Positions 1 to 64,000 of a DNA stretch of 64,000 nt are shown here, in pieces. The notes beneath the pieces are model-generated. The model was not told the DNA's origin. It was given only the letters and a program-made list of their open reading frames with translations, and ran no database searches. Origin of the DNA: Hyunsoonleella aquatilis (GTDB lineage Bacteria; Bacteroidota; Bacteroidia; Flavobacteriales; Flavobacteriaceae); the NCBI RefSeq assembly GCF_014270105.1, contig NZ_JACNMF010000004.1, positions 62,001-126,000 of the forward strand. Direction: 5' to 3'. A program made the position numbers and the translations under genes. The number at the start of each line of letters is the position of its first letter. Position 1 is the stretch's first letter.

Positions 1-543
1 TTCTACAACCATTTTATTAGTATTCAGCAACAAACAATTATCAAGGTCATTTTCATTGGCAAAAATACTACCCACCACGTTAATCGCTTTGTTATTAGTT
101 TTCAATGTTGAAAGTAAGGTTGGCGCGACATAATAATCCTTAAACAAATCCACCTCATATTTGAAATCGTTAAGAATGAAAACATCATTATCTAAAGGCT
201 TTGTACTGATATTGAAACCGATCGCATTTTGAAAGGGCAAGTATAACCCACCTTCATTTCTGTGCACAGTTAATTTCACCCGAGAATTATCATTTTCAAG
301 TCCGTTGGCTTCTAAAGTGGATTGGATTTGAGTTTCCAAAAATTCCATGGTGAAGTTCATAGGAATATCCATTCGCATTATCCGCATGGAGGCCATCAAT
401 CTAAAATAATGATCTTCCCAAAATAGCAGTTTGCCATTGGCCACTTTTATAGTTTCAAAAAGCGCATCACCGTATGCATATCCCCTATTATTGATGGAAA
501 TATGTGTAGTATCCTCTAAAATAGTGCCGTTAAAATTTGTCAT
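1..543 (-). CDS. Class IV PLP aminotransferase, 3' end beyond window (partial)
   Basis: The reading frame opens at the ATG at 541-543 and stays open to base 1, giving the first 181 residues; the C-terminus is off the left edge. Near the start it shows NRGYAYGDALFETIKV, the N-terminal signature of fold-type IV PLP enzymes (branched-chain aminotransferase, D-amino acid transaminase, aminodeoxychorismate lyase). Further on, LKTNNKAINVVGS fits the segment that carries the PLP-binding lysine, and the visible end MVVE fits the conserved glutamate after it. Family members use pyridoxal phosphate to transaminate or lyse amino-acid substrates in the cytoplasm. Which of these reactions applies cannot be decided from this part; 4-amino-4-deoxychorismate lyase (PabC-like) or a BCAT-like enzyme are the main options. 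The start codon directly follows a terminator-like hairpin. Confidence 0.8.
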   Translation of the reverse strand, partial: MTNFNGTILEDTTHISINNRGYAYGDALFETIKVANGKLLFWEDHYFRLMASMRIMRMDIPMNFTMEFLETQIQSTLEANGLENDNSRVKLTVHRNEGGLYLPFQNAIGFNISTKPLDNDVFILNDFKYEVDLFKDYYVAPTLLSTLKTNNKAINVVGSIFANENDLDNCLLLNTNKMVVE

Positions 544-568
544 AAAAAATCCCGAAGTAAATTCGGGA
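544..568 (-). terminator. Terminator-like hairpin abutting the aminotransferase start codon
   Basis: Read on the minus strand there is a 7-bp stem (TCCCGAA / TTCGGGA) with a 5-nt loop, followed by six T and then directly the ATG of the aminotransferase. It lies 26 nt after the stop of the START-like gene and would end that transcript. Its overlap with the leader of the next gene is unusual. Confidence 0.65.
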
Positions 569-594
569 CAAATATAAGGTTATATGGGCTTTTA

Positions 595-987
595 TTATAC
601 TGAACCTAGAACATGTTTTAGATCCGAAATTTGATTTTCCCACAGCATTTTGGCCTCATCGATTTCATCATCATCAGCAAAATCGGTGACCATTAAAGAT
701 ACGTCCTTGGTGATTTCATCTACCTGAATTCGTATTTCGAAATAACATTGCAGGTCCTCCTCTTCATCAACCAACCATCTGAACTTTACGCGTTCCCCAC
801 TTTTTTTGCTCAGCAACTTTGCCTGCTCCTCGCTATCGTCCCAAATAAAGGTAAAAAGCTCTCCTCGGGAGTTAACGTTATCCGAAAACCATTCCTGCAA
901 ACCAGATGGCGTAGAGATATATTGATACAGTAATTGTGGTGAAGCATGAATAGGAAACTCCAGTTCAAATTTAACTTTGTCGTCCAT
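595..987 (-). CDS. START-like / SRPBCC-fold domain protein
   Basis: A 130-residue acidic, soluble protein with no signal peptide or membrane segment. The start FELEFPIHASPQLLYQYIS followed by PSGLQEWFSDNV is typical of the AHSA1/START-like (SRPBCC) fold, where a helix-grip cavity binds a hydrophobic ligand; the C-terminal helix ends in MLWENQISDLKHVLGSV, also typical. Short stand-alone proteins of this type are common in Flavobacteriia, but their ligand is not known. It is the minus-strand neighbour upstream of the class IV aminotransferase, separated by a terminator-like hairpin, so co-transcription is doubtful. Fold assignment is good; a specific function cannot be given. Confidence 0.75.
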   Translation of the reverse strand: MDDKVKFELEFPIHASPQLLYQYISTPSGLQEWFSDNVNSRGELFTFIWDDSEEQAKLLSKKSGERVKFRWLVDEEEDLQCYFEIRIQVDEITKDVSLMVTDFADDDEIDEAKMLWENQISDLKHVLGSV

Positions 988-1110
988 AAATGATAATAAG
1001 ATTTAGCGTTGCTCAATATACATTAATTCATAAGATATCCAATTATTTTTCAAAATATTTTGATTGGGGAATGTTTGCGAACGTAATATTTGTTTTTATA
1101 TTTGCAACCT

Positions 1111-1162
1111 CAAAATGGCGAGGTAGTCATCCCGATAGCTATCGGGAGGTTAGAGCCATTTT
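1111..1162. repeat. Imperfect inverted repeat with 18-bp palindrome in a tRNA-5'-end copy
   Basis: Outer arms CAAAATGGC (1111-1119) and GCCATTTTG (1154-1162) enclose the perfect palindrome TCCCGATAGCTATCGGGA at 1130-1147. Bases 1117-1126 (GGCGAGGTAG) and 1149-1156 (GTTAGAGC) match the first part of the intact tRNA that starts at 1174, so this is a partial tRNA copy in which the D-arm region is replaced by the palindrome. The same 18-bp palindrome occurs again at 28488-28505, in an intergenic region. Confidence 0.7.
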
Positions 1163-1173
1163 GGATTACAAAT

Positions 1174-1247
1174 GGCGAGGTAGCTCAGTTGGTTAGAGCG
1201 TCGGATTCATAACCCGGAGGTCTCGAGTTCAAATCTCGATCTCGCTA
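1174..1247 (+). tRNA. tRNA-Met (anticodon CAT)
   Basis: A 74-nt cloverleaf can be drawn: acceptor GGCGAGG with TCTCGCT, D arm GCTC...GAGC, anticodon loop TTCATAA with CAT at 1208-1210, T arm TCGAG-TTCAAAT-CTCGA, and discriminator A at 1247. CCA is not encoded. The anticodon stem lacks the three G:C pairs of initiator tRNA, so elongator tRNA-Met is the likely call; a lysidine-modified tRNA-Ile (CAU) cannot be excluded by eye. The acceptor end has a G-T wobble at 1:72. A decayed partial copy of the 5' part lies 57 bp upstream, and a terminator follows directly. Confidence 0.93.
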
Positions 1248-1256
1248 CGAAAAAAG

Positions 1257-1292
1257 TAAAAGCTTAATACAATCGTATTGAGCTTTTTTTTT
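1257..1292 (+). terminator. Rho-independent terminator of the tRNA
   Basis: AAAAGCTTAATAC pairs with GTATTGAGCTTTT around a 4-nt loop (one T-G wobble), followed by a run of T. It lies 10 nt after the tRNA. Confidence 0.85.
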
Positions 1293-1358
1293 GGTTAAAA
1301 CATACCCAGAACAAATTTAACAAGACAAAAATCCTAGCAATAAAATTTAATTTATATT

Positions 1359-1418
1359 GCATTTCATCGATTTTTTTTGCATTTTATAGATTATTTACTC
1401 AAGAATTCTATATATTCG
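1359..1418 (+). promoter_or_regulatory. Promoter region with LytTR-like direct repeats, upstream of the first M14 gene
   Basis: Direct repeats GCATTTCATCGA (from 1359) and GCATTTTATAGA (from 1379) are spaced exactly 20 bp. TATATTCG at 1411-1418 fits a Bacteroidota -7 box, 33 bp upstream of the ATG. The same arrangement occurs at 7915 and 26632. Two repeats of about 10 bp, two helical turns apart, are the architecture of LytTR-domain binding sites; assignment to such a regulator is inference. Confidence 0.5.
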
Positions 1419-1450
1419 TGCCTAAATAATTCATTATAATCCCAAATCTG

Positions 1451-4400
1451 ATGAAAAAAATTACTCTCCTAAGTATTCTTTTGCTAACAATAGCACAGAT
1501 AACCCACTCTCAGGAAATTCTTAAAAGAGTTTCTATTTCAAACATTAATTCATCGACCATTGAACAACTTGATGCCCTAGGTATCGATATGACCTGTGGC
1601 GCAATCCTTCATAATCATAATTTAACATTAGAACTGACGGAACACCAGTTGCACCAATTAGAAAACAAAGGTTTGATATATAATGTGTTGATTGACGATA
1701 TGACGAAGTTTTATAGTGAAAGGGCCATTAGAAACTTGCCCCTGGCTACAGCGGAAGTGGAAAGGCAGAAAAGTCTTAAAAGAGGAAAGTTAGCGCTAAA
1801 ACAGAATAACAAACTAACATCTAAGTCTTTAACAATCAATGAGTTGCTTAACAACTTAGGACAGTACGATGAATGCGATGAGATGAATTGGGAAGTTCCT
1901 GACAACTGGAATTTAAATGATTCTGATAGCTATCCAAATGAAACTAATCATTTTGGCGGTTGTCTTACCTATGATATGGTTTTACAGGAGCTGGATGACA
2001 TGAAAAGGTTATATCCAAATCTTATTTCTACAAGAAAAAATGCGTCACCAACTAATCAATTAACGGTTGAAGGCAGGACAGTGTGGTTTGTTCGCATATC
2101 CGACAACCCGGAGATGGATGAGCCTGCCGAACCAGAAACACTTTACCAATCTTTAATTCATTCGCGTGAAGCAGCTTCCATTATGCAGTTGCTTTACTAT
2201 ATGTGGTACTTATTAGAAAATTATGAATCTGATGATGCCATTAAAAACTTGGTGAATAATCATGCGATGTATTTTATCCCTGTCTTTAACCCAGATGGTT
2301 TTGTTTATAATGAAACCGTAGCCCCAAATGGAGGTGGCGGTCAAAGAAAAAACAGAAATACCAGTGGTGGATGTGGCACCTACGATGAAGGCATCGATTT
2401 AAATAGAAACTCTGCATACTATTGGGGTAATGGAGGTGCTTCTACTACTAACTCATGTAGTTCGACTTATGCTGGTTCAGGACCATTTTCTGAGAATGAA
2501 ACACAGATTATGCGTGATTTCTTCATGCAGCATGATTTTAAATTAGCACTAAACCACCACTCATTTAAAAATGTGATGCTTCACGGCTACGCAGGAACAA
2601 ATATAGACAATCCAAGGCCGGACGAATACTCAAAGTACAACCATGACATGACATTCTATAATCGTTATGGTTACGGACCAAGTACATCTATCAGCAGTTT
2701 GAACAGTGGTAATATGAACGACTGGATGCTAGGTGGCCCCGCTGGCGTTAGCGCCAATGGTACACCAACTGGCATAGGATCAGGAAAGCACACCTTATCT
2801 TGGACACCCGAAAATGGGGCCGGCTCAGAAGGCACTGGTGGTACTTATGGGGGGTTTTGGCCAGACCCAACTAATTATTTGCCCATTGCCCAACGCGCAA
2901 TGCGTGCTAATTTTTTGGCAGCTTATTTCAGTGGGAAATATGCAAAGCTTCATGACCTAAACCAATCAGATATAACTAGCACATCTGGAAACTTAACCTT
3001 TGGCATTGAAAACTTGGGTCAAAATGGTAACGATACAACACCAGATACAAATAATTTTACGGTAACCGTTACGGCCGTTACACCCAATATTACAATAAAC
3101 ACAGCAAGTGCCAGCCAAAATTTCACATCTTCTGAAATTTTAGCCCAAAAAACTGTGGATATCAGCTATACTTTGGACGGGGGTATTGCGGCAAATGACG
3201 AAATTCAATTTAAAGTTGTACTTACAAATGATTACGCCTCCGATAATGTTTTGTATGAAACTATCATTACCAAAATATATACACCTACAATATTATCGAC
3301 ATTAGATCCAACAAATTTCAGTAATTGGACCAGTTCTGGATCGTGGTCTTCAGTAACAGATGGCTTCAATGACGCCTCCGCAATCAGATCTAACGCTTCT
3401 ATTCCCTATTCTAACAATCTTAACAACCAAACGTTGCAATATAATGGGACCCTAAACTTCAGTGGCATTCAATCTGCAGTGATTCAATTCTACGGAAAGT
3501 GGGATTTAGAGCGCAGCTTTGACTATGTTCAAATCGAGGCATCGGCAAACGGTTCCACAGGCTGGACTCCATTATGCGGAAGATTGACCAAGCCTGGTTC
3601 GGAAGATCAGGATTCCCAAACCGGATCACGCTACTCTCAAAAGAGTACTACAAATATAAACTTCCAACCTGATGGTGAGCAATTGTATGATGGAGATACC
3701 CAAGACAAATGGAGTATGGAAGAAATAGTTATTGATGCATCCACAAATTCGGCATTCCTAGGGGATAGCTCCGTATTTATTCGGTTTGTATTCCATACCG
3801 ATTCCTCAAACCGACAAGATTCTTACATCAATGCAAATTTTGAAGGATTTACCTTTGATGATTTTAAGGTTATCGGCATTGGATGTTCTACCGCTGTACC
3901 TACAAACATCGCGGCATCGAACATAACAACGGATGCAGCTACTGTTAATTGGGACGAAGTATTCAACAACACCTATGATTTAAGATATAGAGTTAACGGT
4001 ACTTCAACATGGGCGAATGTATCAGATTTTAACACCAACAGCAACGCACTTAGTGGTTTAACTCCCGGCACGACATACGATGTTGAAATAAGAAGTCAAT
4101 GTGGCACAAGTACAAATTCTGCCTATAGTGCTACATTTAATTTTTCAACATTGGCTTGTGACCCTCCGAGCAACATAACAGCATCGGATATTGGGCTTTC
4201 TACAGTAAGAATACATTGGGACGATATCCCAGATGCTACATATGATGTAAGATACAGAGAGAATGGAACTTCAACTTGGACTTCTACCTCAAGTACCAGC
4301 TTGGTTTTAGATCAACCTGTTTACAATATCTCAGGGTTAAGCGAGGCTACAACATACGAAGTACAAGTGAGAACGGGTTGCCCTGGTAGTGGTAATTCGT

Positions 4401-7400
4401 CCTACAGTACCTCTGTACTATTCACTACATTGGGCTGCGTAGCTCCAAGTAATATTACGGCTTCTGAACTTTTCATTGATAGTGCTAACATTACTTGGGA
4501 TGATATTGACGGCGCAACCTTCGATGTTAGGTATAGGGAAAATGGCACATCCCCATGGACTACGGTTTCCAATCTTGATGACAATGCATACAATATACCC
4601 AACCTAGACCCAAATACTACGTATGACGTTCAGGTAAGAACGGATTGTAGCTCTTCCTCTTCATCTTATTCGTCAACCGTAAACTTTACAACATTAGCCT
4701 GTACGGCTCCAACAAACGTGACCGCAGATGATGTTACGTCATCTAGTGCCACCATAAATTGGGACGAGATTGTGGGCTCCGATTATGATTTAAGATTTAG
4801 GGAAACGGGCACATCGACTTGGACAAATATCAGCGATAGAGCTTTAAATTTTTACAATATTCCTAATCTTGTGGCCGCAACCGAATACGAGGTTCAAGTG
4901 AGAACGGTGTGTACTGCTTCAACAAATAGTGCGTATACAGCTTCAACGGTATTTACAACTTCAGCATGTGATGACGTCGTAAGTGCATTCCCCTATGCTG
5001 AAAGCTTTGAAAGTGGTTTTGGCCTATGGGTCCAAGAGTCCAGCGATGATATTGATTGGACAAGAATCTCTGGATTAACACCATCTAATACATCTCCTGA
5101 TGTTACCGGGCCTTCTGGAGCGGTAGATGGTAGTTTCTATGCCTATACGGAGTCTTCTGGGAATGGAACCGGCTATCCTGATATGGATGCACTTTTAACC
5201 AGTCCATGCCTTAATTTTACAGGTTATGAAAATGCTCAATTGACTTTCCAATACCATATGTTTGGTTCTACCATGGGAGATCTTTACGTAATTGTTAGTA
5301 CTGATAATTTTCAATCCTCCAACGTTACCGTTTTTACCCAGTTGGGCTCACCTTCGTCTCAGACTTCTGGAAATAGTGATCCATGGGAACCAGCTACTAT
5401 TGATTTATCTGCTTATGACGGGCAAACTATTAAGATTCGTTTCTTTGGTGAAACTGGTTCAGGTTTTAGGAGTGATATCTCTATAGACGATATTAATGTT
5501 TCTGCAGATGTTATTTCATCAACAACCTGGTATGCAGATACAGACTCTGATGGTTTTGGAGATCCAAGCGTAAGTCAGGTTGCAGGCTCGCAACCGGCAG
5601 GTTATGTAGCAGACAATACAGATTGTGATGATGGCGATCCAAACGAGTTCCCAGGGCAGACCTGGTATTTAGATGCTGACGGCGATGGGTATAGCGAAGG
5701 TACCTCAACCACTGTTTGTGAGCGTCCAACAAATTATTATACAGCAACCGAACTAACAGCAACATCTGGTGATTGTGACGATACCGATGGTACCGTGAAC
5801 ACGCCTCAGCAATACTACGTGGATGCGGACGGTGACGGATTCGGATCGACCACTACGGCGATGCTTTGTGAATCAACAGCGCCTGCCGGATATAGCGACA
5901 ACAACACCGATTGTGATGATACCGATGGTACCGTGAACACGCCTCAACTTTATTACGTTGATGCTGACGGTGACGGCTTTGGTTCAACGACCACGGCGAT
6001 GCTCTGTGAATCAACAGCACCTGCCGGATATAGCGACAACAACACCGATTGTGACGATACCGACGGTACCGTGAACACGCCTCAACAATACTATGTAGAT
6101 GCTGACGGTGACGGATTTGGTTCAACTACTACGGCGATGCTCTGTGAATCAACAGCACCTGCCGGATATAGCGACAACAATACAGACTGTGACGATACCG
6201 ATGGTACCGTGAATACACCACAGCAATACTATGTGGATGCGGACGGCGACGGATTCGGATCGACTACCACGGCAATGCTTTGTGAATCAACAGCACCTGC
6301 CGGATATAGTGACAACAACACCGATTGCGACGATACCGACGGTACCGTGAACACGCCACAGCAATACTACGTGGATGCGGACGGTGACGGATTCGGGTCG
6401 ACTACTACGGCGATGCTCTGTGAATCAACAGCACCTGCCGGATATAGTGACAACAACACCGATTGTGACGATACCGATGGTTCCGTGAACACACCTCAAC
6501 AATACTATGTAGATGCTGACGGTGACGGATTCGGGTCGACTACTACGGCGATGCTCTGTGAATCAACAGCACCTGCCGGATATGCAACGAACAACACCGA
6601 TTGTGACGATACCGATGGTACCGTGAACACGCCTCAACTTTATTACGTTGATGCTGACGGTGACGGATTCGGGTCGACTACTACGGCGATGCTCTGTGAA
6701 TCAACAGCACCTGCCGGATATGCAACGAACAACACCGATTGTGACGATACCGATGGTTCCGTGAACACACCTCAACTTTATTACGTTGATGCTGACGGTG
6801 ACGGATTCGGGTCGACTACCACGGCGATGCTTTGTGAATCAACAGCACCTGCCGGATATAGCGACAACAATACAGACTGTGACGATACCGATGGTACCGT
6901 GAATACGCCTCAACAATACTATGTAGATGCTGACGGTGACGGATTCGGATCGACCACTACGGCAATGCTTTGCGAATCCTCCGCACCTGCCGGATATAGC
7001 GACAACAATACAGACTGTGACGATACCGATGGTACCGTGAATACGCCACAACTTTATTATGTGGATGCGGACGGTGACGGTTTCGGATCGACCACTACGG
7101 CTATGCTCTGTGAGTCAACGGCCCCTGCCGGATATAGCGACAACAATACAGACTGTGACGATACCGATGGTACCGTGAACACGCCACAACTTTATTATGT
7201 GGATGCGGACGGTGACGGTTTCGGATCGACCACTACGGCAATGCTTTGTGAGTCAACGGCCCCTGCCGGATATAGTGACAACAATACAGACTGTGACGAC
7301 TCGAACGGATCCATCAACAGCCCGATTACTTATTACGAAGACAATGATGGTGATGGCTTCGGATCTACAGTAACGGTGGATTTGTGTGAGACCACGGCAC

Positions 7401-7804
7401 CTGCAGGGTATTCCACTGACAATACAGATTGTGATGACGGGGATAATACCATTTACCCTGGTGCCCCAGAAATAACAGATGATGGTATTGACCAAGACTG
7501 TGATGGTTTCGACCAAACTACATTAACCGATGAAGAAACATTAGAACTTACCGATATATCTATGACTCCAAATCCGTTTGCCGATAACATAAGTATTTCT
7601 GTGCCTTTGAGCTTTAACAATAGCGACTTCAGCATTCAACTATTTGATGTAAATGGAAGAAAAGTTATAGAGAGAAGGTATACCAGTAGAAATGGCAAAA
7701 TTGATGTCGTTGACTTGAACAAACTGGAACAAGCAACCTATTTGGTGAAAGTTACCAATATCAAAACAGGACAAAGCTTTAGAAGAAAATTAGTGAAATT
7801 CTAA
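1451..7804 (+). CDS. Secreted M14 zinc carboxypeptidase with FnIII, MAM and MopE-like repeats, T9SS substrate
   Basis: A 2117-residue exported protein. After a signal peptide (MKKITLLSILLLTIAQITHSQ) comes an M14 carboxypeptidase domain at about residues 150-490, with the zinc motif HSRE (H237, E240), the third zinc ligand in NHHSF (H369 or H370) and the catalytic glutamate in WTPENG (E454). Then follow a jelly-roll-like region (about 610-810), four fibronectin type III domains (about 815-1170), a MAM domain (about 1175-1350), fourteen calcium-binding MopE/thrombospondin-3-like repeats (about 1355-2010) rich in DxDxDG and CDD motifs, and a T9SS type A sorting domain (about 2034-2117, starting MTPNPF). 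It should cleave C-terminal residues from peptides while attached to the cell surface. The substrate is unknown. A paralogue with the same catalytic domain but other repeats lies at 18989-26476. The ATG is 33 bp after a promoter-like element. Confidence 0.92.
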   Translation: MKKITLLSILLLTIAQITHSQEILKRVSISNINSSTIEQLDALGIDMTCGAILHNHNLTLELTEHQLHQLENKGLIYNVLIDDMTKFYSERAIRNLPLATAEVERQKSLKRGKLALKQNNKLTSKSLTINELLNNLGQYDECDEMNWEVPDNWNLNDSDSYPNETNHFGGCLTYDMVLQELDDMKRLYPNLISTRKNASPTNQLTVEGRTVWFVRISDNPEMDEPAEPETLYQSLIHSREAASIMQLLYYMWYLLENYESDDAIKNLVNNHAMYFIPVFNPDGFVYNETVAPNGGGGQRKNRNTSGGCGTYDEGIDLNRNSAYYWGNGGASTTNSCSSTYAGSGPFSENETQIMRDFFMQHDFKLALNHHSFKNVMLHGYAGTNIDNPRPDEYSKYNHDMTFYNRYGYGPSTSISSLNSGNMNDWMLGGPAGVSANGTPTGIGSGKHTLSWTPENGAGSEGTGGTYGGFWPDPTNYLPIAQRAMRANFLAAYFSGKYAKLHDLNQSDITSTSGNLTFGIENLGQNGNDTTPDTNNFTVTVTAVTPNITINTASASQNFTSSEILAQKTVDISYTLDGGIAANDEIQFKVVLTNDYASDNVLYETIITKIYTPTILSTLDPTNFSNWTSSGSWSSVTDGFNDASAIRSNASIPYSNNLNNQTLQYNGTLNFSGIQSAVIQFYGKWDLERSFDYVQIEASANGSTGWTPLCGRLTKPGSEDQDSQTGSRYSQKSTTNINFQPDGEQLYDGDTQDKWSMEEIVIDASTNSAFLGDSSVFIRFVFHTDSSNRQDSYINANFEGFTFDDFKVIGIGCSTAVPTNIAASNITTDAATVNWDEVFNNTYDLRYRVNGTSTWANVSDFNTNSNALSGLTPGTTYDVEIRSQCGTSTNSAYSATFNFSTLACDPPSNITASDIGLSTVRIHWDDIPDATYDVRYRENGTSTWTSTSSTSLVLDQPVYNISGLSEATTYEVQVRTGCPGSGNSSYSTSVLFTTLGCVAPSNITASELFIDSANITWDDIDGATFDVRYRENGTSPWTTVSNLDDNAYNIPNLDPNTTYDVQVRTDCSSSSSSYSSTVNFTTLACTAPTNVTADDVTSSSATINWDEIVGSDYDLRFRETGTSTWTNISDRALNFYNIPNLVAATEYEVQVRTVCTASTNSAYTASTVFTTSACDDVVSAFPYAESFESGFGLWVQESSDDIDWTRISGLTPSNTSPDVTGPSGAVDGSFYAYTESSGNGTGYPDMDALLTSPCLNFTGYENAQLTFQYHMFGSTMGDLYVIVSTDNFQSSNVTVFTQLGSPSSQTSGNSDPWEPATIDLSAYDGQTIKIRFFGETGSGFRSDISIDDINVSADVISSTTWYADTDSDGFGDPSVSQVAGSQPAGYVADNTDCDDGDPNEFPGQTWYLDADGDGYSEGTSTTVCERPTNYYTATELTATSGDCDDTDGTVNTPQQYYVDADGDGFGSTTTAMLCESTAPAGYSDNNTDCDDTDGTVNTPQLYYVDADGDGFGSTTTAMLCESTAPAGYSDNNTDCDDTDGTVNTPQQYYVDADGDGFGSTTTAMLCESTAPAGYSDNNTDCDDTDGTVNTPQQYYVDADGDGFGSTTTAMLCESTAPAGYSDNNTDCDDTDGTVNTPQQYYVDADGDGFGSTTTAMLCESTAPAGYSDNNTDCDDTDGSVNTPQQYYVDADGDGFGSTTTAMLCESTAPAGYATNNTDCDDTDGTVNTPQLYYVDADGDGFGSTTTAMLCESTAPAGYATNNTDCDDTDGSVNTPQLYYVDADGDGFGSTTTAMLCESTAPAGYSDNNTDCDDTDGTVNTPQQYYVDADGDGFGSTTTAMLCESSAPAGYSDNNTDCDDTDGTVNTPQLYYVDADGDGFGSTTTAMLCESTAPAGYSDNNTDCDDTDGTVNTPQLYYVDADGDGFGSTTTAMLCESTAPAGYSDNNTDCDDSNGSINSPITYYEDNDGDGFGSTVTVDLCETTAPAGYSTDNTDCDDGDNTIYPGAPEITDDGIDQDCDGFDQTTLTDEETLELTDISMTPNPFADNISISVPLSFNNSDFSIQLFDVNGRKVIERRYTSRNGKIDVVDLNKLEQATYLVKVTNIKTGQSFRRKLVKF
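5801..7318 (+). repeat. Eleven near-identical 138-bp tandem coding repeats
   Basis: Eleven units of exactly 138 bp (46 codons) start at 5801 and repeat in register to 7318; a more diverged unit follows and two diverged units precede. Each unit encodes YYVDADGDGFGS, LCES, APAGY and DCDDTDG, that is one DxDxDG calcium loop and two cysteines. Amino-acid differences are few (QQYY/QLYY, SDNN/ATNN, TVN/SVN), while synonymous differences are shared in blocks between non-adjacent units, as expected from recombination or gene conversion within the array. Confidence 0.95.
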
Positions 7805-7821
7805 TTTTAAAAGAGATTTTG

Positions 7822-7858
7822 AAAAAGGGTGGATTTGTATAAAATCCACCCTTTTTTA
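7822..7858 (+). terminator. Terminator after the first M14 gene
   Basis: AAAAGGGTGGATT pairs with AATCCACCCTTTT around a short AT loop and runs into six T. It starts about 17 nt after the stop codon. Confidence 0.9.
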
Positions 7859-7914
7859 TTATCCACCCCGAAAATATAAATCATTAATAATCAACTAATT
7901 AATTTACCAATACT

Positions 7915-7963
7915 GCATTTCATCGATTATTTTTGTATTTCATAGAGTTATCCGCTACATTTG
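7915..7963 (+). promoter_or_regulatory. Promoter with LytTR-like direct repeats, upstream of the 2457-residue protein gene
   Basis: Direct repeats GCATTTCATCGA (7915) and GTATTTCATAGA (7935) are again spaced 20 bp. A good Bacteroidota promoter is visible: TTTG at 7932-7935, 20-bp spacer, TACATTTG at 7956-7963. The second repeat overlaps the -33 box, so a bound regulator would contact RNA polymerase directly. The leader from here to the ATG at 8003 is about 35 nt. Confidence 0.6.
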
Positions 7964-8002
7964 GTGCTTAAATAATTAGTCCCAAGCTAAATTTAACCTC
8001 TT

Positions 8003-11000
8003 ATGAAAAAAATTACTTTTTTAATAAGGGTCGGTATACTTATATCAGGTGTATTGCTCTCATTTAATGGATTTTCACAAACATGTGGGTCCACTATTAG
8101 TACATTTCCCTATTCAGAAAATTTTGAGACTGGAGTTGGTGGCTGGACACAAGATACAGGGGATAACTTTGATTGGTCTAGAGACTCAGGAGGAACACCT
8201 TCTACAGGCACTGGACCATCAACTGGCCAAGGCGATACGTGGTATATGTATATTGAAACCTCTTCTCCAAGAATTTCGGGGGACACAGCAAACTTTGAAA
8301 GCCCCTGCTTTAATCTAACAAGTGCAATTGCAGCTAATTTCTCATTTTGGTATCATATGTTTGGTGGTAGCATCGGCTCTCTACATGTTGAACTTAGCAC
8401 GGATAACGGTAGTACCTACCCAAATTTATTATGGTCTCAAACAGGACAAGTCCAAACATCAAATGGACAAGCGTATAATCAAGTTAATTTAAATTTGGCA
8501 GCCTATGTTGGCCAAACCGTAAAAATTAGATTTAGGGGTGTTAGAGGAGCGAGTTGGGATGGAGATATCGCAATTGATAATGTTGGGATGACTGCTACAC
8601 TAGGAAGTTTTCCAGAAATCAACATTCAGGGAAATGCGACCAATATTGCCGATGGAGACACAACTCCAGATGTAAGCGATGATACTGACTTTGGCAACGT
8701 TGATATCACAATAGGAACGAATGCCAATACCTTTACCATTCAAAACTTAGGAACCGCAGCACTTAACCTTACTGGTGGACCTTTGGTTAGTATAACCGGG
8801 GCGCACGCTGCCGATTTTACAGTGACAGCTACCCCTGCCAGCACAATAGCCGCTAGTGGTAGTACTACATTTACCATTACATTTAACCCAAGTGCTTTAG
8901 GCTTAAGAACGGCATCAGTAAGCATTGCAAATGATGATTCAAATGAAAACCCTTATACATTTAGCATTCAAGGTACGGGAACAACACCCAGCCCTGAAAT
9001 AGAAATCGTAGGTAATGGCACAGTTATAAACGATGGTGACACAACGCCATCAACTGCTGACGATACAGACTTTGGTAATGTGAATACTGCTTTAGGAACA
9101 ACAACCGACACCCATACTTTTACTATTAATAACACAGGAGACTTAGCTTTAAACCTAACGGGTACTTCTCCATATGTTACAATATCAGGCACCCATGCAG
9201 CAGATTTTTCAATAACAGCAAATCCAAGCACTCCAGTGGCTATTGCCGGATCCACCACGTTCGATATAACCTTTGACCCTAGTGCCACAGGTATTAGAAC
9301 TGCTACCATAACCATTGCCAATGACGACAGTGATGAAAATCCGTATACCTTTGATATTCAAGGCACAGGAGTTGACCCTTGCAGTTCAACAGTTAGTAGT
9401 TTCCCATATACCGAAGACTTTGAATCCAATACAGTCGGTGCATGGATCCAAGATACTGCCGATGATTTTAACTGGACTGTAAACAGTGGAGGAACGGGCT
9501 CCACAGGAACCGGCCCTAATGCTGCCGGTGGTGGCACCTACTATATTTATACTGAAGCTTCTTCGAATTTTAATAATACAAGCAATCTATTTAGCCCATG
9601 TTTTGACCTTACGGGGGTGGCTAATCCAGAATTCTCGTTTAGCTACCATATGTATGGAGCCGATATGGGCACCCTTAATATAGATGTAAGCACCGATGGA
9701 GGTGCTACCTATGGCACAAACCTTTGGACTCAAACCGGCCAGGTACAAACTGCCAATGGCGATGCATGGATTTCTGTTACCATCAACCTTGCCGCGTACA
9801 TCGGACAAACCATCAAATTAAGAATACAAGGCATCACGGGTAGCAATTATCAAAGTGACATTGCAGTAGATGACCTTGCACTTGCAGATGTAACTCCTGA
9901 ACCCGAAATCAATATTGTTGGAAATGCTACATCGATAAGCGACGGAGATACTACGCCATCCACAACCGACGATACTGATTTTGGTGATGTAGATGTAGCG
10001 ACTGGAACAGATGCCAATATATTTACTATTGAGAATTCTGGCACAGCTGACCTTAATTTAACCGGTGCTTCCCCCTATATATCAATTACGGGTACCCACG
10101 CGGCAGATTTTACCGTTACAGCAACACCATCAACACCAATAAGTGCAACTGGAAGCACAACGTTCACCATAACTTTTGACCCTAGTGCTTTAGGGCTAAG
10201 GACAGCTACAGTTTCTATTGCAAATGATGATAGCGATGAAAACCCATACACTTTTGACATTCAGGGAACGGGTGTTGTACCAAGTCCAGAAATAGAAATT
10301 GAGGGCAACGGAACTGTAATCCCCGACGGAGATGTGACACCTATTGTAGCGGATAATACAGACTTTGGAAATGTAAATACAGTTGGCGCAACACTTGGCC
10401 ATACTTTTACCATTAACAATACTGGTCTTTTAGATTTAAATCTAGTTGGTATTTCGCCATATATTACGATTACAGGAACCAATGCCGCCGACTTTACGGT
10501 AACCACAATACCATCAAGCACTATTGCGCCTGGAAATTCAACCACATTTGTAATCACCTTTGACCCCGGCGCAGCTGGACTTAGAACAGCCACTATAACC
10601 ATAGCAAATGATGATAGTGACGAAAATCCATATAATTTCGATATTCAAGGTACCGGTGTAGACGGACCTCCACAGTATACAGCGTATTATGAAAGTTTTG
10701 ATGCTTCTAACGGCGGGTGGACCATCATAACCTCAACAAATGATAGTTGGGTTTGGACATCAGCCTACCCAGTTTCTGTGACTCTTGAAATTGCAGAGGG
10801 TGGTTTCTGGAGAAATAACAGCTACAATAGCTATGTAAATAATACCAATATTGTTGTTGAAAGTCCCGTATATGATTTTACAGGTTTAGAAAACCTGAGG
10901 CTTAGTTTAGATTTGGAATACGACACCGAAGACAATGTTGATGGAATGCGAATTTTATACTCAGTCTCTGGCGGGCCATTCACCCTTCTTGGTGCTTCCG

Positions 11001-14000
11001 GCTCAGGCACAAACTGGTACGAAGATAATGCATCTGCTTTGGGCACTGATGGCTGGAACGGAGATAGTAAACCTTCTGCTCCAACATTTTCAGGAGCTTA
11101 CAATCATTTTCAAAATGCTACCTTGGATTTGGATGATCTCACCTTTGCCAACCAGAGCAATGTGAGGTTCAGAATAGAATTTTCAAGTGATGGCTCTAGT
11201 ACAGATGTTGGTGTCGCATTTGATAATTTCAAGATAGAAGCGGATCCGTCAACAGTGCTCAACGACGCAACAGTTGCGCCAGCAGATGTCACGTCCAATC
11301 TACGCCTGTGGTTAAAAGCCAATGAAGGTATTTCAGTATCAGACGGCACAGCTTTAACCAGCTGGGAAGACCAAGCTTATGATACAAGCCTAGACAAAGA
11401 AGATGCCAATGCCGCAAGTACTTTGGCACCAATTTACAGAGATAATGCCACTCGAAATATCAACTTTAACCCAATCGCAGATTTTGACAACAACAATACC
11501 GAATACATGAACGGTAAAGGAGGATTCCATTCCCAGGATTACTTTGTTGTGGTAAAAAGTGATGACGTGGTGGATACACAAACAGGTACCTTTTCTCCGG
11601 GGAGACAATTTTCTATTGGTGGGCGTTCCGACGATGCCAACTATCATGAGGACCCCACAGGATTATCATTTGGTAGTGCTACAGGAAGGTATGTAAATGA
11701 AGTGATAGCACATAATATGGGTGCCTATGCCAATACCAGTAGTACACCAGGTGTGGACTCATACGGTAGAGCATTTACATCTTCAAGCGACACTTTTGAT
11801 CATGTTATGATTTTGAACGTTAAGGCCAATGGCGCAAGAACTTCAAAAGAAATATATAAAAACGGTAAACAAATTGATAACACTACCGGTACAACAGGAA
11901 CATCAGGAACAGGTACGCCGCTAAACTATTACGAATTTGACAACTTGTCCTTCCTAATAGGAACTGGCCGAAGTGGAATTGCAGGTAGAACTACCTCTCA
12001 ACTCAATGGTATGTTGGGTGAAGTTATTTCTTATAAAGCTCCTAATTCTGCCTTGAATCAACAGAAAATTCAAAGTTATTTAGGCATAAAATATGGTATC
12101 ACTTTACAGCGCGCCACTTCAACCTTAACGGATTACAGGCAGAATGATGTGGACTATATCGATTCTCAAGGCAATGTGATTTGGGATACAAGCGCCAATA
12201 CTGGTTATAATTATGATATAGCGGGCATTGGTAGGGATGACGCATCCGAACTCAACCAGAAGCAATCCAAAAGCCAGAATGTTGAATCAGACGGCACGGA
12301 TGCCTATGGCCCAACGTTAACCAGCGGATTCTTAACGATAGGACTTACAGATGTCTATGATACCAATAATGATAATATTACAACCAATACCACAACATTT
12401 ACCGACAGACAATTCTTGGTTTGGGGTAATAATGGTGCGGATATCACCAGTGCTCCATTTACTGTAAATGTTGATATGAGTGCAGGCATTGCAGGTCTTT
12501 CAACGCCAGTGACATTTGACGGGATGCAACGCATTTGGAAAGTGGTTGAAATTGGCGGGGATATTCCTTCTTGTAAAGTAAAATTGCCTCAAAATGCCAT
12601 TAGAAATATTTCTCCTCCAGGAAGTTATCTGATGTTTATTTCCGATACAAACATATTTGACCCTACAGCAGATTACAGGGTAATGGTGCCAGACGGCAGT
12701 GGCAACCTTGAAACCGACTATGATTTCAATGGCACAAAGTATATAACCTTCGGTTATGCGCCTCAGGTCATTGTTGAACGCTCTGTTTATTTTGACGGTG
12801 CTTCGGATTATGTTGATATGGATGACAACTTAGACCTAAATACATCCAACTTTACTATTTCTGCATGGATAAAAAGAGATGTAGGTGCTATAAATGCTTC
12901 AATTGTTTCAAAAAGAGATAACGCCTTTACTGAAGGCTACGACTTAAGAATTGACGGCTCAGGCAGATTGTCATTCGCTATTAATGGCGGGGCGGCTACC
13001 CTAACCTCTTCTGTAGCTATTCCCGAGAGCAAATGGCACCATGTTGCAGTAATATATAATAGTGGTACAGCTACATTGTACATTGATGGTGTAGCGGACA
13101 CTAGTGCATCCTCATGGCCGGCACCAACAGCAACTTCACGAAAGTTCTTAATTGCTGCGGCAGATGGATATGATCCAAATACAACTGATTATTTCGCGGG
13201 TAACATTGATGAAGTTAGGGTATGGGATACCGCTTTAACAGTGGACCAACTAAGGTACGTAATGAACCAAGAAATTATGGATGACGCAACACTTGCTCTT
13301 CAATACGGAGATGTGATTCCTACGACTATTTCGAAGTGTGAAATCAGTGCGGTGCCGTGGACCGACCTTGCGGGGTATTACCCAATGTCTGTATATACGT
13401 ATACAAATACAAATGACATCTCAGGAAACAATATCCAAGGCGCACTAAGAAACCTAAATACTGTGGACCGCCAAACTGCTCCACTTCCTTATGAAACTGA
13501 GGCGGCCGGATCATGGGACGCTGCCGGAACTTGGCTAAATAATGCGGATCAAAATTTACCAAATTCACTTTCTATTGTTGATGGCGTTACCCCTATTGAT
13601 TGGAATATTGTGGAAATTAACCACGATACCTATCTTGGTTCGTCCCCAACAGCCGCCAGATCGCGAGATTGTATCGTTCAAGGTTTGATTGTTAATAGTG
13701 GTGATTTACAAGTAAACGGAGATACCGTAGGAAACACTGGTATTGGACTGACCGTAACGCATTACTTAAGAATTGATGGTACGCTAGATTTAGAAGGAGA
13801 ATCCCAATTAGTACAGACGGATCAAAGTGATTTTGATACTGCAAGTACAGGTACCCTGGAAAGGGACCAACAAGGGTATTCCAATACCTATTTGTATAAC
13901 TATTGGTCTTCGCCAGTATCTACTACAAGTAATGCTAGCTATGACGTAACTGATGTTTTCAACAATATTGGATTTCTTACCTCCGGATATAATGGCACAA

Positions 14001-15376
14001 GTTCTCCGGTTCAAAACGCCGATTATTGGATTTGGAAATACGCCAACAGACCAAATGATGTATATAGCGAGTGGCAACATGTTAGAAGTACAGGGTCCTT
14101 GTCAGTAGGCGAAGGCTTCACCATGAAAGGCCCAGGAACGCTAACCGCAGACCAAAACTACATCTTTCAAGGTCAACCAAATAATGGTGATTTCAGTTTG
14201 TCAATCACTGTAGATAACGAATATTTAGTCGGGAACCCCTACCCTTCAGCATTAGATGCCAACCAATTCATTTTGGACAACATTAGCGCTACAGATGGCG
14301 GAACTAATACCACAAATGTGATTAATGGCGCATTGTATTTTTGGGATCACTTTGCTGTAAATAGCCATATTTTAGCTGAATACCAAGGTGGATATGCAGT
14401 TTATACGCTTTTGGGCGGCACTGTTGCCGTTTCAACGGATGCAAGAATTAATGCGACTTATGTTTCAGGAACCACACTACCCGAAAGATATATTGCAGTT
14501 GGACAAGGTTTCTTCGTATCCGCTGTAGATGATGGAGGCATCGCCGGGCTCACACAGCCCATTGTTGGCGGAAACCTCCTGTTTAGAAATAGCCAAAGAG
14601 CTTACCAAAAGGAATTTGTTTCAGGCTCCAACACAGGCTCGGCACATTTTAAAAAGGGAAAATCTAAATCAGCTGCTAAGGCACAGCCTGAGGATACCAG
14701 AGAAAAAATTAGATTAATGTTCGATTCGCCAGGTGGTTATCACCGTCAATTATTGGTTGGCGTGGATAACAATGCCTCAACAGCCTTTGATATCGGCTAC
14801 GACGCCTTTTTAAACGAGGATAATAGGGAGGATATGTACTGGACCATGGACAATTCCAAACTGGTAATCCAAGCTTTAGATAACTTTGATGAGGACCAAT
14901 TTATCCCTTTTGGCGTTAGAATAGACAGAGAAGGCTTAGCCACAATAAGAATTGAAAACCTGGAAAACATTAGTGCTAGTAAAGACATTTTTGTACACGA
15001 TATAGAATTGGATACCTATCATAATTTGAAAGAAAGTGACTTCAGCATAGTGTTAAGCCCAGGCGAGTATAATTCACGCTTTGAAATTACTTTCCAAAGT
15101 AATGTTTCATTGAGTACTGACGATGTAGAAGATTTAAATCTGCAAGTTTATTTTTCAAATGAAAAAGAAAGTATTATAGTAAATAACCCAAAACATACTG
15201 ATATTGAAACTGTGGAAATGTTCAATATTCTTGGTCAATCTGTATTCAGGGCTCAACCTGACAAAATGGACGAGTCTTACCTTGAATTTAAAACAAGACA
15301 GATTCACAAGGGTGTTTACGTTATTTCTGTGGCATCAGAAAATGGTACTATTACCAACAAAGTTTTGATTGATTAA
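8003..15376 (+). CDS. Giant surface protein: MAM, choice-of-anchor D, LamG domains, T9SS sorting signal
   Basis: A 2457-residue exported protein without a recognised catalytic domain. Signal peptide to about residue 26 (GFSQ). Then a MAM-like domain ([11 protein letters not shown]...), two choice-of-anchor D/ASPM-SPD2-Hydin-like modules ([19 protein letters not shown]..., [20 protein letters not shown]), a second MAM-like domain, two more choice-of-anchor D modules, a jelly-roll-like segment (about 890-1085), a LamG-like region with [11 protein letters not shown] that resembles DUF8202 proteins (about 1090-1590), a LamG/concanavalin-like domain (about 1592-1752, [12 protein letters not shown]...SAWIKRD), a long region shared with the next gene, and a C-terminal T9SS-type module. 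Such proteins serve adhesion or polysaccharide contact in gliding marine Bacteroidota; the exact ligand is unknown. It has its own promoter and terminator, so it is probably monocistronic. Confidence 0.85.
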
Positions 15377-15432
15377 TTGCCAACGAGAAGCAAAAATTCA
15401 TAGAGACTTAAATTAGAATTAAGACCAACTGA

Positions 15433-15465
15433 TATACCCCAAACCTAGATTTGGGGTATATTTTA
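15433..15465 (+). terminator. Terminator after the 2457-residue protein gene
   Basis: An 11-bp perfect stem, TATACCCCAAA with TTTGGGGTATA, 6-nt loop CCTAGA, followed by TTTT. It begins 56 nt after the stop. Confidence 0.8.
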
Positions 15466-15529
15466 AAAACATATTTTGTCGTGCATATAATCTCTTTATC
15501 GAATATATAAAAGTAAAATCAATCGGTTT

Positions 15530-15546
15530 CCTATATTGTCGGCACC
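15530..15546 (+). promoter_or_regulatory. Possible -7 promoter element of the 1061-residue protein gene
   Basis: TTCCTATATTGTCGGCACC spans a TATATTG element that resembles the orphan promoter at 26681 (CCTATATTAGCACC). It lies about 45 nt upstream of the ATG. No convincing -33 box and no LytTR-like direct repeat is visible here. Confidence 0.35.
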
Positions 15547-15583
15547 AAAACTATTTTTTAACTAACCTGCCAAAATCCTACTT

Positions 15584-18500
15584 ATGAAGAACATTGCAAT
15601 TGCTGTAATATTGGCTTTCTCTCTCCTTTTTTGCAATACATTGCAAGCGCAGTTGCACCCCACTCCGGAGTGTGGACAAAACTTCAATTTAAATTGGACG
15701 ACAAGTTCGGCAAGCGAAGATGCATATTGGAGACCGGGAACACTTTCAAATACGTATTCGAATGTTGACGATTCTGGGATAGACATCAAAATAGAATTTA
15801 CAGGTGAAACCAGCACGCTAGGATTTTGGTCTGGACAGACCCCTAAAATAGGAACTCAATCCAGCTATCTTTATAAAGGCATTGATTTATTAACAAACGG
15901 TTTTTCTGGGGAGGGCATAACTTGCACTATTACATTTAGCCAGCCTATTTACGCCCTATCCTTTGACATACATCACATTAATGTTTCCCTGGGGAAAGGA
16001 GATAAATATACCATTAAAGGAAAGGACGTTAATGGAAACGACATCTACCCAAAATTTAACACTTCAGCTCAACCTCCATATACAGTTGATGAAACTACCG
16101 GAATTGTAAATGCTGTGGCAAATTTATCGGCAGGTGAAAATCCCATGCTGGGGGTAAATTTTGCTGACTCCAATTATATCACAAGCATTACTATACTTTG
16201 GGAGGATTGCAATACCTGCAACCCTGAGAGCTTGCATGCCACCGGGATTGGAAATTTCAGTTTTTGCAAACCGCAAACCTTGGATTTTGACGGTACTGAT
16301 GATTATGTTAGTAGATCCTCTTTTTTAGGTGGCCAACAACAAGCAACATTGATGTCCTGGATTAAATTGGACGATTATACCGGTGATTACACCATTATGG
16401 GACAGCCCAACTGTATGCTTTTTGTCGATAGTAATAACAGCCTACGAGCATCCTTAAAAACCGATTCGAGAGGGGACATTGCATCTCCTGCTTTGGAATC
16501 GATGGTTTTGGACGAGAACATTTGGTATCATGTGGCGTTGATTTACGATGGTATTAATGGAAATATTTCACTTTTTATCAATGGTGAAAAAGAATGGGAA
16601 CATACAAATTCGGATGTCGCAAATACAACGCTCAGTAATTCAAGTGAATGGAGTGCATTCGATTTTGAAATAGGTAGAAATTCAGTTTCAAAAGACAACT
16701 ATTTTGATGGCTCAATAAATGAAATAAGAGTTTACAACAAGGCTCTAGCGGAAGCTCAATTACAAGCTCAAATCTTTCAAAAAATAGAATCCAAAAATGA
16801 AAGTATCACAGGTGCTATTGCCCATAATACTATTGAAGGACTATCTTGGAAGGATTTGTTGCTCTATTATACAATGGAAATTTTGGACACTGGCTATACT
16901 GCTGACAAATCTAATTATTCCGAACACGGGCTATTGCACAACATGGAAGAAACCTATCAGGATTTTGACGCACCCCTACCCTTCGTCTCAAAAGAGACCG
17001 CCACAGGCGATTGGAAGAACCCTGAAAATTGGTTGCAAGGAGATGTGTGGGATGCATATAGAGGCTTTCCCGAATATGCTATTTTACAGGTAAAAGGAAA
17101 CTTAGACATCAACGAAAATGCCACAATCTTGGGGCTTATCGTCGATTCAGGCGCTTCGCTATCTGTTAAAAATGATTCGGGCTTATTCAACACCAGTTAT
17201 CTTAGATTAGATGGCACCCTAAGCCTAGAAGGAGATTCTCAACTCATACAAGCTTCGGAAAGTTTGCTGGATCCTTTGAGTTCTGGCGTATTGGAAAAAG
17301 AACTTGAAGGCACGGCGGACAAATACACCTATAATTATTGGGCATCTCCTGTTGGAAGGCAAAGTAATAGCACTAACAATAACAGTTTTACAGTAAAAGA
17401 CATTTTTGCCGATGTTAATTTTTTGGAAAGTGGTTATGACGGTGTTGCGGTACCTCTGGGAATAGCGGATTACTGGATTTGGAAATTCTCCAATAATTCA
17501 GGAAATACTACTGCCACGTGGCAACAGGTAAGAAGTTCTGGAGAAATAATGGTGGGCGAAGGTTTCACAATGAAAGGCCCAGGAACGGGTACTATTTCAG
17601 ACGTGCAAAAATATACACTTCAAGGCAAACCAAATAACGGAACAATTGAAATCAATGTTACCGCCGGTAGCGATTACCTAGTGGGCAATCCCTATCCATC
17701 CGCCATCGATGCCATACAGTTTTTAAAGGATAATAAAAATTTGGAAACAGATGCAAGCATGACCAACGGTACTTTATATTTTTGGAAACATTGGGGAGGC
17801 AACTCCCACATTGCGGATAATTATCAGGGAGGCTATGCCACATTCTCTCTTTCCGGAGGAGTGCCTGCCGCTTCAAAAGGTTCAGACAGCCCTGAAATAT
17901 CAACAGGGGGCACACCCAACGAAATCCCTGGAAGGTTTATCCCTGTAGGTCAAGGATTTTATCTTACGGCGACTTCTAACGGCAAAATTATGTTTAATAA
18001 CAATCAGAGAGTTTTATATCATCAGCCGCAAGAGTCCTCTACAACAAACAAGAAATTTCAAAAACTGGTTGAAGAGGAAGCAGAAGACCCCAGAACAAAA
18101 ATAAGACTTGGGTTTACCTCGCCAAATACCCTAAGAAGACAATTGCTCCTCACTATTGACGAGGATGCAACCCCTGCAATAGATTGGGGCTATGACTCCA
18201 AGTACATCGACACCCAGATTGACGATATGTATTGGATGATCCAAAATCAAAAGCACACCATCCAAGGTACGAATGAAATCAATGAAGAAACAGTGTTTCC
18301 GTTGGGTATCCATACTGATATGGACGGTTTCAATAGCATTTCTATTGACGAGTTGGAAAATACACCAAACGATTTTATAATTTATCTTCATGATAAAGAA
18401 TTGAATACTTATCATGACCTAACCCAGTGGAAATACGAAATCTTTTTGTCCACAGGAGAATACCTCAACCGTTTTGAAATTGTTTTTTCCCAATCTCAGA

Positions 18501-18769
18501 CCTTAAGTGCCCAGACACATTTGGAAAGCGAACAAATAGAGGTTTATTTTTCTAATGAAAAGAACAGTATCGTCATCAACAACCCTTCTTCTCAGATGAT
18601 CGAATCTGTTGAAATGTTCAATATTCTTGGTCAATCATTGTTTCAGCGCGAAACCAAAACCAACAAAAACCATCTTAAGTTTAGCGCCAATCATATCCCC
18701 CCAAATAACTATATTCTAAAAATTGAAACCGAATATGGTACTATAGCCAAAAAAGTAGCTATATTATAA
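15584..18769 (+). CDS. LamG-domain surface protein, T9SS substrate
   Basis: A 1061-residue exported protein with signal peptide MKNIAIAVILAFSLLFCN, cleavage probably at LQAQ. Residues about 30-225 form an all-beta region of unknown family; about 226-400 is a LamG/concanavalin-like domain (LDFDGTDDYVSR, LMSWIKLDDY, GSINEIRVYNKAL). From about residue 470 to the end it aligns with the C-terminal part of the preceding gene product: [48 protein letters not shown] and [10 protein letters not shown] all have near-copies there. The last 80 residues look like a T9SS sorting module. No catalytic motif is seen. It is likely a shorter paralogue of the upstream gene; a glycan- or protein-binding surface role is inferred only from the LamG fold. 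Confidence 0.82.
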   Translation: MKNIAIAVILAFSLLFCNTLQAQLHPTPECGQNFNLNWTTSSASEDAYWRPGTLSNTYSNVDDSGIDIKIEFTGETSTLGFWSGQTPKIGTQSSYLYKGIDLLTNGFSGEGITCTITFSQPIYALSFDIHHINVSLGKGDKYTIKGKDVNGNDIYPKFNTSAQPPYTVDETTGIVNAVANLSAGENPMLGVNFADSNYITSITILWEDCNTCNPESLHATGIGNFSFCKPQTLDFDGTDDYVSRSSFLGGQQQATLMSWIKLDDYTGDYTIMGQPNCMLFVDSNNSLRASLKTDSRGDIASPALESMVLDENIWYHVALIYDGINGNISLFINGEKEWEHTNSDVANTTLSNSSEWSAFDFEIGRNSVSKDNYFDGSINEIRVYNKALAEAQLQAQIFQKIESKNESITGAIAHNTIEGLSWKDLLLYYTMEILDTGYTADKSNYSEHGLLHNMEETYQDFDAPLPFVSKETATGDWKNPENWLQGDVWDAYRGFPEYAILQVKGNLDINENATILGLIVDSGASLSVKNDSGLFNTSYLRLDGTLSLEGDSQLIQASESLLDPLSSGVLEKELEGTADKYTYNYWASPVGRQSNSTNNNSFTVKDIFADVNFLESGYDGVAVPLGIADYWIWKFSNNSGNTTATWQQVRSSGEIMVGEGFTMKGPGTGTISDVQKYTLQGKPNNGTIEINVTAGSDYLVGNPYPSAIDAIQFLKDNKNLETDASMTNGTLYFWKHWGGNSHIADNYQGGYATFSLSGGVPAASKGSDSPEISTGGTPNEIPGRFIPVGQGFYLTATSNGKIMFNNNQRVLYHQPQESSTTNKKFQKLVEEEAEDPRTKIRLGFTSPNTLRRQLLLTIDEDATPAIDWGYDSKYIDTQIDDMYWMIQNQKHTIQGTNEINEETVFPLGIHTDMDGFNSISIDELENTPNDFIIYLHDKELNTYHDLTQWKYEIFLSTGEYLNRFEIVFSQSQTLSAQTHLESEQIEVYFSNEKNSIVINNPSSQMIESVEMFNILGQSLFQRETKTNKNHLKFSANHIPPNNYILKIETEYGTIAKKVAIL

Positions 18770-18988
18770 TGTTAATCCAATAGAAATCTCCTAAAAGAGA
18801 CGGAATTTTCAAACACATTACGTTGTCATTCAATATCTTACATTTTATGTAAGCGCTTTCTTTGCACTAGTTATGGCAAAACCATAATTATATAAGTTTT
18901 TAATAATTTGTTGATAAAATTTATCTACGGTATAGTAAAAAAGATTAATTTAAGTCTCAATTAACCTTTATTATATCCAACCTTAGTT

Positions 18989-21900
18989 ATGAAAAAAATA
19001 CTTTTTCTGTTCAGTATTTTACTGAACCTTTCCCTCGCGTTTTCACAACAAATTAATTACAAACGTGTCAGTATTAGCAATCCCAGTAGTGCCACCATCT
19101 CTCAGATGGCACAATCAGGAATAGACCTTCAATGTGGTGCCATATATAAAGATGGCAAGTTGCAATTGGAATTATCGCAAAACGAACTAGCCACAATCTC
19201 CAGGTTAGGCGTACCTTACAATGTGCTTATAGATGACTTAAGCACTTATTATGCGGACCGCGCCCAAAAAAACCTTCCCAGGGCCAGGCAAGAGCTTCAA
19301 GCTCAAAAAGGCTTCCAATCCAAAGCTGGATTTGGCAAAAGCAGTGTTTCGAGTGTGGTACTAGACAATATTGGCCAATATAACGGGTGTGATGAAATTA
19401 ACTGGAGCACACCTACAAATTTCAAACTTGGAAGTATGGGTGGTTGCCTCACGGTTTCAGAAGCCTTGGCAGAGCTTGATTTAATGCGATCGCTTTACCC
19501 CAATATTATTTCAGTGAAAACAGATGCCTCCCCTACCAATCAAACTACTGTAGAAGGCAGAACAACTTATTACGTAAGAATTTCAGATAACCCTGATATT
19601 GACGAATCTGGAGAGCCAGAAACCTTATATACTGGAATGACGCACTCTCGAGAACTTTCCAGTTTGATGAATCTGATGTACTATATGTGGTATATTCTTG
19701 AAAATTACGGTTCGGATCCTGCGATAACCAATTTAGTAAACAACCAGGAATTATACTTTATTCCAATTGTTAATTCTGACGGTTTGGCCTATAACGAATC
19801 CATTTTGCCCAATGGTGGTGGGTTACAGCGAAAAAACAGGAACATCTATAATGGAAGTTGTGGAACCACCTCCGAAGGAGTCGATCTCAACAGAAATTTT
19901 GGATACTATTGGGGCAATGGTGGGTCTTCTACAAATACGTGTAGTGAAACCTATCGAGGCCCTACGTTTTTCTCCGAGCCTGAATCTCAAATCGTCAGAG
20001 ACTTCTTTTTGCAACACGACTTCAAGCTGGTATTGAACCATCATTCATTTAAAAATGCCATGCTTCATGGCTATGCAGGCGTAGATCCAGCAACTTTAGA
20101 TGCCGCTGGTGTGGACAGACGAGAAGATGAATTTGCCAAATACAATCATGATATGACCCATTTTAACCGTTATGCATACGGTCCAAGCACCCAAATAAGT
20201 GCATTAAACAGTGGGAACATGAATGACTGGATGATGGGTCCTGCCGTTGCTGGTTCTACTGGTGGCCCCGGTGCAGGTATAAATGCCATGGCATGGACGC
20301 CAGAGAATGGATCGGGATCTGAAGCTGGTTCAACTGGCAGTGGCTTTTGGCCGGATCCCTTGCTCATCGATGATATTGCCAGAAGAGCTATGAGAGGTAA
20401 TTTTCTGGCTGCATATTTTAGCGGTAAGTACGCGAAACTTATTGATTTATCTCCTTCCAATATTACCGCTTTAAATGGGAATCTAAATTTTGGAATTGAG
20501 TATTTAGGACAAACCGCCAGTGACTTTACGCTTTCAGTTACACCTGTTTCTGCCAATATAAATTCTATAAGTAGCCCAAGCTCCCAGATTGGGATGTCTG
20601 CGCTAGAACAGCGGAATGTGGTCGCAACATATAGCTTGGACAATGCTATACAGGCCAATGACATTATTGAATTTAATGTTGCCTTAAGCAATGATGACGG
20701 AGTAATTTATCAAGCAAATATCAAAAAATATTACACACCAAATATTCAGTTTGTTGATGACCCAGATACGGACGGAACTTCAAACTGGACGGCTGCAGGA
20801 GGATCTTGGGGCACTATCTCCCTCAATGGATTTTCTGGTACAACAACAACGGCCATTACTGATTCGCCGTCTGGCTCATACGCTAACAATGAATCCAAGA
20901 CGCTTCAGCTTAATTCCACTATTGCCACTACTGGTGTTAACGAAACCATCATTCAGTATTATGCCAAATGGGATTTAGAGCGAAGTTTTGATTATGTACA
21001 GATTGAAGCTTCCACTAATGGATCAACATGGACCCCCCTATGCGGGACCTATACCAAACCTGGAGCCCCAAACGAAAACAATACTTACTCCGGAAAAAGC
21101 ACAACCAACAATAATTTTCAGCCTGATGGCGAACAATTGTATGACGGAGATACTCAGGATAAATGGGTGATGGAAGAGATTATCATTGATGGCACGAACA
21201 ACAATGCTTATTTTAATCAATCAACCGTTTATTTGAGATTTAATTTCAATACTGATGGCTCCAATAGACAAGATAGCTACACCACTTCTTTTGACGGATT
21301 TGTTTTTGATGATTTTAGGGTATTGGGCGTACAAATTCCTTGTGTCCTGTCAGTTCCTGTTGGATTGAGTGTTTCTAACATTGGCGTAACCACAGCCACC
21401 TTAACCTGGGATCAGGTAACCTCCGCAACATACGACATAAGGTACAAAGCAATCAGTGATACCAACTGGACAGAAATTAATGATATAAACGGACTTACTA
21501 CCGACTTATCTGGGTTAGCAGAATCCACGGATTACGAAGTTCAAATTAGAAGTCGCTGTACTTCAAACACTTCAAACTATAGCAGTTCGGTTAATTTTAC
21601 TACCAACGCATTTGTGGCCTGCACGGGCACTTCGATTGCCTCTTTCCCTTATAATGAAGGCTTCGAAGGCTCTATCGGAGATTGGACCCAATCCACGGCA
21701 GACGATTTAAATTGGTTAGTCAATTCAAACACCACACCCTCCCAAAGCACAGGCCCTTCAGGAGCAATAGAAGGCTCCAGCTATATATATGTTGAAGCTT
21801 CTGTTGAAGGCACCGGTTATCCTAACAAAAGAGCAATAATTAGCTCGCCCTGTTTCGACCTTACCGGAATGATTCAGGCTACTTTCAGCTTCAAATACCA

Positions 21901-24900
21901 TATGTTTGGTGCATCCGACATGGGCACAATCGATCTTGAGGTTAGCAATGACAATGGTACTAATTGGACCAGTTTATGGAGCCAATCAGGTAACCAAGGA
22001 GACACCTGGTTATCCGTTGATGTCAACCTTAATGCATATGTGGGAAGCAGTGTTCAATTAAGATTCAATAGGTTTGTTGGAAGTACTTGGCAAGCGGATA
22101 TTGCTATTGATGACATTGTAGTTACTACATTTGATGGCGTAGATTCAACACCACCAGTAATCACCTTAAATGGATCTTCCCCTGCAGATGTAATTATAGG
22201 GGCTACCTATACCGAAGAAGGGGCTACTGCAACAGATAATATTGATGGAGATATTACGGCAAATATTGTAATTGGTGGGGATACTGTTGATTCCAATACT
22301 TTGGGGACATATGTAGTTACTTATGATGTAAGCGATGCCGCCGGAAATGTGGCCACTCAAGTCACAAGAACCGTTAACGTTATTGATGCACCTCCAGGAT
22401 GTACCGGAGGCATTACCTCCTATCCTTATGCCTTTGGCTTTGAAGGTACCATTGGAACTTGGACGCAATCAGGTGCGGATGATTTGGACTGGTTGGTGAA
22501 CTCCAATAACACTCCATCCAACAACACAGGACCTTCAAGTGCGGTTGAAGGCACAAGCTATATATTTGTTGAAGCTTCAGGCAACAACACAGGTTACCCA
22601 AATAAAAGGGCAATTATAACGTCTCCATGCTTTGACCTTTCGAGAGCCAGTGGTGCGGATTTCAGTTTCCAATACCACATGTTTGGCTCTTCCGACATGG
22701 GAACTATTGATTTAGAATTGAGTAGTGATGATGGTGCCAATTGGACCAGTATTTGGAGCCAATCCGGCAACCAAGGAAATTCTTGGCTAGCCGTAAATAT
22801 TAATTTAGATGCCTATGCAGGCGCGAGCATTCAATTGCGCTTCAACAGGGTTACTGGCGGTACATGGCAGGCAGATATTGCCATTGATGATATTAATTTG
22901 ACCGCTGACGAGCAAGATACCATCGCACCAATTATCACGCTTATCGGCAATGCAACGGTTAACTTGAATGTGGGCGATACTTATACAGAAGAAGGCGCAA
23001 CAGCAACGGATAACATTGATGGGGACATCACCGCAAACATCGTCATCGGAGGCGATACCGTGGATACAAATACTGGTGGAACTTATGTTGTAACCTATGA
23101 TGTAAGCGATGCATCTGGGAATGCCTCAACACAGGTAACAAGAACAGTAAATGTGATTCCAGATACTACTGCGCCAGTCATTACTCTAATAGGTTCAGCA
23201 TCAATTGATTTGAATGTGGGCGATACCTATACCGAACAGGGCGCGACGGCTTCCGATAATATCGATGGCGATATCACAGCAAACATCATTATTGGGGGTG
23301 ACATCGTAGACACTAATACAGCAGGTACCTATATCGTAACCTACAACGTAAGCGATGTAGCAGGAAATCCCGCAACGCAGGTAACTCGGACGGTAAACGT
23401 GATTCCTGATACCACGGCCCCAGTCATTACACTGATTGGTCCGGCATCAATTGATTTGAATGTGGGCGATACTTATACCGAAGATGGTGCAACGGCAACC
23501 GACAACATTGATGGAGATATTACCGCAAACATCGTTATCGGCGGTGATACGGTAGACACCAATACTGGCGGAACTTACGTAGTGACTTACGACGTGAGCG
23601 ATGCTGCCGGAAATCCAGCAACAACAGTAACAAGAACCGTAAACGTGATTCCGGATACCACTGCACCGGTCATTACGCTTGTTGGCAACGCAACAGTCAA
23701 CTTAAACGTTGGCGACACCTATACCGAACAGGGCGCGACGGCAACTGACAACATTGATGGGGACATCACAGCGAACATTCTTATCGGGGGTGACACCGTA
23801 GATACTAATACGGCCGGTACTTATGTCATAACCTACGATGTGAGCGATGCGGCCGGAAATGCGGCAGCACAAGTGACCAGAACCGTGAACATGATTCCAG
23901 ATACCACCGCGCCAGTCATAACTCTTGTTGGCAGCGCAACCGTCAACCTAAATGTGGGTGATACTTATACAGAAGAAGGTGCAACAGCAACAGATAACAT
24001 CGATGGCGACATCACAGCGAACATTGTTATCGGAGGGGACATAGTTGATAGCAATACCGCAGGTAGCTATGTGGTGACGTACGACGTGAACGATAACGCC
24101 GGCAACCCTGCCACAACGGTAACTCGGACGGTAAACGTGATTCCCGATACTACTGCTCCTGTAATTACACTGATTGGTCCGGCATCAATTGATTTGAATG
24201 TGGGCGATACTTATACCGAAGATGGTGCAACGGCAACCGACAACATTGATGGAGATATTACCGCAAACATCGTTATCGGCGGTGATACGGTAGACACCAA
24301 TACTGGCGGAACTTACGTAGTGATTTACGACGTGAGCGATGCTTCCGGAAATCCAGCAACAACAGTAACAAGAACCGTAAACGTGATTCCGGATACCACT
24401 GCACCGGTCATTACGCTTGTTGGCAGCGCAACCGTCAACCTAAATGTGGGCGATACTTATACAGAAGAAGGTGCAACAGCAACAGATAACATCGATGGCG
24501 ACATCACAGCGAACATTCTTATCGGTGGCGATTCTGTCGACACTAATACTGCCGGAACCTACGTGGTGGCCTACGACGTGAGCGATAACGCTGGCAACCT
24601 TGCCGCAACGGTAACTCGGACGGTAAACGTGATTCCCGATACTACTGCACCGGTGATTACACTGATCGGCTCCGCTTCAATCGACTTGAACTTGGGCGAT
24701 ACTTACACCGAACAGGGTGCCACGGCTTCCGATAATATCGATGGGGACATAACTGCCAACATCATTGTCGGGGGTGACACTGTAGATACTAATACCGCAG
24801 GCACCTACGTGGTAACCTACGACGTGAGCGACAATGCTGGAAACCTAGCAACCCAGGTTACAAGAATTATTAACGTCATTCCTGATTCAGTAGCTCCAAT

Positions 24901-26476
24901 AATTACTCTGATTGGTTCAGCTATCATCGACTTAAATGTTGGTGAGACATATAATGAACTTGGAGCAACAGCGACGGACGATATTGACGGCAACATCACG
25001 GCCAACATTGTTGTCGGGGGCGATACCGTCGACACCAATACTGCGGGAACCTATGTTGTGACCTATGATGTAAGTGATGCTGCAGGAAATCCTGCAACGC
25101 AGGAAACAAGAACCGTGAATGTCATTGATATACCAAATGGATGTACAGGTGGCATTTCATCTTTCCCTTACAATGAAGGTTTTGAAAGTTCCTTTGGAGC
25201 ATGGACACAAGGAACAAATGATGATATAGATTGGTCTCTTAACTCAAATTCAACGCCATCCAATAATACGGGGCCGTCATCTGCATTTGAGGGTAATCAA
25301 TATATTTATGTTGAGGCATCTTCCCCTAATTTCCCGAGCCAAAGGGCTATATTGAATTCCCCATGTTTTAATTTAGGAGGCCTTACCGGAGCTACTTTCA
25401 GCTTTAAGTATCATATGTTTGGCTCATCCGATATGGGAACTATTGACTTAGAAGTAAGTATTGATGAAGGGGCAACCTGGACAAGTATTTGGAGCCAATC
25501 TGGCAACAAAGGAAATAGCTGGCTGACTGCGATTGTTGATTTAACACCTTACGTTGGCAACGGCGTTCAATTAAGGTTTAATCGATTTATTGGCGGTACT
25601 TGGCAAGCGGACATAGCAATTGACGACATAAGTTTGGTTGATGAAGTTGTTGTATTGCCGAGTTGCTCGGGTGGTGTTTCCGCTTTCCCTTACTCTGAAA
25701 GTTTTGAAAACACATTAGGATTATGGACGCAATCCAGTGCAGATGACAATGACTGGACAATCGATGCCTCCGGCACCCCTTCAAATAACACCGGACCGTC
25801 ATCTGCTAGTGCCGGAACCTATTACCTCTTCGTTGAAGCCTCTGGCAACAACGTGGGTTACCCCAATAAGAGCGCTATTCTCAACTCTCCATGTTTTGAT
25901 TTAAGCGCGAGCACAACCGCCACCTTTAGTTTTGATTATCATATGTTTGGCGCAAGCGATATGGGAACCATTGCCTTGGAGGCAAGTAATGATAATGGTA
26001 TTACATGGGCAACTCTATGGAGCGAATCGGGCAATAAAGGCAATAGTTGGCTCACCGTAAATGTAGATATTACAGCTTATACGGGAAATAGTGTTCAATT
26101 GCGATTTAACAGAATTGTCGGCAGTACTTGGCAGGCGGACATTGCAATTGACAACATCGGTCTTTCTACTTCTAGTAGCGCAAAGACCGGTGTCGAAAAA
26201 GTTCTTGGCACCGAGGACAATGCTATTGTTAAAACCGAGCTTAGGCTTTATCCAAATCCAGTGACCGATGTATTGAATATTAAGCTCACGAACACTAGCG
26301 GACAATCGAGTACCTCATCCAAACTTGAATATACGATTGTGAATGCCTTAGGCCAATTGGTTCAGGAAGGTAAAACGGACAAAAAGATTGTGGTGGACAG
26401 GTTGGAAGCCGGAGTCTATTCGATTAGGGTGAAGGATGGCGACAAGCTATATTCCAGAAGGTTTGTTAAGAAATAA
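18989..26476 (+). CDS. Secreted M14 zinc carboxypeptidase with FnIII, MAM and DUF5011-type repeats, T9SS substrate
   Basis: A 2495-residue paralogue of the carboxypeptidase at 1451. Signal peptide MKKILFLFSILLNLSLAFSQ; M14 domain about residues 130-480 with HSRE (H219, E222), NHHSF (H351 or H352) and catalytic E439 in WTPENG. After it come the same jelly-roll-like segment (KWDLERSFDYVQIEAS), one FnIII domain, then MAM, one DUF5011/bacterial Ig-like module, MAM, nine tandem DUF5011 modules (22916-25129), two further MAM domains, and a T9SS type A sorting domain (LYPNPVTDVLNIKL to the end). It should be a cell-surface exopeptidase on a long stalk. The stalk differs wholly from that of its paralogue, so catalytic domain and stalk have been recombined independently. 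About 220 bp separate it from the preceding gene, without a clear terminator. Confidence 0.92.
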   Translation: MKKILFLFSILLNLSLAFSQQINYKRVSISNPSSATISQMAQSGIDLQCGAIYKDGKLQLELSQNELATISRLGVPYNVLIDDLSTYYADRAQKNLPRARQELQAQKGFQSKAGFGKSSVSSVVLDNIGQYNGCDEINWSTPTNFKLGSMGGCLTVSEALAELDLMRSLYPNIISVKTDASPTNQTTVEGRTTYYVRISDNPDIDESGEPETLYTGMTHSRELSSLMNLMYYMWYILENYGSDPAITNLVNNQELYFIPIVNSDGLAYNESILPNGGGLQRKNRNIYNGSCGTTSEGVDLNRNFGYYWGNGGSSTNTCSETYRGPTFFSEPESQIVRDFFLQHDFKLVLNHHSFKNAMLHGYAGVDPATLDAAGVDRREDEFAKYNHDMTHFNRYAYGPSTQISALNSGNMNDWMMGPAVAGSTGGPGAGINAMAWTPENGSGSEAGSTGSGFWPDPLLIDDIARRAMRGNFLAAYFSGKYAKLIDLSPSNITALNGNLNFGIEYLGQTASDFTLSVTPVSANINSISSPSSQIGMSALEQRNVVATYSLDNAIQANDIIEFNVALSNDDGVIYQANIKKYYTPNIQFVDDPDTDGTSNWTAAGGSWGTISLNGFSGTTTTAITDSPSGSYANNESKTLQLNSTIATTGVNETIIQYYAKWDLERSFDYVQIEASTNGSTWTPLCGTYTKPGAPNENNTYSGKSTTNNNFQPDGEQLYDGDTQDKWVMEEIIIDGTNNNAYFNQSTVYLRFNFNTDGSNRQDSYTTSFDGFVFDDFRVLGVQIPCVLSVPVGLSVSNIGVTTATLTWDQVTSATYDIRYKAISDTNWTEINDINGLTTDLSGLAESTDYEVQIRSRCTSNTSNYSSSVNFTTNAFVACTGTSIASFPYNEGFEGSIGDWTQSTADDLNWLVNSNTTPSQSTGPSGAIEGSSYIYVEASVEGTGYPNKRAIISSPCFDLTGMIQATFSFKYHMFGASDMGTIDLEVSNDNGTNWTSLWSQSGNQGDTWLSVDVNLNAYVGSSVQLRFNRFVGSTWQADIAIDDIVVTTFDGVDSTPPVITLNGSSPADVIIGATYTEEGATATDNIDGDITANIVIGGDTVDSNTLGTYVVTYDVSDAAGNVATQVTRTVNVIDAPPGCTGGITSYPYAFGFEGTIGTWTQSGADDLDWLVNSNNTPSNNTGPSSAVEGTSYIFVEASGNNTGYPNKRAIITSPCFDLSRASGADFSFQYHMFGSSDMGTIDLELSSDDGANWTSIWSQSGNQGNSWLAVNINLDAYAGASIQLRFNRVTGGTWQADIAIDDINLTADEQDTIAPIITLIGNATVNLNVGDTYTEEGATATDNIDGDITANIVIGGDTVDTNTGGTYVVTYDVSDASGNASTQVTRTVNVIPDTTAPVITLIGSASIDLNVGDTYTEQGATASDNIDGDITANIIIGGDIVDTNTAGTYIVTYNVSDVAGNPATQVTRTVNVIPDTTAPVITLIGPASIDLNVGDTYTEDGATATDNIDGDITANIVIGGDTVDTNTGGTYVVTYDVSDAAGNPATTVTRTVNVIPDTTAPVITLVGNATVNLNVGDTYTEQGATATDNIDGDITANILIGGDTVDTNTAGTYVITYDVSDAAGNAAAQVTRTVNMIPDTTAPVITLVGSATVNLNVGDTYTEEGATATDNIDGDITANIVIGGDIVDSNTAGSYVVTYDVNDNAGNPATTVTRTVNVIPDTTAPVITLIGPASIDLNVGDTYTEDGATATDNIDGDITANIVIGGDTVDTNTGGTYVVIYDVSDASGNPATTVTRTVNVIPDTTAPVITLVGSATVNLNVGDTYTEEGATATDNIDGDITANILIGGDSVDTNTAGTYVVAYDVSDNAGNLAATVTRTVNVIPDTTAPVITLIGSASIDLNLGDTYTEQGATASDNIDGDITANIIVGGDTVDTNTAGTYVVTYDVSDNAGNLATQVTRIINVIPDSVAPIITLIGSAIIDLNVGETYNELGATATDDIDGNITANIVVGGDTVDTNTAGTYVVTYDVSDAAGNPATQETRTVNVIDIPNGCTGGISSFPYNEGFESSFGAWTQGTNDDIDWSLNSNSTPSNNTGPSSAFEGNQYIYVEASSPNFPSQRAILNSPCFNLGGLTGATFSFKYHMFGSSDMGTIDLEVSIDEGATWTSIWSQSGNKGNSWLTAIVDLTPYVGNGVQLRFNRFIGGTWQADIAIDDISLVDEVVVLPSCSGGVSAFPYSESFENTLGLWTQSSADDNDWTIDASGTPSNNTGPSSASAGTYYLFVEASGNNVGYPNKSAILNSPCFDLSASTTATFSFDYHMFGASDMGTIALEASNDNGITWATLWSESGNKGNSWLTVNVDITAYTGNSVQLRFNRIVGSTWQADIAIDNIGLSTSSSAKTGVEKVLGTEDNAIVKTELRLYPNPVTDVLNIKLTNTSGQSSTSSKLEYTIVNALGQLVQEGKTDKKIVVDRLEAGVYSIRVKDGDKLYSRRFVKK
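22916..25129 (+). repeat. Nine tandem 246-bp coding repeats (DUF5011-type modules)
   Basis: Units of 246 bp (82 codons) start at 22916 and keep register to about 25129. Each begins with an APVITLIG-like strand and contains NVGDTYTE, ATDNIDGDITANI, GTYVVTYDVSD and VTRTVNVI. Units starting near 23408 and 24146 are almost identical over more than 200 bp although they lie 738 bp (three units) apart, and the unit near 23900 is nearly identical to the one near 24392, showing recent block duplication or conversion. Confidence 0.93.
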
Positions 26477-26507
26477 ATTGTAATAACCTAACCAACAATC
26501 CTTTAAC

Positions 26508-26550
26508 AAAAAAGAGGTCAACTCAATTATTGAGTTGACCTCTTTTTTTG
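26508..26550 (+). terminator. Strong terminator after the second M14 gene
   Basis: AAAGAGGTCAACTCAA pairs with TTGAGTTGACCTCTTT around a 3-nt loop, followed by a T run; A-rich on the other side, so it may work in both directions. It begins about 32 nt after the stop. Confidence 0.93.
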
Positions 26551-26631
26551 TTGGAATCATTGAAGCCCAAGATAACGAATTAGCTAGGCAATTTGATGAA
26601 AACAGAGATGTTTAAACTATTGTAAAATAAT

Positions 26632-26690
26632 GTATTTCATCGTGTTTTTTAGCATTTCGTCGTATTTTTAAAAAATATTTCCTATATTAG
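26632..26690 (+). promoter_or_regulatory. Orphan promoter with LytTR-like direct repeats
   Basis: GTATTTCATCG (26632) and GCATTTCGTCG (26652) form the third pair with exactly 20-bp spacing in this window, and TATATTAG at 26683-26690 lies 31 bp after the second repeat, as in the promoter at 1359 (32 bp). No open reading frame of note follows on the plus strand; a terminator is reached at 26778. Confidence 0.5.
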
Positions 26691-26696
26691 CACCGT

Positions 26697-26806
26697 GATA
26701 CATCAAAAACGTATTGATACAATAGTTATTTGAGTTAGTCACCTTAAACCCCAAATCTAATTTTCGATAGCTATTTCAAGTCCTGGACCTTGTTCAGGAC
26801 TTTTTT
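26697..26806 (+). ncRNA. Candidate small RNA or decayed leader, about 110 nt
   Basis: The stretch between the orphan promoter and the terminator at 26778-26806 has no start codon followed by a meaningful frame. It contains TTAGTCACC and CCCCAAATCTAATTTT, which resemble the leaders of the two surface-protein genes (TTAGTCCCAAGC before 8003, TCCCAAATCTGATG before 1451). It is therefore either a short regulatory RNA made under the same control, or a promoter and leader left after deletion of a third surface-protein gene. Its 3' end overlaps the last codons of hisS in antisense. Confidence 0.35.
26778..26806 (+). terminator. Plus-strand terminator overlapping the 3' end of hisS
   Basis: AAGTCCTG pairs with CAGGACTT, followed by six T on the plus strand only; the minus strand lacks a T run. 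It therefore serves a plus-strand transcript from the orphan promoter and not hisS. Confidence 0.7.
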
Positions 26807-28170
26807 ATGGTAGAAATTAAAGTATCCAAGGACACTTTTTCCTGAGAGCCAGATACCATATTCTTTAAAGTGTAGTGATTTGCTCCTATTTCGGACTCCC
26901 CTACCAAGACCACAAAAGGAATGTTTCTCCGATTGGCATAGGTCATTTGTTTTTTCATTTTTGCATCATCAGGATATAATTCAGCATTGACGTCCTGTGC
27001 GCGTAGCTGTTTTATCGCTTTTAAACTGAATAACGCTTCTTTTTCACCAAAGTTGATAAACAGCACCTCCACATTTTTTGAAACCGTTTCAGGAAATAAA
27101 ACCAATTCTTCCAAAACCAAATAAATACGATCCAATCCAAAGCTGATACCAACCCCACTCATATTTGGCATTCCGAAAATACCCGTTAGATCATCATAAC
27201 GGCCACCACCACCGATGGAGCCCATTTTTACGGATTCCGGGGCAGACACTTCAAAAATAGCCCCGGTATAATAATTAAGACCACGGGCCAAGGTGACATC
27301 TAATTGTAATTTGGCAGTATTCAGGCCTAATTCTGAAATAGCGTTATTGATGAATTCCAATTCGGCTATCCCTTTTTGGCCTTCTTCAGAAGAGGATAAA
27401 ATGGTTTTCAAATCAGCAATCTGCGATTCAAAATCCCCGGAAATTGAAAACAAAGGTTGCAGTTTATCGATACCCGTTTGAGGAATGCCCTTGTCCAACA
27501 TTTCCTGTTTTACCTTGGCCTCACCTATTTTGTCCAGTTTGTCCAAAGCTACGGTAAAATCAATCAATTTATCAGATGCACCAATCACCTCAGCAATTCC
27601 CGAGAGTATTTTGCGGTTATTGATTTTGATGGTCACCCCTTCCAAATTCAATTTAGAAAACACTTTATCATATAACTGAATAAACTCCACTTCCTGCCAT
27701 AACGAGCCACTGCCCACCACATCCGCATCGCATTGGTAAAACTCCCTAAAACGTCCCTTTTGGGGCCTATCGGCGCGCCAAACGGGCTGGATTTGGTAGC
27801 GCTTAAATGGGAATTCGATCTCATTTTGGTGTTGTACGACGTAACGCGCGAAGGGCACAGTGAGGTCATAACGCAAGGCTTTTTCGGAGATACTCGTGGT
27901 CAGTTTATTCGAATCTTTCGTTTCGTAAGCTTCTGCATTTGCCTTTGACAAATAATCCCCAGAATTCAAAATCTTAAAAATCAAGCGGTCGCCCTCATCG
28001 CCATATTTGCCCATTAGGGTTTCGGAGTTTTCAAAACTTGGAGTTTCAATGGGTTGAAAGCCGAAGGTTTCAAATGCATTGCGAATGGTATTGAAAATAT
28101 AGTTGCGCTTTGCGACCTGCTCGGGGTTAAAATCTCTAGTGCCTTTTGGGATGCTTGGTTTTTGGGCCAT
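26794..28170 (-). CDS. hisS: Histidine-tRNA ligase
   Basis: 458 residues from the ATG at 28168-28170 ([14 protein letters not shown]). Attaches histidine to tRNA-His in the cytoplasm. Class II synthetase features are seen in order: the N-terminal KGTRDF, motif 2 region with [20 protein letters not shown] and [12 protein letters not shown], the histidine-specific [10 protein letters not shown], motif 3 GISFGLDRI, and a C-terminal anticodon-binding domain ([15 protein letters not shown]). The open frame continues 37 codons further upstream to 28281, but that part translates intergenic repeats (palindrome CCTGCGAACGCAGG and the element at 28225-28269) and is not protein. The gene stands alone; its last codons overlap a terminator of the opposite strand. 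Confidence 0.96.
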
Positions 28171-28177
28171 AATAATG

Positions 28178-28191
28178 CCTGCGAACGCAGG
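28178..28191. repeat. Short palindrome in the hisS leader
   Basis: CCTGCGAACGCAGG, 6-bp arms around AA, 7 nt upstream of the hisS ATG. It resembles a dispersed intergenic repeat type common in Bacteroidota. Confidence 0.6.
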
Positions 28192-28224
28192 TATCTCTTT
28201 TAAGATTAGTTTGTTTTTTATTTG

Positions 28225-28269
28225 ATTCCGCATCACACTTCGACTGCGCTCAGTGGGACAATGCGGAAT
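28225..28269. repeat. Intergenic inverted repeat upstream of hisS
   Basis: ATTCCGCAT (28225-28233) and ATGCGGAAT (28261-28269) enclose CTTCGACTGCGCTCAGTG, a sequence type found dispersed in many Bacteroidota genomes. It lies in the leader or promoter region of hisS. Confidence 0.6.
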
Positions 28270-28373
28270 GACAAAGTGCAAAAATAATTAATGAAGTTGT
28301 TTTTACAGGTTTTTAGAGGAAAAAAGTATGGTTCTTAAAAAATGAGTTCTAACCACCTCCCCACTTCGTGGTA

Positions 28374-28402
28374 CTCCTCCTTACAAAGGAGGAGAGTTTT
28401 TT
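28374..28402 (+). repeat. Terminator-like intergenic repeat
   Basis: CTCCTCCTT and AAGGAGGAG form a 9-bp stem with loop ACA, followed by AG and six T on the plus strand. No plus-strand gene lies upstream. Together with CCACTTCGTGG just before it, it looks like a dispersed repeat rather than a working terminator. Confidence 0.55.
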
Positions 28403-28487
28403 ACTGCTGACTTATTGCAACACACAAGTACAAAGTGATTCTCAATTATCGGCTGGTCAAAACTCCTTCCTTTTTGAAGGAAAGGTG

Positions 28488-28505
28488 TCCCGATAGCTAT
28501 CGGGA
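28488..28505. repeat. 18-bp palindrome, second copy
   Basis: TCCCGATAGCTATCGGGA, identical to the copy at 1130-1147. It lies 38 bp beyond the stop codon of the DUF6495-like gene, next to a further hairpin (CCTTCCTTTTTGAAGG). Confidence 0.8.
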
Positions 28506-28543
28506 TTTGGTTTCATAAAAACCAAAATTCGGAAGGGTTGAGA

Positions 28544-29014
28544 CTAGTTAATTAACTCATCAAAATAGCGGTACAATTCCCCTTTTGTAATGACTGCCCC
28601 CTGCTCTATCATTTTAAATTTATCACCATTTTTGTCTTCGGAATAATCTTTATCAGCCTGCAAAAACTCAACACGCTCGTCCATTAAATTTTCGCGGAGC
28701 CAGTTATAGCCTTCTTTTGTAGTGATATCCACAGCTTCATTTTTGACGTTCACTACAATGGCATGCATCTCATCTTCGGCCAATCGGAACAAATAGATAT
28801 GCTGTGGCGCAAAATGCTCCAAATATTCTGCTTGATTAAGCACACCCTCCCAAACAAGATCGCTAAAAACGTCCAATTCGGTTTCCGCCACTTCCGGTTT
28901 ATTCTTCTTTAGTTCAGCCCACTCGTCGGCCGTAATGGATTGCGTCGCCAAGAAATTGATAAATTCCTGGTGCAGTTCCTCAAATTGTTCTTTGGTTAGT
29001 CTTCTGTATTTCAT
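28544..29014 (-). CDS. DUF6495-like conserved hypothetical protein
   Basis: 156 residues, acidic, soluble, no signal peptide. The start MKYRRLTKEQFEELHQEF and the segment FLATQSITADEWAELKK are as in a small protein family conserved in Flavobacteriia that I recognise as DUF6495; no biochemical function is known to me. It follows rplI on the same strand, but a terminator at 29041-29075 separates the two, so it is probably transcribed alone. The tail ends KGELYRYFDELIN. The family name is given from memory of the sequence type. Confidence 0.7.
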   Translation of the reverse strand: MKYRRLTKEQFEELHQEFINFLATQSITADEWAELKKNKPEVAETELDVFSDLVWEGVLNQAEYLEHFAPQHIYLFRLAEDEMHAIVVNVKNEAVDITTKEGYNWLRENLMDERVEFLQADKDYSEDKNGDKFKMIEQGAVITKGELYRYFDELIN

Positions 29015-29040
29015 TAGAACAAATTTAAATTTTTCTCAAC

Positions 29041-29075
29041 AAAAAAACCGTTCAGAACGTATCTAAACGGTTTTT
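29041..29075 (-). terminator. Terminator of the rpsF-rpsR-rplI operon
   Basis: On the minus strand AAACCGTT pairs with AACGGTTT and is followed by a run of seven T; it begins about 20 nt after the rplI stop. Confidence 0.85.
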
Positions 29076-29096
29076 ACTGTATTTAGAATTTTGAAA

Positions 29097-29549
29097 TTAA
29101 TTGGCCTGCGCTATAACTTCAAATGGTAATTCTACAACTACGTCCCTGTGTAAACGAATAGTCGCATTGTACTGCCCTAAACGCTTTACGTTTCCACCGG
29201 CAACAGAGATGAATTTTTTGTCAATCTCGTGGCCTTCTTTTTCTAAGGCACCGGCAACGTCGATATTATTCACAGAACCGAATAATTTATCGCCAGCACC
29301 AACTTTTGAAGCAATCTTGATTTCCAATGCCTTGATGGCCTCTGCCGTTTTGTTGGCATCGTCAACAATTTTCTTCTCTTTAAAGGCTCTTTGCTTTAAG
29401 TTTTCAGCTAATACTTTTTTAGCAGACGGCGTAGCCAAAATAGCATGCCCTTGAGGAATTAAATAATTTCTACCATAACCGTTCTTAACTGTTACAACAT
29501 CGTCTTTAAATCCTAAATTCTCAACGTCTTGTTTTAATATAAGTTCCAT
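29097..29549 (-). CDS. rplI: 50S ribosomal protein L9
   Basis: 150 residues, the usual length. The N-terminal RNA-binding domain is clear: MELILKQDVENLGFKDDVV, then VKNGYGRNYLIPQGHA, followed by the long connecting helix and a C-terminal domain (KLFGSVNNIDVAGALE). L9 binds domain V of 23S rRNA near the L1 stalk. It is the last gene of the rpsF-rpsR-rplI operon, 13 nt after rpsR. Confidence 0.98.
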   Translation of the reverse strand: MELILKQDVENLGFKDDVVTVKNGYGRNYLIPQGHAILATPSAKKVLAENLKQRAFKEKKIVDDANKTAEAIKALEIKIASKVGAGDKLFGSVNNIDVAGALEKEGHEIDKKFISVAGGNVKRLGQYNATIRLHRDVVVELPFEVIAQAN

Positions 29550-29562
29550 TGTTATGATTGTT

Positions 29563-29859
29563 TTATTTTAATAAATCTGCTACATAAGGCATCAAAGCCA
29601 AATGACGTGCTCTTTTAATGGCTACAGACACTTTACGTTGGTACTTTAAAGATGTACCTGTTAAACGTCTTGGTAAAATTTTACCTTGCTCGTTTACAAA
29701 ACCTAATAACCAGTCTGGATCTTTGTAATCTACATACTTGATACCAGATTTCTTAAAACGGCAGTACTTCTTCTGTTTGTTAGTCTCTATATTAAGCGGA
29801 GTTAAATATCTAATTTCTCCATCTTTCTTTCCTTTTGCTTGTTGATCAATAGATGCCAT
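29563..29859 (-). CDS. rpsR: 30S ribosomal protein S18
   Basis: 98 residues with a basic N-terminal extension common in Bacteroidota, then the family core: [41 protein letters not shown] and [16 protein letters not shown]18 binds 16S rRNA together with S6 on the small-subunit platform. It starts 2 nt after the rpsF stop, so the two are translated together in about equal amounts. Confidence 0.98.
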
Positions 29860-29861
29860 AA

Positions 29862-30200
29862 TTAAGCTTTTACGTTAAGTTTTTCTCTTCTTCTTTCGGC
29901 CCAAGCCACTGCGTGCTTGTCTAGTTTCACAGTTAAGTAACGCATGAAACGTTCATCACGTCTAAACTCAACCTCTAAAGCTTCAATTGCCTCTCCGGCC
30001 ACTTGGTACTCAAACAAGTGGTAAAATCCACTTTTTTTGTTCTGGATAGGGTAGGCTAATTTTTTAAGCCCCCAATCTTCCTTAGCTATCATCTTAGCTC
30101 CGTTAGAAACAAGAAAATCTTCGTATTTCTTAACTGTTTCCTTTATCTGGTCATCAGATAAAACGGGATTTAAGATGAAAACAGTTTCATAATGATTCAT
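29862..30200 (-). CDS. rpsF: 30S ribosomal protein S6
   Basis: 112 residues. [19 protein letters not shown], the FYHLFEYQV strand and [16 protein letters not shown] are the S6 landmarks. S6 forms a complex with S18 on the 30S platform. It is the first gene of the rpsF-rpsR-rplI operon; the promoter must lie in the 200-bp region shared with the divergent response regulator gene. Confidence 0.98.
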
Positions 30201-30336
30201 AAAAATCGTTTTAAATTGTTAAAAATTGCCTGCAAAAATAATCATTTTTTAGTATATTACAACTCTTTTTAAGGACAAAATATTCGTCTCCCTCAAATGT
30301 TAATATTTTGTTAATTTTGACAGTTTACCGATGATT

Positions 30337-30368
30337 TTTGGTTTTTAGCGGAAATTATTGTACTATTG
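30337..30368 (+). promoter_or_regulatory. Putative promoter of the LytTR response regulator
   Basis: TTTG at 30337-30340, a 20-bp spacer, and TACTATTG at 30361-30368, close to the Bacteroidota consensus TTTG...TAnnTTTG, 32 bp upstream of the ATG. Confidence 0.45.
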
Positions 30369-30400
30369 TCGATATCTTAACCGAAATAATATAAAATGTT

Positions 30401-31096
30401 ATGACTTTAAACTGTGTAGTAGTAGACGATTCAGCGATACAACGTCTCTCCATAGTTAAGTTAGTCGAAAATCACCCTTCGCTTAACTTAATTGCCGAGT
30501 ACAGTAGCGCTCTCGAAACAAAAAATGGTTTAAATACGCATCAAGTAGACTTAATCTTTTTAGACATTGAAATGCCAGTGCTAAATGGTTTTGAACTTTT
30601 AGACGTATTGAACAAAAAACCCCAAATTATCTTTGTAACTGGCAAAACCGAATATGCATTTAAGGCATTCAACTATGATGCTACAGATTACTTGCACAAG
30701 CCAATTACTAAAGAACGTTTTAACACTTCCGTTGAGAAAGCTCTAGAACAACATAAATTGACATTGGATTTTCATGAGGAAGAAGGTGAGCATATTTTTG
30801 TAAAGAGCAATCTTAAGAAACGTAAAGTATACATTAAGGACATCAAATGGATTGAAGCCCTTGGTGATTATGTTAAACTGGTAACCGAGGAGACTAGCTT
30901 GGTTGTATTATCTACCATGAAAGCTTTTGAAGCGGAACTGCCAGAAAACAAATTTTTAAGAATCCACAAATCTTATATCGTTAATCTTGATAAAATTGAT
31001 AGGTTTAACAGTAAAAATGTGGAAGTTGGTGCTTACGAAATACCACTAAGCCGAAATAAGAAGACACAATTAGTAGATGCGTTAAATAACATTTAA
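30401..31096 (+). CDS. LytTR-family response regulator
   Basis: 231 residues: a receiver domain (about 1-120) with all key residues, the acidic pair D9/D10, phospho-acceptor D55 in FLDIEMP, T80 and K100 in LHKP, then a LytTR DNA-binding domain (about 130-231; VKSNLKKRKVYIKDIKWIEALGDYVKL, IHKSYIVNLDKI). Such regulators bind pairs of about 9-10 bp direct repeats two helical turns apart and usually work with a LytS/YehU-type histidine kinase, which is absent here, so this is an orphan regulator in its locus. Direct repeats of this architecture precede two surface-protein genes and an orphan promoter in this window, making it a candidate regulator of them (inference). It converges with priA, with a single base between the stops. 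Confidence 0.95.
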   Translation: MTLNCVVVDDSAIQRLSIVKLVENHPSLNLIAEYSSALETKNGLNTHQVDLIFLDIEMPVLNGFELLDVLNKKPQIIFVTGKTEYAFKAFNYDATDYLHKPITKERFNTSVEKALEQHKLTLDFHEEEGEHIFVKSNLKKRKVYIKDIKWIEALGDYVKLVTEETSLVVLSTMKAFEAELPENKFLRIHKSYIVNLDKIDRFNSKNVEVGAYEIPLSRNKKTQLVDALNNI

Positions 31097-31097
31097 A

Positions 31098-33548
31098 CTA
31101 GAAGTTATCGACATTTAAAACTATTTTAACCGCCCTAAAATCTTTTATACTGAAGAAGCTATTGTTAATTTTAATGATAGCTTCTTTTGTTTTTGATAAA
31201 GACTGTTTTTTAGGAATCTTTACCAGAATATTTTTATAGAACTGATTTCGAATTCGGGATATTGGTGGTGATTCCGGACCCAAAACATTATCGGCGAAAA
31301 CTTGTCTTAAGGATTTCCCCAACCAGATAGATGCAGTTTCTACCTTATTATAATCTTTATGTTTTAAAGTTATTTTAATCTGTTTATAAACCGGCGGGTA
31401 TTTATAATTGAACCGATCGTCCATTTGTTCCTTGAACATAGCCTCGTAATTATTGGACGACACCTGTTGTAAGATATTGTGATAGGGGTTATAAGTCTGC
31501 ACCAATACCTTACCGCGCTTATCCGTTCTCCCTGCCCTCCCCGATACTTGCATAATCAATTGAAAACTGCGCTCGTGAGCACGAAAATCCGGGAAGTTGA
31601 GCATATTATCGGCATTCATCACACCGACTAATTTTACATTTCTGAAATCCAATCCTTTGGTCAGCATCTGGGTTCCGACCAATATATCAATTTCTTGTTG
31701 TTCAAAAGCGGTAATAATTTTTTCGTAACCGTATTTTCCTCTAGTAGTATCCAAATCCATTCGGGCCACTTTATAATCGGGAAATAAAACTTTTACCTCC
31801 TCCTCTATCTGCTCGGTTCCGAAACCCTTGTTGTCCAGTTCTGGGCTGCCGCAAGCACTGCAAGTCGTGTGCATGGATGTGTTGTAACCACAATAATGAC
31901 AACGCAATTGATTGCGGTATTGATGATAGGTCAAACTAACATCACAATTCGGGCATTGGGGTGCATGTCCGCAGGTATTGCATTCGATAATTGGCGAAAA
32001 TCCACGACGGTTTTGAAACAAAATAATTTGATGCCCTTCGGAAAGGGTTTCCGTCATTTCCTGAATTAATCTATCACTAAAATGCCCTTTCATCAACTTT
32101 TTCTTGTGCTTGTCTTTGATATCCACTAATTCAATTTCTGGCATCAATACATCATTATAACGATATTTTAATTCCACAAAACCATATCGATTTTGTTGAG
32201 CATTAAAATAGCTTTCCAAGCTTGGAGTTGCTGATCCTAAAAGCACTTTGGTATTATGCATATTCCCCAAAACAATGGCCGAATCCCGTGCATGATAACG
32301 GGGCGCGGGGTCAAATTGTTTAAAAGATTGTTCATGTTCTTCATCAACAATAATTAATCCCAAACTTTTGAATGGTAAAAATATCGACGAACGGGCTCCC
32401 AAAACTATTTGTGCTTTCGGGGAGCTGTTCAATACATTGTACCAGGCCTCCACTCTTTCATGCGAAGAATATCTAGAATGAAACACTGCCACTTTCTCGC
32501 CAAAATAATTCTGTAAACGACTGACCAATTGGGTCGTCAATGCAATTTCGGGCAAAATATATAATACCTGTTTTCCGGATTGTAACACCTCTTCAATCAG
32601 CTTTACATAGATTTCAGTTTTTCCTGAGGATGTTACGCCATGCAACAGCACTGTATGGTGGTTCTCAAATTCGGATTTGACTTCGGATAAAGCTTTCTCT
32701 TGATGCTCGTTTAAATGTTTGGAATCTTCATTGGCCTCACCTGAATAAACCACCCTATCGGTTTGAATAAAATATTCTTCTAAAATGCCTTTATTTATCA
32801 GAGCCTTCACAACTGCCGAAGATGCGTCACTTTCAGCAGTCAATTCTGAAACTTTTATCGGTTTTTTGGTTTTTGAAGACAACATAAACAGAGCCATCAA
32901 TACCTGTCTTTGCTTGGGCGCTCGACTTAATTCCTCCAATAATTTTTGAAGTTCAATTTCCGATGAAAAATTTGAATCCAATTTTACATAGCGCACCAAT
33001 TTCGGCACATACTTTTCGAAAACCTCTTCATGAAGTGCAATGGCATTTTTTTCTATCAATCGGTTGATAACGGGCAATACGGATTTCTTGTCCAAAATAT
33101 TCATCACATCCTGCACTTTCAAAGAAGATTGATGGTGCAAGGCTTCATACACCAAAAACTCATCGTCCTTGAATTCACTGTCATTCAATTCAATATTGGT
33201 TTTCGAAATGATAGTTTCACTTTCAAGAATAAAGGCATTGGGCAAAGCGGCCCGCATCACATCGCCCAAAGTACACATGTAATATTTGGCAATCCATTCC
33301 CAAAATTTCAGCTGCGTTTCATTTACAAGAACAGATTCATCCAAGATTTGGTGGATATCCTTTGCATCATAAACTTGAGGTGCTTCGTTATGAATCCGAT
33401 ACACCAAAGCTGTGTAAATTTTAGATTTTCCGAAGGGCACAGAAACGCGCATGCCGGGTTTTAAAAAGTCAGCTTCAGCAGAAGTTATGCGATAGGTAAA
33501 GAGCTTTTGGAGCGGTATCGGGAGTATGGCTTCGATGAAATAGTGCAT
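31098..33548 (-). CDS. priA: Primosomal protein N' (replication restart helicase PriA)
   Basis: 816 residues, somewhat longer than the E. coli protein (about 730) as is usual in Bacteroidota. The N-terminal 3'-DNA-binding domain starts MHYFIEAILPIPLQKLFTY. The helicase core shows Walker A GVTSSGKTEIY, DEEH in IIVDEEHEQSF, GSATPSLESY, QNRRGF, the zinc-binding cluster CNTCGHAPQCPNCD...CHYCG...CSACG, and VGTQMLTKGLDF and SGRAGR. It reloads the replisome at stalled forks. The stop is 1 bp from that of the convergent response regulator gene. Confidence 0.97.
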   Translation of the reverse strand: MHYFIEAILPIPLQKLFTYRITSAEADFLKPGMRVSVPFGKSKIYTALVYRIHNEAPQVYDAKDIHQILDESVLVNETQLKFWEWIAKYYMCTLGDVMRAALPNAFILESETIISKTNIELNDSEFKDDEFLVYEALHHQSSLKVQDVMNILDKKSVLPVINRLIEKNAIALHEEVFEKYVPKLVRYVKLDSNFSSEIELQKLLEELSRAPKQRQVLMALFMLSSKTKKPIKVSELTAESDASSAVVKALINKGILEEYFIQTDRVVYSGEANEDSKHLNEHQEKALSEVKSEFENHHTVLLHGVTSSGKTEIYVKLIEEVLQSGKQVLYILPEIALTTQLVSRLQNYFGEKVAVFHSRYSSHERVEAWYNVLNSSPKAQIVLGARSSIFLPFKSLGLIIVDEEHEQSFKQFDPAPRYHARDSAIVLGNMHNTKVLLGSATPSLESYFNAQQNRYGFVELKYRYNDVLMPEIELVDIKDKHKKKLMKGHFSDRLIQEMTETLSEGHQIILFQNRRGFSPIIECNTCGHAPQCPNCDVSLTYHQYRNQLRCHYCGYNTSMHTTCSACGSPELDNKGFGTEQIEEEVKVLFPDYKVARMDLDTTRGKYGYEKIITAFEQQEIDILVGTQMLTKGLDFRNVKLVGVMNADNMLNFPDFRAHERSFQLIMQVSGRAGRTDKRGKVLVQTYNPYHNILQQVSSNNYEAMFKEQMDDRFNYKYPPVYKQIKITLKHKDYNKVETASIWLGKSLRQVFADNVLGPESPPISRIRNQFYKNILVKIPKKQSLSKTKEAIIKINNSFFSIKDFRAVKIVLNVDNF

Positions 33549-33617
33549 TCTTCAAAAATAATGCAATCCCGCAAAACTTTTAACAACAAAAAAGACCTCA
33601 AACGCAAAATAATATAT

Positions 33618-34208
33618 CTATTGCTCTACGATCTTGACATTTTCAAATGTTCCCTCAGAAATCACATAAGCCTGAATCTCCCCATTTACTAGGGTTTGGG
33701 CGGTGAAACTGAATATACCCGAAGCCACCTTATTGGTGTAATCAAGTTTATTAATTTTAATGTAAGCCGTATTTGTATCATCCGTGGTGGCATTTACTAC
33801 TGCGTTATTCAAAGCCTTGTCATTAGCTTGGTAAATACCCCTCATACCAGTTAATCCTGACTCTAAATTTGATAAATTCCACTCCACACCTTCCTTCAAG
33901 TCTTCCTCTGCGCCATAATAGGCGAATAATGAAATGGCCTCGTTATCGATTACAAAAATAGTTTCAGTAACGCCGATCAACCTTAAACGATGAGTTTCAA
34001 TTACCTTGTCTATAAAAAGGGACGCATTTTTATATGGTATTTCGATAAGATTTCCATTAACTTTTGCAGTCATAACAATGGCACTCTCTTTTTCATCCTC
34101 TGTCATCTCAATATCTTCTAACTCATCGAGTGCATCAAGGGCGTCCTTAACTTCACAACTAAAAATCACAAAACACATCGCTGTTAAAAACAATATCTTT
34201 AATTTCAT
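33618..34208 (-). CDS. Putative lipoprotein, DUF6252-like
   Basis: 196 residues with a lipoprotein signal (MKLKILFLTAMCFVIFSC, lipidated Cys at about 18), then an acidic spacer and a beta-rich domain starting AKVNGNLIEI. The pattern of an opening VNG strand, and later GEIQAYVISEGTFENV at the end, resembles the calycin-like lipoproteins grouped as DUF6252 in Flavobacteriia. Function unknown; location would be the outer or inner membrane, periplasmic or surface side. It lies between priA and the YihY-like gene on the same strand, with about 70 and 110 nt spacing. Confidence 0.6.
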   Translation of the reverse strand: MKLKILFLTAMCFVIFSCEVKDALDALDELEDIEMTEDEKESAIVMTAKVNGNLIEIPYKNASLFIDKVIETHRLRLIGVTETIFVIDNEAISLFAYYGAEEDLKEGVEWNLSNLESGLTGMRGIYQANDKALNNAVVNATTDDTNTAYIKINKLDYTNKVASGIFSFTAQTLVNGEIQAYVISEGTFENVKIVEQ

Positions 34209-34318
34209 AGAAATATTTTGGTTTAAAAATTACAGAAAAAACACTATCAATTTGTAAATATTTTATCGTTTCAAAAATAAAAAAATATCCAACTTTCTTA
34301 AATTTTATGGGTCTTATT

Positions 34319-35263
34319 TTATGTTTTAGGACGTTTCTTCAAAAATTGTAAAGATGCATTTAGCTCATAGCCCAATAGCAAAATATTGGAATTCAACCAC
34401 AAATACAAAAGCAATATCAAAAGTGCTCCGATAGAGCCATAGAGCTTATTATACTGACTGAAATTTTCGATATATACCCCGAATAAGTAAGACGTCAAAA
34501 TGATTAAAAGTGTTGTTAACAATGCACCTATTGAAAAGAACCGGGATTCCCTTCCTTCTTTAGTTCCAAAATAATACAAGGTGGCTGTTGCGATATACAC
34601 CATGACCACAAAAAACATGTATTTTGCAAAAATAATCCAACCCAATCCACTATCTTCTGCCAGTACTTCCCCACTTAAGCTTTCATACAACGGTTTTAGA
34701 ATATAGATTTGAAAATATCCGAATACGGCCACGGTAAGCAACACTAAAAACGCCAAAATTAAAGCTATTCCAAAGGCATATAGGTACTGCTGAAATACAT
34801 TTCTTGTTAACTGTTCGTGATAGGAGTTTTCAAAGCCAGAGAATACAGCATTTACGCCATTGGCCATCAACAACATTGACAATAAAAACACAGATGATAT
34901 CAGACCTCCTCCTCCACTGTTATTTATATTTTCAAAAATATTCGAAAAAAAGAAATCAGATGTTTGGGGCGGTAAAATAGAATTTAAAAAACCCATAAAT
35001 TCCATTTGGAAATTATCGATAGGGATATAGGGAATCAAAATAATGACAAACAATAAAAATGGGAAAATGGCCGTAAAAAAGCTGAAGGCAATGGCACTTG
35101 CCCTGGTCGTTAATGCCCCTTTAACAATGCCCAAAACATAAAGCTCCAACAAGTCATAGATAGAAAGTCCCTCAAGGCCGGGCAATTTAATTCTTGTTAA
35201 AAAACGAACCAAAATATTAATAACCGGAATAGCTTCCAGTCTATCACGAATAGGTTTTGCCAT
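34319..35263 (-). CDS. YihY/BrkB family inner membrane protein
   Basis: 314 residues with about six membrane segments. The family marks are seen: AIAFSFFTAIFPFLLFVII in the first segment region, IPIDNFQMEFMGFLNSILP, GGLISSVFLLSMLLMANGV, and the last segments GALLTTLLIILTSYLFGVYI and LYGSIGALLILLLYLWLNS. The family (formerly called ribonuclease BN in error) has no agreed biochemical role; transport or envelope functions have been suggested. It stands alone, upstream of the lipoprotein gene. Confidence 0.88.
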   Translation of the reverse strand: MAKPIRDRLEAIPVINILVRFLTRIKLPGLEGLSIYDLLELYVLGIVKGALTTRASAIAFSFFTAIFPFLLFVIILIPYIPIDNFQMEFMGFLNSILPPQTSDFFFSNIFENINNSGGGGLISSVFLLSMLLMANGVNAVFSGFENSYHEQLTRNVFQQYLYAFGIALILAFLVLLTVAVFGYFQIYILKPLYESLSGEVLAEDSGLGWIIFAKYMFFVVMVYIATATLYYFGTKEGRESRFFSIGALLTTLLIILTSYLFGVYIENFSQYNKLYGSIGALLILLLYLWLNSNILLLGYELNASLQFLKKRPKT

Positions 35264-35530
35264 TAATGGAAACGGATTTACTGTTTCAACTTACGTGATG
35301 CAAGTTATACCAAAAAAACCAAAAAATACAATTAATCTGCTCGTTCATTTCTTCTATTATTTCATTGAAAAAATACTTACGTAGCCATTGCTATGCAAGC
35401 ATTTTTCAGCTTCATAAGAAAAGAAAGCAACTGCCCATCTTATATTGCATTTTCTAATTTATTTGGTATTAAAAATAAGTAGCACTAAAGCGCATTTGTT
35501 ACTTAAATAAAAGGAATACTTCCTATCTGT

Positions 35531-36388
35531 TTAGACTGCCTTTAAGCTCAAGTCCATATTGTGAACAGAATGGGTCAGCGCACCACAGGAAATAAAGTCC
35601 ACGCCACATTCTGCATAATGTCTTACAGTAGTTTCATTTATGTTTCCAGAGGATTCCGTGAGGCACTTGTTTCCGATTAGTTCAACCGCTTTTTTAGTGT
35701 CCTCATAGTCAAAATTATCGATCAAAATACGATAGATGCCATCACTTTTTAAAATCTCCTCAACCTCGGTCAAATCCCTGGCTTCTACCATGATTTTCAA
35801 ATCCTTTCCTGTTGTTGCAAGGTATTCCTTCGTCATATCTATGGCTTTGGTGATGCCACCGGCAAAATCGATGTGGTTATCCTTCAACATAATCATATCA
35901 TAAAGCGCGAATCTATGGTTTTCACCTCCACCGATTTTTACCGCCCATTTTTCCAGGACACGTATGCCCGGTGTGGTTTTTCGGGTGTCCAAAATTTGTG
36001 TTTTCGTACCTTTTAAAAGGGTGACAAATCGTCTAGTTTTAGTGGCAATTGCACTCATACGTTGCATGGCATTGAGTACCGTTCTTTCCGCTTTTAAAAT
36101 GGATTGCGCAGGCCCCTCAACATACAATACGATGTCGCCATAGGATACCGGTGTCCCATCTTCAATTTTAATTTCTACCCTAAGTTTTTTGTCCACGTAT
36201 TCAAACACACGCTTTGCGAAAGCTACTCCCGCAATTACGCCCTTGTCCTTTACCAACAATTTTGCCCTTCCTCTTGCATTTTCTGGAATACAGGCCAACG
36301 AACTATGGTCGCCATCGCCAACATCCTCTCTTATAGCGTTTTCGATGATGAATGCTACTTCTTTTTCAAAATATTCTTTGGTAATCAT
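35531..36388 (-). CDS. nadC: Nicotinate-nucleotide pyrophosphorylase (carboxylating)
   Basis: 285 residues from the ATG at 36386-36388 (MITKEYFEKEVAFI); a TTG 18 nt upstream is in frame but less likely. The enzyme makes nicotinate mononucleotide from quinolinate and PRPP in de novo NAD synthesis. Landmarks: REDVGDGDHSSLA, RTVLNAMQRMSAIAT, ILDTRKTTPGIRVLEKWAV, GGGENHRFALYDMIMLKDNH, MVEARDLTEVEEIL and the C-terminal DFISCGALTHSVHNMDLSLK. All substrate-binding Arg/Lys/His segments are present. nadA/nadB are not in the window. Confidence 0.97.
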   Translation of the reverse strand: MITKEYFEKEVAFIIENAIREDVGDGDHSSLACIPENARGRAKLLVKDKGVIAGVAFAKRVFEYVDKKLRVEIKIEDGTPVSYGDIVLYVEGPAQSILKAERTVLNAMQRMSAIATKTRRFVTLLKGTKTQILDTRKTTPGIRVLEKWAVKIGGGENHRFALYDMIMLKDNHIDFAGGITKAIDMTKEYLATTGKDLKIMVEARDLTEVEEILKSDGIYRILIDNFDYEDTKKAVELIGNKCLTESSGNINETTVRHYAECGVDFISCGALTHSVHNMDLSLKAV

Positions 36389-36498
36389 ACTAGGGAATTT
36401 GCGCAAAAATAATAAATGGAACTGGAAATTACGAATTTTTTAGTTTTTAAGACTTATAATATGAATATCGTAAAAAATGAAATTGTAATTTTGGGGCT

Positions 36499-36972
36499 AT
36501 GACCATAAAATTACTTGCCATTGGCAAAACTGATAATAAGGAACTTATAGAGCTAATCGAACTTTACATGCAGAGGCTTGGGCATTATGTAAAGTTTGAA
36601 TTTGACATCATTCCCGATTTAAAAAAGACGAAACATCTCAGCGAAAATGAACAAAAACAGAAGGAAGGCGAACTCATTTTAAAGCAGATTAACTCAACAG
36701 ACGTTTTGGTGCTTTTAGATGAAAACGGCAAACAATTAGATTCCATTGCATTTTCAAAACATCTACAAAAACACATGAATTCGGGCATCAAACAATTGGT
36801 GTATGCTATTGGGGGACCTTATGGATTTTCTGAAGACGTTTATAAAAAGGCGAATGGGAAACTATCATTATCCAAAATGACATTTTCCCATCAAATGGTG
36901 CGCTTATTTTTTGTGGAGCAGTTATATCGAGGGTTCACAATTTTGAGGAACGAACCGTATCATCATCGGTAA
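36499..36972 (+). CDS. rlmH: 23S rRNA (pseudouridine1915-N3)-methyltransferase
   Basis: 157 residues, the usual length of the small SPOUT enzyme. It methylates pseudouridine 1915 of helix 69 in 23S rRNA, using SAM bound in a C-terminal trefoil knot. Visible marks: the start MTIKLLAIGKTDNKELIELI, VLLDENGKQLDSIAFS, YAIGGPYGFSEDVYKKA, LSLSKMTFSHQMVRLFFVEQLYRG and the end EPYHHR. Divergent from nadC, with about 110 bp between starts. Confidence 0.97.
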   Translation: MTIKLLAIGKTDNKELIELIELYMQRLGHYVKFEFDIIPDLKKTKHLSENEQKQKEGELILKQINSTDVLVLLDENGKQLDSIAFSKHLQKHMNSGIKQLVYAIGGPYGFSEDVYKKANGKLSLSKMTFSHQMVRLFFVEQLYRGFTILRNEPYHHR

Positions 36973-37014
36973 GCGATCAATTAACAGTCAAAGTCAGTAA
37001 TACTTAATCAAAGA

Positions 37015-37060
37015 CAAAAAAAATGGCCAAAAACACTAATGTTCAGGCCATCTTTTTATT
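37015..37060. terminator. Shared terminator between rlmH and the HPF gene
   Basis: ATGGCC (37023-37028) and GGCCAT (37046-37051) form a short stem with A-run before and T-run after, so it can act in both directions between the convergent genes. Confidence 0.5.
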
Positions 37061-37079
37061 CTCTGTTTACCATCAATAT

Positions 37080-37379
37080 TTAATGCGTCTTAAAAACCTG
37101 CTTACGCTTTTTAAGCTGTCGGTCTAAATCTTTAATGGTTTCTCTAACTGAAACTTCAAAATTATGTTCGTTTGACGTGGCATATATTCTAGGCCCCGGA
37201 AGGCTCAATTCAATATTACATATTTTCCCTGCATCATGGTCTTTTTCGTCCTGTTTAAAGTACACTATGGCACCTATCAAAAATTCGTATTTATTAAACA
37301 ATTTACCTAATTTTTCTTCAGCGAAACCAGAAAGAGTTTCACTTACATCTACATCTACATACTGAAAATTTACTGTCAT
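37080..37379 (-). CDS. hpf: Ribosome hibernation promoting factor, short type
   Basis: 99 residues of the HPF/RaiA family. The start MTVNFQYVDVDVSETLSGFAEEKL and the C-terminal VSVRETIKDLDRQLKKRK fit the beta-alpha-beta-beta-beta-alpha fold that sits in the A- and P-site region of the 30S subunit in resting cells. It lacks the C-terminal dimerisation domain of long HPF, so by itself it is of the short type. Convergent with rlmH. Confidence 0.9.
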   Translation of the reverse strand: MTVNFQYVDVDVSETLSGFAEEKLGKLFNKYEFLIGAIVYFKQDEKDHDAGKICNIELSLPGPRIYATSNEHNFEVSVRETIKDLDRQLKKRKQVFKTH

Positions 37380-37484
37380 AATCCGTTTTCTTTTAATTGT
37401 TAATTCTTATCTAAAAATAGTGGTTTCTTGCAAAAGAGGACAGAACAAAAGTCATAAAATAGTTATAAAATTTCACAACCTTTA

Positions 37485-38495
37485 CTATTCAAGGATCTCT
37501 ATTTGCTTTAAAACTTGAGATTTTGTTACCACATAAGGTTTATTGTTTCTGATAGCTTGAAAAACGTCTTCAAAAATATTCAAGTAGGTAGACCGTAGGG
37601 AGGGAATTTTTTCTTGTACTTTGTTAATCCCATTTTCATAATAAGTCAGTATACCTTCCTTATCATCTGCCTCAATACCATACAACGGATCATTGGGTTT
37701 TATTCCCGCTTGTATTTGATCTTCTTGCACATCTGTCCGCTCCTTTACGTAAGCACCATTTTTTCCGTATAAAACGAACGCTGGCATAGGATCAGCAACC
37801 AAGAGACTTGCGGTGATACATACATGCAACCCGCTAGGATACTTTAGGTGTACGCATGCGTAATCATCCACTAGGGTATTGGGCCTAAATTGTCCTGAAG
37901 ATTTATGCCATGCTATCGGGTCACCAAATAAGGAAATCGCCGCATCAATAACATGAGATCCTAAATTATACAAAACACCATTTCCTGGAACGGGGGACTC
38001 TTTAGAGGGATTATCACTCAGCGCATAAACATACCTGTCATATCTAAAATGTACTTCTATTAAATCACCCAGTTTACCTGATTCTAAAACATTTTTCACT
38101 GATAAATAATCGCTGTCATAGCGCCTATTCTGATATGGCAAAATAAGGCGATTATGCTTTTCAGCTGCTTCATAAAGTGTTTTGGCTTCATCTAAAGTTA
38201 CAGTGAATGGTTTTTCCATAACAACATGCTTTCCCGATTGGATTACTTTTAATCCAAGCTCAAAATGCGTGGCACTTGGTGTATTCACAATAACAAGTTC
38301 AATCTCAGGATCATTTAAAAATGCATCAATTGAATCATAACTTATAATATTTGGATATTCTAACTTAGCTTTCTTTTTTGTACGTTCTAAAACAGCATAC
38401 AAATCAAATCCGGAATGTAATTCTAAAAACGGACAATGAAATTGGCTTCCTGATTTTCCGTACGATAAAACTCCTGTTTTTATGCTTTGTTTCAT
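37485..38495 (-). CDS. Gfo/Idh/MocA family oxidoreductase
   Basis: 336 residues. The N-terminal Rossmann part has GVLSYGKSGSQFHCPFLE, the variant nucleotide loop of the YdgJ/YhhX-type subgroup, then NTPSATHFELGLKVIQSGKHVVMEKPFTV, with the catalytic lysine in EKP. The C-terminal substrate domain shows FRYDRYVY and LYNLGSHVIDAAISLFG with the usual catalytic-face histidine. These enzymes oxidise or reduce hydroxyl groups of sugars or inositols with NAD(P); the substrate is not evident from the sequence. It stands alone, and the protein ends about 10 residues earlier than typical relatives (KQIEILE). Confidence 0.9.
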   Translation of the reverse strand: MKQSIKTGVLSYGKSGSQFHCPFLELHSGFDLYAVLERTKKKAKLEYPNIISYDSIDAFLNDPEIELVIVNTPSATHFELGLKVIQSGKHVVMEKPFTVTLDEAKTLYEAAEKHNRLILPYQNRRYDSDYLSVKNVLESGKLGDLIEVHFRYDRYVYALSDNPSKESPVPGNGVLYNLGSHVIDAAISLFGDPIAWHKSSGQFRPNTLVDDYACVHLKYPSGLHVCITASLLVADPMPAFVLYGKNGAYVKERTDVQEDQIQAGIKPNDPLYGIEADDKEGILTYYENGINKVQEKIPSLRSTYLNIFEDVFQAIRNNKPYVVTKSQVLKQIEILE

Positions 38496-38604
38496 TTGAA
38501 TGGTTTTAGGTTTGATTTTTATTGAATTATTCCATAAACTAATTTAGTACTTTTTATATGAATCATTATAATTGTACTTTTAGTTTCATTTTTTAATTGA
38601 TATA

Positions 38605-39183
38605 ATGCAACTTGTTTTTGCCACAAATAATCAAAATAAACTTAAGGAGGTACAAGCTTTAATACCTAAAAACATTCGGTTATTAAGTTTGAAGGATATA
38701 GGGTGTTTTGAGGACATTCCAGAAACCCAAGACACCATTGAAGGCAACGCCGTCCAAAAAGCAGAATTCATCAAGGAAAACTATGGTTTTGATTGCTTTG
38801 CCGATGATACCGGGCTGGAGGTAAATGCTCTTAACGGAGCACCTGGGGTATATTCAGCAAGATATGCCGGGGCGCAACGTGACGCCAACGACAATATGGA
38901 TTTATTGCTAAAAAATCTACAGAACAAATCAGATCGCACCGCGCAATTTAAAACTGTTATCGCTTTATACCTAAATGAAAAACTTCACATATTTACGGGT
39001 ATTTGTAAAGGTGAAATTACTTCAGAAAAAAAAGGAGAGAAAGGATTTGGCTACGACCCTATTTTTAAACCGGAAGGGCACGACATGACCTTTGCCGAAA
39101 TGGATTTAAAACTAAAAAACGATATTGGCCATCGTGGGAAAGCAGTTCAAAAACTCACCTCATTCTTAGGCAAAGTAGACTAA
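38605..39183 (+). CDS. rdgB: Non-canonical purine NTP pyrophosphatase (RdgB/HAM1)
   Basis: 192 residues. Hydrolyses dITP, ITP and XTP to the monophosphates, keeping deaminated purines out of DNA and RNA. Family marks: [66 protein letters not shown] and [10 protein letters not shown]. First gene of a plus-strand series rdgB, RelA/SpoT, fur, purA; 56 nt precede the next start. Confidence 0.96.
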
Positions 39184-39239
39184 GAAAAAAGTTAAACATC
39201 TGTATTGGCTATTAATATTGTTTGCATTATTTTTATTCG

Positions 39240-41459
39240 ATGACAGAGGAAGAGATTGAAATAGAAAACGCGGCCATTGCCAAAGCCTATAAAGAGTTAC
39301 TGAAAGTAAGCTACACGACGCTTACGGCTGAGGACAAAAAGCTCATCAGAAAAGCCTTTGAAGTGGCATTGGACGGCCATAAGGACCAACGCCGAAAATC
39401 TGGTGAGGCCTATATTTTCCACCCGCTTGCGGTGGCAAAAATAGTGGCGCAGGAAATTGGGCTGGACGCTACCTCTATTGCGGCTGCCCTACTTCACGAT
39501 GTAGTGGAGGATTGCGATGATTACTCCATTGACGATATCGAGCAACTTTTTGGCGAAACCGTAGCCCGCATTGTGGACGGTCTTACCAAAATTTCTTCTT
39601 TGAGCAAGGAGCAGGACATGGATGTGTCCCTACAGGCCGAGAATTTCAGGAAAATGCTCTTGACTTTAAATGATGATGTCCGGGTAATCATTATCAAAAT
39701 AGCTGACCGCCTGCACAATATGCAAACAATGGACGCCATGCGTCCCGACAAACAGGTGAAAATAGCTTCGGAAACCCTTTATATCTATGCACCTTTAGCG
39801 CATAGAATTGGCCTTTACAACATCAAAACCGAACTTGAAGATTTAGGGTTGAAATATACACAGCCAGAGGTATATAACGACATTCTCAACAAAATTCAGG
39901 AAAGCAAGGAAGAACAGGACAAATACATCGAACAGTTCAGCAGTGTCATCAAAAATTCCTTGGACAAGGAAGACTTTAAGTACACTATCAAAGGAAGGCC
40001 AAAATCCATTTTTTCCATACGTAAAAAGATGGTAAACCAGGGCGTATCTTTTGATGAGGTTTATGACAAATTTGCCATTAGGATTATATACAAAAGTGAA
40101 GATCATAACGAAAAGTTTTTGGCTTGGAAAATATACTCCATAGTTACAGACCATTTTAGGCCAAACCCAATCAGATTAAGAGACTGGATTTCTTCACCAA
40201 AATCGACAGGGTACGAGGCTTTGCATATCACTGTTATGGGCCCAAAAGGCAGGTGGGTTGAAGTTCAGATTAGGAGTGAGCGCATGAATGAAATTGCCGA
40301 AAAAGGCTATGCCGCGCACTATAAATACAAACAAGAAGACGAAAAGGAAGATAATCTAGAGAGTTGGATTAACAGATTACAAGAAGCTTTGGAAAACCCA
40401 AGCGTTAATGCCGTAGATTTTGTGGAGCAATTTAAACTCAATCTTTACTCGCAAGAAATATTTGTATTTACTCCGAAAGGAGAGCTAAAATCGTTGCCTA
40501 AGGGAGCTACATCCCTAGATTTTGCCTTTCATATACATACCGAGGTAGGCATGCATACCCGAGGTGCTAGAGTTAACGGAAAACTCGTCCCCTTAAGCCA
40601 CGAACTAAAAAGCGGAGACCAAGTTGAAATTGTAACTTCTGAAAGCTCCAAACCCAATGCCAACTGGTTGAATTACACCACCACGGCTCGAGCCAGGGCA
40701 AAAATTAAATCTGCCCTGCGTGAAGACCGAAAATTAATTGGAGAAGAGGGCAAGGAGATTTTAAGGCGAAAACTAAAGCAGCTGAAAATTATTCTAAATG
40801 AATCAACGGTTAACGATTTGGTTCGCCATTTTAAGCTACAGACAAGTCTGGATTTGTTCTACCGAGTTGGAATCGGTTCTATTGACAACGTAATGCTAAA
40901 GGATTTTGCCTCCTCCAGAAGCAACGCCTTCGTTAGTTTTTTTAAAAACCGTATTACCAAAAAGACTACCATTCCGAAGGAAGACATTGAAAAAGAAGAG
41001 GTTACTTCCAATTACGACTCCTTGGTTTTCAATAAAGAAGAGGAAAAACTGGACTACAAACTGTCCAACTGTTGTAACCCCATTCCAGGAGATGACGTCT
41101 TTGGTTTTTTAACAGTTTCTGAAGGGATTAAAGTGCATAAAAACAACTGCCCAAATGCCTTGAGCCTTCAATCTAACTACGCCTATCGTATTATGCCGGC
41201 CAAATGGATAGACTCCAGCCAGCAGGAATATGCAACCGAAATCAAAGTATCAGGGATTGACCAATTGGGCTTGGTAAATGATATCACCAAAATCATTTCA
41301 GACAACATGCACGTAAATATGAAAAGCCTTAGTTTTGAAACGGATGACGGCTTGTTCACAGGGAAAATCAAAGTCATTGTGAAAAACAAGGCTCTTTTAC
41401 GAAAATTATTAGCGAAACTCGAAAAAATAAATGGGATAGATAAAGTGTCAAGAGTATAA
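39240..41459 (+). CDS. RelA/SpoT family (p)ppGpp synthetase/hydrolase
   Basis: 739 residues from the ATG at 39240 ([15 protein letters not shown]); an upstream TTG at 39222 is in frame but unlikely. Domain order: HD hydrolase ([42 protein letters not shown]), RelA/SpoT synthetase ([39 protein letters not shown]), TGS ([28 protein letters not shown]), a cysteine-containing region ([16 protein letters not shown]) and a C-terminal ACT domain. With the HD motif intact it is most likely a bifunctional Rel enzyme that makes and degrades the alarmone (p)ppGpp. fur follows after 25 nt. Confidence 0.95.
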
Positions 41460-41484
41460 AAAATGTAAATTTGCACTCGCAATT

Positions 41485-41958
41485 ATGGGTTCCACAACAG
41501 ATAGCAAAAATCAAGAGATTGTAAAAAGCGTTTTTACCAACTTTTTGGAAAGCAACGGGCACAGAAAAACACCCGAACGCTATGCTATACTCCAGGAAAT
41601 TTATGATAGTACGGAGCATTTTGATATCGAGTCGCTTTATCTGAATATGAAGAATAAAAAGTATCGGGTATCGCGGGCCACCCTTTATAATACAATTGAA
41701 TTGCTTTTAGAATGCGGTTTGGTACGAAAGCATCAATTTGGTCAAAATCAGGCACATTATGAAAAATCCTATTTTGATAGACAACACGACCACGTGATTC
41801 TCACCGATACTGGTGAAGTGATTGAATTTTGCGACCCCAGAATTCAATCTATCAAAAAAACGATTGAGGAGGTATTCAATATCGAAATTAACAACCACTC
41901 GTTATATTTTTACGGGAACCGCAAATCTTCAGAGGCTAACACCGAAAAAAACAACTAA
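41485..41958 (+). CDS. Fur family transcriptional regulator lacking the CxxC zinc motif
   Basis: 157 residues. Winged helix N-terminal domain with [18 protein letters not shown] and [21 protein letters not shown] (recognition helix), then the metal-sensing domain with [15 protein letters not shown]. In classical Fur a CxxC pair sits where ILTDTG stands here, and no second CxxC follows, so the structural cysteine zinc site is missing; the histidine-rich regulatory site partly remains (YFDRQHDHV). It is likely an iron or oxidative-stress type repressor; which metal it senses cannot be read. It lies between the RelA/SpoT gene and purA, with 25 and 15 nt spacing, suggesting an operon. Confidence 0.9.
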
Positions 41959-41973
41959 CAAATTTATTTTAGA

Positions 41974-43248
41974 ATGGCAGTAGATTTACTACTAGGACTA
42001 CAATGGGGAGACGAAGGCAAGGGAAAAATTGTTGATGTTCTTACCAAAAACTATAATATTATTGCACGTTTTCAAGGAGGGCCAAATGCTGGACACACCT
42101 TGGTTTTTAATGGACGGAAGCACGTTTTGCATACTATTCCCTCTGGGATTTTTCATGACGACGCTATTAATTTGGTTGGTAACGGCGTAGTCATTGATCC
42201 TGTAATTTTTAAGAAGGAATTAGATAAACTTGAAGAGCAAGATGTGGATTTCAGAAAATCGCTATTGATTTCAAGAAAAGCACATATCATATTACCAACC
42301 CACAGACTTCTGGATGCGGCCAGTGAGGCTTCAAAAGGAAAGGCCAAAATCGGCTCAACGCTAAAAGGCATTGGACCAACTTACATGGATAAAACGGGAA
42401 GAAATGGCATTCGTATTGGTGATTTGGAGTTAAGCGATTGGAAGGAACGCTACAGAGCTCTGGCAGACAAACATGAATCCATGATTGATTATTACGATGC
42501 CGCCATTGAATACGATTTAAAGGAATTGGAAACCGAGTTTTTTGAAGCCGTAAAGGTTTTGAAATCCTTAAGGTTTATTGACTCTGAGGAATACGTTTAT
42601 CAAGCTCAACGCGAAGGCAAAACCATTTTGGCAGAGGGTGCCCAAGGCTCATTACTGGATATCGATTTTGGGACCTATCCTTTTGTAACTTCAAGCAATA
42701 CCACTGCGGCAGGTGCATGTACAGGTTTGGGGGTTGCTCCTAACCAAATTGGTGATGTTTTTGGTATTTTTAAGGCTTATACAACCCGTGTTGGATCTGG
42801 CCCTTTCCCAACAGAATTGTTTGACGAAGATGGTGAAACCATGGCAAAAGTTGGGCATGAGTTTGGTGCTACCACTGGTCGCCCAAGACGATGTGGTTGG
42901 CTGGATTTGGTGGCGCTAAAATATGCAGTCCAAGTAAATGGCGTTACCCAATTGATGATGATGAAAGGCGATGTACTTTCTGGTTTTAAGACTTTAAAAG
43001 TATGTACGGCATACAATTACAAAGATGAAGTCATCAAACATTTACCGTATAATATCGAACCCGAAAATGTGACTCCAATCTATACCGATTTTAAAGGCTG
43101 GAGTGAAGATTTGACCAAAATGTCCGAGGCTTCAGAATTGCCAAAGGAACTTAATGAATACATTGCATTCTTGGAAAAGGAACTGGAGACACCAATCACC
43201 ATTGTTTCGGTTGGGCCAGATAGAAAACAGACGATTTTCAGGAACTAA
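41974..43248 (+). CDS. purA: Adenylosuccinate synthase
   Basis: 424 residues. Catalyses the GTP-dependent condensation of IMP with aspartate, the first step to AMP. Marks: LLLGLQWGDEGKGKIVD with the catalytic Asp and Lys, NAGHTLVF with catalytic His, GIGPTYMDKTGRNGIRIGD, AEGAQGSLLDIDFGTYPFVTSS, TTRVGSGPFPTEL, GATTGRPRRCGWLDLV and the C-terminal SVGPDRKQTI. Full length. Last gene of the rdgB-to-purA series, followed by a terminator. The enzyme is inhibited by (p)ppGpp in several bacteria, which fits its place near the RelA/SpoT gene, though that may be chance. Confidence 0.98.
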   Translation: MAVDLLLGLQWGDEGKGKIVDVLTKNYNIIARFQGGPNAGHTLVFNGRKHVLHTIPSGIFHDDAINLVGNGVVIDPVIFKKELDKLEEQDVDFRKSLLISRKAHIILPTHRLLDAASEASKGKAKIGSTLKGIGPTYMDKTGRNGIRIGDLELSDWKERYRALADKHESMIDYYDAAIEYDLKELETEFFEAVKVLKSLRFIDSEEYVYQAQREGKTILAEGAQGSLLDIDFGTYPFVTSSNTTAAGACTGLGVAPNQIGDVFGIFKAYTTRVGSGPFPTELFDEDGETMAKVGHEFGATTGRPRRCGWLDLVALKYAVQVNGVTQLMMMKGDVLSGFKTLKVCTAYNYKDEVIKHLPYNIEPENVTPIYTDFKGWSEDLTKMSEASELPKELNEYIAFLEKELETPITIVSVGPDRKQTIFRN

Positions 43249-43272
43249 TTGACTACATTAAAAACTGACAGA

Positions 43273-43305
43273 AAGCCTAAAATGCAAAGCATTTTGGGCT
43301 TTTTA
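43273..43305 (+). terminator. Terminator of purA
   Basis: AAGCCTAAAATGC pairs with GCATTTTGGGCTT (one wobble) around AAA and is followed by T-rich sequence. It reaches the stop codon of the convergent antiporter gene. Confidence 0.88.
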
Positions 43306-44244
43306 TTTTGAAAACACTATAGCCATAAAAATGCCATAACCCAGAACCAAAAAGAAGCCTTTAAATCTGCTAATCTGCATCTGCTTGGGCAGAAATATCA
43401 TTGGTATTAATACCGCCGCAAACCCTAGCATCCAGAAAATATCATTGGTGAGTATTTGAGGTTCAGTCACTGGAATTGGTTTTACCAATGCGGTCATCCC
43501 CAAAACAGAACCAATATTAAATATATTAGAACCGATTAAATTGCCCAAAGAAATTGCCTTTTCCTGTTTGGCCGCCGCAATAACCGATGCTGCCAATTCG
43601 GGAACACTAGTACCAATGGCTATTAAAGAAACGCCAATTACGGCTTCACTTACACCTATTGCACGAGCCACTTCCTTAGAGCCATCCACCAACCACTCGC
43701 TTCCAAAATAAAGTGAGGCCGCCCCAATCAACAACCATAAAATGATTTTGAAGTTTGAAACAACGGCCAATGATTCATCCACTTCCTCGGGAATTGCATC
43801 TTTTCTGGTACTTCTAATCAGCACAAACAAAAACCCTATAAGCCCTAATAACAGAACGCCTCCTTCAAGGGCAGTCAAAACATCATCATTAATCAAAAAA
43901 TAATACAGGGCAATTGAGAAGACCATCATTACAGGCCAGTTCAATTTATAAAAGGACTTATCCACCATAATTGGCCCAACCAATGCAGTGATCCCCAAAA
44001 CCAAACCTATATTGGCAATATTTGAGCCTACCACATTGTTTATTGCAATAGCAGGCGAACCCGAAAGTGCGGCTTGAAGGCTTACTAGTAATTCTGGAGC
44101 AGAAGTCGCAAAGGATACCACCGTCATCCCAATTACCATTTTTGAGATATTGAATTTAAAGGAAAGTGCTACTGACGAACGCACCAAAAATTCCCCACCA
44201 ATTACCAATAACACAAAACCAAGGACGACCCAAAGGATACTCAT
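43303..44244 (-). CDS. Calcium/sodium antiporter, CaCA family
   Basis: 313 residues, about ten membrane segments. The two inverted alpha repeats of the cation/Ca2+ exchanger family are clear: GMTVVSFATSAPELLVSLQA with NNVVGSNIANIGLVLGI in the first half, and GVSLIAIGTSVPELAASVIA with GNLIGSNIFNIGSVLGM in the second. The Glu in each APEL/VPEL pair coordinates the ions. It should export Ca2+ (or K+/Ca2+) in exchange for Na+ at the inner membrane, as YrbG-like proteins do. Convergent with purA. Confidence 0.93.
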   Translation of the reverse strand: MSILWVVLGFVLLVIGGEFLVRSSVALSFKFNISKMVIGMTVVSFATSAPELLVSLQAALSGSPAIAINNVVGSNIANIGLVLGITALVGPIMVDKSFYKLNWPVMMVFSIALYYFLINDDVLTALEGGVLLLGLIGFLFVLIRSTRKDAIPEEVDESLAVVSNFKIILWLLIGAASLYFGSEWLVDGSKEVARAIGVSEAVIGVSLIAIGTSVPELAASVIAAAKQEKAISLGNLIGSNIFNIGSVLGMTALVKPIPVTEPQILTNDIFWMLGFAAVLIPMIFLPKQMQISRFKGFFLVLGYGIFMAIVFSK

Positions 44245-44434
44245 ACACTTTTTTTTTGCGAAGATAATATTAAAGATTCAACAATTATTAATCCTTTTAT
44301 TATGATTTGACTTGATAATACATTCGATAAAACACCAATCATTGTTTTCATTCAACGAATAACTGCAAATTCATCAATGAAATGTGGAATCAATCCTTAA
44401 AATTCATTGTCCAAATTTTAAACTTAACCTAAAC

Positions 44435-44787
44435 ATGAAAACTTCATTTAAAATTACCCTAATCTTTATCTGTGTAATTCTAACAGCCTGTTCTACTGAA
44501 GCCGATAGAATTATCGGAGTAGAAATAAGTGGCACAATCACTCTTAATGGTACTTATATGAAAGATGATAACCACACTGAGGGACCAAAATTTGTAAATA
44601 TAGAGGATAGCTCTAAACGTCTAATTACCTATACGGATAAAGAAATTGAAATGTGAGGTCTTATGAGAGATAATTATCTAGTGTATAAAATAGCCGTTGA
44701 TGGTGAAGTCCCCCCTTAGAACAATGGGAATGTGGCGTTGGCGTTGATAAGGATAAATATAGATGTGAAGCCATTTTTGGCAAATAA
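44435..44787 (+). pseudogene. Broken small lipoprotein gene
   Basis: From the ATG at 44435 a lipoprotein signal is encoded (MKTSFKITLIFICVILTACS) and then 53 more residues up to a TGA at 44654. The same frame goes on past the TGA with GLMRDNYLVYKIAVDGEVPP to a TAG just after a C6 run at 44710-44715; with one extra C the frame continues PLEQWECGVGVDKDKYRCE to the TAA at 44785-44787, directly before a terminator. So an original gene of about 117 codons seems to carry one nonsense mutation and one frameshift in a homopolymer. Sequencing error at the C run is possible, but would not explain the TGA. If expressed at all now, a 73-residue product results. Function unknown. Confidence 0.55.
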
Positions 44788-44811
44788 TAAAATTTATTCT
44801 GCAAGGGTTTT

Positions 44812-44846
44812 AAGGCAGTACATAAAAATATGTACTGCTTTTATTT
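44812..44846 (+). terminator. Terminator after the broken lipoprotein gene
   Basis: GCAGTACATA (44815-44824) and TATGTACTGC (44829-44838) form a perfect 10-bp stem with loop AAAA, followed by TTTTATTTT. Confidence 0.9.
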
Positions 44847-45305
44847 TATTTAAAACCAAAGTTATAGTTAAACAACAATAAAAATAGTCATGTGTTTGTT
44901 GTTGAACTTTATTAGTTTAATTGAAAAAAAATAATTGATACTTATTAAAAATTGACACATAAAAACAAATCTGTTTTAAAGTCACTCTACTTGCATATCT
45001 TTCTTTTGAAAAAGATGAAATCATCAAAAAAGACACTTTTTATAATCAAAAACCCCTTGGTTTTAAAAAAACACTTCCAAAAACCCCTATAATTCTTTCG
45101 TTCTGAAACAAAAACAACCTTATACAGTTTGTTTTTGAAACAATATCAAAGAAAGTCACATTCATATCGAAATCAATATCATTTTTTCACTTACAATTCC
45201 GTATGCAAATTTATCGATTTTCATGAAAACGTTTGGTGGACATTCAGTCAAATATATATCTTCAAAAAACAGCACAATTATTAACCCTTTAAAACCCGCA
45301 AAAAT
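44847..45305. other. AT-rich intergenic stretch, no gene seen
   Basis: About 460 bp without a frame longer than some 25 codons that has a plausible start. One hairpin is visible, CAAAAACAA (45109-45117) with TTGTTTTTG (45129-45137), without a following T run. A 25-codon frame from ATG at about 45015 is lysine-rich and not convincing as a gene. Confidence 0.5.
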
Positions 45306-45365
45306 ATGATAACACTTGCCAAATTTGTCATTGACATAATCCTTTTGATTATTTCAATGTTCTAA
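45306..45365 (+). CDS. Possible 19-residue hydrophobic peptide
   Basis: ATG at 45306 opens a frame for MITLAKFVIDIILLIISMF, a single hydrophobic segment with one Lys near the N-terminus, ending with TAA at 45363-45365. A strong terminator follows 11 nt later. Size and hydrophobicity resemble membrane-acting small peptides such as type I toxins, but no antitoxin RNA, promoter or homologue can be shown, and a frame of this size can arise by chance in AT-rich DNA. Confidence 0.25.
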   Translation: MITLAKFVIDIILLIISMF

Positions 45366-45376
45366 ACCCAAAAAAA

Positions 45377-45412
45377 AGTAAAACTTAGTCTAGAATAAGT
45401 TTTACTATTTTT
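45377..45412 (+). terminator. Terminator after the putative small peptide
   Basis: AGTAAAACTTA (45377-45387) and TAAGTTTTACT (45396-45406) form a perfect 11-bp stem with an 8-nt loop, followed by ATTTTTG. It ends 18 nt before the next small gene and its tail TATTTTTG may double as that gene's -7 box. Confidence 0.85.
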
Positions 45413-45430
45413 GTTTTAACAACATTTCAG

Positions 45431-45583
45431 GTGAAAAAGCAAGTTTTTAAATTTTTAGCGAAGGTTAACAAAGCTGTACTCCCAAGCTATTCAAAAAGGA
45501 AATTAGATTTAGCCAAGGCCAATAAACTACAAATGGCCATAATTGGTTGGCGCTGGTATGTTACGAAAAATGCGTTGGATTAG
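45431..45583 (+). CDS. Conserved-looking 50-residue basic protein
   Basis: A GTG start at 45431 opens a 50-codon frame: MKKQVFKFLAKVNKAVLPSY, then SKRKLDLAKANKLQMAIIGW, then RWYVTKNALD, stop TAG at 45581. It is basic, helix-prone, and of a type I recall from many Flavobacteriia genomes, where such proteins are sometimes labelled SsrA-binding protein without clear basis. No known domain can be assigned. The start is supported by the reading MKK and by the TATTTTTG element (45407-45414) about 16 nt upstream, which fits a Bacteroidota -7 box with a very short leader. A terminator follows 7 nt after the stop. The context suggests a single-gene unit; function unknown. Confidence 0.65.
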   Translation: MKKQVFKFLAKVNKAVLPSYSKRKLDLAKANKLQMAIIGWRWYVTKNALD

Positions 45584-45589
45584 TTTCTA

Positions 45590-45620
45590 AAAAAAAGACC
45601 TCCAATCATGGAAGTCTTTG
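45590..45620. terminator. Bidirectional terminator between the 50-residue protein and serine hydrolase genes
   Basis: AAAGACCTCC (45594-45603) pairs with GGAAGTCTTT (45610-45619) with one mismatch. On the minus strand a run of eight T follows, on the plus strand only a weak T tract, so it mainly ends the sigma factor operon. Confidence 0.7.
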
Positions 45621-45626
45621 TATTTC

Positions 45627-45656
45627 GTGACCCTAAGCGGGAAAAGTTCAAACTTT
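45627..45656. repeat. 30-bp repeat, copy 1
   Basis: GTGACCCTAAGCGGGAAAAG then TTCAAACTTT; 28 of 30 bases equal copy 2 at 48522-48551, same orientation. On the minus strand it lies about 100 nt after the serine hydrolase stop and 7 nt before a terminator. Read on the minus strand, TTTGAAC and GGGTCAC recall the T loop and 3' end of a tRNA, suggesting a tRNA remnant. Confidence 0.75.
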
Positions 45657-45755
45657 ATTGATGATATTAAACTAATTCTGAAATCTGATTAAATTAATTT
45701 ATCGCTAGCATGTAAATCTCAAAAACTTGATTATCAAACTATTAAGCAACAAACA

Positions 45756-46997
45756 TTATTTATCAGGAACATTATTTTTTAGACTTTTGCCAAATTCTTG
45801 TGCAATTTTGGCTGCGACCATTTTCAATGGTAGCGCACCATAAATATAGGAATTTGTCAAGATGACCACCACCACTTTTGCTTCTGGAATCATTACCATA
45901 CTGGCCTGTCCACCAGTTGGTGACCCACCATGATTAACAAGCGTATTTCCTGAAGCTAATTTATAAAAGTTCCACCCCATACCGTGAAATTGGGGAAACG
46001 GTGAATTTTCATATGGACTTATTGGCCGAAGCATGGACTTAAAGCTTGAGTCTTTTATTATTTGTCCGTTCATTAATGCCAGTCCGAATTTTGCTAAATC
46101 CGTAGATGTAGATAGAAAACCACCTCCAGCCCATTTATAGCTACAATTCTCATCCGGGGCAATCTCTACCCGCTTTCCTATTATAGTTTTGTTATAGCTT
46201 GTCACTCTTTCACTTACAGGCTTGTCAATATAATCTGCACCTGTGGATGACATTCCTAATGGTTCAAAAATCAAAGCATCCATAAGATCTAAGAAATTCA
46301 CATTAGCAGCTTTGGCCATTGCTTCTCCTACTAGAGTGTACCCAAATGTACTATAGCTATATTCAGTTCCTGGCTGAAATAACAAACTGTCATGGGAAAA
46401 AAGACCAAGCCTTTGTTCTGAGTTCGAAAAGTCATCACCCACATGTAGATCAATAGTAAAATAAGGTGGTGGCCATTTAAATTTGGTATGGTAATGCCGA
46501 ATGCCCGACCGGTGAGAAAGTAGGTGTTCTAAAGAAATCTTGTAAGGTTTTTTAGGGAATTCTGGAACAATATTACAAATATCTGTTTGTAAATCTATCA
46601 CTCCGTCTTCACAAAGCTTCATAGTAGCTGTAGCTGTCAAAGGCTTGGATAAACTACCTATTGGAAATTTAGATCGGATAGTGAGTGGTGACTGGTTTTC
46701 AAGATTGGCATATCCATAAACTTCAGACCATACAACTTCATTGTTGACCCCAACACTAATAGAATATCCAGGAGCATGAAATTTTTGGCTTCTTTGTTTA
46801 AGAATATTTTTGGCTTTTTTTATATGATCCGTATAGCGATCATCATATATCTCTGTGGACACAGGGTTTAAATGATCCGCATTAGGGAGTACATCTCCAT
46901 TTAAGTAATTCCATAGCAATGAAAAGAAGATGAAAAATAGTATTATAGATAAACTAATTAGTATGAACTTCAAAGTTCTAAAGAAGTATTTACTCAT
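45756..46997 (-). CDS. Membrane-anchored serine hydrolase, beta-lactamase/LACTB-like
   Basis: 413 residues. An N-terminal membrane anchor (FILISLSIILFFIFFSLLW) is followed by a class C beta-lactamase fold domain exposed to the periplasm. Catalytic motifs: SxxK at S115-K118 (GSLSKPLT), the tyrosine motif in YSYSTFGYTLVG (Y215), where the usual YxN asparagine is Thr as in LACTB-type proteins, and the third motif HGG in VNHGGSPTGGQ. The family includes D,D-peptidases, esterases and the filament-forming LACTB protease; resistance to beta-lactams need not follow. It overlaps the upstream membrane protein gene by 4 nt, so it is the output gene of a sigma factor operon. Confidence 0.88.
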   Translation of the reverse strand: MSKYFFRTLKFILISLSIILFFIFFSLLWNYLNGDVLPNADHLNPVSTEIYDDRYTDHIKKAKNILKQRSQKFHAPGYSISVGVNNEVVWSEVYGYANLENQSPLTIRSKFPIGSLSKPLTATATMKLCEDGVIDLQTDICNIVPEFPKKPYKISLEHLLSHRSGIRHYHTKFKWPPPYFTIDLHVGDDFSNSEQRLGLFSHDSLLFQPGTEYSYSTFGYTLVGEAMAKAANVNFLDLMDALIFEPLGMSSTGADYIDKPVSERVTSYNKTIIGKRVEIAPDENCSYKWAGGGFLSTSTDLAKFGLALMNGQIIKDSSFKSMLRPISPYENSPFPQFHGMGWNFYKLASGNTLVNHGGSPTGGQASMVMIPEAKVVVVILTNSYIYGALPLKMVAAKIAQEFGKSLKNNVPDK

Positions 46998-47641
46998 ATC
47001 TGGTCATTGAAATTTATGTCTTTCAGAAGTTTTTCAATTTCTGATAATTGAGGCTTATATTTATTCCTTATTCTTTTTCTTGTTAATACGGTCAAAACAA
47101 CTATTAAGAGTACATCTGGTAAGAACAGCCCGAATGCTATTGGTAATGAATAATTAGTGAAGTAACTAAACTCGGGTGTTATAAACTGGCCAAGCGTTGT
47201 AACCAGCAACCCTCCCAGATAAATAAATGGAAGTTTGTGAAAGAAAGATACTCGGTTTTCTAGCTGGTTTTTTCTGATAAGAAATATTCCATTTACAGTT
47301 TGGTTAAATTCACGTTGTTTTTTCTTTTGGGAAATATGTCTAATAATGATATGTAAGCTAATTGCAAAGACGTACAAAGGAAATAATATAAACCATCCAA
47401 ATGGAGGAAAAATATCCATTTCACGCATTTGACCCGAACCTATATTAACAAAAAGATAAACCCAAAATAAAAGTGAGAGAAAGGCTAATAACATGATAGT
47501 TCCAGAGATAAAGAGTAACCAAAAGTTATTTCTTGTATGTTTTCGGACATTTCTATTAATTAACTGAAGAACTTCATGCTTATTCAATTTCGGTTCTATA
47601 TTTTGTTCGTTCCAATCTTTTAATACTTCATCAAATTCCAT
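46994..47641 (-). CDS. Four-helix membrane protein in a sigma factor operon (possible anti-sigma factor)
   Basis: 215 residues. An N-terminal cytoplasmic part (MEFDEVLKDWNEQNIEPKLN) is followed by four predicted membrane segments: about 40-65, 77-105, 133-152 and 165-187. No named domain is recognised. Position directly behind an ECF sigma factor (1 nt gap) and a 4-nt overlap with the serine hydrolase gene suggest it holds the sigma factor at the membrane, as other polytopic anti-sigma partners do; this is inference from context only, since no zinc-binding anti-sigma motif is visible. Confidence 0.6.
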   Translation of the reverse strand: MEFDEVLKDWNEQNIEPKLNKHEVLQLINRNVRKHTRNNFWLLFISGTIMLLAFLSLLFWVYLFVNIGSGQMREMDIFPPFGWFILFPLYVFAISLHIIIRHISQKKKQREFNQTVNGIFLIRKNQLENRVSFFHKLPFIYLGGLLVTTLGQFITPEFSYFTNYSLPIAFGLFLPDVLLIVVLTVLTRKRIRNKYKPQLSEIEKLLKDINFNDQI

Positions 47642-47642
47642 T

Positions 47643-48137
47643 TCAATCTCTTTTAATTAATCCTAAAAGCTTTTTCTTGACACGATGAATTCGGACACCC
47701 ACTGCAGACTCAGAAAGTCCCATTATTTGAGAAATTTCCTTGTGACTCACTTCATCAAGTACAAGTAAAATCAGTGATCTATCAATCTTGTTAAGCTTCC
47801 TAATCCCTTCATAGAGATATTCAAAGTGGTCTGGATAACCATCATCCATTTTAAGCAATGTTAAGGGCAAATCAATTGACTTTACTAGCTCTAGTCTTTT
47901 TGATTCCCGTTTTTTCCATAGAGTTGCTCGGTTAATTGCAACTTTATAGACCCAAGTCATTGCTGATGACTCTCCTCTAAAATAAACAGTAGATTTCCAT
48001 ATTTGAATAATGATTTCTTGGTAGAGATCGTCAAAATCATCCGCGCTACTAGTAAAAGATCTAGCAATCTTTATAATTACGCCTTGATATTTATCAAACC
48101 AATCCATGAAAAGTTTCTCTTGTTCCATTTGATTCAT
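47643..48137 (-). CDS. ECF-type RNA polymerase sigma factor
   Basis: 164 residues. Region 2 includes FDDLYQEIIIQIWKSTVYF and SSAMTWVYKVAINRATLWKK, and region 4 has SHKEISQIMGLSESAVGVRIHRVKKKL, a helix-turn-helix for the -35 element. It should direct RNA polymerase to a small regulon, very likely including its own operon, together with the downstream membrane protein and serine hydrolase. ATG at 48135-48137; a second Met at codon 3 is nearby (MNQMEQ). Confidence 0.93.
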   Translation of the reverse strand: MNQMEQEKLFMDWFDKYQGVIIKIARSFTSSADDFDDLYQEIIIQIWKSTVYFRGESSAMTWVYKVAINRATLWKKRESKRLELVKSIDLPLTLLKMDDGYPDHFEYLYEGIRKLNKIDRSLILLVLDEVSHKEISQIMGLSESAVGVRIHRVKKKLLGLIKRD

Positions 48138-48469
48138 CTTATCATATTAGAGCACAAATGTTATTCAATTTTACACTTTGGAATGATTTTTTTTAAAATT
48201 TGATATAAATAAGGTACCTACACCTCTCTTTTTCTGAAATAGAGGATTCACTTATATCAAGTACAATGTTCCCCGAAGTATAACTAATTAAATTATTTAA
48301 TAGTTTGCACATAGAATCAAACTCTTTTTATTTAATCCAGATATTATCTCCTCTATTTTATTTTAAGAAGCTCTTTAGCTATTTAGTCATAATCAAACTT
48401 ACCTCAATAACTTATTTTTAAGGTATTTTTATAAACTAATAACCAATACATTCAAAAGAGGTGAATTTT

Positions 48470-48513
48470 TAAAAAACAGAAACCCAACCAACTGTATTAC
48501 ATATGATTGGGTT
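48470..48513 (-). terminator. Terminator of the TauE-end operon
   Basis: On the minus strand AACCCAATCA pairs with TGGTTGGGTT (one imperfect pair), followed by TCTGTTTTTT. It lies about 160 nt after the TauE stop, just beyond the 30-bp repeat. Confidence 0.65.
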
Positions 48514-48521
48514 AATTATTT

Positions 48522-48551
48522 GTGACCCTAATAGGGAAAAGTTCAAACTTT
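48522..48551. repeat. 30-bp repeat, copy 2
   Basis: GTGACCCTAATAGGGAAAAG then TTCAAACTTT; differs from copy 1 (45627-45656) at two adjacent bases (TA for GC). The two copies lie in direct orientation on either side of the sigma factor / serine hydrolase operon, 2.9 kb apart, and both come 8-10 nt before a minus-strand terminator. Confidence 0.75.
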
Positions 48552-48669
48552 TTAGAAGACCTTAAATCACTCCTCAAATTGTAAAATAAAGTCCATATAT
48601 CAATATAAGATTTTGAAGAGATTCTTGACAAATGAATTTACTTTGAACCTAGTATTAAAGGGGCATTTC

Positions 48670-49434
48670 TTAATTATAGAACCATAATTTTACTGAAAGC
48701 GCTATTATGGTAAAAAACAACAATACTTTTATCCACTTATCACCTTTCTTTATAGAAAAATAGCTTCCAAGCCATCCTCCAATTGATGTACCTATAGCCA
48801 GTGTTAGGCCATATTGCCAATTGATAACATTCTTGAACAAAAACAACATGACTACAGCGAGCGTATAAATGAACGCTACAATGACTTTTACACTATTAAT
48901 TTTGGCCAATGGAGCCTGCATCAATCTGTCAAGCACTAGAATAATTATGAATCCTACTCCAGCATGAATAAAGCCTCCATAAACGCCAATGAAAAAGAAT
49001 AGTAGCACCCCAATCCACAAGTCTTTTCCTTGATTATAGGAACGCCCCTTTTGCTTCAATGAAGATCCCAATAAAATGAGAGCCCCAACTACCAACATAA
49101 CAACAGATAAGATCTTGGTGAAAACCTCGCCCTTTATATCAACGGCTAGCCATCCTCCCAGCAGTGCACCCGGTACTGCAGCCAAACCTAAATAAAGACT
49201 ATACTTGGAATCAATTACCCCTGCCTTTTTAAACTTTGCAATTGCAAATACATTTTGCCATAGTATTGCGATACGATTGGTAGCATTAGCAATATTTGGG
49301 GGAAGCCCCATAAAAATCATTACTGGCAGTGTTATCAACGACCCTCCTCCTGCTACTACATTAAGAAAACCAGCTACAACTCCTATGATAGCAAGTAATA
49401 GGCTAGAATATAGATCAAGAGGATAATCGTTCAC
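48670..49434 (-). CDS. TauE/SafE family anion exporter
   Basis: 254 residues, about seven to eight membrane segments. AIIGVVAGFLNVVAGGGSLI near the N-terminus and the repeated GVYGGFIHAGVGFIIIL are the family's two related motifs. Members export sulfite, sulfoacetate or other small organic anions. It is the last gene of the MFS/SDR/SDR series, beginning 6 nt after the SDR stop, so it is translated with alginate monomer genes. Its substrate is unknown; export of an overflow acid or counter-ion is conceivable but not shown. Confidence 0.88.
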   Translation of the reverse strand: MNDYPLDLYSSLLLAIIGVVAGFLNVVAGGGSLITLPVMIFMGLPPNIANATNRIAILWQNVFAIAKFKKAGVIDSKYSLYLGLAAVPGALLGGWLAVDIKGEVFTKILSVVMLVVGALILLGSSLKQKGRSYNQGKDLWIGVLLFFFIGVYGGFIHAGVGFIIILVLDRLMQAPLAKINSVKVIVAFIYTLAVVMLFLFKNVINWQYGLTLAIGTSIGGWLGSYFSIKKGDKWIKVLLFFTIIALSVKLWFYN

Positions 49435-49440
49435 TTTTGT

Positions 49441-50196
49441 TTAGGAAAATGCAAGGCCACCATTTATATCAAGATTATTACCGGTGATAAAGGAGGATTC
49501 TTCGGATGCTAGATAAGCTACTAAATCCGCTATTTCGGATGCTTCTCCTTCCCGTCTAAGTGGCGTATTAGAAGCTACTTTTTTTCGGATTTCATCTTTG
49601 GTAAAATCATCGTGAAATTTGGTTCCGATCAAACCTGGACATACCGCGTTTACCCGAATACCCTTCGGGCCAAGTTCTTTTGCCATTGCCCTGGTAAACG
49701 TCATAACGGCACCTTTAGAGGAGCTGTATAATGAGGAACCTCCTCCACCGCCATCCCTCGCCGCCTGCGAAGACAAATTGATAATTGAGGCCCCTTTACC
49801 CATTAATGACTCGAATGCTTGCATCACAAAAACGGTAGATTTAAAATTAACGTTAAACACTAATTCATAAAACGACTCGTCCAATTCCTGCAATGTTTTT
49901 CGCGCAAAAAGTCCGCCAGCGTTGTTAATAAGAATATCCACCTTACTCCCAAATGCTTGAGTAGTTTTTGACTTAAGCTGTTCTATATCCGAAAGTTTGG
50001 ATACATCTGCTTTTACGGCTATAGCCTCACCTCCTAAAGACAGTATCTCATTGACCGTGTCATTGGCACCGGATTCGGAGTTAAAGTAATTAACCACAAC
50101 CTTCGCACCTTCTTTCGCCAACTTTATTGATATCGCCTTTCCGATATCCCGAGAGCCCCCAGTTACTACCGCTATTTTACCTTTTAATCTACCCAT
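49441..50196 (-). CDS. SDR family oxidoreductase, candidate DEH reductase
   Basis: 251 residues of the classical short-chain dehydrogenase type. Cofactor motif TGGSRDIG (12-19), where the Arg favours NADPH, NNAGG, catalytic Ser in INLSSQAA, and YSSSK with the catalytic Tyr and Lys; the substrate-side motif is VCPGLIGTKF. In flavobacterial alginate loci an SDR at this place reduces 4-deoxy-L-erythro-5-hexoseulose uronate (DEH) to 2-keto-3-deoxygluconate. That assignment rests on context; the sequence alone would also fit a 3-oxoacyl-ACP reductase. A second SDR lies 44 nt upstream. Confidence 0.8.
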   Translation of the reverse strand: MGRLKGKIAVVTGGSRDIGKAISIKLAKEGAKVVVNYFNSESGANDTVNEILSLGGEAIAVKADVSKLSDIEQLKSKTTQAFGSKVDILINNAGGLFARKTLQELDESFYELVFNVNFKSTVFVMQAFESLMGKGASIINLSSQAARDGGGGGSSLYSSSKGAVMTFTRAMAKELGPKGIRVNAVCPGLIGTKFHDDFTKDEIRKKVASNTPLRREGEASEIADLVAYLASEESSFITGNNLDINGGLAFS

Positions 50197-50240
50197 TTGT
50201 ACAGTTTAAAATTCAATTGCAAATGTAAGCTATTTTAAAA

Positions 50241-51005
50241 CTATATGCCCAAGCCTTGTCCTCCTCCAACTTGGACGGTTTCCGCCGTAATAAATGAAGC
50301 GTCCCTGCTCGCCAAGAAGGATACCACACTGGCAACTTCCTGCGGTTGCCCTAGTCTTCCCAACATGATATTGTTCTTCCATGAGGCAAAAACTTCAGGC
50401 TTTGTTGATTTAATTTGGGCGTGAAATGGGGTGTCAATTGTACCAGGGGATACTGCATTAACCCTTATACCATACTCAGCTAAATCTTTGGCCAAAGCCC
50501 TTGTAATGGCATGTACGGCGGCTTTGGAAGTACCATAAATCCCAGCCCCTGGACCGCCGGCATTCCATCCTGCAATTGAAGTGTAATTTATTATAGAAGC
50601 ATTATCACTTTTTTTGAGGAATGGTATTGCCGCTCTTGATGCAAAAAATGTTGAATCTAAATTCAATGCCATCACAAATCTGTAAAACTCTGTAGTCATG
50701 TCTTCAAATCTAGACCTGCCGCCTAAACCACCGGCATTATTAACAAGAACATCTATTTTTCCATATTTCTCACCGATTTTGTTGATGTTTGAAGTCACCT
50801 CTTCTTCATTTGTAACATCAAATCCGTAATATTCCGAGGTGATGCCTTCATTGGTCAATTCTTCAACTTTTTGAGCACCGACCTCATCTTCAATACCGTT
50901 TAAAATTACTGTGTAGCCATCCTTTCCTAAACGCTTAGAAACTTGAAAACCAATTCCTCCTGTCGCACCTGTAACTACTGCTATTTTTTGATTTAAATTA
51001 CTCAT
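50241..51005 (-). CDS. SDR family oxidoreductase, second of the alginate pair
   Basis: 254 residues. TGATGGIG (13-20), NNAGGLG, Ser in NYTSIAGWN, and YGTSK with catalytic Tyr/Lys; C-terminal FITAETVQVGGG. It differs clearly from the neighbouring SDR, for example by Gly instead of Arg in the cofactor loop and by LNGIEDE after the second strand, so the two may differ in NADH/NADPH preference. One of the pair is probably the DEH reductase; the other may act on the same or an epimeric uronate. Located between the MFS gene (37 nt) and the next SDR (44 nt), same strand. Confidence 0.78.
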   Translation of the reverse strand: MSNLNQKIAVVTGATGGIGFQVSKRLGKDGYTVILNGIEDEVGAQKVEELTNEGITSEYYGFDVTNEEEVTSNINKIGEKYGKIDVLVNNAGGLGGRSRFEDMTTEFYRFVMALNLDSTFFASRAAIPFLKKSDNASIINYTSIAGWNAGGPGAGIYGTSKAAVHAITRALAKDLAEYGIRVNAVSPGTIDTPFHAQIKSTKPEVFASWKNNIMLGRLGQPQEVASVVSFLASRDASFITAETVQVGGGQGLGI

Positions 51006-51042
51006 ATTCTTAAATTTTATAACTTGTTTTTATTTTAAAAAT

Positions 51043-52341
51043 TTACTTCTCTCTTAACGGCTCTATTTTAGGGCATAATACCCAAACACTTGCCACTGTA
51101 ATTATGGCCAATGCGGCACCAATAACAAATGCTGGGGTGTAATTACCACCTGATGTAAGCCATGGTACCATAATAGTTAACCCAAATGCACCTAACTTAG
51201 CAGCCATACCGGCAAATCCCGATAATGTACCTACTGTTTTTCCACCGAACAAATCACTAGGCAACGTTTGAACATTACCGATAGCCGTTTGGAAACCAAA
51301 TAAAATAACTGCCATAAATACAACAGCTGTTTCTGGTCCGCCAGGATTTGCCATTGCAAGTAACATCGGCAACATAATTACACATCCAAGTGTGATTACA
51401 AACTTTCGGGTTTTGTTTACTGTCCAGCCTGCCCTAATACGGTTTTGAGCCAATAATCCACCAAACCAAGCTCCCAACATGGCTCCTACATAAGGTACCC
51501 AAGCGTAAAACCCAATAGATTTAACATCCATCCCATAAACCTCGTTTAAGTAAATTGGTATCCAAAAGATAAATAGCCACCAAATTGGGTCAAGAGCCGC
51601 AGAAGCAATAATTACGCCCCAGCTTTCTTTATGAGTTAGCATTTTGCCTGTTTCAGGGTTATAACCTTCATCAAATTCACCATCTCCATCTTTATCTTGG
51701 TTCTGCTGTCCTGTTAAAATATATTTGCGCTCCTCATCCGTTATCCATGGATGTTTTTTAGGTGGAGATTTTACCAAAATCCACCATGGTATAAGCCATA
51801 GCAATCCAGTAATACCAACCAATATAAAAATGTATTTCCATCCGAAATAGACAGATAACAATCCAATTGTAGGAAAAGCGATTATACCTCCAATCGCTGC
51901 TCCTGAATTAAAAAGACCTTGTGCAAATGCCCGTTCTTTGGTAGGAAACCATTCTGCATTTCCTTTTGCGGCTCCCGGCCAATTTCCTGCTTCGGCAATA
52001 CCCAATATGGAACGAAAAATACTAAGACTTACAACACCCCTTGCTAAGGCATGCAATGCAGTGGCAATGGACCAAAATCCAATAGATAATGCGAATCCAA
52101 TTCTTGTTCCTAACTTATCGAAAATTTTACCGAAAATAGCTTGACCAAATGCATATGAAAATATGAATATAGTTGAGATGATAGCATAAATTCCTTTACG
52201 CTCATCCGATGTTTTATCTGGGTATAAATCCTTGGCAATATCAGGCCAAAGCACAGGTAAAGCCTGCCTATCAATATAATTAATCACCGTTGCTAACGCG
52301 ATTAATGTAATCACCCACCATCGTAATCCTTTTATTTTCAT
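51043..52341 (-). CDS. MFS transporter, hexuronate (ACS) type
   Basis: 432 residues from the ATG at 52339-52341 (MKIKGLRWWVITLIALATV); the frame runs further upstream but without coding character. Twelve membrane segments of the anion:cation symporter type: INYIDRQALPVLWP after helix 1, GIAEAGNWPGAAKGNAEWFP in helix 4, GLFNSGAAIGGI in helix 5, and a central loop. Relatives (ExuT-like) import hexuronates with protons. In alginate loci this protein takes unsaturated monouronate or DEH across the inner membrane. It stands upstream of the two SDR genes and about 180 nt after gntR. Confidence 0.9.
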   Translation of the reverse strand: MKIKGLRWWVITLIALATVINYIDRQALPVLWPDIAKDLYPDKTSDERKGIYAIISTIFIFSYAFGQAIFGKIFDKLGTRIGFALSIGFWSIATALHALARGVVSLSIFRSILGIAEAGNWPGAAKGNAEWFPTKERAFAQGLFNSGAAIGGIIAFPTIGLLSVYFGWKYIFILVGITGLLWLIPWWILVKSPPKKHPWITDEERKYILTGQQNQDKDGDGEFDEGYNPETGKMLTHKESWGVIIASAALDPIWWLFIFWIPIYLNEVYGMDVKSIGFYAWVPYVGAMLGAWFGGLLAQNRIRAGWTVNKTRKFVITLGCVIMLPMLLAMANPGGPETAVVFMAVILFGFQTAIGNVQTLPSDLFGGKTVGTLSGFAGMAAKLGAFGLTIMVPWLTSGGNYTPAFVIGAALAIITVASVWVLCPKIEPLREK

Positions 52342-52523
52342 AATGCTCAGTTTATTCAATACGCTCCATGCACAACCAAATGAAGTCATGTTTCTGTACT
52401 GAAATATTATACTTATTTCTTTACAATGAAGAAATCTCAAATGAAGAGTTTCTCCCCTCCTGGTACTAATATTTAAACAAAGTCAAGGCGTGCACTCCCA
52501 ACTTTATCTGATGTATATATTAC

Positions 52524-53225
52524 TTAAGTATTATAACAAAATTGATATAATGCCTTAAAGTGGACTTTCATTTTTTCTTTTGCCAAAGCTGGATCTTGTT
52601 TTTTAATCGCTTCGTAAATATCTGTGTGTTCCTGAATACCCAAAAACGCTTGGTTTTCATCACAAACATGATACTTTTCAAAATTGGTGATAATCTCTGG
52701 CGTAATTGATAACATTAAGGTATTCATGGTACTATTTCCACTTGCCTTTGCGATTGCCAAATGAAACAGCAAATCTTCCTGTACGGCTTCTTTATTGTTC
52801 AACACCTTATCTTCATAGGCGTCAAGCGTCACTTTTATATGCTTTAAATCATCTTCGTTCCTTCTTGAAGCTGCCAAGCTGGCCGTCTTCAATTCCAATA
52901 GAATCCTAGTTTCTACTAATGATTTAAAATCCGGTTCATCCAACCTTAAAATATCCTCAATCATACCATTTAAAGCTATAATCCCAATATTCGCAACAAA
53001 AGTTCCACTTTGAGGAATGGATTTTAAAAGCCCATAAAACTCCAGTTTTTGAATGGCGTCACGAACGTTGCTTCTGGTAACCCCAAACTTTTCGGCCAAC
53101 ATTCTCTCGGACGGCAACTTTTCTCCAGGCTCGAGGTTTTTATAGTTTATTAAATCCCTAATCTTAGCGATTATGGCATTTTGAACTTTGTGATTATCGT
53201 TTAATGTTATTGCTTCTATCTTCAT
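52524..53225 (-). CDS. FadR/GntR-family transcriptional regulator (FCD domain)
   Basis: 233 residues. Winged helix at the N-terminus (YKNLEPGEKLPSERMLAEKF, VTRSNVRDAIQKLEFYGLL), then an all-helical FCD ligand domain (LVETRILLELKTASLAASR, LLFHLAIAKASGN). FCD regulators sense small carboxylates or sugar acids, and here a product of alginate breakdown such as KDG is the likely inducer (inference). TGGT-ACCA operators upstream of this gene and of susC are its probable binding sites, implying autoregulation and control of the uptake genes. Confidence 0.9.
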   Translation of the reverse strand: MKIEAITLNDNHKVQNAIIAKIRDLINYKNLEPGEKLPSERMLAEKFGVTRSNVRDAIQKLEFYGLLKSIPQSGTFVANIGIIALNGMIEDILRLDEPDFKSLVETRILLELKTASLAASRRNEDDLKHIKVTLDAYEDKVLNNKEAVQEDLLFHLAIAKASGNSTMNTLMLSITPEIITNFEKYHVCDENQAFLGIQEHTDIYEAIKKQDPALAKEKMKVHFKALYQFCYNT

Positions 53226-53328
53226 ATACTATATTTATACCTAGAGAAAATTGGCTGTTAAATGTTTTCTATACCACTATCCCTCTAATTATGAATCGGT
53301 TATTTTTTCTGTTTAACCTCATGTTTTA

Positions 53329-53344
53329 TTGGTTGACCAGTTTG
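53329..53344. promoter_or_regulatory. Putative GntR operator, site 1
   Basis: TTGGTTGACCAGTTTG, containing the dyad TGGT-TG-ACCA (53330-53339), about 105 bp upstream of gntR. The site at 62195-62210 upstream of susC matches 15 of 16 bases. Confidence 0.6.
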
Positions 53345-53388
53345 ATAAATTTAATAAAAATGTTGAGAATATCATTTGTTTAGGTCAA

Positions 53389-53419
53389 GTTTTACTGGTT
53401 TGGCCCAAACCAGTAAAAC
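53389..53419. promoter_or_regulatory. Perfect 31-bp palindrome, putative GntR operator, site 2
   Basis: Left arm GTTTTACTGGTTTGG, one central C, right arm CCAAACCAGTAAAAC; 15-bp arms without mismatch, 164 bp upstream of gntR. It has no T run and does not lie right after a stop codon, so an operator is more likely than a terminator. The core ACTGGTTT/AAACCAGT recurs upstream of susC as ACTGGT...ACCAGT. Confidence 0.65.
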
Positions 53420-53465
53420 TAAAACCTCAAACTAACTAAACTAAACATATATTTTTAAGCTCTAA

Positions 53466-54383
53466 CTAATGATTTACTTCTAATTCGTAATACTTAATTC
53501 TTGCAAAAGCCCCTTCATCGGTTGTGGATAAATAATTGCCTGCCTTAAAATAATTTTCAAAAACACCCCACTTTTGGATGTGAATGTCATTATATACCAC
53601 CGACTCATTATCATTTAATACCACTTCCATTCTATTCTTTTCAACCCTTACTTCAAGTTTGAATTTGTCAAAACCAACATATTCCTCAAAATTAAACCCT
53701 TCATCATCTCCCCAGGAATCCGTTTTTAAGATTTCGGTTTCTGAGGCATTCAAATCCTTTAGGACTTTGGTTTTCACCCTTACTTTACCATAGTTCCAAT
53801 AAACTTTCAACATGGGCGGGGCGTTGTTATCATCTTCACCGATAAGATCCCTTTGCGCATCTGTCAATCTTCCATGGATCTGCATTATTATGGTACGATG
53901 GTATTTGCCATCTGCATCTTTTGACACCTCATCCATTTGTAAAACACCCTTCATATTTCCTCCTTGCTCAAAGGTCCAATTTGTATTGTTGCTTCCCGGA
54001 ACCATTTGTTCCCTCAGCTCTGTCCTGGAATAGGATGAATTTGCTGTTGATGCGCCCGGGTACGTATAAAATACTAAGGCGCCATTAATGGAATCATTAT
54101 AAAAAAATGGTTTCAATGTTTCATTAGTTGCATAGTTTAAAATCTCTGGCGGTTTTACCTCCGTGGGATTACCAATCGGCAAGGTTACCTTCCAGTTATT
54201 CAAATCTATATTTGGAAGCTTATAAGTTGTTTCCTCAACAATCTCCTCCTCTTCCTCTTCTTCTTGAACGTCATCAATAATGATTTCATCACTGTTGCTT
54301 TCGCAACAAACAACCATAGTAAACGTGAATATTCCTAGGAATAATACCATCAAATTAATTCTAAACGGCTTTACAATTGTCAT
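53466..54383 (-). CDS. PL7 alginate lyase, surface lipoprotein with poly-Glu linker
   Basis: 305 residues. Lipoprotein-type signal ending MVVCCESN, then an acidic linker with seven Glu in a row (41-47), and a PL7 beta-jelly-roll. The three conserved catalytic-face motifs are present: RTELR (120-124), QIH (168-170) and YFKAGNY (278-284); the last carries the catalytic Tyr, QIH the catalytic His. PL7 enzymes split alginate by beta-elimination; QIH rather than QVH is associated with guluronate-containing substrates. It lies 14 nt after an equally long paralogue, aligned without gaps from the linker end to the motifs. Confidence 0.95.
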   Translation of the reverse strand: MTIVKPFRINLMVLFLGIFTFTMVVCCESNSDEIIIDDVQEEEEEEEIVEETTYKLPNIDLNNWKVTLPIGNPTEVKPPEILNYATNETLKPFFYNDSINGALVFYTYPGASTANSSYSRTELREQMVPGSNNTNWTFEQGGNMKGVLQMDEVSKDADGKYHRTIIMQIHGRLTDAQRDLIGEDDNNAPPMLKVYWNYGKVRVKTKVLKDLNASETEILKTDSWGDDEGFNFEEYVGFDKFKLEVRVEKNRMEVVLNDNESVVYNDIHIQKWGVFENYFKAGNYLSTTDEGAFARIKYYELEVNH

Positions 54384-54397
54384 TTGTTAAATTATAT

Positions 54398-55315
54398 TTA
54401 GTGACTTACTTCTAATTCGTAAAACTTCACTTTTGAATAGGATCCTTCGTCCCTTGACTGAAAATAATTCCCAGCTTTAAAATAGTTCTCAAAAATACCC
54501 CATTTACGAATGTGGATATCCTCATAAACTTTGTATTCATGCCCATTGAGAATTACAACCATTTTACCATCGGACACCTGAACTTCTATAGTGAATTTTC
54601 TAAATCCTACTTCCTGTTGAAAATTAAAACCCTCGTCATTATCCCAGGCCTCCTCATGAAGCAGTGCAGTATCTGAAGCGTTGATATTCTTTAGCACTTT
54701 GGTTTTTACACGCACTTTACCCTTATCCCAATAAATTTTTAGGATTGGCGGTGCATTATTGTCATCTGCGCCAATTAAATCTCTCTGTTCATTAGTTAGG
54801 CGCCCATGGATTTGCAAAATTATGGTTCTGTGGTACTTACCGTCAGAATCTCTTGTTGTCTCCTCCATAGCAATTTTTGCTTTTAAATTCCCACCTTTTT
54901 TAAATGTCCAGTTGACGTTATTATCTCCCGGTACCATCTGTTCTCTAAGTTCAGACCTGGTGTACTTTGTGTTCCTTGTTTTAGAAGCTGTTGGCATTGC
55001 ATGAAATACAATGGAAGCATCGGTAGAATCTAAGTACATGTAAGGTTTCGCTATTTCGTTTGTTGCGAAATTCAATATCTCTGGCGGTTCAATTTCATAA
55101 GGTTTCCCTTTATCATTTGTAACCGGCAAAGTTACTTTCCAATGACTCAAATCAATCTTAGGAAGTTTTACCTTCTTCTTCTTCTTTTTTTTCTTTTTCT
55201 TTTCAACTTTCACATCCGTTTCTGCAACGCTACTCACCTTTTTTTGACAAGTGGCATTAACAGATATAAAACCTATTAAAATTGCTATTAATATTTCTTT
55301 ACGGAAGGGCTTCAT
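54398..55315 (-). CDS. PL7 alginate lyase, exported, with poly-Lys linker
   Basis: 305 residues from the ATG at 55313-55315 (MKPFRKEILIAILIGF); the frame upstream to 55360 covers a hairpin and is not coding. Signal peptide with Cys at 23 (ATCQKK; a weak lipobox), a linker with ten Lys in a row (39-48), then the PL7 domain with RSELR (120-124), QIH (168-170) and YFKAGNY near the C-terminus. Alginate endolyase by family. The length and motif positions equal those of the neighbouring PL7, so both arose by tandem duplication; the charge of the linker is reversed. The gene is the first of the pair after the PKD protein gene, from which a hairpin separates it. Confidence 0.94.
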   Translation of the reverse strand: MKPFRKEILIAILIGFISVNATCQKKVSSVAETDVKVEKKKKKKKKKKVKLPKIDLSHWKVTLPVTNDKGKPYEIEPPEILNFATNEIAKPYMYLDSTDASIVFHAMPTASKTRNTKYTRSELREQMVPGDNNVNWTFKKGGNLKAKIAMEETTRDSDGKYHRTIILQIHGRLTNEQRDLIGADDNNAPPILKIYWDKGKVRVKTKVLKNINASDTALLHEEAWDNDEGFNFQQEVGFRKFTIEVQVSDGKMVVILNGHEYKVYEDIHIRKWGIFENYFKAGNYFQSRDEGSYSKVKFYELEVSH

Positions 55316-55342
55316 TAAAATAGTTTTTATTAAACTGGAATT

Positions 55343-55379
55343 AAAACCACCTAGTCCCATTTAAAGCTTAGGTGGTTTT
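55343..55379. terminator. Hairpin between PKD protein and PL7 genes
   Basis: AAAACCACCTA (55343-55353) and TAGGTGGTTTT (55369-55379) form a perfect 11-bp stem. On the minus strand only four T follow, so it may be a partial terminator that lowers PL7 expression relative to susCD, or an mRNA-end stabiliser after processing. Confidence 0.55.
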
Positions 55380-55397
55380 TGAAATTCAATTGTTTTA

Positions 55398-57314
55398 TTA
55401 ATTAACTGCATTAACTTTAATATTATCAACCCAAACATCGGCATCTGTTATGGCATAAATCCAAATAGACACTTGTCCGCTAGCATTCGAAGTAAACGTA
55501 TCAGTAACGACTGTGAAGCTACCTTTACCATTTGCAACATTACCAACTCCCCTTGCTAAAGGACCGTTAACGGTAGAACTGATAAATGCATCAGCTCCAT
55601 CACTGAACCAACCATCTAATATTTCAACATAAACGGCGTTTCCATCACCAATGACAGCATGACTAAATTCAAGCTCATATTGCGTATTGGGTTCAACTGT
55701 AATCGCCTGATATGCGGCTCTGGTAGAAGAAGTTCTCGCCAAACTTTCAAGTGGCCCTACCATAGTAGTACTACTGGTATATTTTGCCCCTCTAGTTTTA
55801 GAACCTGTATCTACACCACTATAATCCACTGGATCTCCATCAGAACTAGAATTGAATGCACTAGTGCTACTGCCTGTGAAACTAGAAGGTTTCCAATTTG
55901 CAGTACCATCTGTAAAATCACCATTAAGAATCTCTACAACAAATCCTTGAGAAATAGTCAATTGCGCAGTAGCGACATCAGTATTACCTGTGATACTATA
56001 AGCTGTTAAAGTAACGGTATAAATACCATCTTCAGCATATGTATGTGATGGATTCATCCCAGTAAACTGGAATCCATCTCCAAATTCCCATAGAAGCATT
56101 ACTGCGCCTACTGAAGCATCCATAAAATTATATGTTTGATAATTATCTGGGTCTACCTCAAACGTAAAATCTGCAGTCACCGGTGCTAAAATCTCAATAG
56201 TTTGTTCCAGTGTGCTTGACAAACCAGCTTCGTTCGTGGCTTTAAGCGAAACTGTGTAAACATTAGCTTCTGCATAAACATGTGTTGGAGATTCCTCAGT
56301 AGAGGTATTTCCATCACCAAAATCCCACTCGTAACTTACCGCACCTGTAGATGAATTAGTAAATGCATATTCCAAAAAGTTAATTTCACTCTGTGCAGAG
56401 CTAAATCCTACAGAAGGAGGCACTGCCCCTTCGGCCCCTATATCGATTGTAAAATCATCCAATCTAGCCTCAACAGCCCCATTGGTAAAGAAAATGGCAA
56501 CCGTATTATTATCGCCAGAGTTAAAGGACAATTTTTGTTGCACATAGACGCTTGGTTCATCATCATTGGTAACGGTAACAGAAGCAATAGTGCCATCGGC
56601 TACATCCTCTAAGGTAGTAAAAGTACCTCCATTTTCTGTTACGCCCAATACTGAAACAATCAATCTAGGATCGGAAGAACCGCTCAACATAGTATACCAG
56701 AAACTTAAATCATAATTCATATCAGGATCTACAGTAATTTCCTGATAACCAATACGGTCTCCTTCAGGAACGGGCAACTTAGCACCCTGATCTCCAAATG
56801 TTACTGGACTACCAGTAATCTGGATAACACCCCCCAAATCATTATTTCTCCAAGAATCCCGTCCGTCACCACCACCTTCAGGCAGGGTATCGTCTTCAAA
56901 ACCTGGTTCTAAAATAATGGGTTGGAATGGCCCTTCTGCAACAACAACATCTATAGTTGTGGTTCCTGTTATACCATTACCATCAGTAGCAGTCAAAGAT
57001 ACTGGGTAAGTGCCTTCACCCTCCTCAAAGGTAAATGTAGGGTCTTTTTCTGTTGAAGTATTTCCATTACCGAAATCCCATTGAAATGATAAGGATTCAG
57101 TAGAAAGGTTGGTGAAATTAATCATCCTAAAATCATCAGAAGAAGAAGCATAGGAAAAATTAGCCCCCGGAAATACGGTATCTGCCTTTGAATTTGCGCC
57201 AGGTAAATCATCTCTAAAAAGTTCATCACCAACACAACTCACAAAAATGCCTGTTACAACTAATGCTACTAGCAAAAGTTTTGTTTTACTAAATATGTTT
57301 AATATATATTTCAT
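55398..57314 (-). CDS. PKD-domain surface lipoprotein of the alginate locus (SusE/F position)
   Basis: 638 residues. Lipoprotein signal ending GIFVSCVGDE (Cys about 27). PKD domain 1 at about 50-130 (SFQWDFGNGNTSTEKDP), a carbohydrate-binding-like beta domain (about 140-295), PKD 2 (about 300-375, YEWDFGDGNTSTEESPTHVY), PKD 3 (about 380-455, LLWEFGDGF), and a C-terminal jelly-roll that looks like a carbohydrate-binding module (NGDFTDGTANWKPSSF). It has no catalytic motif. Its position behind susD, 16 nt away, is that of SusE/F-like glycan-binding proteins, and similar PKD proteins occur in flavobacterial alginate loci. It probably binds alginate at the cell surface. Confidence 0.85.
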   Translation of the reverse strand: MKYILNIFSKTKLLLVALVVTGIFVSCVGDELFRDDLPGANSKADTVFPGANFSYASSSDDFRMINFTNLSTESLSFQWDFGNGNTSTEKDPTFTFEEGEGTYPVSLTATDGNGITGTTTIDVVVAEGPFQPIILEPGFEDDTLPEGGGDGRDSWRNNDLGGVIQITGSPVTFGDQGAKLPVPEGDRIGYQEITVDPDMNYDLSFWYTMLSGSSDPRLIVSVLGVTENGGTFTTLEDVADGTIASVTVTNDDEPSVYVQQKLSFNSGDNNTVAIFFTNGAVEARLDDFTIDIGAEGAVPPSVGFSSAQSEINFLEYAFTNSSTGAVSYEWDFGDGNTSTEESPTHVYAEANVYTVSLKATNEAGLSSTLEQTIEILAPVTADFTFEVDPDNYQTYNFMDASVGAVMLLWEFGDGFQFTGMNPSHTYAEDGIYTVTLTAYSITGNTDVATAQLTISQGFVVEILNGDFTDGTANWKPSSFTGSSTSAFNSSSDGDPVDYSGVDTGSKTRGAKYTSSTTMVGPLESLARTSSTRAAYQAITVEPNTQYELEFSHAVIGDGNAVYVEILDGWFSDGADAFISSTVNGPLARGVGNVANGKGSFTVVTDTFTSNASGQVSIWIYAITDADVWVDNIKVNAVN

Positions 57315-57330
57315 AGTTTTTATTTTAATA

Positions 57331-58779
57331 TTAATAGCCAGGATTCTGTGTTAAAAGCCCATCGCTTAAATTGATTTCCCTTGCTGGAATTGGCAACAAT
57401 AAATCTCTAGCAGAATATACATATCCCATCTCATTGGCATGTGCGGTCAATACATCATTGGCAACACCAAATCGAATTAAATCAAACCAGCGTTGGTTTT
57501 CAAATGCCAGTTCCACTCGTCTTTCCGTTAAAAGTTCACTTTTTGAAACGCTTGATATCAAATTTGGAGCTGTATCTGGAAAAGCTCTATCCCTTATTTT
57601 TTGAAAAGATTCAATAGCACCAATATCTGTAGTACTAGCTCCGGCACCTATGGTAGCTTCCACGTGCAATAACAAAATATCTGCATAACGCAGGGCTATA
57701 TAATCATTGCCTGCGTTACGGGCATTGTCTCCGTATGTTGGAGGGGAAACAGTGATATCCGATCCCTCTGGTAAAAACTTAATAACTTCGATGGAGCTCC
57801 CTAAGTTTATAAAAGATTGAGCGCCGCGAACACCTCCAAATGCACTAAAATCAGCAACTAGATTGGTGTTAACAATATTTTGACCATCTTCCCTACCTTG
57901 ACGTGAAAATGACGTAAACTCCGAGGAAAAACTTTGACTTTCTAAGGTATTACCAAATTGGTATTGAATGGCGAAAATAATCTCGTCGTTCAATTCATTA
58001 TAGAACACGTCCGAAAAGTTTTGCTGTAAACTAAATTCGCCACTATTAATGATGGCTTCGCAAAGTTGCTCCGCTCCTGAATAATTAGGACTTGGTTGCG
58101 ATAAATACACCTTTGCCAAAATACCTTGAGCTGCTGCCTTAGAAGCCCTTCCTTTGTAAGTATTGTCCAATACGCTAACAGCCTCTTGCAAATCGTCCAC
58201 AATCTGAGTATAGATTTCTTCCACCGGAACTCTGGTGAAAAGTGCAGCAGCGTCCGTTGGACCAACTACCTGGGTAACCAGTGGCACACTACCAAAAAGC
58301 CTTACCAATTTAAAATAAGCATATGCTCTTAAAAATTTAGCCTCAGCTGCATATTTTGCTCGATTACTATCATCTGCTATATCAATAAATCTAAGTATGT
58401 TATTTGCTCTAAAAATAACCTCGTACATTGATGCATAATAATCTTCGGATTCTACATTGTTTGCATCAACCACATATCTGTGAAAATCGGATTTTGAACC
58501 TTCTAAGGTTGCATTTCTAGTATTATCTGTACGATGTTCTGTCAAAAGGTGCTCAAACTGTACACCCCTGTTGAAATTACCAATATTAGTTTCGGTATTC
58601 TCATTTACCCCTTGAAGGGCACTATAAATACCTATAATTCCTGTTTCAACATCGGCATCCGTTTGAAAGAACGATTCTTCAACTACCACGGTATCAGGTA
58701 AAGGGTTTAAAAACTCGTCGGCATCACAAGACGCTAAGAGCGCTACTATGGTGAATGCTAAATATTTTATATATTTCAT
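57331..58779 (-). CDS. susD: SusD/RagB family alginate-binding lipoprotein
   Basis: 482 residues from the ATG at 58777-58779 (MKYIKYLAFTIVALLASC, lipidated Cys 18). The SusD fold is marked by DEFLNPLPDTVV at the N-terminus, FLRAYAYFKLVRLFGSVPLV in the TPR region, RADILLLHVEATIGAG-like ALRYADILLLHVEA, and the end VELAFENQRWFDLIRFG and ILLPIPAREINLSDGLLTQNPGY. It forms the lid of the SusC channel and binds oligosaccharides. Starts 13 nt after the susC stop. Alginate specificity is from context. Confidence 0.95.
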   Translation of the reverse strand: MKYIKYLAFTIVALLASCDADEFLNPLPDTVVVEESFFQTDADVETGIIGIYSALQGVNENTETNIGNFNRGVQFEHLLTEHRTDNTRNATLEGSKSDFHRYVVDANNVESEDYYASMYEVIFRANNILRFIDIADDSNRAKYAAEAKFLRAYAYFKLVRLFGSVPLVTQVVGPTDAAALFTRVPVEEIYTQIVDDLQEAVSVLDNTYKGRASKAAAQGILAKVYLSQPSPNYSGAEQLCEAIINSGEFSLQQNFSDVFYNELNDEIIFAIQYQFGNTLESQSFSSEFTSFSRQGREDGQNIVNTNLVADFSAFGGVRGAQSFINLGSSIEVIKFLPEGSDITVSPPTYGDNARNAGNDYIALRYADILLLHVEATIGAGASTTDIGAIESFQKIRDRAFPDTAPNLISSVSKSELLTERRVELAFENQRWFDLIRFGVANDVLTAHANEMGYVYSARDLLLPIPAREINLSDGLLTQNPGY

Positions 58780-58792
58780 AATAATTATTTTT

Positions 58793-61700
58793 TTAGAAAT
58801 CAATGTTTAGACCTAGTGTTAAAGTGCTGAATATTGGTGTACCAGCTCTCTGCGAACCAAATGCCCTAATATTCCCATTGTCATCATGCTCTGGGTTGAA
58901 CCCATGATAATCATCTGCAGTGATGTATATAAGATTCTGTGCACTAGCATAAATCCTCAGACCTTCCAAGCCTATTTTTGAAAGCGTATCCTCATCAAAA
59001 TTATATCCAACATTTACATTTCTCAAAGAGAAATAATCTGCACTTGCAATTACTTCACTGGTCAAAACTTTTTCTTGAATAAAGGATTCATGTGGCACTA
59101 AACCATCTGCAACAGCCTGCGCTTCACCTCCACTCCGTGTTCTATTACCAAACCAATTGTAGAAATACTGATCTCCAATATTATTTACCTGAGCTCCCAA
59201 ACTACCTTGTACCATAAAAGAAACATCAAATTGTCCAATTTGAAATTCGTTGGTGAAACTATAAATCAAATCTGGGTAAGGGTCTCCAAGTATGGTTTTA
59301 TCTTCTTCGGTAATTATACCATCACCATTTAAATCTTTCACTATCGTATCATCTGCTTGTCCGTTGATTCTATTCCATGGATTATCAACATAGGTAGTTC
59401 TAAAACTAGTCTCGTCATATTTATCTGTATCTACTACATAACCCCAGTAGGAAGAAATAGGCTCTCCAATTCTATTAATCCATTGTGAATTCCTACCATA
59501 GGTATCTTCGATTAGAGCGTTATTAGAATTTCCGAAGCTTAATAATTCATTTTGATTTGTAGATGCAATTATTGTGGAGTTCCATTTAAATTTCTCCTTG
59601 GCAATATTCCTTGTTCTTAGCTCAAATTCAAATCCTCTATTTTGAACCTCACCTAAGTTTACAATACCTGTGTTAAATCCAGTGACATAAGAAACTGGGT
59701 TTTCCAGCAATAATTCATCACTATTTCTCCGGTAGAAATCAATAGAACCTGATATCCTATTATTCAAGAAACCAAAATCCAATCCAATTGTTAATTCTTC
59801 TGATGCCTCCCACTGCAATAAGGTATTTGCAATATTTAAAGGAGATATTCCAGGAGCCAGACTACCATTAACAACGGCATTTGTGTTTTGTAACAATGCC
59901 AAGTAGGGCCATGTATTTTCAACATCAGATCCTACATTGAAGTTTTCAGAACCTGTAAAACCATAACTAGCCCTAAATTTCAAATTACTTACAACTTCGC
60001 TGTCTAATAAGAAATTTTCTTTTGCCACATTCCAACCAACAGATACGGCAGGGAAATTACCCCATTTTGAGTCTATGCCAAATACAGAACTACCATCGCG
60101 CCTGAAGGATGCATTAAACAGATATTTGTTTTTATAAGCATAATTTACCCTTGCAAAATAGCCTATTTTTTTCCGTTCTATATTAGACTGAAAAACGGTG
60201 GTATTGTCTGGGTTACCACCTTGCACGTTTCTAAGACGATCATCTGCAAAACCATTGGTTTCAACCTCACTTATCTCACTTTTACGTTGTTGTACGGTAA
60301 GACCGGCCATCACATTAAGATCATGATCTCCAAATGTTTTGCTATAGTTCAAGGTATTATCCGAAACCAATCTGGTACGAAATCTATTCTGTAAATAATA
60401 GTTAGACCTTGAAGCACCAGACGCATGATAGTTAACGCCATCGTACCTATCCCTTTTACGCTGCTCCAACGTAACACCCAAAGACGTTTTAGCAATTAAG
60501 CCATCTGCTAACTTATAGCTTAAATACGATGAACCAAACAATTTGGTATTAAATTCATAGTGCTGACGCTCAACATATTGTTGATAGGGATTGGAATCTC
60601 CTGAAGTTCTAGGTCTTTCAGTGTTACCATCATTATCATAATCCCTGTTTTCCAAATGGTTTTCCCAAAAATAATCTCCAACACCAACATCAGGATATCG
60701 ACTGCGATCAATAAACTGCAACGTTTCTTCCGTATGATAAATAGGCAACCAAGGCGATTGACGAGTTGGGTTATGGATTGAAGTAGGTAAACGTCTTTGC
60801 TTTGTATAAGAAGGAGATGCTCTAAGGCCAAATTTTAATTTCTTACCTATTTTGGTGTCAAACTTTAAGTTTGCAGTGTACAATTTATAATCATCAGTAA
60901 TCACCACACCTTCATCGCTTAATGTTCTAAAAGAAGCACTATATGTGGAGTTTTCCGTACCTCCTCTTGCTGAAAGCGAATGACTAATCACATTACCTCC
61001 ATCAAAGAAAACATCTTGCCAGTCTCTATTTACGCCGCTAATACTAGCTAAATCTAATGCATACAAAGTTTCACCAGAAAGAGTCCCAGTGGCAGCGCGT
61101 TCTTTAGCCGCCCATTCGTTAAGATCTTTGCTATAATCGTCACTACCATGAGCTTGCTTATACCCTACGTAGGTTTGATAACTAAATTTGGCCTTACCTG
61201 CCTTACCACTTTTAGTAGTAATTAAGATAACTCCATTTGCGCCTTCACTACCATAAATAGAAGCGGAAGCTGCATCCTTTAACACTTCAAAGGACTCAAC
61301 ATCGTTCATATCAATATTGGCAAGAAATTCTGAACTTACTACGATACCATCAATTACCAATGCTGGTCCGGTATCAGCGCTAACAGAACCAACACCTCTA
61401 ATATTTATGGTTGGTGCGCCCCCCGCTTCTGCATTTGTGGCTTGAATGTTAACCCCAGACACTTGTCCGATAAGCGCATCATCTACACGAGATACTGCAA
61501 TTTGATCCAACTTCTCATTGACAACCTTGGAAATTGAACCTGTAACGGTTGATTTTCTTTGAGTACCGTAACCAATAACAACCACTTCGTCAAGCTGTGC
61601 CAAATCCTCAGCAAGTGTAACGTTTATGGTTGTTTGGCTTCCAACTATAACAGTCTGGTTTTTGTAGCCAACATAGGTGAACTGCAAAACTTCACCTTCA

Positions 61701-61897
61701 CTAGCTTGAATTTGATAGTTACCATCAAAATCTGAAGTGGTTCCCCGTGTTGTGTTTACCACTAATACATTTACACCAGGGATAGGCATATTATCTGCTG
61801 ATACAATTGTACCAGAAATAACATTCCCACTCTGTGCAATTACCGTAAGGCCAAAAAAAAGCACTACGATAAGAGTTAGTTTGTTTTTTAAATTCAT
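58793..61897 (-). CDS. susC: SusC/RagA family TonB-dependent outer membrane transporter
   Basis: 1034 residues, the usual length. Signal peptide MNLKNKLTLIVVLFFGLTVIAQ; carboxypeptidase-regulatory-like domain about 27-115 (GTIVSADNMPIPGVNVLVVN); then the SusC signature region DEVVVIGYGTQRKSTVTGSI, a plug domain (NIRGVGSVSADTGPALVIDG, DVESFEVLKDAASASIYGS), and a beta barrel to the end (TLTLGLNIDF). It imports alginate oligomers into the periplasm with energy from TonB. It is the first gene of susC-susD-PKD protein, followed by the two PL7 genes. The leader is long: about 410 bp separate it from kdgF. Confidence 0.96.
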   Translation of the reverse strand: MNLKNKLTLIVVLFFGLTVIAQSGNVISGTIVSADNMPIPGVNVLVVNTTRGTTSDFDGNYQIQASEGEVLQFTYVGYKNQTVIVGSQTTINVTLAEDLAQLDEVVVIGYGTQRKSTVTGSISKVVNEKLDQIAVSRVDDALIGQVSGVNIQATNAEAGGAPTINIRGVGSVSADTGPALVIDGIVVSSEFLANIDMNDVESFEVLKDAASASIYGSEGANGVILITTKSGKAGKAKFSYQTYVGYKQAHGSDDYSKDLNEWAAKERAATGTLSGETLYALDLASISGVNRDWQDVFFDGGNVISHSLSARGGTENSTYSASFRTLSDEGVVITDDYKLYTANLKFDTKIGKKLKFGLRASPSYTKQRRLPTSIHNPTRQSPWLPIYHTEETLQFIDRSRYPDVGVGDYFWENHLENRDYDNDGNTERPRTSGDSNPYQQYVERQHYEFNTKLFGSSYLSYKLADGLIAKTSLGVTLEQRKRDRYDGVNYHASGASRSNYYLQNRFRTRLVSDNTLNYSKTFGDHDLNVMAGLTVQQRKSEISEVETNGFADDRLRNVQGGNPDNTTVFQSNIERKKIGYFARVNYAYKNKYLFNASFRRDGSSVFGIDSKWGNFPAVSVGWNVAKENFLLDSEVVSNLKFRASYGFTGSENFNVGSDVENTWPYLALLQNTNAVVNGSLAPGISPLNIANTLLQWEASEELTIGLDFGFLNNRISGSIDFYRRNSDELLLENPVSYVTGFNTGIVNLGEVQNRGFEFELRTRNIAKEKFKWNSTIIASTNQNELLSFGNSNNALIEDTYGRNSQWINRIGEPISSYWGYVVDTDKYDETSFRTTYVDNPWNRINGQADDTIVKDLNGDGIITEEDKTILGDPYPDLIYSFTNEFQIGQFDVSFMVQGSLGAQVNNIGDQYFYNWFGNRTRSGGEAQAVADGLVPHESFIQEKVLTSEVIASADYFSLRNVNVGYNFDEDTLSKIGLEGLRIYASAQNLIYITADDYHGFNPEHDDNGNIRAFGSQRAGTPIFSTLTLGLNIDF

Positions 61898-61936
61898 AAT
61901 TTACTTTTTTGTGTTTTTAAAATCTGAATGCTTTAA

Positions 61937-61957
61937 TTGTAATTTTGAGAATTACAA
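61937..61957. promoter_or_regulatory. Inverted repeat in the susC leader
   Basis: TTGTAATT and AATTACAA with a 5-bp spacer, about 40 bp upstream of the susC ATG; a related pair, TTTGTAATT and AATTACAAAG, lies near 62000-62033. Possible operator or RNA hairpin; no regulator can be named. Confidence 0.4.
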
Positions 61958-62086
61958 ATCATTATGATTACTTTATAAAAACAGTACTTTTCCGTAAATT
62001 TTTGTAATTTTGAAAAGTTCGTGCAATTACAAAGTAATGGTGTGAATTAAGTTTTTACTTCCCTCCTAAAAGAAGTAAACTAGTTT

Positions 62087-62117
62087 AAAAAGGATAGGCG
62101 TGCACCTGTCCTTTTTT
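62087..62117 (-). terminator. Bidirectional terminator between kdgF and susC
   Basis: AAAAAGGATAGG pairs with CCTGTCCTTTTTT (one wobble) around CGTGCA; T runs on both strands. It would end the PL17-kdgF transcript, about 195 nt after kdgF, and lies between the putative operators and susC. Confidence 0.75.
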
Positions 62118-62180
62118 TATTTTACAGCCATGTGAAATAGAGTTTTTTGTAAGATGGTTAGACATTTAGTTTAGTTTTTT

Positions 62181-62210
62181 ACTGGTTATCCAAATTGGTT
62201 TACCAGTTTG
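62181..62210. promoter_or_regulatory. Putative GntR operators upstream of susC
   Basis: ACTGGT (62181-62186) and ACCAGT (62202-62207) form an inverted pair, and TTGGTTTACCAGTTTG (62195-62210) contains the perfect dyad TGGT-TT-ACCA. The latter matches the site at 53329-53344 upstream of gntR at 15 of 16 bases. Distance to the susC ATG is about 290 bp. Confidence 0.6.
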
Positions 62211-62311
62211 GTTTTCCAAATATATGTTATTTTTTTGTTAAAACAAATTATATTTTAATTTTAACATACTTATCCCAAAAAATATGCTTTAAATATCTAA
62301 TAATTAACTTC

Positions 62312-62689
62312 TTATGACTGTTTATCCCCAAAATAGGAAACCCCTCCCCCAGTTAAGAAATCTTCTCTTACAGGACTAAACGTGTCAATTAGTATACCTT
62401 CTTCCAAACAAACTGCACTATGTAATAAATTAGGTTCAATATACACGCCGTCCCCAGCTTCTACAATTTGCTTTACGCCATCAATTTCAAACTCAAATTT
62501 CCCGGAGACACAATAGGTAGCTTGCGTGTGAAAATGTTGGTGCGGCGAACCCAATGCGCCCTTATCAAATTTTACTTTTACCATCATGATTTGGTTATCG
62601 TAGCCTAAGAACTTTCTTGACACGCCACCCCCAAGCTCTTCCCATTCCATGTCTTTTGTTATGATGTACTTTTCGCTAAATCGTTTCAT
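62312..62689 (-). CDS. kdgF: KdgF-type cupin, unsaturated uronate linearising enzyme
   Basis: 125 residues, single cupin domain. Metal-binding residues H50, H52, H54 or Q56 in PHQHFHTQATYCVSG, and H90 in LLHSAV, are all in place. KdgF proteins convert the 4,5-unsaturated monouronates made by exolyases from pectin or alginate into linear ketones (DEH), a step otherwise slow and spontaneous. It lies 6 nt after the PL17-type lyase gene, so both are made together and act in sequence. Confidence 0.93.
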   Translation of the reverse strand: MKRFSEKYIITKDMEWEELGGGVSRKFLGYDNQIMMVKVKFDKGALGSPHQHFHTQATYCVSGKFEFEIDGVKQIVEAGDGVYIEPNLLHSAVCLEEGILIDTFSPVREDFLTGGGVSYFGDKQS

Positions 62690-62695
62690 ATGCTT

Positions 62696-64000
62696 TTATT
62701 TTATGTTTATTAATGTATATGCACCTTTCCATTGATGTGTTCTACCTCCTACGGTTAGGCTATGTTGCACATCTTTATCATTGTTTTCATTTGAAATAAG
62801 GAATATATTTTCCTTTCCATTTTTTGTTTCAATTTGTACGGCTGTATATGCTTCTGATTCATGAACTATAGAAACATTATTAATGTTACTATAAGCGTTA
62901 ACTGCAAATTCTGATACCGGGCTATAAGTACCGTGCGACTCAATAATTGACACAAACAATGCGTCCTTAGCATTCTTTTTTCTGAGAATTAAAGTTGGTT
63001 CATTTCTAAGATTATATTCAGGGTCGTTAGCTCCTATCCTGCCAAAAATAATCTCGTCATTAGCTGATGTTATGGCTGTATAAGTATAGAACTTGTTGTT
63101 GAGCAACCAATTTAGTTTTATAGGATTTCCATCTGAAGATGCTGTAGCTTCTTTATATAAATGTTGATACCCATGTTTTTTTCCTAAAACTTCTGGAATT
63201 GCCAATTTTGAATACTCAAAGCTGGTTTTCATAATCTGTCCTAAATAATAGAAAGGCAAATCGTATTGATTTGAAGTTTCCGAAGTTACGCGCAGAATGT
63301 CCAATACATAAGGGTTCTCGTAATCTTCACCTTTAATTGTTACAAAAGTTCTATGAAGTTGTGTTCCCGGATATGCGTTATTTTCTTTAGCACTCGCAAC
63401 TTGTAAAATGTCGTTTTCAGAACTAAAAATGTACTTCTCTGAGTGGTATTGGCTTCCAATATCGTATTTCCCTTGAAAATGAGAGGTTTCATTCTGAACC
63501 AATGTGTTATGTGCAATGGTTTGTTTTGCCCAAGTTTTGTTTTCCTTTAGATAATTGCCTCCACCTTTTTGCTCAATATTTACAAAACGTGCCAGTCCAT
63601 AGTCCTGAACCACTTCATCACCTTCATCAAATAACGAATAGGATAACTTATCAAAGTGTCCATGGCTTAAACCATGTGCCGTATATTTGAATACCAATTC
63701 CAAATCACCACTTCTTAAGATACCCACCGCACCTTGATCTCCATTGGGACCATCGGATAACTCGAAAGACTTTTTAACGAATGGTTTGGCCTTCCCCTCT
63801 TTTATACCCACAGCAACGGCAAAGCCTGCATCATCCAAAGCGACCTGGCCCTGCTTTTCGGCAATACTTAGCAACCCGGGATTGTTACCTCCGTAGTGAT
63901 AGGCAATATCAACGGCAGACACCAACGATCGTGCGTAATACGACATGCCTTTTTGGGCATCATTTAATAAGAAGAATTCACCATCGGCATCCGAAAGGTT
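62696..64000 (-). CDS. Heparinase II/III-like PL17 oligoalginate lyase (partial, 5' end off the window)
   Basis: The frame is open to the right edge, giving the C-terminal 434 residues; an inner Met at 63946 is not the start because the coding sequence goes on (LSDADGEFFLLNDAQKGM). The end of an alpha/alpha toroid domain (YARSLVSAVDIAYHYGG) is followed by the beta-sheet domain of the heparinase II/III superfamily, with SHGHFDKLSYSLFDEG, where the His serves metal or catalytic roles, and FVNIEQKGGGNYLKENKTWA, TIAHNTLVQNE. With kdgF and PL7 neighbours it is most likely a PL17 exolyase that releases unsaturated monouronate from oligoalginate. PL15 or another heparinase-like family is the alternative. 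Confidence 0.85.
   Translation of the reverse strand, partial: NLSDADGEFFLLNDAQKGMSYYARSLVSAVDIAYHYGGNNPGLLSIAEKQGQVALDDAGFAVAVGIKEGKAKPFVKKSFELSDGPNGDQGAVGILRSGDLELVFKYTAHGLSHGHFDKLSYSLFDEGDEVVQDYGLARFVNIEQKGGGNYLKENKTWAKQTIAHNTLVQNETSHFQGKYDIGSQYHSEKYIFSSENDILQVASAKENNAYPGTQLHRTFVTIKGEDYENPYVLDILRVTSETSNQYDLPFYYLGQIMKTSFEYSKLAIPEVLGKKHGYQHLYKEATASSDGNPIKLNWLLNNKFYTYTAITSANDEIIFGRIGANDPEYNLRNEPTLILRKKNAKDALFVSIIESHGTYSPVSEFAVNAYSNINNVSIVHESEAYTAVQIETKNGKENIFLISNENNDKDVQHSLTVGGRTHQWKGAYTLINIK

Follow-up and report, generated by a model that had tools for sequence, protein, structure and literature searches.

Repeat pairs and the genes behind them

The window, i.e., the whole 64,000-nucleotide stretch of DNA that was analyzed, contains three pairs of direct repeats with exactly 20-bp spacing, all on the plus strand, at positions 1359, 7915 and 26632, where the first-pass annotation had placed them. 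Pairs were defined by the pattern GYATTTYRTMG-N9-GYATTTYRTMG (half-site of 11 bp, pair score out of 22), and the three were re-found with up to three mismatches, versus 0.09 expected from 100 shuffles. The pairs, a weaker fourth one and the genes behind them are as follows.

1359..1389, plus strand: putative operator pair 1, GCATTTCATCG-N9-GCATTTTATAG, spacing 20, with a gap of 21 bp to the -7 box TATATTCG at 1411-1418
1451..7804, plus strand: gene behind pair 1, 2117 aa; zinc carboxypeptidase M14, fn3, MAM, T9SS tail
7915..7945, plus strand: putative operator pair 2, GCATTTCATCG-N9-GTATTTCATAG, spacing 20, with a gap of 10 bp to the -7 box TACATTTG at 7956-7963
8003..15376, plus strand: gene behind pair 2, 2457 aa; MAM/laminin-G/Ig-like, T9SS tail
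15471..15501, plus strand: weaker fourth pair, matching at 18 of the 22 positions, 30 bp 5' of the box TATATTGT at 15532-15539 and ahead of the third T9SS gene
15584..18769, plus strand: gene behind the weak pair, 1061 aa; T9SS tail
26632..26662, plus strand: putative operator pair 3, GTATTTCATCG-N9-GCATTTCGTCG, spacing 20, with a gap of 20 bp to the -7 box TATATTAG at 26683-26690

The distances from pair to -7 box given earlier (21, 31 and 32 bp) were not reproduced, the gaps on re-reading being 21, 10 and 20 bp. The claim that the pairs occupy the same face of the helix holds. Over 71 pair-site loci (13 own plus 28 and 30 from relatives, a subset of all matches in which several are orthologous), -7-like boxes peak at gaps of 10 bp (n = 19), 20-21 bp (n = 14) and 30-31 bp (n = 5). 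These distances place the operator on one helix face at several positions, as would be expected of an activator, and activation is what we infer.

In the entire genome, 13 pairs with up to two mismatches were detected, and none with the reversed-pattern control. Among 40 relatives, scanned with at most one mismatch, the pair was present in 20, among them every one of the 12 genomes of the genus, and the control matched in none. In 149 genomes of the family, nearly all from different genera, it occurred in 91, compared with two control matches in total; a stricter pattern with a period of 20 or 21 matched in 32 of the 149 and yielded no control matches. An origin of the repeats in chance AT-rich sequence could be argued from the shortness and AT-richness of the half-site and from the many single half-site matches that fall within genes. 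That origin was rejected on the shuffle and reversed-pattern controls, and, together with the helical phasing and the fixed distance at which sRNA promoters carry the pair (see below), its probability becomes negligible.

The observation of shared repeat pairs was thus partly confirmed, while their earlier interpretation as the switch of one regulon of giant T9SS surface proteins is partly supported and was too narrow. Sites 1 and 2 do precede giant T9SS-tailed proteins, and site 3 does not. Across the genome, T9SS proteins stand behind 2 of the 13 pair sites, and two more T9SS-tailed genes have weaker sites in locus L031; sRNA genes and other genes are found behind sites as well, the latter including those for a hybrid TPR histidine kinase, a protein with a CAP domain and one with leucine-rich repeats.

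The T9SS sorting-domain family has 86 matches across the G000 genome. Upstream of gldK, which encodes a T9SS ring component, two half-sites about 21 bp apart lie on the strand opposite gldK (L028:2470-2512), a possible link from the regulon to the secretion machine itself. Half-sites also occur ahead of the hybrid TPR histidine kinase, which has a receiver domain (L022:2463-2512) and could be a signaling partner. At L009:1501-1531, a pair with two mismatches precedes a gene that by eye resembles an ECF sigma factor, with CCCCAAATCTC nearby on the other strand.

An orphan LytTR protein as candidate binder

The pairs are most likely the operators of a LytTR-type activator, and the best candidate for the protein that binds them is encoded within the window.

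30401..31096, plus strand: P0001, LytTR response regulator encoded by an orphan gene that is flanked by rpsF-rplI and priA

Both domains of P0001 scored above the Pfam cut-offs (Response_reg, 67.9 bits; LytTR, 70.6 bits), while the protein fell below the NCBIfam equivalog cut-offs for BtsR (120.2 of 246 bits) and AgrA (31.3 of 400). A search of solved structures matched mainly the receiver domain, the best match being chain 2qv0_A, named MrkE. The genome contains seven LytTR genes, five of which, by inspection, sit after a kinase-like gene; P0001 stands alone between its neighbors, as the first-pass annotation had described it. Its identity amounts to 98-100% in the 11 other genomes of the genus and, within the set of 40 relatives, to 92-97% in five genera besides its own. 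Such conservation within a genus is unusually high for a response regulator.

The distribution of P0001 follows that of the motif. Among the 125 family genomes that were at least 90% complete, the motif occurred in 80 of the 106 with P0001 and in none of the 19 without it, any genome not listed as matching being scored as absent; in the other 26 of the 106, P0001 is present with no pair at the chosen stringency. A pair with no accompanying P0001 hit was found in two drafts, of 81% and 87% completeness. A different LytTR regulator, most likely the 251-aa protein at G000:C16:417188 (L014 type), might bind the pairs, with P0001 merely co-distributed. In six motif-bearing genomes whose LytTR proteins were classified, P0001 and L014 are the only types common to all; this typing covered 29 of 36 matches and was complete for G009 (4/4) and G056 (5/5), which alone already leave just these two types in common. 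L014 also goes with the motif across the family, occurring in 76 of the 80 near-complete motif-bearing genomes. However, P0001 is present in all 80, so that four motif-bearing genomes lack L014 and none lacks P0001 (n = 125), and none of the 11 near-complete genomes with L014 and without P0001 carries the motif. We therefore regard L014 as an unlikely binder. In a tree of 39 L014 proteins (a partial sequence from G105 was left out, and 17 of 36 inner branches are open), the genomes without P0001 are scattered over several positions, with weak support.

In the account of PMC4847170, YpdB, a LytTR regulator of E. coli, binds a direct repeat in PyhjX, GGCATTTCAT, which includes the half-site core GCATTTCAT. 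According to the same account, nearly all LytTR sites consist of two repeats of 9-11 nt placed 11-13 nt apart, with no consensus common to them. The present pairs agree with this spacing only when the 9-nt core is considered, the period of 20-21 then leaving a spacer of 11-12 nt; counting the full 11 nt of each repeat shortens it to 9-10 nt. The lack of a common consensus could be taken to mean that the likeness to YpdB sites is coincidental and that a regulator of another class binds the repeats, but the YpdB core within the half-site, the direct-repeat period of 20-21 bp and the co-occurrence of a LytTR gene render this very improbable. The YpdB core and the co-occurrence of the gene at 30401 with the motif likewise lend support to the shared regulon that had been proposed, with P0001 as its candidate regulator. 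Autoregulation of P0001 was considered and rejected, as the best pair upstream of its gene scored only 16/22.

A tandem small-RNA family and its predicted targets

A leader element, CCCAAATCT(A/G), recurs in the leaders behind pair sites. Its complement, TAGATTTGGGG, was found at G000:C18, twice in tandem, 3' of a purF-like gene, within two predicted sRNAs.

L038:2621-2705, about 85 nt: first sRNA copy, with CACCATAACATAAGTAGGTTAAGTTYATGG before it and a terminator after it
L038:2851-2935, about 85 nt: second sRNA copy, likewise with CACCATAACATAAGTAGGTTAAGTTYATGG before it and a terminator after it

The predicted folds of the tandem copies have z values of -4.8 and -3.5, and two pairing regions are conserved, CAUAAGUAGGUUAAG in the loop and UAGAUUUGGGGC in the linker. 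A core-pattern scan of public genomes gave at least 118 stretches; the 80 that were listed, mostly from Flavobacteriaceae, contain together with the own locus L038 a total of 124 copies, with 1-4 in each stretch. Among them the core hardly varies. The terminator occurs in 92 different sequences and is hairpin-like in 124 of 124 copies, and CCA..TGG hairpin arms are present in 123 of 124; one copy, L334, looks doubtful. Hairpins were counted copy by copy; RNAalifold missed them when applied to 117 sRNAs aligned with MAFFT, because terminators of different length were misaligned. Neither the L038 copies, which gave only hits with chance-level E-values, nor eight further loci matched Rfam 15 at the gathering threshold. 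On this comparative evidence the family of predicted transcripts is real. In two Flavobacterium genomes, the tandem sRNAs have the Flavo-1 RNA motif (RF01705) at a distance of no more than about 3 kb (L277:3536-3614 and L321:4399-4477).

The sRNA genes look to be part of the same regulon, and the tandem genes to be its targets across the family. At 68 bp upstream of the sRNAs, the mean pair score is 14.4/22, versus 8.1 (sd 0.8) over all positions; in this distance test (117 of the 124 copies), 73 scored at least 15/22 at exactly 68 bp and 24 at 88 bp, one period upstream. The best scores before the sRNAs averaged 17.0, versus 14.3 in dinucleotide shuffles (119 of the 124 copies; P 6e-20, a value that, like the other P values given here, overstates independence, since the genomes and the sRNA copies are related). 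The signal is strongest at the first copy of a run. The first copy of our genome is preceded by GTATTTTATCC-N9-GCTATTCATCT (18/22), 30 bp 5' of a -7-like box, and the pair of the second is weak.

The complementarity between the sRNA and the leaders or start codons of some pair-controlled mRNAs can be read from the sequences; pairing itself is predicted. The linker target lies within 200 nt 3' of 16 of the 71 pair sites, versus none upstream and one on the opposite strand, and 55 of the 71 have no such target downstream. Predicted duplexes were stronger downstream than upstream (P 2e-8), on the opposite strand (P 2e-4) or in shuffles (P 4e-6), and the downstream excess was 4.5 kcal/mol for the sRNA, versus 0.6 (sd 0.6, maximum 1.8) for 150 shuffled sRNAs. 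In the window, where 37 leaders were ranked by their predicted pairing with the sRNA, three leaders behind pairs are concerned.

1441..1453, plus strand: sRNA-complementary leader CCCAAATCTG, reaching the ATG at 1451; predicted duplex about -20.5 (-20.9 at best), rank 7/37
7978..8006, plus strand: leader of gene 8003, with 27 consecutive target nt including the start codon; predicted duplex -29.5, rank 1/37
15577..15586, plus strand: start-codon stretch CCTACTTATG of gene 15584, with complementarity to CAUAAGUAGG in the sRNA loop; predicted duplex -25.9, rank 3/37

The leader of 18989 has a predicted duplex of -20.5 and, like that of 1451, is not exceptional. Elsewhere, the leaders of L006, L007, L011, L031 and L200 show predicted pairing of -25 to -36. 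As many other pair sites are without pairing, the double control would apply to just a fraction of the regulon. The second rank in the window (-28.5, 2/37) is held by 529-613 on the minus strand, the leader of gene 1-543, which runs off the window and has no pair upstream; duplex energy alone is therefore no proof. Between two of the T9SS genes, at 15436-15457, lies the palindrome ACCCCAAACCTAGATTTGGGGT, perhaps a terminator, which contains the sRNA-like linker TAGATTTGGGG and a near-target.

The leader element was also considered as a general genome-wide signal, which was rejected: CCCAAATCTR has 41 matches in the genome, versus 9 for the reversed control, and 29 of the 41 are inside ORFs. 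Of the 12 outside ORFs, which include two complementary-strand copies at the sRNA genes, nine have a best upstream pair score of at least 16, seven of these scoring 17-22; among the 28 scored within ORFs, three reach 16 and none exceeds it.

Candidate decoys, the proposed circuit and known systems

No ORF of 100 aa or more lies on the plus strand behind site 3, where a short stretch and a terminator-like hairpin are followed by hisS, encoded on the opposite strand. A role of site 3 as the promoter of a T9SS gene in the present genome was accordingly rejected. The pair appears instead to drive an RNA of about 110 nt, its promoter being fused to the last eight codons and the 3'UTR of a lost T9SS gene.

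26697..26808, plus strand: predicted ncRNA of about 110 nt (candidate sponge), its start estimated by the position of the -7 box; hairpin of the terminator at 26778-26806
26699..26725, plus strand: fossil last eight codons, YIKNVLIQ-stop, of a lost T9SS-tailed gene, abutted by the pair promoter
26749..26759, plus strand: CCCCAAATCTA, largely inside an 18-nt hairpin loop and complementary to the sRNA linker

In the predicted fold of this RNA (z -3.93), CCCCAAAUC sits in the 18-nt loop. The fossil origin of the putative RNA is apparent from its relatives. Of 20 regions fetched upstream of P0001 orthologues, nine had an element on the hisS side, five with hisS in place (G004, G006, G011, G020 and G024) had none that was recognized, and six gave no judgment. 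A TTATTTGAGTTAGTC-like element, running from start to terminator on the same side of hisS, was found in G001, G002, G005, G007, G008, G009, G017 and G070. Seven of these yielded an upstream frame, and in each of the seven the element forms the 3'UTR of a gene with a tail that scores above the T9SS sorting-domain cut-off. In G075, a pair promoter stands directly before such an element, itself located after a T9SS-tailed gene. The linker target in the element is kept in G001, G002, G007 and G017, and in G008 with an extra A; one base is changed in G075, and the target has decayed in G005, G009 and G070.

A second candidate decoy is represented by L004 (G000:C1:870037), which consists of a pair, a -7-like box, a conserved stretch of about 150 nt for a predicted RNA with CCCCAAATCTA, and a terminator, with no long ORF. 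Unlike that of the site-3 RNA, its target lies partly within a predicted stem. In L004:1620-1646, a possible 9-residue peptide, MLLMWRPQI, was noted, the last codons of which form the CCCCAAATCTAG target; by eye, relatives are similar.

Taken together, these data suggest a circuit that we consider probable, in which a single LytTR regulator turns on three kinds of transcript: T9SS mRNAs, sRNAs that are probably their repressors, and sponge-like RNAs. The activator, most likely P0001, would bind upstream of the -7 box on one helix face and turn on mRNAs, e.g., those for the T9SS-tailed carboxypeptidase and the MAM/laminin-G proteins of the window, as well as the two tandem sRNAs of about 85 nt elsewhere in the genome and short ncRNAs such as the site-3 RNA. 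The sRNAs would cover the leaders and start codons of some of the mRNAs that the same regulator controls, with repression of translation as the probable outcome, so that a brake under the same control as the protein output would form an incoherent feed-forward loop. Titration would be added by the site-3 and L004-type RNAs, which carry the sRNA target and probably act on the sRNAs as sponges. The sites and their phasing, the sRNA family with its promoter pairs, the complementarity and the fossil can be seen in the sequences themselves; the identity of the binder, transcription of these RNAs, the sign of the sRNA action and the sponging are what we infer.

The sRNA could also stabilize or activate its targets, the site-3 and L004-type RNAs then being further targets or vestiges and not sponges. 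Deletion of Rfp18, an sRNA whose relation to the present family is uncertain, lowered two protease mRNAs in F. psychrophilum, as described in PMC9723704, and the decay of the linker target in three of eight relatives would befit a vestige. Against this alternative, the start codon lies inside the predicted pairing in several leaders, conservation of the L004-type RNA does not extend into its flanks (four genomes aligned), and at site 3 the promoter and 3'UTR were kept after the coding part had been lost. This reading is possible, and we would adopt it only with reservations.

The circuit with a repressing sRNA and sponges may be family-wide among flavobacteria, with an orphan LytTR regulator that drives tandem sRNAs, the T9SS mRNAs they cover, and decoys, one of which would be a T9SS gene minus its coding region that has kept the regulated promoter and the sRNA-binding 3'UTR; for this more extensive proposal we see the chances as evenly balanced. 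The control of T9SS-secreted enzymes and adhesins in Bacteroidota is poorly understood, and the present analysis offers a testable candidate regulator, operator, sRNA family and target set common to many Flavobacteriaceae and accessible in harmless laboratory strains. It also makes visible how a putative free-standing sRNA decoy may evolve from the 3'UTR of an mRNA.

In several Gram-positive systems, namely AgrA-RNAIII, VirR-VR-RNA and FasA-FasX, a LytTR-type regulator drives a regulatory RNA. The logic from regulator to RNA would be the one proposed here by analogy, but the RNAs are not homologous, and in the present case small tandem sRNAs, mRNA targets within the same regulon and decoys would be involved. 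SroC is a sponge derived from a 3'UTR, a case in which the 3' end of an mRNA has a site resembling a target and can thereby titrate an sRNA; in contrast, the coding part has been lost in the present species, and the RNA would be driven directly by a regulon-type promoter.

In the open literature, searched mostly at the level of listings, we found no account of this regulon or circuit, nor of either seed in a flavobacterial sRNA. YpdB, as described in PMC4847170, shares with the present system the half-site core and the arrangement in two direct repeats, and P0001 likewise combines a receiver with a LytTR domain. P0001 differs in having no adjacent kinase gene, the period is 20-21, and the targets here are T9SS and sRNA genes. 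Among the multicopy sRNAs of Bacteroidota, the nearest that we found in print are GibS and FopS of Bacteroides, which in the portions of PMC11697453 that concern them bind near start codons by their seeds (two in the case of GibS) and have SusC-type transporters as targets. The FopS promoters are described there as canonical and FopS as deposited in Rfam, whereas the sRNA family reported here has no Rfam match. From Flavobacterium itself, Rfp18 of F. psychrophilum has as predicted targets secreted metalloproteases and a secreted adhesin, secreted proteins like those of the present regulon, in the description given by PMC9723704. By that description, Rfp18 differs in that it pairs via its third stem-loop and raises rather than lowers mRNA levels, its deletion having reduced the two protease mRNAs; it may prove to belong to the sRNA family defined here.
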